DNA from: Chitinophaga pinensis
GTDB taxonomy: Bacteria > Bacteroidota > Bacteroidia > UBA4408
Assembly: GCA_945872355.1 (NCBI GenBank)
Contig: CAMBZU010000036.1
Location: forward strand, 1-34,009
DNA: 34,009 nt
Reading direction: 5' to 3'
A program made the position numbers and the translations under genes. The notes under the pieces were generated by a model. It saw nothing but the letters and a program-made list of their open reading frames with translations, was not told where the DNA came from and ran no database searches. This document shows, one piece after another, positions 1-34,009 of the stretch (positions within the stretch are counted from its first letter, which is position 1; each line of letters starts with the position of its first letter).

Positions 1-2
1 AA

Positions 3-113
3 GAGGAATTATTAAGTAATATGGATTTGGTGCGCCTTGCACGGCTTTCTGTTGGTGCTGTTAAACCTTTTGAGTTTGATAGAATAATAGCCATTGCTGA
101 GACTAAAATATAA
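3..113 (+). CDS. EVE domain-containing protein, C-terminal fragment
   Basis: This is the last 36 codons of a gene that begins before the window. The frame is open from the window edge to the TAA at 111-113. The peptide contains MDLVRLARLSV followed by a short acidic and hydrophobic tail (VKPFEFDRIIAI). That resembles the C-terminal end of EVE-domain (PUA-like fold, modified-base-binding) proteins, which typically end with a MALVRxxRLSVxPV strand and a final helix. Only the tail is visible, so the assignment rests on that one motif. A gap of 73 nt separates it from the next gene, and I see no terminator in that gap. Confidence 0.6.
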   Translation, partial: EELLSNMDLVRLARLSVGAVKPFEFDRIIAIAETKI

Positions 114-186
114 GTAACCTCATAATTTGTTAAATTATCTACTCGTTTAGTGATGATTTATATCTTTACGAACTTTTTTAAATTTT

Positions 187-2511
187 ATGTACAATAAATA
201 TATCGCTACTACGGTAGTTTTGTTAATGGTAATTTTCTGTATTTCGAGCGCTAGTGCTCAAAATGCTAATATTAGAGGATTTGTTTATGAATCGGAAAGC
301 GGAGAACCTGTAATTTTCAATTCTGTTATTTTAAAGGGGACCACCTTTGGCGCACAAACAGATGTAAATGGTTATTTTTCAATTACTAAACTTCCTGCAG
401 GAAGCTATACAATGTTGATTACGATGCTAGGTCATGATACTGTAAAAGAAAATATTACGGTAAAAGACAATGAAATTTCAACAAAAAAGTTTTTTCTAAA
501 GAAATCATCTGTAAAGCTAAAAGAATTTGAAATTTCGGCTGAGAAAAAAGAGCAACGCACCGAAGTTCGCACTTCAGTAACCAAGATTACGCCTCAAGAT
601 ATCAAAAAAATTCCTTCAGTTGGTGGAGAACCAGATATTGCTCAATACTTGCAAGTACTTCCGGGTGTTGTATTTACAGGCGACCAAGGAGGGCAGCTTT
701 ACATACGAGGTGGTGCACCAGTTCAGAATAAAGTTTTATTAGATGGGATGATTATTTATAACCCATTTCACTCCATAGGTTTATTTTCAGTTTTTGATGC
801 AGATTATATTAGAAATGCTGATGTTTATACTGGAGGCTTTGGGGCACAATATGGGGGAAGAATTTCCTCAATTATGGATATTACAACCCGAGATGGCAAT
901 AAGAAGAGGATTTCTGGAAAAATAGGTGCAACCACCTTTGGATCAAAAATACTTTTAGAAGGTCCAATTAAAAAAGCCAAAGAAGAAGGCGGCGGTTCAT
1001 CTTCTTTTCTATTATCGTATAAAAATTCTTTTTTAGAACAAAGTTCAAAATTAATTTACAATTATGTTGATACCGCAGGGCTACCATTTAACTTCAATGA
1101 CTTTTATGGTAAAGTTTCTTTAAACTCGGCCAATGGCAGTAAAATCAACTTATTTGGTTTTAATTATGGCGATAGAGTAAATTACAAAACCACAAGTAAT
1201 TTAAAGTGGACATCGTCAGGAATTGGGTCTAATTTTGTAGTCATTCCATCGGGTTCTTCAGTTTTAATCAAAGGAAATTTCGCCTACTCTAACTATAGTA
1301 TTTCAATGACAGAAGGAGCTGAATTACCCCGTACAAGTAACATTAAAGGTTTTAACTTTGGGATCAATTTCACCTACTTTACGCGTCAAAATGAGTTAAA
1401 CTATGGTATTGATATATTAGGTTTTAAAACCACCTTCGATTACTATAATTTCCGTTATAAAATATCTCAAGAGGAAAGTACCTCAGAGCTTGCAGGATAT
1501 TTAAAATACAAAGTGATTTTAGGTAAATTAATTCTAGACCCAAGTTTGCGCCTACATTACTATGCCTCTCTACAAGAAATATCGCCTGAACCGCGCATTG
1601 GTGTAAAATATAACGTAACCGATAGATTTCGTTTGAAGGCTTCTGCAGGAAGGTATTCGCAAAACCTTATTGCTGCCAATTCTGATAGAGATGTGGTGAA
1701 TTTATTTTATGGTTTTTTATCAGGACCAGAAAACTTGCCTAAAACATTTGTAACAAGAAATGGAACAGTAAAAGAGGTGAAAAGCAAATTACAAAAGGCA
1801 GATCATTACATTGCTGGATTTGAAGTTGACATTACACGCAAAATATCATTGAATGTTGAAGCTTATGATAAAGAGTTTACACAATTAACCAATTTAAACA
1901 GAAACAAAATATTTGATGATGTGGCCGATAATTCAGCCAAGCCCGATTCTTTAAAGAAAGATTTTATTATTGAAAGCGGCTTTGCCAGAGGACTTGATTT
2001 TCTATTAAAGTACGATTACAAAAAACTATATATATGGGCAGTTTACTCTTTAGGATATGTAAGACGTTGGGATGGTCAGCAACTTTACCCACCTCATTTT
2101 GACAGAAGACATAACGTAAATTTAGTTACCTCTTACACTTTTGGTAAGGGGTTAAATTGGGAAGTTGATGCACGTTGGAATTATGGTTCTGGTTTTCCTT
2201 TTACACAAACCCAAGGTTTTTATGAATTGTTAGATTTTCAAGGTAACTTAAACACCAATTACACCACGGCAAATGGAAATGTTGGTGTGCTTTATGGAAA
2301 ATTGAATTCGGAGCGTTTACCATCTTATCATAGATTTGACATTAGCATAAAGCGCAAATTCACAGTAAGCGAAAATGGCATTTTGGAAGTTCATGGTGGG
2401 ATCACCAATATTTACAATAGACAGAATGTTTTTTATTTTAATAGAATAACAAATAGAACTGTTTACCAATTGCCATTTATGCCGTCAATAGGTCTTAATA
2501 TGACTTTTTAA
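187..2511 (+). CDS. TonB-dependent receptor with carboxypeptidase-regulatory-like N-terminal domain
   Basis: Outer-membrane active transporter of the SusC/CirA/FecA superfamily, powered by TonB-ExbBD; its substrate cannot be read from sequence. A signal peptide (about residues 1-24, cleavage after ASA) is followed by a CarboxypepD_reg-like beta-sandwich (about 27-110, starting IRGFVYESESGEPV). Then come a plug domain (about 130-230, containing YIRGGAPVQNKVLLDGM and GAQYGGRISSIMDI) and a long beta-barrel with many alternating aromatic/polar strands. The chain ends in an aromatic residue (GLNMTF), as barrel proteins usually do. The 774 residues are normal for the family. No SusD-like partner follows, so this is probably a stand-alone receptor rather than a polysaccharide-utilisation pair. 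The ATG lies just before the hydrophobic signal segment. No good TAnnTTTG box was found upstream. Confidence 0.9.
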   Translation: MYNKYIATTVVLLMVIFCISSASAQNANIRGFVYESESGEPVIFNSVILKGTTFGAQTDVNGYFSITKLPAGSYTMLITMLGHDTVKENITVKDNEISTKKFFLKKSSVKLKEFEISAEKKEQRTEVRTSVTKITPQDIKKIPSVGGEPDIAQYLQVLPGVVFTGDQGGQLYIRGGAPVQNKVLLDGMIIYNPFHSIGLFSVFDADYIRNADVYTGGFGAQYGGRISSIMDITTRDGNKKRISGKIGATTFGSKILLEGPIKKAKEEGGGSSSFLLSYKNSFLEQSSKLIYNYVDTAGLPFNFNDFYGKVSLNSANGSKINLFGFNYGDRVNYKTTSNLKWTSSGIGSNFVVIPSGSSVLIKGNFAYSNYSISMTEGAELPRTSNIKGFNFGINFTYFTRQNELNYGIDILGFKTTFDYYNFRYKISQEESTSELAGYLKYKVILGKLILDPSLRLHYYASLQEISPEPRIGVKYNVTDRFRLKASAGRYSQNLIAANSDRDVVNLFYGFLSGPENLPKTFVTRNGTVKEVKSKLQKADHYIAGFEVDITRKISLNVEAYDKEFTQLTNLNRNKIFDDVADNSAKPDSLKKDFIIESGFARGLDFLLKYDYKKLYIWAVYSLGYVRRWDGQQLYPPHFDRRHNVNLVTSYTFGKGLNWEVDARWNYGSGFPFTQTQGFYELLDFQGNLNTNYTTANGNVGVLYGKLNSERLPSYHRFDISIKRKFTVSENGILEVHGGITNIYNRQNVFYFNRITNRTVYQLPFMPSIGLNMTF

Positions 2512-2565
2512 TAATTGGTTTTAAACAAACAGCTTATTAATATTTTTTATTTTTATAAATTACTT

Positions 2566-2573
2566 TATATTTG
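2566..2573 (+). promoter_or_regulatory. Putative Bacteroidota -7 box upstream of the siaC-like gene
   Basis: TATATTTG matches the Bacteroidota -7 consensus TAnnTTTG and lies 24 nt before the start codon of the SiaC-like gene. No clear TTG/TTTG appears at the expected 17-23 nt upstream, where the sequence is only T-rich, so the promoter is incomplete on the -33 side. Confidence 0.5.
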
Positions 2574-2597
2574 AATTCTAAATAAGCTACTTAAATA

Positions 2598-2981
2598 ATG
2601 GAACTATTTTTTTCTGAGCAAACAGCCAAAACACCATTTATACAATTTGACCCTAAGTCGGGGAAATTCGATATGAAAGGAAAATCAATCCCAGAGAATT
2701 CGAAAGTTTTTTATTCAAATATGTTTGATTGGTTAGATAAATATACTGCGCAACCAATGCCAGTAACCAACTTTGACATTCAGCTTGATTATTTTAATAC
2801 AAGTTCTGCTAAATGTATTATTGACTTATTTAAAAAACTTGAAAACATTGAAAAAAATGACAAGGGTAAAGTAATCATCAATTGGCATTATAATGAGGAC
2901 GATGGTGATATGCAAGAAGCTGGTCAGGATTATCAATCAATTGTAAAAGTAACCTTCAATTTAATATCATTTATACAATAA
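2598..2981 (+). CDS. SiaC-family (DUF1987) regulatory phosphoprotein
   Basis: The 127-residue protein fits the DUF1987/SiaC family along its whole length. It has an N-terminal strand TPFIQFDPKSGKFDMKGKSIPE, the FYSNMFDWLDKY helix, and the family motif YFNTSSAK at residues 65-72. In Pseudomonas aeruginosa, SiaC is an anti-sigma-antagonist-like phosphoprotein. It is phosphorylated on a threonine in this motif by the kinase SiaB and dephosphorylated by SiaA, and its unphosphorylated form activates the diguanylate cyclase SiaD. Here the equivalent residue is Thr68, and the motif is intact. No SiaA, SiaB or SiaD homologue is nearby, so the partner in this organism is unknown. The next gene, a lipoprotein, starts 7 nt after the stop, so the two are probably co-transcribed. 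Confidence 0.85.
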   Translation: MELFFSEQTAKTPFIQFDPKSGKFDMKGKSIPENSKVFYSNMFDWLDKYTAQPMPVTNFDIQLDYFNTSSAKCIIDLFKKLENIEKNDKGKVIINWHYNEDDGDMQEAGQDYQSIVKVTFNLISFIQ

Positions 2982-2988
2982 ATCTAAT

Positions 2989-3852
2989 ATGAATAATTCA
3001 AAAAAAATATTGTTGCTAGGTGCAACCATTAGCACAGTTATACTAACATCATGCGGTGGAAACAAAGAAACTGAAACTCCTGCAGCTGACACAACTGCAA
3101 AAGCTGCAGCTCCTGCGCCAGCAAGTACAGTTGATGAAATGGTAGATTTTAAATTTCATTATTTAACTGCCAACATTCCTTCACCCATGGAATTGGTTGA
3201 TGCACTGCCTAAAGCAGGCATCGCATTTAGTAAAGATGTTTTAAATGTAACTGAAAATGAATCAAAATATAATACCTCTTTGCAAAAAGCAATTAATTTT
3301 GGGATCTATTCAGTAGATATGGCTTACCTTACCACTAATGAAGAATACTCGCTCGTTAAAGGTTATCTTAACACTTCAAGAAATCTAGCTAAGTCACTTG
3401 ATTTAACTGAAACATTTGATAAGGTAGTTGGGAACAGATTAACACAAAACAGTGAAAACAAAGATTCTTTGAAGAAAGTAATTGATGAAGCTTATTATGA
3501 GGTTGACAATTACATGAGAAACAATGAGCGCGCGCTTGCGGCTACTCAAATGCTTACTGGTAGCTGGCTTGAGAGTCAATTTATAACTTTAAGTTTAATT
3601 AAAGATGTGGCTAAAAATGAAAAAAATGCCATGTTATTCGATAAAATTTTCGAACAAAAAAGACATCTTGAAAGCTTAGTTAGTTTATTAAAAGAATACG
3701 AAAAAGAAAAAGCATTTAAACCTGTTATTGATCAAATTTATGGATTGAATAATCAATACAATAGTATGAAAGTAGATGATGCAAGTAATAGCGTATTTTT
3801 AAATAAATTAGCAGCTTCTGTTGCTAGAATTAGAAATGGTTTAGTAAAATAA
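2989..3852 (+). CDS. Uncharacterised lipoprotein
   Basis: The 287-residue protein has a type II signal peptide. Its hydrophobic segment ends in LTSC (lipobox, lipidated Cys22), followed by GGNKETE, so it should be membrane-anchored. An Ala/Pro/Thr-rich linker (about residues 30-47) leads into a mostly helical domain with no motif I can assign. The helical periodicity and charged repeats (EKNAMLFDKIFEQKRHLESLVSLLKEYEKEK) suggest a helical bundle. The gene follows the SiaC-like gene after 7 nt and is closed by a strong hairpin terminator. The TerB/ABC transporter gene lies directly beyond, so the lipoprotein could be its envelope partner, but that is inference from position only. Confidence 0.75.
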   Translation: MNNSKKILLLGATISTVILTSCGGNKETETPAADTTAKAAAPAPASTVDEMVDFKFHYLTANIPSPMELVDALPKAGIAFSKDVLNVTENESKYNTSLQKAINFGIYSVDMAYLTTNEEYSLVKGYLNTSRNLAKSLDLTETFDKVVGNRLTQNSENKDSLKKVIDEAYYEVDNYMRNNERALAATQMLTGSWLESQFITLSLIKDVAKNEKNAMLFDKIFEQKRHLESLVSLLKEYEKEKAFKPVIDQIYGLNNQYNSMKVDDASNSVFLNKLAASVARIRNGLVK

Positions 3853-3870
3853 AATGATTATGAATGTTAT

Positions 3871-3908
3871 AAAGCTTTGAAGTATATCACACTTCAAAGC
3901 TTTTTTAT
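3871..3908 (+). terminator. Rho-independent terminator after the lipoprotein gene
   Basis: A perfect 13-bp stem, AAAGCTTTGAAGT (3871-3883) pairing with ACTTCAAAGCTTT (3891-3903), has a 7-nt loop and runs into a T-rich tract. It lies 18 nt after the lipoprotein stop. The next start codon (3921) is only 17 nt beyond the stem. Confidence 0.8.
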
Positions 3909-3920
3909 TTGTTGTAATAT

Positions 3921-6914
3921 ATGAGTGACAAAATACTTAAAGCTTTAATTCAACTATTTGCTATTATTGGCAAGCCTCATGAAATTCATGGTTCGGCCAG
4001 CAGAAGTACAGTGGCGCTATTTTTAAAGCAAGCACTGAATAGTGAGCAAGTAAATGAGTATTTGGAACTTTATGATTTTTTTTTAAAAACCTATGATAAT
4101 AAGAGCGATGGAGAAAAAAGGATAAAAAAAACAGCAGTAAGTTCAGTTAAGGTTTTAGTGATTTGTGAACAAATTAATGAAGCTTTAACGCAAAAACAAA
4201 AGATACTAGTTTTAGTCAGGCTCATTGAGTATATTCATGCTTCTGATGAAGTTGATGAACAAGAATTTGAGTTTATAAATACTGTTTATTCTTCTTTTCG
4301 AATTAGTGATGAAGAATTTGAAATCCTATTTAATTTAATTACACAGCATGATGCAAAAGATAATGAAGCATTGTTAATTGCTAGTGAAAAAAACAACAAT
4401 AGCTATACAAAAAGTAAATTATTAAAAATAGACCATTTGCAAGGAGAACTGCGTGTGGTGCATGTAGCAAGCGTAGATATTTATTTTGTAAAATATTTTG
4501 GTGTACTTGAACTTTCATTGAACGGCATTTCAATTTCTGATTTTAGAATTTATCAGTTGAACAATGGCTCTTCTATACGAGGTTCAAAAATTCAACCCAT
4601 TTATTATAGCGATATTATTAGTTGTTTTTTGAACAATAGTTTTAAATACCCAATCAGCTTTAAAGTAAAGCAAATTGAATATAATTTCTCTGATGGAAAA
4701 AAAGGCTTACATCCTTTAAGTTTTGAAGAAAATTCGGGAAATTTAATTGGCATAATGGGAGGAAGTGGTGCAGGTAAATCTACTTTATTAAACATCTTAA
4801 ATGGCAATGCAATACCTAGTGCAGGTTCAGTGTGGATCAATGGCATTAACCTGCATACAGATAAAGCAAAATTGGCCGGAGTAATTGGATTTGTTTCTCA
4901 AGACGATTTACTCATAGAAGACCTATCTGTTTATCAAAATCTACACTTCAATGCGCAATTATGTTTTTCGAATTGGAGCGATGAAAAGATTGTCGAAAAA
5001 GTGAATCAAACTTTAAACGATTTAGGGCTCTATGAAATAAGAGATTTAAAGGTTGGAAGTCCATTAGATAAAATTATTAGTGGCGGTCAAAGAAAAAGAT
5101 TAAATATTGCTCTAGAACTTATCAGGGAACCAGGCGTTTTATTTGTAGACGAGCCTACCTCGGGTTTATCATCGCGAGACAGTGAAATAATTATTGACTT
5201 ACTAAAAACTTTAGCACTTAAAGGAAAAGTTGTGTTTGTAGTGATTCATCAGCCTTCATCAGATATCTTTAAGGTGTTTGACAAATTGCTTATTTTAGAC
5301 AAAGGAGGTTTTCCAATTTATTTGGGCAATCCCGTTGATGCTGTTTCACATTTTAAGAGTGCTGTAAACTATTTAAACCCCAACGAAAGCGAATGTATTT
5401 TATGTGGTAATGTTAATCCCGAACAAATTTTCAATATTATTGAAACACGCGTGCTTGATGAGAATGGCATGCCTACCAATGAAAGAAAAATTTCACCAAA
5501 AGAATGGAATGCCATTTTTATAAAGGAGCAAAGCACCGAAGAAAATGATGGTAGTATAATTTATATTCCCATTGATCAAACCTATAAAAAACCTGGCCTT
5601 TTAAAACAATTTACTGTTTTTGTGAAGAGAGATGTGCTTGCAAAAATAAGTAATACACAATACCTTTTAATCAATGCTTTGGAAGCGCCTGTGCTGGCAT
5701 TTATTTTGGCCTTTATGACGCGTTATCAATTGCCAGGTCAATCTTATACATTTTACAACAATAAAAATTTAGTTGCTTATATTTTTATGAGTGTAATAGT
5801 TGCCCTTTTTTTAGGATTAACCGTAAGTGCCGAGGAGATTTTTAAGGACCGTAAAATAAGAAAAAGAGAAACATTCCTAAACCTCAGCAAAGGTGCCTAT
5901 TTATTAAGTAAAATATTTATATTGTTTATTATTTCAGCGTTGCAAACCTTATTCTTTACAGCTATTGGTAATTATATTATTGGATTTCAGGAAATGTTTC
6001 TTGAATATTGGTTAATGCTTTTTGCTGTTTCTTTATTTGCAAACGCCTTAGGTTTAAATATTTCTTCAGCATTTAAAAGTGCTGTTACAATTTATATTAT
6101 TATTCCATTTTTAATTATTCCACAATTATTATTGAGTGGCCTTTTGGTTAAATTTGATGAGTTGAATCCAAGTTTAGCAGCTAAAAGTATTGTACCCAAA
6201 TCTGGTGAAATAATGGCTTCTCGCTGGGCTTTTGAGGCACTGGTTGTAAATCAATTTAAAAACAACAGCTACGAAAATAAAATTTATGCTTTCGAAAAAG
6301 AAATCATAAATGCGTCTTACGCTAAGGGTTTGTGGCATAATAAAATGATTGAACTATTAGAAAAAAAGGATGCAGTTTCTCAACAAATAGTTATTAATGA
6401 ATTAAAAGCGGCAGGCTTTAATGGCTTTGATGCACAGCAAAATATAGATGTTGAGAAAGCTAAAGATTTCCTTAGTAAAATTAAAAAAAACAATGTAGAT
6501 ATCTACACCAGATATAATGAGTTACGTGATCATTATTTTGAAAAGCAAGCCAGTAATGAAAAGCTAAAAAATGATTTGGAAATAAATAAAATGCAATTTC
6601 ATAACGCCCGAATTGAAGATTTGGCAAAAAACAGCAGACCTTTGGAGGATGGTATTTATGCAGAAGCAGGCTGGCTGCATCCAAATGAAAACAATATTTA
6701 TTTTAATGCTTCGAACAAACATCAAATCAGAGCACACTTTTATGCACCTCAGAAATTTATTGCTGGTAAATACTACAATACTTATTTTGTGAATTTGCTT
6801 GTAATACTAACCATGACAATAGGCTGTTTAATTGCATTATACTTTGATTTGCTCAAAATATTAATTGATAGTTTTCAAAATATTGCATTTAAAATCAAGC
6901 TCCGTAAAGGATAG
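3921..6914 (+). CDS. ABCG-like ABC transporter with N-terminal TerB-like domain (ATPase and permease fused)
   Basis: A 997-residue fusion. Residues about 1-150 form an acidic helical region resembling the TerB-like fold (LVRLIEYIHASDEVDEQEFEFINTVY). A linker region (about 170-260) follows, then an ABC ATPase with Walker A GGSGAGKST (280-288), signature ISGGQ (386-390), Walker B ending in D410-E411, and the switch histidine H443. The DEPTSGLSSRDS and HQPSSDIF segments are typical of the ABCG/White subfamily. A conserved ECILCGN segment follows (about 490). Next comes a permease with about five transmembrane helices (580-740), a long hydrophilic, partly coiled-coil loop (about 745-950) and a last helix (about 955-985). 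The large loop between the last helices is unusual for bacterial ABC-2 exporters. Substrate is unknown. The gene sits immediately behind a terminator. It converges with folE, leaving 11 nt between the stop codons. Confidence 0.85.
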   Translation: MSDKILKALIQLFAIIGKPHEIHGSASRSTVALFLKQALNSEQVNEYLELYDFFLKTYDNKSDGEKRIKKTAVSSVKVLVICEQINEALTQKQKILVLVRLIEYIHASDEVDEQEFEFINTVYSSFRISDEEFEILFNLITQHDAKDNEALLIASEKNNNSYTKSKLLKIDHLQGELRVVHVASVDIYFVKYFGVLELSLNGISISDFRIYQLNNGSSIRGSKIQPIYYSDIISCFLNNSFKYPISFKVKQIEYNFSDGKKGLHPLSFEENSGNLIGIMGGSGAGKSTLLNILNGNAIPSAGSVWINGINLHTDKAKLAGVIGFVSQDDLLIEDLSVYQNLHFNAQLCFSNWSDEKIVEKVNQTLNDLGLYEIRDLKVGSPLDKIISGGQRKRLNIALELIREPGVLFVDEPTSGLSSRDSEIIIDLLKTLALKGKVVFVVIHQPSSDIFKVFDKLLILDKGGFPIYLGNPVDAVSHFKSAVNYLNPNESECILCGNVNPEQIFNIIETRVLDENGMPTNERKISPKEWNAIFIKEQSTEENDGSIIYIPIDQTYKKPGLLKQFTVFVKRDVLAKISNTQYLLINALEAPVLAFILAFMTRYQLPGQSYTFYNNKNLVAYIFMSVIVALFLGLTVSAEEIFKDRKIRKRETFLNLSKGAYLLSKIFILFIISALQTLFFTAIGNYIIGFQEMFLEYWLMLFAVSLFANALGLNISSAFKSAVTIYIIIPFLIIPQLLLSGLLVKFDELNPSLAAKSIVPKSGEIMASRWAFEALVVNQFKNNSYENKIYAFEKEIINASYAKGLWHNKMIELLEKKDAVSQQIVINELKAAGFNGFDAQQNIDVEKAKDFLSKIKKNNVDIYTRYNELRDHYFEKQASNEKLKNDLEINKMQFHNARIEDLAKNSRPLEDGIYAEAGWLHPNENNIYFNASNKHQIRAHFYAPQKFIAGKYYNTYFVNLLVILTMTIGCLIALYFDLLKILIDSFQNIAFKIKLRKG

Positions 6915-6925
6915 AATTGTAGTTT

Positions 6926-7525
6926 TTAATGTAATTTACTTCTCAACAAATTAATAAACTCACTGCGCGTAGTATCTTTAAGAAACTCACCAGTAAAAGC
7001 TGAAGTAGTGGTTACAGAATTTTGTTTTTGAATACCACGCATTTGCATACACAAGTGACTACATTCAATAACAACAGCTACGCCGGTAGGTTGCAAAGTA
7101 TCTTGAATACAATCCCTAATTTCAGTTGTTAATCGCTCTTGTACTTGCAATCTTCTTGCAAAAGCATCTACAATACGAGGTATTTTACTTAGGCCTACAA
7201 TGTAACCATTGGGTATATAGGCAATATGCGCTTTTCCAAAAAATGGCAATAAATGATGTTCACATAATGAATACACTTCAATATCCTTTACAATTACCAT
7301 TTGTTTGTAATCTTCTTTAAACATGGCACTGCGCAAAATTGCACTCGGATCAAGATCATAACCGTGTGTAAGATATTGCATCGCTTTTGCCGCGCGCAAA
7401 GGTGTCTTCAGCAAACCTTCACGATTGGGTTCCTCTCCTATTTCTTTTAAAATATCTAAATAATCAGTAGATATCTTATTTAATGATTCTTCATCATAAT
7501 GTTCTGTTCTTTCGTAACCGTTCAT
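6926..7525 (-). CDS. folE: GTP cyclohydrolase I (type IA)
   Basis: Converts GTP to 7,8-dihydroneopterin triphosphate, the entry step to folate, biopterin and queuosine-type pterins. The zinc ligands of the family are present: C88 and H91 in [10 protein letters not shown], and C159 in SHLCMQMRG. The [20 protein letters not shown] active-site segment and the [13 protein letters not shown]-contact segment are also intact. The 199-residue length is normal for bacterial FolE-IA. It is the second gene of a minus-strand pair, starting 18 nt after the stop of the pyruvoyl-tetrahydropterin-synthase-type gene, so the two consecutive pterin enzymes are probably made together. Confidence 0.95.
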
Positions 7526-7543
7526 TTTTAAAGCTATTTGAGT

Positions 7544-7960
7544 TTATGATTCGCCAAGGTACTCTACAAAATTATTTTCTGTTTCGTACAATTTAATGCT
7601 ATGCAAATTGCACCCTAAGGCAACAATCAATGGCGCTAATTGTTTCCATATTTCTATTGCCAATATCTCTGTTGAAGCCATTTTCCCCTGCATAAAAGGT
7701 ACATCTAAATTTAAATTACGATGGTCGAGCGCCTCAATAATTTCTGTTTTTATTAGTTTGCTTAAATATTTTAAGTCAACCACAAAGCCTGTTTCAGGAT
7801 TGGGCATTCCTTTTACCGTAACATATAAATCATAATTGTGACCATGCCAATTTTTATTGGCACATTTACCAAACACTTCCAAATTTTTTTCTTCACTCCA
7901 TTCGGCACGCCACACTTTATGTGCGGCATTAAAATGTTCTTTTCGGGTAACGTAAATCAT
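7544..7960 (-). CDS. 6-pyruvoyl-tetrahydropterin synthase / QueD-family enzyme, PTPS-II-type motif
   Basis: The 138-residue T-fold enzyme acts on dihydroneopterin triphosphate, the product of the adjacent FolE. Zinc ligands are H14 (FNAAH), H39 and H41 (HGH); the acid/base pair is D79-H80 (LDHRNLN), and the substrate-binding glutamate is E126 (YETENN). The catalytic cysteine C33 is separated from HGH by five residues (CANKNWHGH). In published motif classifications CxxxxxHGH marks true PTPS (PTPS-II, tetrahydrobiopterin synthesis), while QueD has CxxxHGH. The sequence therefore points to biopterin rather than queuosine, although automated pipelines would probably call it QueD. A sepiapterin-reductase gene is not in the window. 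Confidence 0.88.
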   Translation of the reverse strand: MIYVTRKEHFNAAHKVWRAEWSEEKNLEVFGKCANKNWHGHNYDLYVTVKGMPNPETGFVVDLKYLSKLIKTEIIEALDHRNLNLDVPFMQGKMASTEILAIEIWKQLAPLIVALGCNLHSIKLYETENNFVEYLGES

Positions 7961-7980
7961 ATTGAGCTAAATAATTGGCA

Positions 7981-7988
7981 CAAATATA
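7981..7988 (-). promoter_or_regulatory. Putative -7 box for the PTPS-folE operon
   Basis: On the minus strand this reads TATATTTG, a perfect TAnnTTTG. It ends 20 nt before the start codon of the PTPS-type gene at 7960. No convincing -33 TTG was seen. It lies in the short divergent region shared with the futalosine hydrolase gene. Confidence 0.5.
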
Positions 7989-7992
7989 AACA

Positions 7993-8020
7993 TTGTAATA
8001 GGTTAATAAGCGTATATTTT
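7993..8020 (+). promoter_or_regulatory. Putative promoter of the futalosine hydrolase gene
   Basis: TTG (7993-7995), 17 nt, then TATATTTT (8013-8020), which is one base away from TAnnTTTG. The predicted transcript would begin around 8025, leaving a leader of about 30 nt before the ATG at 8055. This argues against the in-frame ATG at 8025. Confidence 0.45.
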
Positions 8021-8054
8021 ATGGATGATTAAACTAATTTATTTATTTTTAGGC

Positions 8055-8732
8055 ATGAAAATTTTACTTGTAAGTGCTACTGAGTTTGAAATTGCTTCAA
8101 TTATTGAGGCACTTGGAACTCCGCTAGTAATAAATAATCACATCAATAGATACTGCACGCACCATCATCAAATTGATGTTTTAATTACAGGTATTGGAAT
8201 GGTATTTACCACCTTTTATTTGAGTACAATATTAGCAAAAGAGCAATATGATTGTTCTATTAATGCTGGTGTTGCAGGCGCAATTGATAGCTCTTTAACT
8301 TTAGGTGAAGTAGTAAATGTAATGCAAGATTTTTTTTACGAATTAGGTGCCGAAGATGCTGATAATTGGATTGGTATAAATGAATTAGGTTTTTTAGAAG
8401 AGCGCGATTTACCTTATGCTGCCAATGGTTTGTTCAATAACAATATGATTGCACTAAAGCAATTAATTAATTTGAAGCAAGTAAAAGGTCAAACAGTAAA
8501 TAAAATTCATGGCAATGCACAAAGTATTAAAGCAATGCAAAGCCGCAGTAATGCGCAAATTGAAAGTATGGAAGGTGCCGCATTTTTATATTGTTGTTTA
8601 CAATATAAGTTGCCATGTGCACAAATAAGAGCCATTTCAAATCGCGTGGAGGTTAGAAATAAAGCCGATTGGAAGATGAAAGAAGCAATATTGAATCTCA
8701 ACCTATTTGTAAAAGAGTTGTTGTTGAACTAA
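8055..8732 (+). CDS. mqnB: Futalosine hydrolase
   Basis: Nucleoside-phosphorylase-superfamily protein of the alternative (futalosine) menaquinone pathway. It cleaves futalosine to hypoxanthine and dehypoxanthine futalosine. The N-terminus MKILLVSATEFEIASI, the strand LITGIGMVFTTFYLS, the NAGVAGAID loop and the C-terminal ESMEGAAFLYCCLQYKLPCAQIRAISN segment all match the MqnB family. In the last segment the ME pair contacts the ribose, and RAISN is a family hallmark. I chose ATG 8055 over the in-frame ATG 8025 because it puts the first strand at residue 1 and fits the predicted promoter. Length is then 225 residues. Other menaquinone genes are not in the window. Confidence 0.85.
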   Translation: MKILLVSATEFEIASIIEALGTPLVINNHINRYCTHHHQIDVLITGIGMVFTTFYLSTILAKEQYDCSINAGVAGAIDSSLTLGEVVNVMQDFFYELGAEDADNWIGINELGFLEERDLPYAANGLFNNNMIALKQLINLKQVKGQTVNKIHGNAQSIKAMQSRSNAQIESMEGAAFLYCCLQYKLPCAQIRAISNRVEVRNKADWKMKEAILNLNLFVKELLLN

Positions 8733-8857
8733 ACAATCATAAAATCTTACTGATTTTTATTAAGCTGCACTACAAAATAAATATACCTTTTTTAAGTGAT
8801 ATGCATTTAGCTGTGATTTTAGTTAATTTGCTTTTTATTACAAAGGAAAGAAATTGT

Positions 8858-9088
8858 ATGTCTGAAATATTGTTGTCTGATTTAAAAATAGGTGAACAAG
8901 GCATTATACATCATTTTAATGATCAAAACATTGCTTTAAAGTTAATGGAAATGGGCTGCCTACCGGGTGAAGAAGTAACCTTGGAAAGGTTTGCTCCAAT
9001 GGGAGATCCAATTGCAATTGTGGTGGCCGGATATTCTCTTAGCTTGCGTAAAAGTGAAGCCTCAAGTGTTGTTTTAGAACAATTTTAG
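8858..9088 (+). CDS. feoA: FeoA family protein
   Basis: A 76-residue SH3-like protein that supports FeoB-dependent ferrous iron uptake at the inner membrane. The segments LSDLKIGEQGIIHHF, LKLMEMGCLPGEEVTLERFAPMGDP and IVVAGYSLSLRKSEASSVVL follow the FeoA fold in order. The ATG at 8858 is preceded by a purine-rich stretch AAAGGAAAG (8842-8850), which supports it over longer in-frame starts that run back into mqnB. FeoB starts 9 nt after the stop, giving the usual feoAB order. Confidence 0.88.
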   Translation: MSEILLSDLKIGEQGIIHHFNDQNIALKLMEMGCLPGEEVTLERFAPMGDPIAIVVAGYSLSLRKSEASSVVLEQF

Positions 9089-9097
9089 TTCGACATT

Positions 9098-11215
9098 GTG
9101 GGGCTTTTTTCAACACAAGGGCAAGACGCAGGATTTCGTGTGGCTATGGCAGGCAACCCAAATTCAGGAAAATCTACCTTATTCAATTTACTTACTGGCT
9201 TAAGGCAAAAAACCGGCAATTTTCCGGGTGTTACAGTTGATTTACATGTTGGTTACAGTCGTTTAGCCAATGGCAAAAAAATTGAAATTATTGACTTGCC
9301 TGGGACTTATAGTCTTTTCCCGAAATCAATAGATGAACAAGTTACGGCAGCAGTGCTTTGTAATGAACAACATCCTAATTATCCTCAGCTTACGCTGGTG
9401 GTTGCCGATTCATCAAATTTAAAACGTAGTCTTTACCTGTGTACCCAGCTTATCGACATAGGTATGCCTGTTATTTTGGTGTTGAATATGATTGATGTTG
9501 CGCAGCGTAAAACCATTCAAATAGATGTAAATAAACTAAGCAATTCACTTGGTTTAACCGTTGTGAGTGTTAATTCAAAGGACGGAACAGGATTGGAAGA
9601 GCTGAAAAAACAGATACAAATTAGCAGTTTTAAAAGCAGTCTACCATTGCTTCAAATGAATGAAATTAGTGAGCATGATTGGACTGGTTTGCAAAATGTA
9701 TTAAAAAGCAATACTGCCTTCGACGCTTTTGTACAATATATAAATCACAACTTATTTTTTAAAACCAATATCGATTCCCAAATTAAGGCTTTCTTTTCAG
9801 GCAAAGCGTTAAATCCTATACAATTACAAACCTCAGAATCGGTTAGTAGGTTTAAGCTTATAAGTGAAATTACGAGTAATAGTGTGAGTTATAAAAACAG
9901 AGAAATTAACCCACTTACAAAACAGCTTGATAATATATTCACCCATAAAATATGGGGCTTTGCCATTTTCCTATTGGTGCTTTTTAGTATTTTTCAATTT
10001 ATCTTCACCTTTAGTGCATGGCCAATGGAATGGATAGAAAATTCATTTTCTTGGTTCAGTGAAATTGTTGGTAATGCGCTGCCAAAAGGTATTTTAAATG
10101 ATATTATTACGAAAGGTATTTTAGCTGGCTTAAGCGGTGTGGTTGTATTTATACCTCAAATTGCCTTTTTATTTGCCTTTATAGCTGTTCTGGAAGACAG
10201 TGGCTATATGGCTCGCGTGAGTTTTATAATGGATAAAATGATGCGTAAATTTGGTTTGAATGGAAAATCTATCATTCCCTTAATAAGTGGTGCAGCATGT
10301 GCTGTACCTGCAATTATGGGCGCAAGAACAATCAGCAATACCAAAGAAAGATTAATAACCATTTTGGTAACACCTTTAATGAGTTGCAGCGCACGTTTAC
10401 CAGTATACACATTACTTATTGCACTAGTAGTGCCAAGTAAAAATTTATGGGGCATCATTAATTTACAAGGATTAATTTTAATGGCCTTATACCTTATTGG
10501 TTTTATTGCAGCTATTGGTGCTGCATTTGTTTTGCAATACATTATTAAAAGTAAAGAACAAAGTTACTTTATCATGGAACTACCTATTTATCGCTTACCA
10601 CAAGGCAAACAGGTTGCAATGGTTATTTATGATAAAGTAAAAGTATTTTTATTTGAAGCAGGTAAAATTATAGTTGCAATTTCAATTATATTGTGGCTAA
10701 TGGCATCATTTGCGCCAGGTGAAAGCATGCTTGCCATCGAAAAAAAATATGAACTTACTAAAGATCAATACACCGAAAAAGAAAGAAACAATAAAATTGC
10801 TGCCGAAAAGTTAGAAGCTTCATATGCAGGAATTGCAGGTAAAGCAATAGAGCCATTAATTGCACCTTTAGGTTTTGATTGGAAGATTGGTATTAGTTTA
10901 GTTACAAGTTTTGCAGCACGTGAAGTTTTTGTTGGCACAATGGCTACTATTTATAGTGTGGGCGATGAAGCAGATGAAAGAAGTATTCGACTTAAAATGA
11001 AAGAAGAAGTTAATCCTTATACATTACAACCTGTTTATAGCACGGCTGTATGTTTTTCATTAATGTTATTTTATGCATTCGCCATGCAATGTATGAGCAC
11101 CATAGCTGTAGTTTATCGCGAAACAGGTGGATTCAAATGGCCTTTAATTCAGTTTGTATTTATGGCTGCATTGGCCTATTTAAGTAGCTTTGGTGTTTAT
11201 CAGCTATTAAAATAA
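9098..11215 (+). CDS. feoB: Ferrous iron transporter B
   Basis: Inner-membrane Fe(II) importer with a cytosolic G-protein domain. G1 is GNPNSGKST (residues 19-27), G3 is DLPG (66-69) and G4 is NMID (130-133); the G5-like SVNSKDGTG follows. The membrane part has the two Gate-type repeats (IPLISGAACAVPAIMGARTI and LVTSFAAREVFVGTMATIYS) and at least eight hydrophobic helices. The 705 residues match Bacteroidota FeoB. The start is GTG at 9098; the in-frame ATG at residue 17 would cut into the G1 strand and is less likely. The last 9 nt overlap the convergent small-lipoprotein gene. Confidence 0.95.
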   Translation: MGLFSTQGQDAGFRVAMAGNPNSGKSTLFNLLTGLRQKTGNFPGVTVDLHVGYSRLANGKKIEIIDLPGTYSLFPKSIDEQVTAAVLCNEQHPNYPQLTLVVADSSNLKRSLYLCTQLIDIGMPVILVLNMIDVAQRKTIQIDVNKLSNSLGLTVVSVNSKDGTGLEELKKQIQISSFKSSLPLLQMNEISEHDWTGLQNVLKSNTAFDAFVQYINHNLFFKTNIDSQIKAFFSGKALNPIQLQTSESVSRFKLISEITSNSVSYKNREINPLTKQLDNIFTHKIWGFAIFLLVLFSIFQFIFTFSAWPMEWIENSFSWFSEIVGNALPKGILNDIITKGILAGLSGVVVFIPQIAFLFAFIAVLEDSGYMARVSFIMDKMMRKFGLNGKSIIPLISGAACAVPAIMGARTISNTKERLITILVTPLMSCSARLPVYTLLIALVVPSKNLWGIINLQGLILMALYLIGFIAAIGAAFVLQYIIKSKEQSYFIMELPIYRLPQGKQVAMVIYDKVKVFLFEAGKIIVAISIILWLMASFAPGESMLAIEKKYELTKDQYTEKERNNKIAAEKLEASYAGIAGKAIEPLIAPLGFDWKIGISLVTSFAAREVFVGTMATIYSVGDEADERSIRLKMKEEVNPYTLQPVYSTAVCFSLMLFYAFAMQCMSTIAVVYRETGGFKWPLIQFVFMAALAYLSSFGVYQLLK

Positions 11216-11404
11216 TATTTTAGCATTTGATGCTTGCGCAGATAAACCATGCCCTGGTCTGAATTTTTGCTGCAAACCATAAGTTGGACAACCACATTTA
11301 TTTTTTTTGCGATACGGCACGTATGATTTGCGCACGGGCTTACAAGCCATCATTAATGAGGCTATAAAAAGAAAGGATAAAAAGTATTTCAATGATCTAA
11401 ACAT
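11207..11404 (-). CDS. Small cysteine-containing lipoprotein
   Basis: A 65-residue protein with a type II signal peptide. Its hydrophobic stretch FLSFLFIASLMMAC places the lipid-modified cysteine at residue 21, and the next residues KPVRK are basic. The short mature part has a CGCP motif (KNKCGCPTYG) and ends in an Ala/Asn/Lys tail. I do not recognise a family. It overlaps the end of feoB on the other strand by 9 nt. The signal peptide and lipobox make it more credible than a chance frame. Confidence 0.6.
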   Translation of the reverse strand: MFRSLKYFLSFLFIASLMMACKPVRKSYVPYRKKNKCGCPTYGLQQKFRPGHGLSAQASNAKILF

Positions 11405-11409
11405 CTTTA

Positions 11410-11417
11410 CAAAAATA
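11410..11417 (-). promoter_or_regulatory. Possible -7 box of the small lipoprotein gene
   Basis: On the minus strand this reads TATTTTTG, matching TAnnTTTG. It ends only 5 nt before the ATG at 11404, so a transcript from it would have almost no leader. No -33 element was seen, so confidence is low. Confidence 0.3.
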
Positions 11418-11530
11418 ATTAAATTAACCGATTTGCCTTATTTTTATTGCGCGAAGCTTAGAAATTGATTTCGCAGCGTATTTTTTCTGTAGCACATTAG
11501 GCAACAATTGTTCCATGTTTTATTTCATAA

Positions 11531-11562
11531 AAAAAGCCCTGTTAATTATAACAGGGCTTTTT
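11531..11562 (-). terminator. Terminator of tRNA-Gln
   Basis: A perfect 14-bp stem with a 4-nt loop: AAAAAGCCCTGTTA (11531-11544) pairs with TAACAGGGCTTTTT (11549-11562). On the minus strand it directly follows the tRNA-Gln gene and ends in a T-run. The symmetric A/T flanks mean it could also act on the plus strand. Confidence 0.85.
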
Positions 11563-11566
11563 AAAG

Positions 11567-11637
11567 TTGTCCGACAAGGATTCGAACCTTGAATGACAGA
11601 ATCAAAATCTGGAGTGTTACCATTACACTATCGGACA
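11567..11637 (-). tRNA. tRNA-Gln (UUG)
   Basis: Read on the minus strand, the acceptor arms TGTCCGA and TCGGACA pair perfectly. The anticodon loop TTTTGAT carries TTG (complement at 11603-11605), which reads CAA. The T arm contains GGTTCGAATCC. The discriminator is A at 11567, and the 3' CCA is not encoded. A promoter and a terminator flank it closely. Confidence 0.95.
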
Positions 11638-11647
11638 TCAAGGGGCG

Positions 11648-11678
11648 CAAAAGTAGTGTAAATATTTTTTTTTGCAAA
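11648..11678 (-). promoter_or_regulatory. Promoter of tRNA-Gln
   Basis: On the minus strand: TTTG (11678-11675), 19 nt, then TACTTTTG (11655-11648). Both elements match the Bacteroidota -33/-7 consensus. The tRNA begins 10 nt downstream of the -7 box. Confidence 0.8.
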
Positions 11679-12024
11679 TAATATTTTAAAAATAGTGAAA
11701 ATGATGGTAAAAAATATTGCTGAAATAAAATCACAAGGCATAAATGCTGCATAAGCAATGGGTTTACCTTAACTTTAATTCATATTACAACTTAGTCATA
11801 GCAATAAAATACACAATTGCCATGGCGCGATTACTCTTTTAAAAACATTTGTTGAGCACTTTGTGAAGGTTTAATGAATAATTTAGTTTTTAAATTAAAT
11901 AATTTATCAGGCCCTTTATTACACCTACTGCTTTAATAACTAAAAGATTAGCGATTAATGAAAGGCAAAAAATGAAGCAAAAGCATTAATTATTAAAGTT
12001 TTTGTGTGCTTTTTGAATCTTTAT
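11679..12024. other. Intergenic stretch between the divergent tRNA promoters
   Basis: About 345 nt of AT-rich sequence between the tRNA-Gln and tRNA-Phe promoters. The only open frames are very short (for example a 16-codon frame near 11700). A weak 9-bp inverted repeat (CTTTAATAA at 11931 and TTATTAAAG at 11990) is spaced too widely to be meaningful. I see no gene or RNA here. Confidence 0.5.
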
Positions 12025-12054
12025 TTTGAGGAATAAAAAAAAGCATTACATTTG
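12025..12054 (+). promoter_or_regulatory. Promoter of tRNA-Phe
   Basis: TTTG (12025-12028), 18 nt, then TACATTTG (12047-12054), a full match to the Bacteroidota promoter consensus. The tRNA starts 16 nt downstream of the -7 box. Confidence 0.85.
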
Positions 12055-12070
12055 CAACCCTTAAAATGAT

Positions 12071-12146
12071 GGTACCTTAGCTCAGTCGGTAGAGCAACAG
12101 ACTGAAAATCTGTGTGTCCCTGGTTCGATTCCTGGAGGTACCACCA
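12071..12146 (+). tRNA. tRNA-Phe (GAA), CCA encoded
   Basis: The acceptor arms GGTACCT (12071-12077) and AGGTACC (12136-12142) pair perfectly. The anticodon loop CTGAAAA carries GAA, the D arm contains AGCTCAGTCGGTAGAGC, and the T arm contains GGTTCGATTCC. The discriminator A is followed by an encoded CCA (12144-12146), unlike the neighbouring tRNA-Gln. Confidence 0.97.
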
Positions 12147-12153
12147 AAAGAAA

Positions 12154-12193
12154 AATAAACCCTTGTTAATGTAAAAATTAGCAAGGGTTTATT
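12154..12193 (+). terminator. Terminator of tRNA-Phe
   Basis: A 17-bp stem with one G-U pair: AATAAACCCTTGTTAAT (12154-12170) and ATTAGCAAGGGTTTATT (12177-12193), with a 6-nt loop and a short T-rich tail. It starts 7 nt after the tRNA's CCA. Confidence 0.75.
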
Positions 12194-12298
12194 GTTTTCA
12201 CTGCATAATTTACAGCGCAGTTTCACTGGTAGTAGATTTAGCGCGCTTTTCTATTTAAAAGTGAATAGCCCTTTTACGTACCTAACTGGCAATATGAT

Positions 12299-12337
12299 TA
12301 TGGAATTATTTGGAATTAGATTCCAAATAATTCCATA
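12299..12337. repeat. 18-bp perfect inverted repeat (operator-like) over the DUF4143 ATPase promoter
   Basis: Arm 1 is TATGGAATTATTTGGAAT (12299-12316), the centre is TAG, and arm 2 is its exact complement (12320-12337). Each arm holds two TGGAAT boxes exactly 10 bp apart (12301, 12311; complements at 12320, 12330), so four boxes lie on roughly one face of the helix. The right arm runs into the -7 box of the ATPase gene and ends 10 nt before its ATG. This is the expected geometry of a repressor operator; the binding protein is unknown. Confidence 0.8.
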
Positions 12338-12343
12338 TATTTG
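12309..12343 (+). promoter_or_regulatory. Core promoter of the DUF4143 ATPase gene, probably leaderless
   Basis: TTTG (12309-12312), 23 nt, then TATATTTG (12336-12343), a perfect TAnnTTTG box. The ATG at 12348 begins 4 nt after the box. Initiation usually occurs about 5-7 nt downstream of the box, so the mRNA would start at or inside the start codon. Both promoter elements are covered by or touch the inverted repeat at 12299-12337. Confidence 0.6.
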
Positions 12344-12347
12344 TTTT

Positions 12348-13508
12348 ATGATTCAACGTATTGCAAAAGATAAATTAAAAGATTTAGCGTCTAAATTCAA
12401 GGCTGTGGCAGTTACGGGAGCCAGACAAACAGGTAAAACAACGCTAGTTAAACAAGTATTTAAAGGCAAACCTTACCTTTCCTTGGAAAATCCAGATACC
12501 CGTAACTTTGCTTTAGAAGACCCTCGCGGCTTTTTAGATTCATACCCCGATGGAGCGATTTTAGATGAAGTGCAACGTGCTCCAATTTTGTTTTCATACT
12601 TGCAAGAAATATTAGATAATTCTAAAACAAAAGGTTTATTTATACTTTCAGGTTCAAATAATTTTTTATTGCAACAAACGATTTCTCAATCACTTGCTGG
12701 CAGAGTAGGGTATATTAATTTACTTCCATTTTCTATCACTGAATTAAAGAAGGCGAAACTATTGCCGTCTGACGATGACAGCCTTATGCTTAAAGGATTT
12801 TATCCGCCAATTTATGATCAAAATATTCCACCTGAAGATTGGTGTCCAAATTATATTCGAACATATATTGAAAAAGATGTTAGACAAATAAAAAACATTA
12901 CAGATCTTATTGTATTTGAGCGATTCATAAAATTACTAGCTGGTCGATCGGGGCAGGAACTAAACAATAGTGCTTTAGCTGTAGAAACGGGAGTAGATGT
13001 TAAAACAATTCAGTCATGGATAGGAATCTTAGAAAGTAGTTTTATAATTTATCTTCTGAAACCCCATTTTAAAAATTTCAATAAAACGATTGTTAAAAGA
13101 CCGAAAGTCTATTTTTATGATACAGCTTTAGTAAGCTATTTGTTAGGAATTCGAAATGCAATGCAACTCAAAACTCATCCATTAAGAGGTTCAATTTTTG
13201 AAAGCATGGTAGTAACAGAATTAATAAAGAAGAGAACAAATGCTGGTTTGCCAATTAATCTTTACTATTGGAGAGATAAAACAGGACACGAAATTGATGT
13301 GATTATTGATAACGGAAGTAAGTTGTTACCAATTGAAATTAAATCCGGAAAGACTTTTAATACCGAATTCTTTAAAAATATTGATTATTGGTGCAATTTA
13401 AGTGGAAATGAAAAATCTATTTTGCTTTATGCTGGCGATCAAAACCAGCAAAGAAGCAATGGCAAGGAAATATTAAATTGGAAAAAGATTATTTCTCTTG
13501 AATTATGA
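12348..13508 (+). CDS. AAA-type ATPase with DUF4143 domain (PD-(D/E)XK-like C-terminus)
   Basis: A 386-residue protein of the widespread ATPase/DUF4143 family, whose cellular role is not settled. The N-terminal P-loop domain has Walker A GARQTGKTT (24-32), Walker B ILDEVQ with D73-E74, and the sensor-like LSGSNN. A winged-helix-like middle region (LNNSALAVETGVDVKTIQSWIGILESS) precedes DUF4143. The C-terminus carries a PD-(D/E)XK-type signature: GHEIDVII with D317, then IEIKSG with E330 and K332. All catalytic residues look intact, so it is not a pseudogene. I use ATG 12348 because an upstream extension to 12192 would read through a terminator and the palindrome. The gene stands alone beside tRNA-Phe, consistent with an accessory insertion. 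Confidence in the family is high; function is unknown. Confidence 0.9.
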   Translation: MIQRIAKDKLKDLASKFKAVAVTGARQTGKTTLVKQVFKGKPYLSLENPDTRNFALEDPRGFLDSYPDGAILDEVQRAPILFSYLQEILDNSKTKGLFILSGSNNFLLQQTISQSLAGRVGYINLLPFSITELKKAKLLPSDDDSLMLKGFYPPIYDQNIPPEDWCPNYIRTYIEKDVRQIKNITDLIVFERFIKLLAGRSGQELNNSALAVETGVDVKTIQSWIGILESSFIIYLLKPHFKNFNKTIVKRPKVYFYDTALVSYLLGIRNAMQLKTHPLRGSIFESMVVTELIKKRTNAGLPINLYYWRDKTGHEIDVIIDNGSKLLPIEIKSGKTFNTEFFKNIDYWCNLSGNEKSILLYAGDQNQQRSNGKEILNWKKIISLEL

Positions 13509-13842
13509 AAAAAAGGGAATTATTACGCTGGTGATATATAATTTTTAGAGGCACTTAAAGCCTTCAAGGCTTGTAAAAAAGAGTTCGATAATTCTTCAGT
13601 AGCGTCCATAAAAAAGCAGAAAATGCATGTAAAGCAATTATACCAATGTGATTTATAAATTATGCCAATAATTTTAAATCTTGCATTGGTAAATGCCGTG
13701 AAACAAATTTGGGCCATTACTTATTTCACATCGGTATTGTTTTCCACGTTTTTATTTTCAGCTATTCGCAGTGAATTTATCATACATTTGATTGCTTTTT
13801 TTAGGTCAACATGAAATTTTAGTAAATCCAAATTATTAAATA
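13509..13842. other. Intergenic region with a long imperfect hairpin and no firm gene
   Basis: About 330 nt follow the DUF4143 ATPase. Apart from the hairpin at 13641-13691, I see no supported feature. Minus-strand open frames exist (13523-13717, and a frame without ATG upstream of it), but neither shows a recognisable domain, and the first runs straight through the hairpin. Confidence 0.5.
13641..13691. repeat. 51-nt imperfect palindrome / hairpin
   Basis: TACCAATG (13641) pairs with CATTGGTA (13684). After a 2/4-nt internal loop, ATTTA pairs with TAAAT. After a 1-nt bulge, AAATTA pairs with TAATTT around a 6-nt loop, TGCCAA. In total 19 base pairs form in three blocks. No T-run follows on either strand, so it is not a typical terminator. 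Confidence 0.6.
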
Positions 13843-13873
13843 TTGATATTCCCGCTACAATACAATACTTTTG
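13843..13873 (+). promoter_or_regulatory. Promoter of the STAS-like gene
   Basis: TTG (13843-13845), 20 nt, then TACTTTTG (13866-13873), a full TAnnTTTG match. The predicted transcript start near 13879 lies before the TTG codon at 13905, supporting that non-ATG start. Confidence 0.6.
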
Positions 13874-13904
13874 CTCTTCAAATGATAAATTAAATCGCAA
13901 TAAA

Positions 13905-14330
13905 TTGAATCATTCAATTAATACTCGCACTGCAAAACTTTCCTTCAATAAAGAAGAAGGTGTGCTTTATATTGAGCTTATCGCAGAAAATGAAATCAGT
14001 TTAGAAGATTCTATTGAACATATTAATGCCACTGAAAAACTTACGAATGGTGCTTTCCATTGTGCATTTATTAAAGCACTGGGAGATATTGACATTTCAT
14101 CGGATGCAAGAAAGCAAGGGGCAAATGCTGAAGTGCAAAAAAAATTAATTGCACAAGCTGTTTTAGTAAACTCGCTAGCCACTCGTATTGCTGGAAATTT
14201 TTACATTCGATTTAATAAACCAACCAAACCAACTAAAATTTTCACGAATGCAGAAGATGCTAAAAGTTGGTTACTTTATAAGAAAAAAGAGTTTGAAGAT
14301 GCTCAAAAAGAGCTCAGTTCAGATAACTAG
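13905..14330 (+). CDS. STAS-like (DUF7793-type) small protein
   Basis: A 141-residue soluble protein. The order of elements resembles Bacteroidota STAS/SEC14-like (DUF7793-type) proteins. These are an N-terminal strand AKLSFNKEEGVLYIELIAENEISLEDSIEHI, a central HCAFIKALGDIDISSDARKQG segment, then VLVNSLATRIAGNFYIRFNKPTKPTKIFTNAEDAKSWL. The N-x-L-A-x-R-x-x-G-N-F block and the KPTKIF block are the strongest matches. Such proteins are thought to be regulatory, but no partner is known to me. No ATG exists in frame upstream, so translation probably begins at TTG 13905, consistent with the promoter at 13843-13873. The gene converges with the FAH-family gene, leaving 12 nt. Confidence 0.6.
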   Translation: MNHSINTRTAKLSFNKEEGVLYIELIAENEISLEDSIEHINATEKLTNGAFHCAFIKALGDIDISSDARKQGANAEVQKKLIAQAVLVNSLATRIAGNFYIRFNKPTKPTKIFTNAEDAKSWLLYKKKEFEDAQKELSSDN

Positions 14331-14342
14331 TTAAATCAATTT

Positions 14343-14954
14343 CTATTTTATTTCAAAATCAAGCAGTAGCTCATTTTCAATTTTTGCTTTAAGTTGATCC
14401 CCAATCTTTACTGGTCCCACACCTGCAGGAGTTCCAGTATAAATTAAATCACCTGTTTTTAAGGTTATAAATCTAGATATGTAAGCTATTATTTGATCAA
14501 CAGAAAACAACATTTGATTTGAAATGCCTTGTTGCACTAACTGGTTATTTAAGTTTAAACTAAAATTAATCTCTTCTTTATTTTCAAGTGCGGTAAGCGG
14601 AATAAAACGACCAATAACAGCGCTATGATCAAAGGCTTTTGCTTTTTCCCATGGCAAACCTTTTTCTTTACATTGCTGCTGTAAATCGCGGGCTGTAAAA
14701 TCAATTCCAACCGTTATTTGCTCATAATAGGTATGTGCAAATTGAGGAAGAATAGTTTTTCCGTTTTTACATATTTTAATTACTAATTCAACTTCGTAGT
14801 GGATGTCGTTAGAAAATGATGGATGATAAAAAGGGGCATTATCTTTTAACAACGCAGTATCGGGTTTCATAAAGAAAACTGGCTCTTTAGGCACTTCGTT
14901 TTTTAATTCTTTGGCATGATCTGCGTAATTTCTACCTATGCAAATTATTTTCAT
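14343..14954 (-). CDS. Fumarylacetoacetate hydrolase (FAH) family protein
   Basis: A 203-residue single-domain FAH/YcgM-type enzyme, a metal-dependent hydrolase or decarboxylase acting on beta-keto acids. The metal ligands are visible: E54 and E56 in HYEVELVIK, and D85 in VGIDFTARDLQ. The N-terminal KIICIGRNYADHAKEL and the C-terminal GDLIYTGTPAGVGPVKIGD signatures are intact. Substrate cannot be fixed; short members often act as acylpyruvase or oxaloacetate decarboxylase. It is the last gene of the five-gene minus-strand operon, starting 15 nt after the OsmC gene. Confidence 0.9.
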   Translation of the reverse strand: MKIICIGRNYADHAKELKNEVPKEPVFFMKPDTALLKDNAPFYHPSFSNDIHYEVELVIKICKNGKTILPQFAHTYYEQITVGIDFTARDLQQQCKEKGLPWEKAKAFDHSAVIGRFIPLTALENKEEINFSLNLNNQLVQQGISNQMLFSVDQIIAYISRFITLKTGDLIYTGTPAGVGPVKIGDQLKAKIENELLLDFEIK

Positions 14955-14969
14955 GTTGCTATATATTTT

Positions 14970-15383
14970 TTAATGATAAACAATAGTATGTTTCACGTCA
15001 ATCGCTTTTGAAAGCATTGCATATACGCCACAATATTTTTCGATAGATAAGCCTACTGCTTTTTCCATTTTGGGTTTATCTATTTCGGCTAAATTGATAT
15101 GATAATTTAATTGCATACTTGCATATACTTTTGGATGTTCTTCGGTTAATGGAGCGATGGTTTCAACATTAAAATTGGTAAACAGTACATGCATTTTATT
15201 CAACAATGAAACAATATCCATAGCCGTGCATCCAGCCAAAGAAGCCAATAATAATGGTTTGGGGCTTGGACCTGTATTATTGCCTCCATTTTCAGCATTG
15301 GCATCTATAAAAAAATGATGATTGTTTATGTCAATATCGAATTGCATTCCGCTGGTGTATGTGCAAATAGTTTTATGTTCCAT
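14970..15383 (-). CDS. OsmC family protein
   Basis: A 137-residue OsmC/Ohr-like protein, a family of thiol-dependent peroxidases reducing organic hydroperoxides. The two family cysteines are present: C52 in SLAGCTAMDIVSLL and C118 in EKYCGVYAML. They follow the PSPKPLLLASLAGC helix. The sequence is closer to the general OsmC branch (YhfA-like) than to Ohr. It sits between the T9SS plug gene (11 nt upstream) and the FAH gene (15 nt downstream) in the same transcription unit. Its role there is probably metabolic or protective rather than secretory. Confidence 0.9.
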   Translation of the reverse strand: MEHKTICTYTSGMQFDIDINNHHFFIDANAENGGNNTGPSPKPLLLASLAGCTAMDIVSLLNKMHVLFTNFNVETIAPLTEEHPKVYASMQLNYHINLAEIDKPKMEKAVGLSIEKYCGVYAMLSKAIDVKHTIVYH

Positions 15384-15394
15384 TTTTTTAATTT

Positions 15395-16693
15395 TTATTT
15401 AACTGCGTTTGATTTTACTTTTTTATAACTTATTAATTTGTCGTAAAAAACACCAATGGGCTGATGATAAACCATAATAGTATAATCATTTTCAGTTTCA
15501 AAGCGGTTGCCTTCAGTAAGCGTTTCATCAGGTTTTTTTGATTTTTTTCCTTTTACCACATACTCATAATTATAAAATCCCTGCTTTAAGTGCAAAACAG
15601 CCCTGTAACCTTTAAAATCGGCATCATACTTCATTTTAAAATCTTCTTTGCATTGCCAATCGCTAAAAGCGCCAAATATATAAACATCACCATCAGTTAA
15701 TGGCGCATCACTCATCAAATAAAAATATACATAAACATAATCAGCATCGGTATTAGGACTATCCCCCAATGTTGTTTTAATGATAAACTTTCCATTGATA
15801 TCTTTTTCAAATGCATAACGTTTGAATCCTCTTTTTTCATCGTTGTATAAATGAATGTGCGAAACATTAGCACTATCAACTCTTATTTTATTGATTCTGA
15901 TATCAGGACTTCGCAATGCTTGCACATTAAAATACCTGAATTCTTTTCCTCCATTAAAGGTATTTTCTTCATCATAACTGTAGTCTAGTTCTTTGTCCCT
16001 AATAAAAACAGGCTTTAAATCTTCAACCTTTGAATCAAAGCGATCATTTTGCATCAAAACAACTTTTAGATCGTTTAGCGGGTCTAAAATTTTATAGTAA
16101 TTTGAACTTATTTTAAAATCAACTTCCTGCTTTAAAAATCGATATTCATTAAGTGTTGCAGGATGAATATCAAAGACAATATCAACTTCCTCTTCATACA
16201 CCATAAACCTTCGGGTAATTGCCACTTGATCTTGATCTCCATCTAAAAAAACTTTTAAAACATAGTTGCCACTTTTTGTAATTTTAAGCACCTCTGTAGG
16301 CATCAGTAACTGATAATGTGTGTATTGTTGTATGGTATTAAAAGAACGTTTTATATCTGAAATTTGATCTTCAGTATAACCTTCAATATAATCAGAAGGC
16401 GTTATATTTGTTGGATTCCAAGCCGCATCACAATGTACTACGGTGTAGTTGTATGTTTTATAATCGTTATCAAAATCATCGAAACCAAAATTCAACTTTT
16501 CATCACTATTTAATCGTATAGCAGGAAAGCCAGTTTCCCAGCCATTAAAATAAAAAAGTACGGTTTTAATGTTGGAGGAATAAATATAATCTTCATACAA
16601 CAACGTTGTTTTAGCATAATCATCCTTTGCGGCGCGAACATTACTTATGGTGAAGCAAAGTAATATGCTAAAAATAAGTTTAATTAATTTCAT
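15395..16693 (-). CDS. DUF5103 type IX secretion system plug protein
   Basis: A 432-residue secreted protein with a signal peptide (about 1-21) and the DUF5103 architecture. The N-terminal beta domain contains FYFNGWETGFPAIRLNSDEKLNFGFDDFD, the diagnostic YNYTVVHCDAAWNPTNITPSDYIEGY and the FMVYEEEVDI junction. A central region (DIHPATLNEYRFLKQEVDF to YFNVQALRSPDIRI) and a C-terminal carbohydrate-binding-like domain (GDVYIFGAFSDWQ, YNYEYVVKG) follow. In Flavobacterium johnsoniae a DUF5103 protein plugs the periplasmic side of the SprA outer-membrane translocon. The gene's start overlaps the end of the solute-binding protein gene by 14 nt, so the two are translationally coupled. Confidence 0.85.
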   Translation of the reverse strand: MKLIKLIFSILLCFTISNVRAAKDDYAKTTLLYEDYIYSSNIKTVLFYFNGWETGFPAIRLNSDEKLNFGFDDFDNDYKTYNYTVVHCDAAWNPTNITPSDYIEGYTEDQISDIKRSFNTIQQYTHYQLLMPTEVLKITKSGNYVLKVFLDGDQDQVAITRRFMVYEEEVDIVFDIHPATLNEYRFLKQEVDFKISSNYYKILDPLNDLKVVLMQNDRFDSKVEDLKPVFIRDKELDYSYDEENTFNGGKEFRYFNVQALRSPDIRINKIRVDSANVSHIHLYNDEKRGFKRYAFEKDINGKFIIKTTLGDSPNTDADYVYVYFYLMSDAPLTDGDVYIFGAFSDWQCKEDFKMKYDADFKGYRAVLHLKQGFYNYEYVVKGKKSKKPDETLTEGNRFETENDYTIMVYHQPIGVFYDKLISYKKVKSNAVK

Positions 16694-18338
16694 TTGCCTT
16701 CTTTTTTTTTACCGATTTAAGCTGTAATAAATTCAACGGATTTCCTCTTAAACCATTAATGTTGTTATGATAAAAAAACACTGCATCATCATAATACAGC
16801 GGCACTACAGGTGATTCATTAATAATAATTGCTTCCATGCGATTAAAATTACTTTGCAGCTCTTTGTTGCTTATCATTGTTAAACTAACTTCATACAATG
16901 AATCGAAAACGGCATTACTGAAATGCGTATAATTGGGACCGTTGGGGCTAAAATTGCCACTATAAAAAACCGACATATAATTTTCTTTATCAGCATAATC
17001 GGCCACCCATGATTTTCTAAAAAAGGCTGCTTTATTGTTGGCAATTAACTCGCTATTTATGGCTGGCAACAAAACTTCAACTTTTATTTTTATTCCAAGT
17101 TGCGACAATTCACTTTGTATATATTCGCAAACATCAAGATAGACGGCTGTGGTAATTAATTGAATTTCTGGCAAGTTTTTACCTTCAGGAAAACCAGCCT
17201 CTAATAAAAGTTGTTTTGCTTTTTCAGGTTGAAAGGTAAAGCCTACAATTGTTGTATCAAACCAAGGCATACCTTTAGGGATGAAGCCATTGATAGCTGC
17301 AACCCCAATATTGTTGCGTAAATAAAGTACCATTTTTTTTCTGTCAAATCCGTAGTTAATTGCTTTACGAATTTTTGTTTGCTGTGCTTTTGAAAGTTTC
17401 CCTAAACCCTCAGCATTATCTAAATTAAAACCCAAATAATCGGTTTTTAAAAAAGATATTTTCGACATATTGATATTTGATTTGTACTTGTTTTGGAGCA
17501 TGCCAGTTCTTGTAAGCAGTTCATCTTTATAACTAGCATCAATGCCCGACATAAAATCAAAATTACCTTTTACAAATTCTAAAAATGCAGTTTGACGGTC
17601 TTTTAAAAATGAGATATTAATGGCATCTAAAAAAGGCATTCTATTGCCTTCAAATTTTTCAAAATAATTTGTATTTTTTAGCAACACCATTTTTTCACCT
17701 TCGGCCCAAAATTTAAAAGTAAAAGGGCCTGTTCCAATAGGATTATTTCTAAAATCTTTTTTATAATGTTCTGCCACTTCCTTTGGCACCACGCTGCAAT
17801 AAGGCATGCTTAACAAATTTAAAAATGGCCTGTAGGGTTTGCTCAGCGTTAACACTAAAGTTGTATCGTTGGTTGCTTCAATTAAGTATTGATTTTCCTT
17901 TTTTGCCACAGCATTCAACACCCAAACACCAGGTGAAGCAATAGCGGGATCGAGCATACGGTTAAAGCTATAAACAAAATCAAGCGCTGTCACTTTTCTA
18001 CCTTTCCCTTTTAAAAATAAAGGATGATCATGAAAATAAACATCATTGCGCAGATGAAAAACATAGTTTAAACCATCATTACTTATATCCCAACTATGAG
18101 CTATACAAGGCATCACAGCTAGCGTATCATTTAGTTGCACTAAGCCATTAAAGAGTTGATTTACTGCCCAAATATTTTCGGTGCGATTGCTGAAAGCAGG
18201 ATCTAATGAAGTAATACCAGCTGATTCATTGTATTTAAAAACGGTTTTATTTGAATGCGCAATTGGATCAGTGCAGCTGCATAAGGCAAGGCCAAAACCA
18301 AATGCAATTAAAATGCTATATTTAATTTGATTATTCAA
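16680..18338 (-). CDS. ABC transporter substrate-binding lipoprotein, family 5 (peptide type)
   Basis: A 552-residue SBP_bac_5 protein, like OppA/DppA, that would capture peptides or similar solutes. A type II signal peptide ends in LCSC with lipidated Cys22. The domain hallmarks follow: GITSLDPAFSNRTENIWAVNQLFNGLVQL, the strand VFHLRNDVYFHD, and ALDFVYSFNRML. Later come GTGPFTFKFWAEGEKMVLLKN, IRKAINYGFDRKKM and ESPVVPLYYDD. No permease or ATPase for this protein is present in the window. It lies 13 nt after the porin gene and overlaps the plug gene by 14 nt, so it is embedded in an envelope operon rather than an import operon. Confidence 0.88.
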   Translation of the reverse strand: MNNQIKYSILIAFGFGLALCSCTDPIAHSNKTVFKYNESAGITSLDPAFSNRTENIWAVNQLFNGLVQLNDTLAVMPCIAHSWDISNDGLNYVFHLRNDVYFHDHPLFLKGKGRKVTALDFVYSFNRMLDPAIASPGVWVLNAVAKKENQYLIEATNDTTLVLTLSKPYRPFLNLLSMPYCSVVPKEVAEHYKKDFRNNPIGTGPFTFKFWAEGEKMVLLKNTNYFEKFEGNRMPFLDAINISFLKDRQTAFLEFVKGNFDFMSGIDASYKDELLTRTGMLQNKYKSNINMSKISFLKTDYLGFNLDNAEGLGKLSKAQQTKIRKAINYGFDRKKMVLYLRNNIGVAAINGFIPKGMPWFDTTIVGFTFQPEKAKQLLLEAGFPEGKNLPEIQLITTAVYLDVCEYIQSELSQLGIKIKVEVLLPAINSELIANNKAAFFRKSWVADYADKENYMSVFYSGNFSPNGPNYTHFSNAVFDSLYEVSLTMISNKELQSNFNRMEAIIINESPVVPLYYDDAVFFYHNNINGLRGNPLNLLQLKSVKKKKANEIN

Positions 18339-18351
18339 TTTTGCAAGTGAA

Positions 18352-20250
18352 TTAATTAATGAAAAGCCAATTTAATCCCAATTTAAAAGTAAAACCAGGC
18401 ATGGCATAATATGGACTAAAAAAATAAGGTTCAGTAAAAACGGTGCTTAATTGTTCTAATCTCACAAAGGCTTGTACCGTTTTAATCTTAAAAGCAATAA
18501 AAACATCTGCTACAGGCAAGTTACCTGTTTTAAATTTGGTTTGATAAAAGAACTGGTTGGTTGAAGCCATATAAGCATAAGGGCGATAACTGTTTAACCA
18601 AAAAATATCTGTACCCATTTGAAACCAAAGTTGTCGTTTAAAAATACGGCTTTCGAAGAATAAGGAAGTTTTAGTATAATATTTTGGCAAGCCGAAATAT
18701 TGCGCTTTATTGTTTTCTAACTGAAATAATACTTCTGGCACAAAACGAAGTGCCTTCCATTTAAAAATTTTAAAATACTTTACTTGTAATAAATTGCTGC
18801 TAACATTGAGTTGAGTGGGTAGCGCAAGACTATCTAAAAAAACATAATTAGCAATGATACTGTATTGGAGAAATAAATTTCCTGCCATTTTATGAGCTAC
18901 CTCTGCATTAAAAAAAGTATGATTAATGGCTTTAAACTGCTTGTTCCAAGCAAAATTATTTGAGGTGTAAAAGTTGTTTATCACTTCTGGATTCACTTGA
19001 TTGGCGCCTGCTTGCAAGTTCCATTTAAATGATTTTGTAGGCAATGCATATACAGTAAACAATGCCTGATAATTGCCCTTGTTGTATCCATTTAAAAAAT
19101 ATTTCACTTCTGCTTTTGCTCTTAAAAAATAAAAATTCTTAGCTAGGAGCGCCTTTGCATAGCTTGTAAAATAATTTTTTTTATAATCATTAAGTGTAAC
19201 ATCAAGATTCTCGATGCCGCCCTGCAACTCATAGCCAATATGATTATCTATTGCATGGCCAGCCATTGTATTAAAAATAGCAACACTGGCTTTGGTTTTT
19301 TGCGCTCTTAATTTATCTTTAAACTGGTCTTTTGTAATGTAAAAATTGTTGTAATAAGAAGTATCAACAAACTGGTCTTGGTATTGTCTGAAATACTCTT
19401 GATAACGGCCATAAATTGCAATTTTGTTTAAAGAAGCACTTGAATCGCGCAAAGCAATGCGTTCTGTTTTTTTTAATTTACGATCTAATCCAAAAATTTG
19501 TTTGGTATAAACATCTGAACCATACAATTGATGCTTGGCATTACTCAAATAAACAGGAATGAGGGCCTTATCTCTTAATTGAGGGTAGGCGTAGGAATAT
19601 GCTGAATCGGGTTGAAGACCACCATTTAATTCAGCAACAATTCTGTTGTAGGTGTAACTAAAAAATCCGCTGTACCTCCCATTGTTTGAAAGATAAGAAC
19701 TAAAGGCCTGAAAAGCTACTGTATTTGCTTGTTGTTTGTTGTAATAACCTGAACTTCGTATTCCATTAATTTTAAATCCAATATTTAAGGCAGGTATAAT
19801 TTGTTGACTATGCAATAGCTCCACTACTTGTTCTTTTTTGCTTCCAATTACCGCTTTAACAGTAGTGATGGGGTAATATGTATGCATAAACTGCACTTCA
19901 TTATTGTTTAAATATATGCCATCATATTGGTTGTTGGCAAAATTTAAACCATCAAAAACAAGCGGCTGGTAGAACACATTTCTGGCTGGCAAGGTAACAT
20001 GCCCCGTTACATTGTAAAAATTATTGCTTTTAAAAAGTGTGTTGTAACGATGTAATTCATTTAAGCTGGTATCAAGCAATTGAAATTTTGAAAAATCATC
20101 GTTAAAAAAATAAGGCACCGAATCGAGCGCAACTTTTGAAGAATCAATTTTTGCTAATCCATAACTTGGCAAAGCAGCAATTATAAAAAGCCAACAAAGC
20201 AAGCTAATCTTATAAATTAATTTTATTTCTATTTTATATTTTCTTTCCAC
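18352..20250 (-). CDS. Putative porin (Porin_10-like outer-membrane beta-barrel protein)
   Basis: A 632-residue protein with a signal peptide (about residues 10-33, cleavage near SYGLA). A periplasmic-type N-terminus follows (LLDTSLNELHRYNTLFKSNNFYNVTGHV), then many short alternating amphipathic strands rich in Tyr/Phe/Asn with tight turns. This is how the Bacteroidota 'putative porin' family looks; the chain ends in LGLNWLFIN. No plug domain and no TonB box are visible. The frame has no ATG near the N-terminus, so translation begins at GTG 20250, just behind a matching promoter. It is the first gene of the five-gene operon. Family placement is by overall pattern and is less certain than for its neighbours. 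Confidence 0.65.
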   Translation of the reverse strand: MERKYKIEIKLIYKISLLCWLFIIAALPSYGLAKIDSSKVALDSVPYFFNDDFSKFQLLDTSLNELHRYNTLFKSNNFYNVTGHVTLPARNVFYQPLVFDGLNFANNQYDGIYLNNNEVQFMHTYYPITTVKAVIGSKKEQVVELLHSQQIIPALNIGFKINGIRSSGYYNKQQANTVAFQAFSSYLSNNGRYSGFFSYTYNRIVAELNGGLQPDSAYSYAYPQLRDKALIPVYLSNAKHQLYGSDVYTKQIFGLDRKLKKTERIALRDSSASLNKIAIYGRYQEYFRQYQDQFVDTSYYNNFYITKDQFKDKLRAQKTKASVAIFNTMAGHAIDNHIGYELQGGIENLDVTLNDYKKNYFTSYAKALLAKNFYFLRAKAEVKYFLNGYNKGNYQALFTVYALPTKSFKWNLQAGANQVNPEVINNFYTSNNFAWNKQFKAINHTFFNAEVAHKMAGNLFLQYSIIANYVFLDSLALPTQLNVSSNLLQVKYFKIFKWKALRFVPEVLFQLENNKAQYFGLPKYYTKTSLFFESRIFKRQLWFQMGTDIFWLNSYRPYAYMASTNQFFYQTKFKTGNLPVADVFIAFKIKTVQAFVRLEQLSTVFTEPYFFSPYYAMPGFTFKLGLNWLFIN

Positions 20251-20267
20251 AACACGAATAAGGAGTG

Positions 20268-20294
20268 CAAAAATACCATAATTTATATACCAAA
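20268..20294 (-). promoter_or_regulatory. Promoter of the porin-SBP-plug-OsmC-FAH operon
   Basis: On the minus strand a perfect -7 box TATTTTTG (20275-20268) lies 17 nt before the GTG start. Possible -33 elements are TTTG (20294-20291), only 15 nt away, or TTG (20302-20300), 24 nt away. Both are at the edge of the accepted spacing. Confidence 0.5.
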
Positions 20295-20468
20295 TAGGCC
20301 AAGAATTTGCTTTGTTACTAATAATTTATTTGTGCTAATAATACCTGTTATCAATTTATTTGGTGTTTGATAAAGATCATGCTGCTAAAGGTTTATAAGC
20401 AACTTATTATTTTAACCCAATTTAACCATTGTTTATTCTTTTTAAATGCGATTAAGTCAATGAAATAC

Positions 20469-20476
20469 TAAATTTG
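20469..20476 (+). promoter_or_regulatory. Putative -7 box of the S41 protease gene
   Basis: TAAATTTG matches TAnnTTTG and lies 71 nt before the ATG at 20548. No -33 TTG at standard spacing was found. Confidence 0.45.
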
Positions 20477-20547
20477 CATCATACAATGAAGTAATTATTT
20501 ATTTTTTTGTATTGATAAAAAATTTTAATCGCAACAAACAGTTTGAT

Positions 20548-22248
20548 ATGCAAGGTCTAAAACAATATTTTACAAGAAAAATAAAAGTGTTTTTTTTGGT
20601 GTTTGGTTTTATTGCATTGGGCTTGTTTAGTTCAAGCTATGTTGATGATTATTTTGATATTTCTAAAAACTTAGAAATCTTTACTTCCGTTTTCCGACAA
20701 GTAAATGCTTATTATGTTGATGAAACAAAACCAGGTGAATTGGCTAAAATAGGCATTGATGCGATGCTAAAGAATTTGGATCCATACACCACCTATATCC
20801 CCGAATCAGAAATTGAGGATTATCGTTTTATGACAACAGGGCAGTATGGAGGCATTGGTTCCTTAATTAGAAAAAAAGGTGAGTATATTGTAATTTCAGA
20901 GCCATATGAAGGCTTTGCGGCCTTTAAAAGTGGCTTATTGGCAGGAGATACTTTGTTGATGGTTGATGGTAAATCGGTTAAGAATAAGAAGACCGATGAA
21001 ATGAGTAAAATTTTAAAAGGCCAGCCAGGCACAACAATTACCGTTATAATTAAAAGAGACGGCAAAGAAATAGAGAAAAAAATTACAAGAGAAGAAATAA
21101 AAGTAAAAGCTGTGCCCTATTTTGGTTTGCTCGAAGAGGGTGTTGGATATATAATATTAACAAGCTTTACAGAAAATTGTGCGAAAGAAATTAACGATGC
21201 ATTAGACTCTTTAAAGAAAAACAACAATATAAAATCTTTAGTGCTTGATTTAAGAAATAACCCAGGAGGATTGCTGCATGAATCAGTAAACATTGCTAAC
21301 TTATTTGTTGAAAAAGGCGAAGAAATTGTAAGTACAAAAGGAAAAGTAGCAGAATGGCAAAAAAGCTATAAAGCGCTTAATAATGCCTTCGATAAAGACA
21401 TCCCATTAATTGTTTTGGTAAATAAAGGTTCGGCTTCTGCATCTGAAATAGTTTCGGGAAGTTTACAAGATTTAGATAGAGCCGTAATAATGGGGCAACG
21501 CACCTTTGGTAAAGGCTTGGTTCAAACAACCAAAAACCTAACCTACAATTCAAAATTAAAAGTTACCACAGCCAAATACTATGTGCCTAGCGGCCGATGC
21601 ATACAAGCATTGGACTATAGCCATAGAAACGCTGATGGCAGTGTTGGAAAAGTGGCAGATTCTTTAATGAAATCATTTAAAACTAGGGCAGGCAGAACAG
21701 TGCTTGATGGTGGAGGCATAAAGCCTGATATAACAGTTAAAACAACTGATGCCAGCGCTATTGCAAGAACACTTGAAAACAAATTATTGATTTTCGACTT
21801 TGCAGTACAATACCGAAAAAAGCATCCAAACATTGCATCAGCAAGCGCTTTTAAAATTAACGATGTTGATTACACCGATTTTTTAAGTTTCATTCAAGGA
21901 AAGGATTTTACCTATACAACCAGTACCGAAAAAGTATTTAAAGAATTAAAAAAGACCATTGAAGAAGAGCAGTATTTTGATGCTGTAACTGAAGAATATC
22001 AGTCTTTAGCACAAAAAGTATCACATCATGAACAGGAAGATTTAATTACTTTTAAGGAAGATATCAAAAAAATTATTGAGCGTGAAATTGTAACGCAATA
22101 TTATTATCAAAAAGGTAAAATTCAATATGCATTATCCAACGATTTGGAAGTTAAAAATGCACTTGCTTTGTTTAAAGATGAGGCAAAATTTAAGGCTATT
22201 TTAGCAGGAACTTTTGTAGAAAAAGTTGAAGACCTTGACAAACAATAA
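20548..22248 (+). CDS. S41 family C-terminal processing peptidase
   Basis: A 566-residue periplasmic serine protease of the CtpA/Prc type, anchored by one N-terminal membrane segment (about 14-30, VFFLVFGFIALGLF). In order it has an N-terminal helical domain (FRQVNAYYVDE) and a PDZ domain (about 100-190, including GLLAGDTLLMVDGKSV). The S41 core carries GSASASE at 294-300 with the nucleophilic serine and FGKGLVQT with the general-base lysine K322. A C-terminal helical tail of about 150 residues follows. The ATG at 20548 gives the standard N-terminus; an in-frame TTG at 20512 would only add a charged stretch. It converges with the DAHP synthase gene, with 5 nt between stop codons. Confidence 0.92.
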   Translation: MQGLKQYFTRKIKVFFLVFGFIALGLFSSSYVDDYFDISKNLEIFTSVFRQVNAYYVDETKPGELAKIGIDAMLKNLDPYTTYIPESEIEDYRFMTTGQYGGIGSLIRKKGEYIVISEPYEGFAAFKSGLLAGDTLLMVDGKSVKNKKTDEMSKILKGQPGTTITVIIKRDGKEIEKKITREEIKVKAVPYFGLLEEGVGYIILTSFTENCAKEINDALDSLKKNNNIKSLVLDLRNNPGGLLHESVNIANLFVEKGEEIVSTKGKVAEWQKSYKALNNAFDKDIPLIVLVNKGSASASEIVSGSLQDLDRAVIMGQRTFGKGLVQTTKNLTYNSKLKVTTAKYYVPSGRCIQALDYSHRNADGSVGKVADSLMKSFKTRAGRTVLDGGGIKPDITVKTTDASAIARTLENKLLIFDFAVQYRKKHPNIASASAFKINDVDYTDFLSFIQGKDFTYTTSTEKVFKELKKTIEEEQYFDAVTEEYQSLAQKVSHHEQEDLITFKEDIKKIIEREIVTQYYYQKGKIQYALSNDLEVKNALALFKDEAKFKAILAGTFVEKVEDLDKQ

Positions 22249-22253
22249 CTAAG

Positions 22254-23381
22254 TTATTTTTTAGTAGTTTCTTTTACACTTGTTTTAATGCTTTGCCACT
22301 GACTTTGCACTGTAATTGATTCATCGTGTATCAATTGGTAAATAGCCTTCACAAAATTTTCATTTAACCCAAGCGCAGTGCCATTTTTGATTTGACTTCT
22401 CAATGTTTTTTTCCATCTTCTAATTTGCAAAATGGTAACATTATTTTCTTGTTTATACTTTCCAATTTGTTCTGAAAAACCTATACGCTTGGCAAAAAGC
22501 TGTATCAATTCATCATCAATAGCATCTATGTTATTTCTGAGTAGTTTTAGTTCATCAGAATGATCATCAATTTCATTTTCAGATTGCCCAATGCGCAGGC
22601 CATTTAAAAGTTCTTTAAGCGTTTCGGGCGTAATTTGCTGTTTGGCATCACTTAGCGCTAAATCAGGCATAAAGTGCGTTTCTATCATTAAACCATCCAT
22701 ATCTAAATCCATGGCACGCTGTGCTATAAAAGCCAATAATGTTCTGTTGCCTGCAATATGGCTTGGATCGCAAAACAAGGGCAAATCGGGCATAGCGCTT
22801 TTTAGTTGAATAGGAATTTCCCAAGCTGGGTCGTTTCTAAATTGCGAATGGCCATATTGATGAAAACCGCGGTGTACGGCTGCTACATCATTAATTCCTG
22901 TGTTTAAAATTCTTTCGATGGCTCCAATCCACAGATTAACATCCGGGTGAATAGGGTTTTTAATTAACACTGGCACTTGTTTTACGCCATTTAAAGCCTG
23001 TGCTAATTCCTGCACCGAGAAAGGATTTACAACCGTTCTGGCACCAATCCACATCATATCTACTTTATGTTTAAGCGCTAACTCCACATGTAATGGAGTT
23101 GCAACCTCAACTGCAAATCTGAGTCCGGTTTGCGCTTTCATTTCATTCAGCCAAACAAGTGCCTCCTCTCCTACTCCTTCAAAACTTCCAGGACGTGTGC
23201 GTGGTTTCCAAACACCAGCTCTAAAAATGGCATTGGGGTAATTGGCTGCTATTCCTTTAGCGGTATGAAGCAATTGTGCAGGACTTTCAGCACTGCATGG
23301 ACCTGCAATCAGGAAAGGTTTTCCCGGCTGATTCATCCATGTGAAGAGATTGTTTTTCAAAATTATTTTTATATCAAACAA
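22254..23381 (-). CDS. Bifunctional 3-deoxy-7-phosphoheptulonate synthase / chorismate mutase type II
   Basis: First enzyme of aromatic amino-acid synthesis fused to the chorismate-to-prephenate step. The N-terminal DAHP synthase (type I-beta, about residues 20-265) has GPCSAES (27-33), FRAGVWKPRTRPGSFEGVG, AVEVATPLHVELA, MMWIGARTV, VLIKNPIHPDV and CDPSHIAGNR. The C-terminal chorismate mutase (about 280-360) begins LLRNNIDAIDDELIQLFAKRIGFSEQIGKYK. Related fusions in Prevotella and Porphyromonas are feedback-controlled by prephenate through the mutase domain. The start is unusual: upstream of the conserved Trp15 no ATG exists, so TTG 23381 (or TTG 23360) must be used unless the ATG at residue 16 is real. 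A large hairpin ends just before the start. Confidence 0.9.
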   Translation of the reverse strand: MFDIKIILKNNLFTWMNQPGKPFLIAGPCSAESPAQLLHTAKGIAANYPNAIFRAGVWKPRTRPGSFEGVGEEALVWLNEMKAQTGLRFAVEVATPLHVELALKHKVDMMWIGARTVVNPFSVQELAQALNGVKQVPVLIKNPIHPDVNLWIGAIERILNTGINDVAAVHRGFHQYGHSQFRNDPAWEIPIQLKSAMPDLPLFCDPSHIAGNRTLLAFIAQRAMDLDMDGLMIETHFMPDLALSDAKQQITPETLKELLNGLRIGQSENEIDDHSDELKLLRNNIDAIDDELIQLFAKRIGFSEQIGKYKQENNVTILQIRRWKKTLRSQIKNGTALGLNENFVKAIYQLIHDESITVQSQWQSIKTSVKETTKK

Positions 23382-23438
23382 AAAACAAAAGCAATAAGTT
23401 CACTATAATATTAAAAATATGATGAAATTATTGCTTTT
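23380..23438 (-). terminator. Large hairpin with T-run between the DHS-like gene and the DAHP synthase start
   Basis: On the plus strand AAAAGCAATAAGTTCA (23387-23402) pairs with TGAAATTATTGCTTTT (23423-23438), 15 of 16 positions, with an inner 5-bp helix (ATATT/AATAT). On the minus strand the hairpin is followed by a T-run (23385-23380) that merges into the TTG start codon of the DAHP synthase. It has terminator form for the upstream deoxyhypusine-synthase-like gene, and could also act as an attenuator for the downstream gene. Confidence 0.6.
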
Positions 23439-23440
23439 AG

Positions 23441-23460
23441 TCAACTATATTATTAGTTGA
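23441..23460. repeat. Short palindrome after the DHS-like gene
   Basis: TCAACTA and TAGTTGA form a 7-bp stem around TATTAT. It is located 13 nt past the stop codon of the deoxyhypusine-synthase-like gene and directly before the larger hairpin. No T-run follows. Confidence 0.4.
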
Positions 23461-23473
23461 AACACTAAAGTTA

Positions 23474-24451
23474 TTACCAACCCAAAATCCAAGCAAACAT
23501 AAGCGGCGCAACAATAGTAGCATCACTTTCAACAATAAATTTAGGTGTATTAATATCTAATTTGCCCCATGTAATTTTTTCGTTAGGTACAGCACCAGAA
23601 TAAGAACCATAACTTGTAGTTGAATCACTAATTTGGCAGAAATAAGACCAAAAAGGCACATCATGCCATTCTAAATCTTGATACATCATGGGCACCACAC
23701 AAATAGGAAAATCGCCTGCAATACCGCCACCAATTTGAAAAAAGCCAACACCTTTTCCAGCAGAATTATTTCTGTACCATTCGCTCAACCAAACCATGTA
23801 TTCAATACCATTTTTAACGGTTGAAGCTTTCAATTCATTTTTAATAACGTAAGAGGCAAAAATATTGCCCATGGTACTGTCTTCCCAACCTGGCACTACA
23901 ATTGGTAAATTGCGCTGTGCAGCAGCTAACATCCAACTGTTTTTAGGATCTATTTCATAATATTGTTCTAGTTCGCCACTCAATAAAATTTTATACATGT
24001 ATTCATGCGGAAAAAAGCGTTCTCCATTATCTTCAGCATCTTTCCAAATTTTATGAATGTGTTTTTGCAAACGTCTAAATGCTTCTTCTTCAGGAATACA
24101 AGTATCAGTTACGCGGTTGTAATGATTTTCTAATAAATCCCATTCTTCTTGTGGTGAAAGATCACGATAGTTTGGAACACGCTTATAATGACTGTGTGCG
24201 ACCAAATTCATAATGTCTTCCTCCAAATTAGCACCAGTACAACTAATGATATCTACTTTTCCCTGACGGATCATTTCAGCTAAAGATTTCCCAAGCTCAG
24301 CAGTACTCATAGCGCCCGCAAGTGTAACCATCATTTTTCCACCTTCGGTAAGATGGGTTTCATAGCCTTTAGCAGCATCAACTAATGCTGCAGCGTTAAA
24401 ATGCAAAAAATTATTTTCAATAAACTGAGAAATGGGTCCCTTTGTGGTCAT
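23474..24451 (-). CDS. Deoxyhypusine-synthase-family protein (bacterial type)
   Basis: A 325-residue NAD-dependent aminobutyl-transferase-type protein. It contains the fold's hallmarks: MMVTLAGAMSTAELGKSLAEMI, DIISCTGANLEEDI, PIVVPGWEDSTMGNIFASYV, FFQIGGGIAGDFPICVVPMM and SGAVPNEKITWGKLDI. The last segment corresponds to the region of the eukaryotic enzyme bearing the catalytic lysine; here it is K297. Bacteria have no hypusine-containing eIF5A, and characterised bacterial relatives act on polyamines (homospermidine synthase-like). The true substrate here is unknown. A perfect Bacteroidota promoter precedes the gene. Confidence 0.88.
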   Translation of the reverse strand: MTTKGPISQFIENNFLHFNAAALVDAAKGYETHLTEGGKMMVTLAGAMSTAELGKSLAEMIRQGKVDIISCTGANLEEDIMNLVAHSHYKRVPNYRDLSPQEEWDLLENHYNRVTDTCIPEEEAFRRLQKHIHKIWKDAEDNGERFFPHEYMYKILLSGELEQYYEIDPKNSWMLAAAQRNLPIVVPGWEDSTMGNIFASYVIKNELKASTVKNGIEYMVWLSEWYRNNSAGKGVGFFQIGGGIAGDFPICVVPMMYQDLEWHDVPFWSYFCQISDSTTSYGSYSGAVPNEKITWGKLDINTPKFIVESDATIVAPLMFAWILGW

Positions 24452-24471
24452 AATATTAAAATTTTAGGGCG

Positions 24472-24502
24472 CAAAGTTAGTTTAATACTTTTTTTGACCA
24501 AA
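24472..24502 (-). promoter_or_regulatory. Promoter of the deoxyhypusine-synthase-like gene
   Basis: On the minus strand: TTTG (24502-24499), 19 nt, then TAACTTTG (24479-24472). This is a full match to the Bacteroidota consensus, 20 nt before the ATG at 24451. Confidence 0.8.
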
Positions 24503-24616
24503 AATTAGATGAAATACTACTGAAAAGGTTTTTAAGCATTTGAAGGCTCATGCACCAAAGATACTGTTAAGGCTATGTTAAATGTAATGCAATATAAAAA
24601 TAGCTCGAAAAAAGAT

Positions 24617-24624
24617 TATATTTG
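24617..24624 (+). promoter_or_regulatory. Putative -7 box of the lamin-tail-domain gene
   Basis: TATATTTG matches TAnnTTTG and lies 33 nt before the ATG at 24658. No -33 TTG at standard spacing was recognised. Confidence 0.5.
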
Positions 24625-24657
24625 CACGTTTTTAAAAAAAATTTAAACCAAAAAAAG

Positions 24658-25608
24658 ATGAAAAGAATTTTATTCACTATTGTTTCGATGACCATTTTAA
24701 GTCAAGTTTCTTTTGCGCAATGTTCAGAATTGTTTATTTCTGAGTATGTTGAAGGAAGCGGTAATAATAAGGCTTTAGAAATTTACAATCCAACAAGCGC
24801 TCCAATTAGTTTGTCAAACTATTGGATTAAAAGATACAGCAATGGCAGTACAAGCAATGCTGCAGGTGGCGAACAACAATTAACAGGCACCATACAGCCG
24901 TTCTCAACTTTTATAATTGTTAATGGGCAAACTGCACCGCAAGGAACTACATCTCCGGCTTGTGATCCAGCTTTACAGGCATTAATAAATGCACCAAACA
25001 ATGGTATGTTAGATGGTGTTTATCCTGCCACAACTTATATGAATGGAGACGATGCTATTACCTTAGAAAAAGGTGCAACTGCAGCAGGAGCTGTGATTGT
25101 TGATATTTTTGGAAAGATTGGAGAAGACCCAGGAACAGCATGGACAAATCAATCACCATTTACTGATGCAGGCGGTGGAGCTTGGATTACAAGTAATCAT
25201 ACACTAATAAGAAAAGGAAATATCAAAGGGGGTGTAACTACAAACCCATCGTTATTTGATGCTTTATCTCAATATGATACTTTGCCAGAAAATACTTGGA
25301 GTAACTTAGGGACTCATACTTGTGAGTGTTTTGTAGGAATTAAAGAAATAAAAAACGTTAGTGCTATTTCTGTATTTCCAAATCCTTCAAGCGCAATTAA
25401 TGGACTTGTAACCATTTCTTCAAATAAAAATATTTCTTCAGTTGGATTATTTGATTTAACTGGTAGTATTATATATCAAAAGCCTTCTGCTGTTGCTAAT
25501 ACACATAAATTAAATTTAGAAGTTGCAGGTTTAAGCAAAGGAATTTATTTTATTAAAGTTACACATCCAGATAATTTTGTTTCAATTGAAAAATTGATCA
25601 TAGAATAA
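24658..25608 (+). CDS. Secreted lamin-tail-domain protein with T9SS sorting domain
   Basis: A 316-residue secreted protein. The signal peptide covers about residues 1-20 (MKRILFTIVSMTILSQVSFA). The lamin-tail domain (about 22-200) starts CSELFISEYVEGSGNNKALEIYNPTS and contains LSNYWIKRYSNG, YMNGDDAITLEKG and WITSNHTLIRKGNI. The last 80 residues form a type A T9SS C-terminal sorting domain (VSAISVFPNPSSAINGLVTIS, VGLFDLTGSII, LEVAGLSKGIYFIKV). In other bacteria lamin-tail domains often occur in extracellular nucleases, but no nuclease motif is seen in this protein. The ATG at 24658 opens the signal peptide; an upstream in-frame start would overlap the promoter. Confidence 0.88.
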   Translation: MKRILFTIVSMTILSQVSFAQCSELFISEYVEGSGNNKALEIYNPTSAPISLSNYWIKRYSNGSTSNAAGGEQQLTGTIQPFSTFIIVNGQTAPQGTTSPACDPALQALINAPNNGMLDGVYPATTYMNGDDAITLEKGATAAGAVIVDIFGKIGEDPGTAWTNQSPFTDAGGGAWITSNHTLIRKGNIKGGVTTNPSLFDALSQYDTLPENTWSNLGTHTCECFVGIKEIKNVSAISVFPNPSSAINGLVTISSNKNISSVGLFDLTGSIIYQKPSAVANTHKLNLEVAGLSKGIYFIKVTHPDNFVSIEKLIIE

Positions 25609-25638
25609 AGTTTACAAAAAAACTAACTTTCTAACTAA

Positions 25639-25674
25639 CAAATAGCTGATTCAGAATAATGAATTGGCTATTTG
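25639..25674. repeat. Inverted repeat before the second TonB-dependent receptor gene
   Basis: CAAATAGC (25639-25646) pairs with GCTATTTG (25667-25674), and the stem can be extended inward by TGATTC/GAATTG using two G-U pairs, around the loop AGAATAAT. There is no T-run, so it may be a weak terminator for the lamin-tail gene or an RNA element in the receptor mRNA leader. Confidence 0.45.
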
Positions 25675-25691
25675 CATTTAAATTAATCTAA

Positions 25692-28628
25692 ATGAAAAAA
25701 ATATTTTTTGCAATCCTTATACTTATTTCTGTGCATATAAATGCACAAAATAAAAGCAAAATTACCGGTACAATTTCAGATGAAACAACCAAGGAAACTA
25801 TTGTTGGCGCTGCTGTTACATACGCATCTAACAAAGGCACTGTTACAGATATTAATGGACAGTTTACATTAGAATTAGAATATGGCGAGTATGAGCTAAG
25901 TGTAAGCTATATAGGATACACCTCACAAAGGAAAAAAATTACTATAGTTGGTGCCGAAACTCAAAAAGTTAATTTTGTATTAGCATCTTCTGTTTTGCTA
26001 AGGGAAGTAGAGATTGTATCAGAAATTGCAAAAATGCGAGAAACACCAGTTGCCTTTTCAACTATTTCATCAAAAAAAATTGAAGAAGAACTTGGAAGCA
26101 GAGATATTGCCATGTTGTTAAATTCAACACCAGGTGTTTATGCTACTGAACAAGGTGGTGGCTCTGGTGATGCGCGTGTTACGATAAGAGGTTTTTCTCA
26201 ACAAAATGTTGCAGTATTGGTTGATGGTATACCCGTGAATGACATGGAAAATGGAGCTGTTTATTGGAGCAATTGGGATGGCATTGGCGACGTTACAAGA
26301 AATGTTCAAGTGCAACGAGGTTTAGGAGCATCAAAACTCGCAATTGCCTCTGTGGGAGGAACAATGAATACTTTAACAAGGGGTATTGAATCGAAGATGG
26401 GTGGTTATGCGAAGCAAGAGGTAGGCAATAATAATTTACTCAAAACTTCTATTGGATTCAATTCTGGTTTATTAAAAGGCAATTGGGGCTATACAATGGC
26501 CTTTTCAAAAAAAACTGGTTTAGGATATGTTGATCAAACCTCTTTTGAATCATACTCTTACTTCTTTAAGGTACAAAAGCGGTTTAAAAAACAAACATTA
26601 ACTTTTGGGTTTAATGGTGCACCGCAAAAGCATGAACAACGCAACAACAAAACCCCAATTTCTGTAATTGACAAAAAATTTGCGCAGGATTTAGGTATTG
26701 ATGTTGATTCATCTTATAAGGCTTTGCGTGCAGCAAAATCATATACTACCCCAAAATATGGAGCACGCGGATTAGCCTTTAACCCAGATTGGGGATATGG
26801 TAGCTACTATGAAAAAGATGCCAATGGCGTAACTACAAATATTTCCGGACCTGTAAATGGATCATTGAACTTCTACCACAAACCGCTATTAAATTTAACC
26901 CAATTATGGAATGTTTCTAAAAACGTATTTATTAACAACAGTGCTTATCTTTCTATAGGCAAAGGCGGTGGAACTGGCTTTTTAGGAGGCTCTGTATCAA
27001 CAGATACGATTGATGGGCAGCAAAAAATAGCAAATGATATCATCTCTAATCAAAATAACATTGACAAAATATATAGTGCCACAGAAAACAAATCAGGCAG
27101 AATTTTGCGCTCCTCCAACAATGATCATTTTTGGTATGGCTTATTGAGCACCATCGTTTGGAAAATTAACAATCACTTTACTTATACTGGTGGATTAGAT
27201 CTTAGAAATTACACAGGCATACATTACAGAACAGTGTATGATTTATTAGGTGGTGATTATTATGTGAATGCTGACAATAAGCATCAAGCAATTGGTTATG
27301 GCTTAACCAATCCTACTGATCCAAATAGTTGGGATCCAAACTTTCAGTATGCCAAGAAAACTGTTGGTGATACCGTTGGTTATTATAACAAAGGATTTGT
27401 GCAATGGTACGGAGCATTTAATCAGTTAGAATATAAATCGGGCAGAATTACAGCTTTTATAACAGCAAATGTATCTCAAAGTAAGTATAAAAAGATTGAT
27501 TACTTTGCCAAGAAAGATGTGTTTTTAAGTGATACAACTTTTAAACGGGCTTTAGGTTGGGGAGACACTTTAGCTTACGATGGCGATCATTATGTTATTT
27601 ACAATAGAAATACTGTTACCGATGTTCAAAGTGATTCGACCTTTTATAATATTGGAGCTAAAAAAAGAGGCTTAAAAAATTCAACCACAAGCCTTTATAA
27701 TGAAAATTCTAGTGAAGCAAAAACCAACGAATCCGATTGGAAAACCTATATTGGTTTTACCGTTAAAGGAGGTTTAAACTTTAACATTGATGAACACCAT
27801 AATATTTTTGCTAATGTTGGCTACATTTCTTTGCCACCTCAATTTGTAAATGTTTTTGACAATACCAATAAAGAATATTTAGGTATTAAAAATCAAACCA
27901 TACAATCATTAGAATTAGGTTATGGCCTACATTATAAAAACTTTGCTGCCAACTTGAATGCCTATTACACAGATTGGGCGCATAAACCAACCACAAAAAC
28001 TACTACTTTTAATGGTGAAACTGTTTCATATAACATTACAGAAATTGGTGCAAAACATAAAGGAGTTGAACTAGACTTTATCTATAAAATATTTAAAAAT
28101 TTAGATATTGAAGGATTAGCATCAATGGGAGATTGGAGATATTATGGCAGTCAGAAAGCATACATTCAAAATCAGAATGCAGAAATAATTGATTCTGTTG
28201 ACTTTTCTGCTGAAAATGTTCATGTTGGAAATGCTGCACAATCGCAATTGGCTGCTTCTATAAGGTATGAACCAATTAAAGGTTTATTTATTAAACCGCG
28301 AATTACATGGTTTGGAAATAACTACGCTGATTTCGATCCAATTAATTTAACCCCTATTTACGATAAGGTAAAAAAAGATTCAATTGCCCAAGATAACAGA
28401 AACAGAGACTCATGGCAAATGCCCAATTATTATATGCTGGATTTGTATACAGGTTATCAATTTAAATATCATGATCTTGGCATACAAATTAATGCAAGTG
28501 TAATCAATTTGCTTGATGCAAGATTTTTAACTGATGGACAAAATGGTACAAACTTCGATGCATTTACAGCGCTTGTGTATTTTGGCCAAGGAAGAAGATA
28601 TAACATAGGACTTAAAGTATTTTTTTAA
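25692..28628 (+). CDS. TonB-dependent receptor with carboxypeptidase-regulatory-like domain
   Basis: A 978-residue outer-membrane transporter. A signal peptide (1-19, ending INAQ) is followed by a CarboxypepD_reg-like domain (about 22-105, starting ITGTISDETTKETIVGAAVTY). The plug domain is at about 118-225 (SRDIAMLLNSTPGVYATEQGGGSGDARVTIRG with VAVLVDGIPVNDMENGAVYWSNWDG). The long barrel ends RRYNIGLKVFF, with the terminal phenylalanine expected for BAM recognition. No SusD homologue follows; instead a secreted endonuclease gene starts 21 nt after the stop, so the pair is probably one transcript. Upstream lies a secreted lamin-tail protein. Nucleic-acid-derived material is a reasonable guess for the imported substrate, but nothing in the receptor itself proves it. 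Confidence 0.92.
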   Translation: MKKIFFAILILISVHINAQNKSKITGTISDETTKETIVGAAVTYASNKGTVTDINGQFTLELEYGEYELSVSYIGYTSQRKKITIVGAETQKVNFVLASSVLLREVEIVSEIAKMRETPVAFSTISSKKIEEELGSRDIAMLLNSTPGVYATEQGGGSGDARVTIRGFSQQNVAVLVDGIPVNDMENGAVYWSNWDGIGDVTRNVQVQRGLGASKLAIASVGGTMNTLTRGIESKMGGYAKQEVGNNNLLKTSIGFNSGLLKGNWGYTMAFSKKTGLGYVDQTSFESYSYFFKVQKRFKKQTLTFGFNGAPQKHEQRNNKTPISVIDKKFAQDLGIDVDSSYKALRAAKSYTTPKYGARGLAFNPDWGYGSYYEKDANGVTTNISGPVNGSLNFYHKPLLNLTQLWNVSKNVFINNSAYLSIGKGGGTGFLGGSVSTDTIDGQQKIANDIISNQNNIDKIYSATENKSGRILRSSNNDHFWYGLLSTIVWKINNHFTYTGGLDLRNYTGIHYRTVYDLLGGDYYVNADNKHQAIGYGLTNPTDPNSWDPNFQYAKKTVGDTVGYYNKGFVQWYGAFNQLEYKSGRITAFITANVSQSKYKKIDYFAKKDVFLSDTTFKRALGWGDTLAYDGDHYVIYNRNTVTDVQSDSTFYNIGAKKRGLKNSTTSLYNENSSEAKTNESDWKTYIGFTVKGGLNFNIDEHHNIFANVGYISLPPQFVNVFDNTNKEYLGIKNQTIQSLELGYGLHYKNFAANLNAYYTDWAHKPTTKTTTFNGETVSYNITEIGAKHKGVELDFIYKIFKNLDIEGLASMGDWRYYGSQKAYIQNQNAEIIDSVDFSAENVHVGNAAQSQLAASIRYEPIKGLFIKPRITWFGNNYADFDPINLTPIYDKVKKDSIAQDNRNRDSWQMPNYYMLDLYTGYQFKYHDLGIQINASVINLLDARFLTDGQNGTNFDAFTALVYFGQGRRYNIGLKVFF

Positions 28629-28649
28629 ACTCAACAACAAACAATTTCA

Positions 28650-30848
28650 ATGAAAAACAAAATTAATTTATTGATAGCATCATTATGCATCAATACAATG
28701 GTAATGGCCCAAGCAATTTTGCCAACAGCATGGGGTTTTGCCACCGCAGTATTGCCAAATGGTTGGACACAAACAGGAACAACATTTTATACTGCATCGG
28801 GCAATATTCCTCCAGCGTGTAAGTTCGATAACACTGGTGATTCACTCACTATTCATTTTGCGAGTGCGCCAGGTAATTTAACATATTACCTCACCGGAAA
28901 TAGTTTTGCAGGGGGTACATTTTTGGTTGAGGAGTCAGTTGACGGAAATACTTGGAGCACTATACATACACATACTGCCCCACCAGCAGCTACATATACA
29001 ATGTTTACAGATGTGCCAAGCAATGCATCAAGATATATCCGATTTAATTATTTGTTAAAAGTAAGCGGTAATATTGGCTTAGATGAAGTTTCGATAGTAG
29101 AAGGTGCAGCAGGACCAGCGCAAGAAATAAACGTTGTGCAAGGCGCAAGTACAATTATTGATGGTGCCACCTTTAACACAAGTTCTCCAGTTGGAGTAAA
29201 TACGCCTGTAGCATTTAACATACAAAATTTAGGAACTGTTGATACCCTTTTTGTATCAGCAATAAATATAAGTGGTCTTAATGCAGCTGAATTCAATATT
29301 GTGTCCTTTCCTAATGCTATTCTTCCAAATAGCAGTGGCCTATTTACGCTTAATTTTACACCTTCAGTTGCTGGTACCAGATTAGCAATTTTAGATATTT
29401 TAAATAATGATGCCGATGAAGCAACTTATACAATTAATATTAATGGGATTGGTGGATCTTTTGCCACTGAGCCTACAGTGCAACCTACTACACTTACATT
29501 TAGCAATGTAAAATCATATAGATTCACAGCTAATTTTGCAGCAGCCAATCCTGCATCAGAAGGATATATTGTGCTAAGAAACGATAATGGTGCAGTTACA
29601 GACATGCCTGCTGATGGTGTTGTTTACCAGAGAGGCGATAATATAGGCACTTCTAAAGTTGTATATAGTGGCACATATACTTCTTTTAATCCTATCAATA
29701 TTGTGGCTTCTAGCACCTATAATTTTGCTGTTTTTGCATATAATGGCCCTGCAGCTTTTAGGAATTATTTAACAACAAGTCCATTGACTGGTTCAGTAAC
29801 TACATTAGCTCAGATGATTCCTTCGACATACTACACAGGTCTTAATAGCTCAGTTTCAACATTTGTGACTGATTTACACAATATCATTAATCCTCACACC
29901 CAACAATTTTACAGTAATTACGGTACAAGAATGGTTTCGTTATTTGCTGCCAGGGATACAGCAAATGATCAAAGAGTTTTAACATGTGTATACAGTGGTG
30001 AAAATAAATTGTTCACTGAACCCTTTGATTGGACTACTGCTGGATATAGCAGAGAACACACCTTTTGTCATGATTGGATGCCAACAAATCCTGCAAGTGG
30101 CTTACCCGAATATGATGACTATCACCATTTATTTCCAACCAACCAAGATCAGGCAAATGTTATACGTTTGAATTATCCTTTAGGTGAAGTTGCGAATGCA
30201 ACATACACTTTTATGGGTTGTAAATTTGGCACAAACGCAGCAGGTCAAAAAGTATTTGAACCACGTGATGAGCAAAAAGGCGATGCAGCTAGAGCTATGA
30301 TGTATGAATCGACCTGCTATACAAGTGTGAGTGGAAATCTTTGGGCATTTCCAAGTAATATAAGTGGAACAATTACTTATGGTCAAGATCAAAATGTAAT
30401 AAAAAAATGGCATTACCAAGACCCTCCAAGTAAATGGGAGATTGCAAGAAACGACTTTATAGATTCTTTACAAAATAACCGTAACCCTTTTGTGGATCAT
30501 CCTGAATATGCTTGTTATATTAATTTCTCTAACATGACTTATATTGCAAATCCTACCATTCCATGTGATGCGCTAGGTTTAAATAAACTATCTGGTTTAA
30601 GTAATGTATATGTGGCGCCCAACCCAGTTGTGGATGAAATGAGTATTTTTGTAAATGCAGTTGCCAAACAAACTGCCAACCTTAGTATAATTGATATCAC
30701 AGGAAAAATAGTGATGCAAATGCCCATTACTTTAAATGCAGGTAAAAACCAAACATCTGTGTCTACAGCTGGCTTAAGCAAAGGTATTTACACGCTTAAA
30801 ATTACTGGCGATCAACAATTGTTTACCCAAAAAATAATTAAACAATAA
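28650..30848 (+). CDS. Secreted endonuclease I family nuclease with T9SS sorting domain
   Basis: A 732-residue modular exoprotein. The signal peptide is about 1-20. An N-terminal beta-sandwich follows (about 25-150), then a choice-of-anchor-D/ASPM-like domain (about 155-270, AQEINVVQGASTIIDG to ININGIGG) and a fibronectin-III-like region (about 275-390). The endonuclease I domain is at about 395-640. It has the His-Me motif REHTFCHDW with H470, DDYHHLFPTNQDQANVIR, and FEPRDEQKGDAARAMMY around G544-D545. A type A T9SS sorting domain ends the protein (VYVAPNPVVDEM, AGLSKGIYTLKI). The family cleaves DNA and sometimes RNA outside the cell. It follows the TonB-dependent receptor after 21 nt. Confidence 0.92.
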   Translation: MKNKINLLIASLCINTMVMAQAILPTAWGFATAVLPNGWTQTGTTFYTASGNIPPACKFDNTGDSLTIHFASAPGNLTYYLTGNSFAGGTFLVEESVDGNTWSTIHTHTAPPAATYTMFTDVPSNASRYIRFNYLLKVSGNIGLDEVSIVEGAAGPAQEINVVQGASTIIDGATFNTSSPVGVNTPVAFNIQNLGTVDTLFVSAINISGLNAAEFNIVSFPNAILPNSSGLFTLNFTPSVAGTRLAILDILNNDADEATYTININGIGGSFATEPTVQPTTLTFSNVKSYRFTANFAAANPASEGYIVLRNDNGAVTDMPADGVVYQRGDNIGTSKVVYSGTYTSFNPINIVASSTYNFAVFAYNGPAAFRNYLTTSPLTGSVTTLAQMIPSTYYTGLNSSVSTFVTDLHNIINPHTQQFYSNYGTRMVSLFAARDTANDQRVLTCVYSGENKLFTEPFDWTTAGYSREHTFCHDWMPTNPASGLPEYDDYHHLFPTNQDQANVIRLNYPLGEVANATYTFMGCKFGTNAAGQKVFEPRDEQKGDAARAMMYESTCYTSVSGNLWAFPSNISGTITYGQDQNVIKKWHYQDPPSKWEIARNDFIDSLQNNRNPFVDHPEYACYINFSNMTYIANPTIPCDALGLNKLSGLSNVYVAPNPVVDEMSIFVNAVAKQTANLSIIDITGKIVMQMPITLNAGKNQTSVSTAGLSKGIYTLKITGDQQLFTQKIIKQ

Positions 30849-30856
30849 TTTAACTT

Positions 30857-30895
30857 AAAAAGCACAGTGGTCATGCGACTGCTGTGCTTTTTTTT
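30857..30895 (+). terminator. Rho-independent terminator after the nuclease gene
   Basis: AAAAAGCACAG (30857-30867) pairs with CTGTGCTTTTT (30882-30892), with an inner GTC/GAC extension, and runs into a T-tract. It closes the receptor-nuclease transcription unit. Confidence 0.85.
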
Positions 30896-30969
30896 GCAAG
30901 AGTAAATATTTGTTAAACTAAATTAAAAAGAATTTTGTAGTATTGAGCCGCTAAGAAAATGCAAACAAA

Positions 30970-31947
30970 ATGAAAAATATAGTAAGTGCAGGTTTTATAA
31001 AGCATGACAATATGGTTAAAATACTAATTACGGGCGGTGCAGGTTTTATACCAAGCTGTTTAGCAGAAAAGTTAGCTTCTAACCCCGAAAATTATATTGT
31101 GATTGTAGATAACTTTATCACAGGTTCTAAAAGTAAAATTCCAAAATCAGTTCATAATAACATTAAATTTATTAAGGCCGATTGCAATGATTTTAATGAC
31201 ATTTCGGGTGTATTTTACAGTTTTCAATTCGATTATGTATTTCATTATGCTGCATTGGTGGGTGTGCAGAGAACATTAGATAATCCTGTACAAGTGCTGA
31301 ACGATATTATGGGCTTAAAAAACATATTGGGATTATGTAAGAACTCTGGAGTAAAACGTGTTTTCTATTCATCTTCTTCTGAAGTTTATGGAGAGCCAGT
31401 TGAATTTCCACAAAACGAGCATACAACACCTTTAAACTCACGTTTGCCTTACGCAATTGTAAAAAATGTTGGTGAAGCATTTTTAAAATCATACCAACAA
31501 GAATACGGTTTAGATTACACTGTTTTTAGATTCTTCAACACCTACGGACCAAAGCAAAGTAAGGATTTTGTTGTATCTAAATTCATTTACAAAGCACTTA
31601 AAAACAAAGCTATTACGGTATATGGCGATGGCCTTCAAACAAGAACATTCTGTTATATTGATGATAACATAGAAGCTACAACCAATGCTTTTTACAAAAA
31701 CATGTACATTAATGATGTAGTAAATATTGGTGGCGAAATTGAAATTACAATTCTTGAATTAGCGCAAACAATCATTAAACTTACCAAATCTGAATCAAAA
31801 ATTCAACATTTGCCTGCACTTGAAGATGGCGATATGACGCGCAGAAGACCTGATATTAAGAAAATGAAAAAGCTTTTGAATAGACCTATGCTTCCTTTGG
31901 AGGAAGGTATGCAAAAAGTGCTGAACCAATTAGATTGGATCATATAA
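30970..31947 (+). CDS. NAD-dependent epimerase/dehydratase (nucleotide-sugar, extended SDR)
   Basis: A 325-residue extended short-chain dehydrogenase. It has the Rossmann motif TGGAGFIPS (21-29), where the third glycine of GxxGxxG is replaced by Pro28. The SSSSEVYG strand, the catalytic YAIVK (Tyr and Lys three residues later), FRFFNTYGP and the substrate-side RTFCYIDD are present. The C-terminal DGDMTRRRPDIKKMKKLL resembles UDP-glucuronate decarboxylases and dTDP-glucose dehydratases. The exact sugar is not determinable. An in-frame ATG at 31012 (MVKILITGG) is an equally good, possibly better, start. A polysaccharide deacetylase gene follows after 38 nt, so a cell-surface glycan role is plausible. 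Confidence 0.88.
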   Translation: MKNIVSAGFIKHDNMVKILITGGAGFIPSCLAEKLASNPENYIVIVDNFITGSKSKIPKSVHNNIKFIKADCNDFNDISGVFYSFQFDYVFHYAALVGVQRTLDNPVQVLNDIMGLKNILGLCKNSGVKRVFYSSSSEVYGEPVEFPQNEHTTPLNSRLPYAIVKNVGEAFLKSYQQEYGLDYTVFRFFNTYGPKQSKDFVVSKFIYKALKNKAITVYGDGLQTRTFCYIDDNIEATTNAFYKNMYINDVVNIGGEIEITILELAQTIIKLTKSESKIQHLPALEDGDMTRRRPDIKKMKKLLNRPMLPLEEGMQKVLNQLDWII

Positions 31948-31985
31948 TTAATAGTTAAAGTCAGGTTATTTTAACCCTTTACCGA

Positions 31986-32621
31986 ATGAAAATTATCAGT
32001 CCGCCTAAAATAGTTACAGGTCTGTTTCATTCTTTAGAATGGGCTATGCCGGCTGCATCTCAAAAAAATATTTATTTAAGTTTTGATGATGGTCCAACAC
32101 CTTCAATAACCAATTTTGTATTAAACGAATTAGAGAAAGCAAAAGCAAAGGCTACTTTTTTTTGTATCGGAAAAAACATTGTTGCAGAGCCAGCTATGTT
32201 TAATGAAATTATCAGTGCAAAACATCAAGTGGGAAATCATACGCAAAACCATGTTGATGGATGGAAAACGAGCTGCTTCAATTATCTTCAAGAAATTGAA
32301 ACTTGCGAAAATGCAATACAGCAGCATGGCTATAAACATATTGGAAAACCCCTGTTTAGACCGCCTTATGGAAAAATAACCAAACAACAAATTAATGCCC
32401 TAAAAACACAATATAGAATAATAATGTGGAGTATTTTATCATATGATTGGCTGCATGAAAAAAATGAAAATCAGTGTTTAAAAAATATAGTTTCACACCT
32501 AAAAAATGATGCAATTATTGTAATGCATGATAGCTTAAAAGCATCAATAAATATAAAAAAAACATTGCCTACGCTGCTTCAAATAGTAAAAGATAAAGGT
32601 TATAATTTTGGATTAATTTAA
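31986..32621 (+). CDS. Polysaccharide deacetylase (NodB/CE4) family protein
   Basis: A 211-residue carbohydrate esterase family 4 domain that removes N- or O-acetyl groups from glycans. All five NodB motifs are visible: SFDDGPT with catalytic D34 and metal ligand D35; HTQNH with metal ligands H85 and H89; RPPYG (125-129); the SYDW segment; and IVMHDS with H181. No signal peptide or membrane helix is obvious at the N-terminus. It may act in the cytoplasm or be exported by another route. It sits between a sugar epimerase gene and an rRNA-type methyltransferase gene, which starts 10 nt after its stop. Confidence 0.92.
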   Translation: MKIISPPKIVTGLFHSLEWAMPAASQKNIYLSFDDGPTPSITNFVLNELEKAKAKATFFCIGKNIVAEPAMFNEIISAKHQVGNHTQNHVDGWKTSCFNYLQEIETCENAIQQHGYKHIGKPLFRPPYGKITKQQINALKTQYRIIMWSILSYDWLHEKNENQCLKNIVSHLKNDAIIVMHDSLKASINIKKTLPTLLQIVKDKGYNFGLI

Positions 32622-32631
32622 AAAGAAAAAG

Positions 32632-33534
32632 ATGAGTAAAATTATTACCCTTTGCCCACAACATTTTAATGATTATGAATTATTAGATTGTGGAAATTTT
32701 GAGAAGCTAGAGCGTTTTGGCAAGTATATTACAATTCGTCCCGAACCTCAAGCAGTATGGAATAAACAATGGACAGCGCAAGAGTGGGAAAAAAGAGCAC
32801 ATCTAAAATTTACAGCCACATCTAGTTCATCGGGCAAGTGGCAACATTTAAAAGACGCACCTGAACAGTGGCGTATTGGTTATGATTTACCCGACAAAAA
32901 ATCGCCTACAAGTATCAATTTTCGCCTGGGATTAACATCGTTTAAACATGTTGGTATTTTTCCAGAACAAGCTTCTAATTGGGATTTTATTTATAAGCAT
33001 GTGCAAAGCATGATAAATAATGAAATTTCATCACCTAAAGTTTTGAATTTGTTTGCATACACGGGTGGTGCATCTTTAGCCGCAAAAGCTGCCGGGGCAG
33101 ATGTTACACATGTTGACAGCATTAAACAAGTAGTATCGTGGGCAAATGAAAATAGTCAACTTTCAAAGTTAAGTGATATACGTTGGGTAGTTGAAGATGC
33201 ACTTAAATTTGTGAAACGAGAATTAAAAAGAGGAAATAAATACCATGGTATTATTTTAGACCCTCCAGCCTTTGGACACGGCCCCAATGGCGAAAAATGG
33301 AAATTAGAGGAGCAATTAAATGAAATGGTAGGCCATGTGTTGGAACTATTACATGAGGACCAACACTTTTTAATTTTAAATGCATACTCACTGGGACTTT
33401 CGAGTTTGATTTTAGAAAATCTTTTGATTTATAAAGCCAAAGAAAATTTAGAAATAGGTGAATTATTTTTAGCTGCTACATCAGGCATAAAGCTACCCTT
33501 GGGTGTATTTGGAAGGTTTGCTAAGGGAAATTAA
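32632..33534 (+). CDS. Class I SAM-dependent methyltransferase (RlmI/RlmK-like)
   Basis: A 300-residue methyltransferase of the RlmI/RlmK-like (Methyltrans_SAM, PF10672-type) group, whose characterised members modify 23S rRNA. SAM-binding motif I is NLFAYTGGASLAA (from residue 139), followed by the acidic VTHVDSIKQVV strand. Motif IV is DPPAFGHGPNGEKW (DPP at 210-212). The N-terminal region (to about 110) contains RPEPQAVW and lacks a full PUA domain. The target nucleotide cannot be inferred. The gene begins 10 nt after the deacetylase stop and is probably co-transcribed with it. Confidence 0.88.
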   Translation: MSKIITLCPQHFNDYELLDCGNFEKLERFGKYITIRPEPQAVWNKQWTAQEWEKRAHLKFTATSSSSGKWQHLKDAPEQWRIGYDLPDKKSPTSINFRLGLTSFKHVGIFPEQASNWDFIYKHVQSMINNEISSPKVLNLFAYTGGASLAAKAAGADVTHVDSIKQVVSWANENSQLSKLSDIRWVVEDALKFVKRELKRGNKYHGIILDPPAFGHGPNGEKWKLEEQLNEMVGHVLELLHEDQHFLILNAYSLGLSSLILENLLIYKAKENLEIGELFLAATSGIKLPLGVFGRFAKGN

Positions 33535-33556
33535 AATAACCATTAACTTGATTCAA

Positions 33557-33579
33557 CTAATTTGCTCAATTAGGTTTTT
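33557..33579 (+). terminator. Weak terminator between the methyltransferase and helicase genes
   Basis: CTAATT and AATTAG form a 6-bp stem with the loop TGCTC, followed by a run of five T's. It lies in the 66-nt gap between two convergent genes. The stem is AT-only apart from its closing pair. Confidence 0.35.
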
Positions 33580-33600
33580 GCACCTCAATGTTTTTTCGTT

Positions 33601-34009
33601 TTACCCAATTATTTTCAACTTTGCAAACTTCAAAATCAATTGTTTTTGTCCTGCTTCGGCAAAGTTAATAGTTGCTTTTTGATTAGGAAAAATGCCTTCT
33701 ACCATTTCTACTGTACCAATGCCAAATCGTTGATGTTCAACGTTATTACCAGCTGCTAAATTACGCGTATCATCGCCTTGTATAGCTGCGCCAGCTTTAT
33801 TGGCAGCAGCGCTTAATCGGGTCAAATTCTTTGGTGGTGCAAATGCAGGTTTTGGCGGTACTTTAGCTGCTGGTGTTTGTGGATTATGCTTACTTGCTCC
33901 AATATCTGAGCGTTGTTTATACCTATTCCCCCATCCTTCTTTTGATTCGGTAAAATCCATATCATTAAAAAAGCCGTTGCTTGCAGCACTTTTATTTCCA
34001 AATTTAAAG
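33601..34009 (-). CDS. UvrD/PcrA-type ATP-dependent DNA helicase, C-terminal fragment
   Basis: The frame stays open from the stop at 33601 to the window edge, so only about the last 135 residues are present. The end, VEHQRFGIGTVEMVEG and GQKQLILKFAKLKIIG, is the Tudor-like C-terminal domain of Bacteroidota UvrD/PcrA helicases. This domain binds RNA polymerase in PcrA. The preceding stretch is a low-complexity, Pro/Ala/Lys-rich linker. The helicase motifs would lie outside the window. The ATG at 33960 is internal, not a start, because codons continue upstream without a stop. Confidence 0.88.
   Translation of the reverse strand, partial: FKFGNKSAASNGFFNDMDFTESKEGWGNRYKQRSDIGASKHNPQTPAAKVPPKPAFAPPKNLTRLSAAANKAGAAIQGDDTRNLAAGNNVEHQRFGIGTVEMVEGIFPNQKATINFAEAGQKQLILKFAKLKIIG

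What the first reader, a model, noticed from the sequence alone, without database searches (positions are those of the whole stretch)
12299..12350. Operator-like 18-bp palindrome covering a leaderless promoter of a DUF4143 ATPase
Seen: a perfect inverted repeat (12299-12316 / 12320-12337) built from four TGGAAT boxes, 10 bp apart within each arm. It overlaps a perfect -7 box TATATTTG (12336-12343) and contains the TTTG that could serve as the -33 element. The ATG at 12348 is 4 nt after the box, so transcription should start at the start codon. Known: DUF4143 ATPases are very widespread with no agreed function. Inference: the gene is tightly repressed, perhaps by its own product or by a dedicated regulator, and translated from a leaderless mRNA. 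The four-box helical phasing suggests a tetramer or two cooperating dimers.
Basis: partly seen in the sequence, partly recalled or inferred. Interest (0 to 1): 0.7.

Follow-up and report, generated by a model that had tools for sequence, protein, structure and literature searches.

The report
Self-carried operator of DUF4143 ATPase genes
A perfect DNA palindrome sits exactly where transcription of a very common but uncharacterised ATPase-nuclease gene should start, and relatives of this gene across many bacteria carry their own matching palindrome or evenly spaced repeats at the same place, so the protein probably binds and switches its own gene, which gives a first testable handle on a huge family of unknown function.

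Summary
The palindrome is real: 12299-12316/12320-12337, 18-bp perfect arms, the longest in the window and the only copy in the genome. It lies on a TAnnTTTG -7 box ending 4 nt before the ATG, which puts +1 on the A of the ATG. In 81 orthologs (window plus 80; 51-96% protein identity, mostly unrelated flanks) about 80% keep a palindrome (core GGAAT-N3-ATTCC) there, with arms that covary. Palindrome centre to -7 box clusters at 26 or 34-37 bp (one helical turn), while box to ATG stays at 4 nt. Across the wider DUF4143 family other clades carry other palindromes, or direct repeats with periods of 22-23 or 32-34 bp (61% versus 6% of neighbour genes). In 40 ortholog genomes close matches lie almost only at the DUF4143 gene. 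Best explanation: a double-stranded operator carried with each gene, bound by its own product (AAA+/winged-helix/PD-(D/E)XK protein), repressing a leaderless promoter. Geometry and linkage are shown; binding and repression are inferred. The -33 TTTG part of the claim is weak. About one ortholog in seven has a second cognate palindrome just after the stop codon, so a role in mobility is not excluded. The family is PADLOC's PDC-S01, an abundant, unvalidated defence candidate.

The parts
12299..12337 (.). Operator-like palindrome: 18-bp perfect arms, 3-bp spacer TAG, four GGAAT boxes 10 bp apart within arms; -49 to -11 relative to the inferred +1
   Evidence: conserved and covarying in orthologs
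12336..12343 (+). -7 box TATATTTG (consensus TAnnTTTG), overlapping the right arm
   Evidence: sequence; at least 5 of 6 consensus bases in 72 of 81 orthologs, 4 nt from the ATG in 64 of those 72
12348..12348 (+). Inferred transcription start = first base of the start codon (leaderless mRNA)
   Evidence: box-to-+1 distance of 4-5 nt in F. johnsoniae (PMC6847099); not mapped experimentally here
12348..13508 (+). DUF4143 / AAA_14 ATPase gene, 386 aa (PADLOC PDC-S01): AAA+ domain, winged helix, PD-(D/E)XK domain
12417..12443 (+). Walker A (GARQTGKTT, residues 24-32)
   Evidence: G24, R26, Q27, G29, K30, T31, T32 invariant in 57 orthologs
12906..13058 (+). Winged-helix-like region (residues 187-237; GVDVKTIQSWIGILESSF), candidate DNA reader
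   Evidence: helices 187-199, 207-214, 218-230 and strand 234-237 in the model; T220 and W224 invariant; its role in binding is inferred
13290..13343 (+). PD-(D/E)XK-type active-site motif E315-x-D317 ... E330-x-K332
   Evidence: E315, D317, K332 invariant, E330 at least 90%; family assignment also in PMC12988326
12071..12146 (+). tRNA-Phe upstream of the unit; same-genus genomes G001 and G003 have tRNA-Phe followed by the DUF7793 gene with no DUF4143 gene between (empty site by synteny)

Best explanation
The palindrome is a double-stranded DNA operator that belongs to, and is found with, the DUF4143 gene. The gene's own product, an AAA+ ATPase with a winged helix and a PD-(D/E)XK nuclease-type domain, binds it as a symmetric oligomer, each half contacting two successive turns of the helix (GG pairs 10 bp apart), and so occludes RNA polymerase at a -7-box promoter that starts transcription on the A of the ATG (leaderless mRNA). 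This keeps expression of a potentially harmful nuclease low and self-limiting. Other clades of the family use the same design with their own palindrome or with 22-23 or 32-34 bp iterated sites. Shown: the site, its conservation, phasing, linkage to the gene and near-exclusive location. Inferred: that the protein is the binder, that binding represses, and that a signal (possibly infection) relieves it.
For: Conservation with covariation over mostly unrelated flanks; inverted or direct repeats upstream in 80% of orthologs and 61% of a broad Bacteroidota sample versus 6% of neighbour genes and 0-1% of shuffles; centre-to-box distance in steps of one helical turn (26 versus 34-37 bp) with box-to-ATG fixed at 4 nt; repeat periods of 22-23 or 32-34 bp in 24 of 25 genes with repeats; close matches almost only at the DUF4143 gene in 40 ortholog genomes and only there in the own genome, likewise the 22-bp iterons of the paralog on C26 for matches with at most one mismatch; 8-mer sharing upstream rises with protein identity while distal flanks do not, Mantel r 0.53, 0 of 500 permutations; operator architecture clusters on the protein tree; no excess of G/T over A/C mismatches (9 versus 19), against RNA pairing; same feature on plasmids of other phyla; AAA+/winged-helix fold like SSO1545 and Orc1/Cdc6.
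Against: No binding or expression data. The outer arms change sequence symmetrically in orthologs whose recognition helix is nearly unchanged, so the winged helix alone does not explain their symmetry; similarity of the winged-helix region does not predict the operator better than the rest of the protein (partial correlation about 0). 33 of 110 sampled genes show no repeat at the thresholds used, mainly in basal clades. Second copies after the stop codon are not needed for simple autorepression.
Confidence: 0.68

Rival explanations
1. The palindrome is the end (recombination or transposition site) of a single-gene mobile unit, and the nuclease-ATPase acts on it; being at the promoter is secondary.
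For: 11 of 80 orthologs have a cognate palindrome 0-70 nt after the stop codon, with no second gene copy behind it, and two 33%-identical relatives (L006, L009) are flanked on both sides by a different matched palindrome. Homology between close copies in unrelated flanks starts at the palindrome. Neighbouring genomes have the flanking genes without the unit.
Against: Most orthologs lack the second palindrome; palindromes track the promoter in helical steps; no target-site duplication or exact empty site was found; no copies without the gene.
Confidence: 0.12
2. The site folds as an RNA hairpin in a 5' leader and regulates translation or RNA stability.
For: As single-stranded DNA the strand folds into an 18-bp hairpin at -16 kcal/mol, z -7.2; arms covary.
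Against: The conserved -7 box lies downstream of the hairpin 4 nt from the ATG, so the hairpin is not transcribed; no G-U-type bias; helical phasing; iterons in other clades cannot form one hairpin; no Rfam hit there.
Confidence: 0.05
3. The site binds a host regulator (a dedicated or global repressor) and not the DUF4143 protein.
For: Many defence genes are controlled by separate repressors, for example RptR (PMC12255303).
Against: The site is found with the gene between distant hosts, close matches are almost only at this gene, different paralogs in one genome have different sites, and no accompanying regulator gene was seen.
Confidence: 0.1
4. The symmetric DNA is kept for its ability to extrude a cruciform that the AAA+/PD-(D/E)XK protein (whose fold hits include RuvB) recognises as a structure.
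For: Outer arms change symmetrically without change in the recognition helix; arms reach 22-29 bp in some relatives.
Against: GGAAT core sequence is nearly invariant; other clades use direct repeats that form no cruciform.
Confidence: 0.05

Closest known systems
PADLOC PDC-S01 (COG1373; AAA_14 + DUF4143)
   Same: The window protein matches the family over residues 1-369 (E 4e-98); single-gene, ATPase fused to a PD-(D/E)XK domain (PMC12988326).
   Different: The held papers that name the family describe no operator, promoter architecture or flanking palindromes in the passages read; defence is unvalidated.
Repressors of phage-defence islands acting on repeats or palindromes in the promoter (RptR, PMC12255303; WYL-domain regulators, PMC9122601)
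   Same: Promoter repeats bound by a repressor keep a nuclease system low.
   Different: There the repressor is a separate protein; here no regulator gene was seen and the nuclease-ATPase itself is the likely binder.
Autoregulated AAA+/winged-helix DNA-binding proteins with iterated sites (Orc1/Cdc6 with origin boxes; iteron-binding plasmid initiators; from own knowledge, fold match)
   Same: AAA+ plus winged helix, palindromic or iterated sites next to the own gene, helically phased.
   Different: Extra PD-(D/E)XK domain; no replication context; one unit per gene, on chromosomes.
Archaeal AAA+ ATPases SSO1545 (2fna) and PABY2304 (2qen)
   Same: Best structural matches over the whole length (E about 1e-7).
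   Different: Only 14-17% identity; no operator reported that I know of.

Membership tests
DUF4143/AAA_14 (PDC-S01) | Pfam AAA_14 followed by DUF4143 above curated cut-offs | tested here: met
   98 and 164.8 bits against cut-offs of 27 and 28.1; PDC-S01 326.8 bits
DUF4143/AAA_14 (PDC-S01) | Intact Walker A/B and PD-(D/E)XK residues | tested here: met
   G24-T32, D73-E74, D317, E330, K332 present and conserved
DUF4143/AAA_14 (PDC-S01) | Anti-phage activity | not testable with these tools
   Unvalidated in the literature held (PMC12988326)
Autorepressed transcription unit | Symmetric or iterated site overlapping the own promoter, conserved in orthologs | tested here: met
Autorepressed transcription unit | Site found with the gene and close matches absent elsewhere in the genome | tested here: met
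   a few weaker 3-mismatch hits elsewhere look like chance, and extra good hits in G012, G019 and G044 were not examined further
Autorepressed transcription unit | Product binds the site and lowers expression | not testable with these tools
   needs EMSA and reporter assays
Leaderless Bacteroidota promoter | TAnnTTTG box placing +1 at the ATG | tested here: met
   5' end itself not mapped
Leaderless Bacteroidota promoter | -33 TTTG element | tested here: not met
   only 16 of 72 orthologs have TTG at that spacing; -33 is also weak genome-wide in F. johnsoniae (PMC6847099)
Insertion sequence or mobile unit with palindromic ends | Palindromes at both ends of the unit | tested here: not met
   only 11 of 80 orthologs, and not the window, have a cognate downstream copy
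Insertion sequence or mobile unit with palindromic ends | Exact empty sites or target duplication | tested here: inconclusive
   synteny-level empty sites only

The most novel reading that the evidence does not exclude
DUF4143/PDC-S01 genes are self-contained, horizontally spreading single-gene units in which the nuclease-ATPase is parked on its own clade-specific, helically phased operator; the operator is both an expression switch and a resting or self-recognition site, so that loss of binding (for example on infection) at once induces and frees the nuclease, and paralogs in one genome run insulated circuits.
Probability: 0.25. Interest if true: 0.85.

Novelty: new variant of a known kind. 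Interest (0 to 1): 0.63.

Why it matters
DUF4143/COG1373 proteins (about 39,000 loci counted in one survey, ranked there as the fourth most common defence candidate in prokaryotes; PMC12988326) have no demonstrated function. A cognate DNA site that goes with the gene, is palindromic or iterated, and sits on the promoter gives a concrete ligand to test, predicts leaderless autoregulated expression, and lets each paralog be paired with its own site by sequence alone.

Tried and rejected
Chance palindrome: rejected. Dispersed repeat, MITE or terminator family: rejected, single copy in the own genome and close matches almost only at the gene elsewhere. Known RNA family: none there. Downstream copies as relics of tandem gene duplication: true only for L044, no gene remnant behind the others. 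Exact insertion boundaries: tried with relatives of the window, L083, L024 and L021; flanks too divergent or repetitive, so only synteny-level empty sites. Assigning operator specificity to the winged helix by partial correlation: no signal. No solved-structure homolog by sequence. The term DUF4143 occurs in only one held paper, in a T. thermophilus expression table.

Full report
OBSERVATION. The palindrome is exactly as described: TATGGAATTATTTGGAAT-TAG-ATTCCAAATAATTCCATA at 12299-12337. It is the longest perfect palindrome in the window (18 bp; others 14 and 13), against a maximum of 9-12 in most shuffles. It occurs once in the 3.4-Mb own genome, even with 3 mismatches allowed. The -7 box TATATTTG 12336-12343 and ATG 12348 are correct. 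The gene encodes 386 aa, AAA_14 + DUF4143, PADLOC PDC-S01.

ORTHOLOGS. 80 orthologs (51-96% identity in the aligned set) were fetched from different Bacteroidota and a few other lineages. Nearly all have a symmetric site just before the start codon. Inverted-repeat score at least 12 in 110 nt upstream: 75% of 77 orthologs, against 2.5% of 202 neighbour genes and 0% of shuffles. The core GGAAT-N3-ATTCC is almost invariant; outer arms vary (GGAATTAT, GGAAAAAT, GGACAAAT, GTCCAAAT, GCATTTTT) yet mostly stay symmetric; in the aligned sites the GG pairs lie 4-5 and 14-15 bases from the edge of the spacer, i.e. one turn apart. The flanks beyond the palindrome are mostly unrelated (Dyadobacter copies, which share one locus, are an exception), and homology between the closest copies begins at the palindrome. 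Hence gene and site are inherited and transferred together.

PROMOTER GEOMETRY. The distance from the palindrome centre to the end of the -7 box clusters at 26 bp (33 loci) and 34-37 bp (29 loci), one helical turn apart, while the box-to-ATG gap is 4 nt in 64 of 72 orthologs. A perfect TAnnTTTG 3-5 nt before the ATG occurs in 57 of 81 orthologs and 7 of 204 neighbour genes. In F. johnsoniae the box runs from -12 to -5 (PMC6847099); on that ruler +1 is the A of ATG 12348 and the palindrome covers -49 to -11, where a bound protein would block polymerase. Leaders over 10 nt are the rule in that organism (87% of predicted transcripts), so leaderlessness here is a noteworthy, conserved choice. The -33 TTTG is not conserved (16 of 72) and -33 is weak in general in that organism (same paper).

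DNA, NOT RNA. If the box is used, the palindrome is not transcribed. Non-complementary pairs are G/T 9, A/C 19, other 31, giving no RNA-wobble signal. The single strand does fold strongly, as any such palindrome must. Helical phasing argues for double-stranded binding.

THE FAMILY. In a phylum-wide draw of 61 genomes, 30 hold DUF4143 genes at E at most 1e-20. Their upstream regions show clade-specific palindromes or arrays: 61% pass a strict threshold versus 6.4% of neighbour genes. Where direct repeats dominate, periods are 22-23 bp (10 genes), 32-34 bp (14) and 13 bp (1), i.e. two or three helical turns. The type of site clusters on the protein tree (36 changes, 52.6 in shuffles, 0 of 200 as low), and upstream word sharing rises with protein identity while distal flanks do not. 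The own genome's other DUF4143 genes have different sites: 22-bp TTTCAAAAT iterons on C26 (at most one mismatch only there), GTCATTACGTTGAC repeats on C10, a CAAAACTTGCA palindrome on C2, TGTAAAGTAATA iterons on C18. Genes on plasmids of Moraxella, Sphingobium, Runella, Allochromatium, Roseivivax, Asticcacaulis and Ruminococcus show the same designs. Not all members do: 33 of 110 have no repeat at these thresholds.

PROTEIN. An AlphaFold2 model (pLDDT 89) shows an AAA+ domain, a helical region with a winged-helix-like unit (187-237) and a C-terminal alpha/beta domain carrying E315-x-D317...E330-x-K332. The best PDB folds are SSO1545 and PABY2304, then Orc1/Cdc6, RuvB, a maltose-system regulator complex and Avs4 chains. 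Walker A/B and nuclease residues are conserved, so ATPase and nuclease activity are plausible, not shown.

MECHANISM. The simplest account is self-recognition: the site is found with the gene, close matches lie almost only there, no regulator gene was seen beside it, and paralogs have private sites. A bound oligomer would repress the leaderless promoter. I put 0.68 on this. Inferred steps are binding by the product, repression, and relief by a signal. A weak point is that the outer arms change symmetrically while the recognition helix stays nearly the same, so a second contact (for example from the AAA+ domain, as in Orc1/Cdc6, from own knowledge) or a structural reason for symmetry is needed.

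SECOND COPIES AND MOBILITY. Twelve orthologs have a family palindrome within 70 nt after the stop; one of these (L044) is a tandem second gene, leaving 11 without a gene remnant. Two distant relatives (L006, L009) are flanked by matched palindromes of another sequence. Same-genus genomes and relatives of L083 have the flanking genes without the unit. So the unit moves, but no exact boundary or target duplication was obtained, and most copies have only the promoter palindrome; I keep 'element end' as a rival at 0.12.

NOVELTY. Self-regulating operators are a known kind; their systematic presence on a huge uncharacterised nuclease-ATPase family, with quantised helical spacing and a leaderless start, does not appear in the papers I could search (the library lacks most subscription journals).

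Noticed in passing
window 13509-13609; L021 and L022 after the stop codon: About 100 nt after the stop codon are shared (80-87%) between window, L021 and L022, ending in a GTTCGA...TCCA(C/T) motif; a similar motif is seen upstream of L024 and L027 and after the gene in L024, L027 and L028. It reads like a short minus-strand ORF or a degenerate tRNA 3' end.
   Followed up: partly
window 12071-12196; L021, L022: Three of the closest copies sit 130-260 nt downstream of a tRNA gene (tRNA-Phe, -Val, -Met), behind a terminator-like hairpin in at least some of them, suggesting tRNA-downstream regions as landing places.
   Followed up: partly
L044 4253-5407: Tandem second DUF4143 gene with its own palindrome, TATATTTG box and ATG; its Walker A reads GNTT instead of GKTT.
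   Followed up: no
L280 (Emticicia oligotrophica plasmid pEMTOL02): A DUF4143 gene sits in opposite orientation between L-ribulose-5-phosphate 4-epimerase and araA, with about 60 and 40 nt of spacing: a good place to look for an exact empty site.
   Followed up: no
G069 (12 DUF4143 genes in 4 Mb): One genome of the phylum sample holds 12 DUF4143 genes, several with 32-bp repeat operators of different sequence: a natural set for testing orthogonal sites.
   Followed up: no
L031, L032, L036 upstream: Intermediate operators: inner GGAAT core symmetric but outer arms asymmetric (left TTGTCTTTTT, right TTTTTCC or TTATCC), possibly caught between two outer-arm types.
   Followed up: no
window 13905-14330: Small DUF7793 protein gene next to the unit; in G001 and G003 it follows tRNA-Phe directly.
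   Followed up: partly
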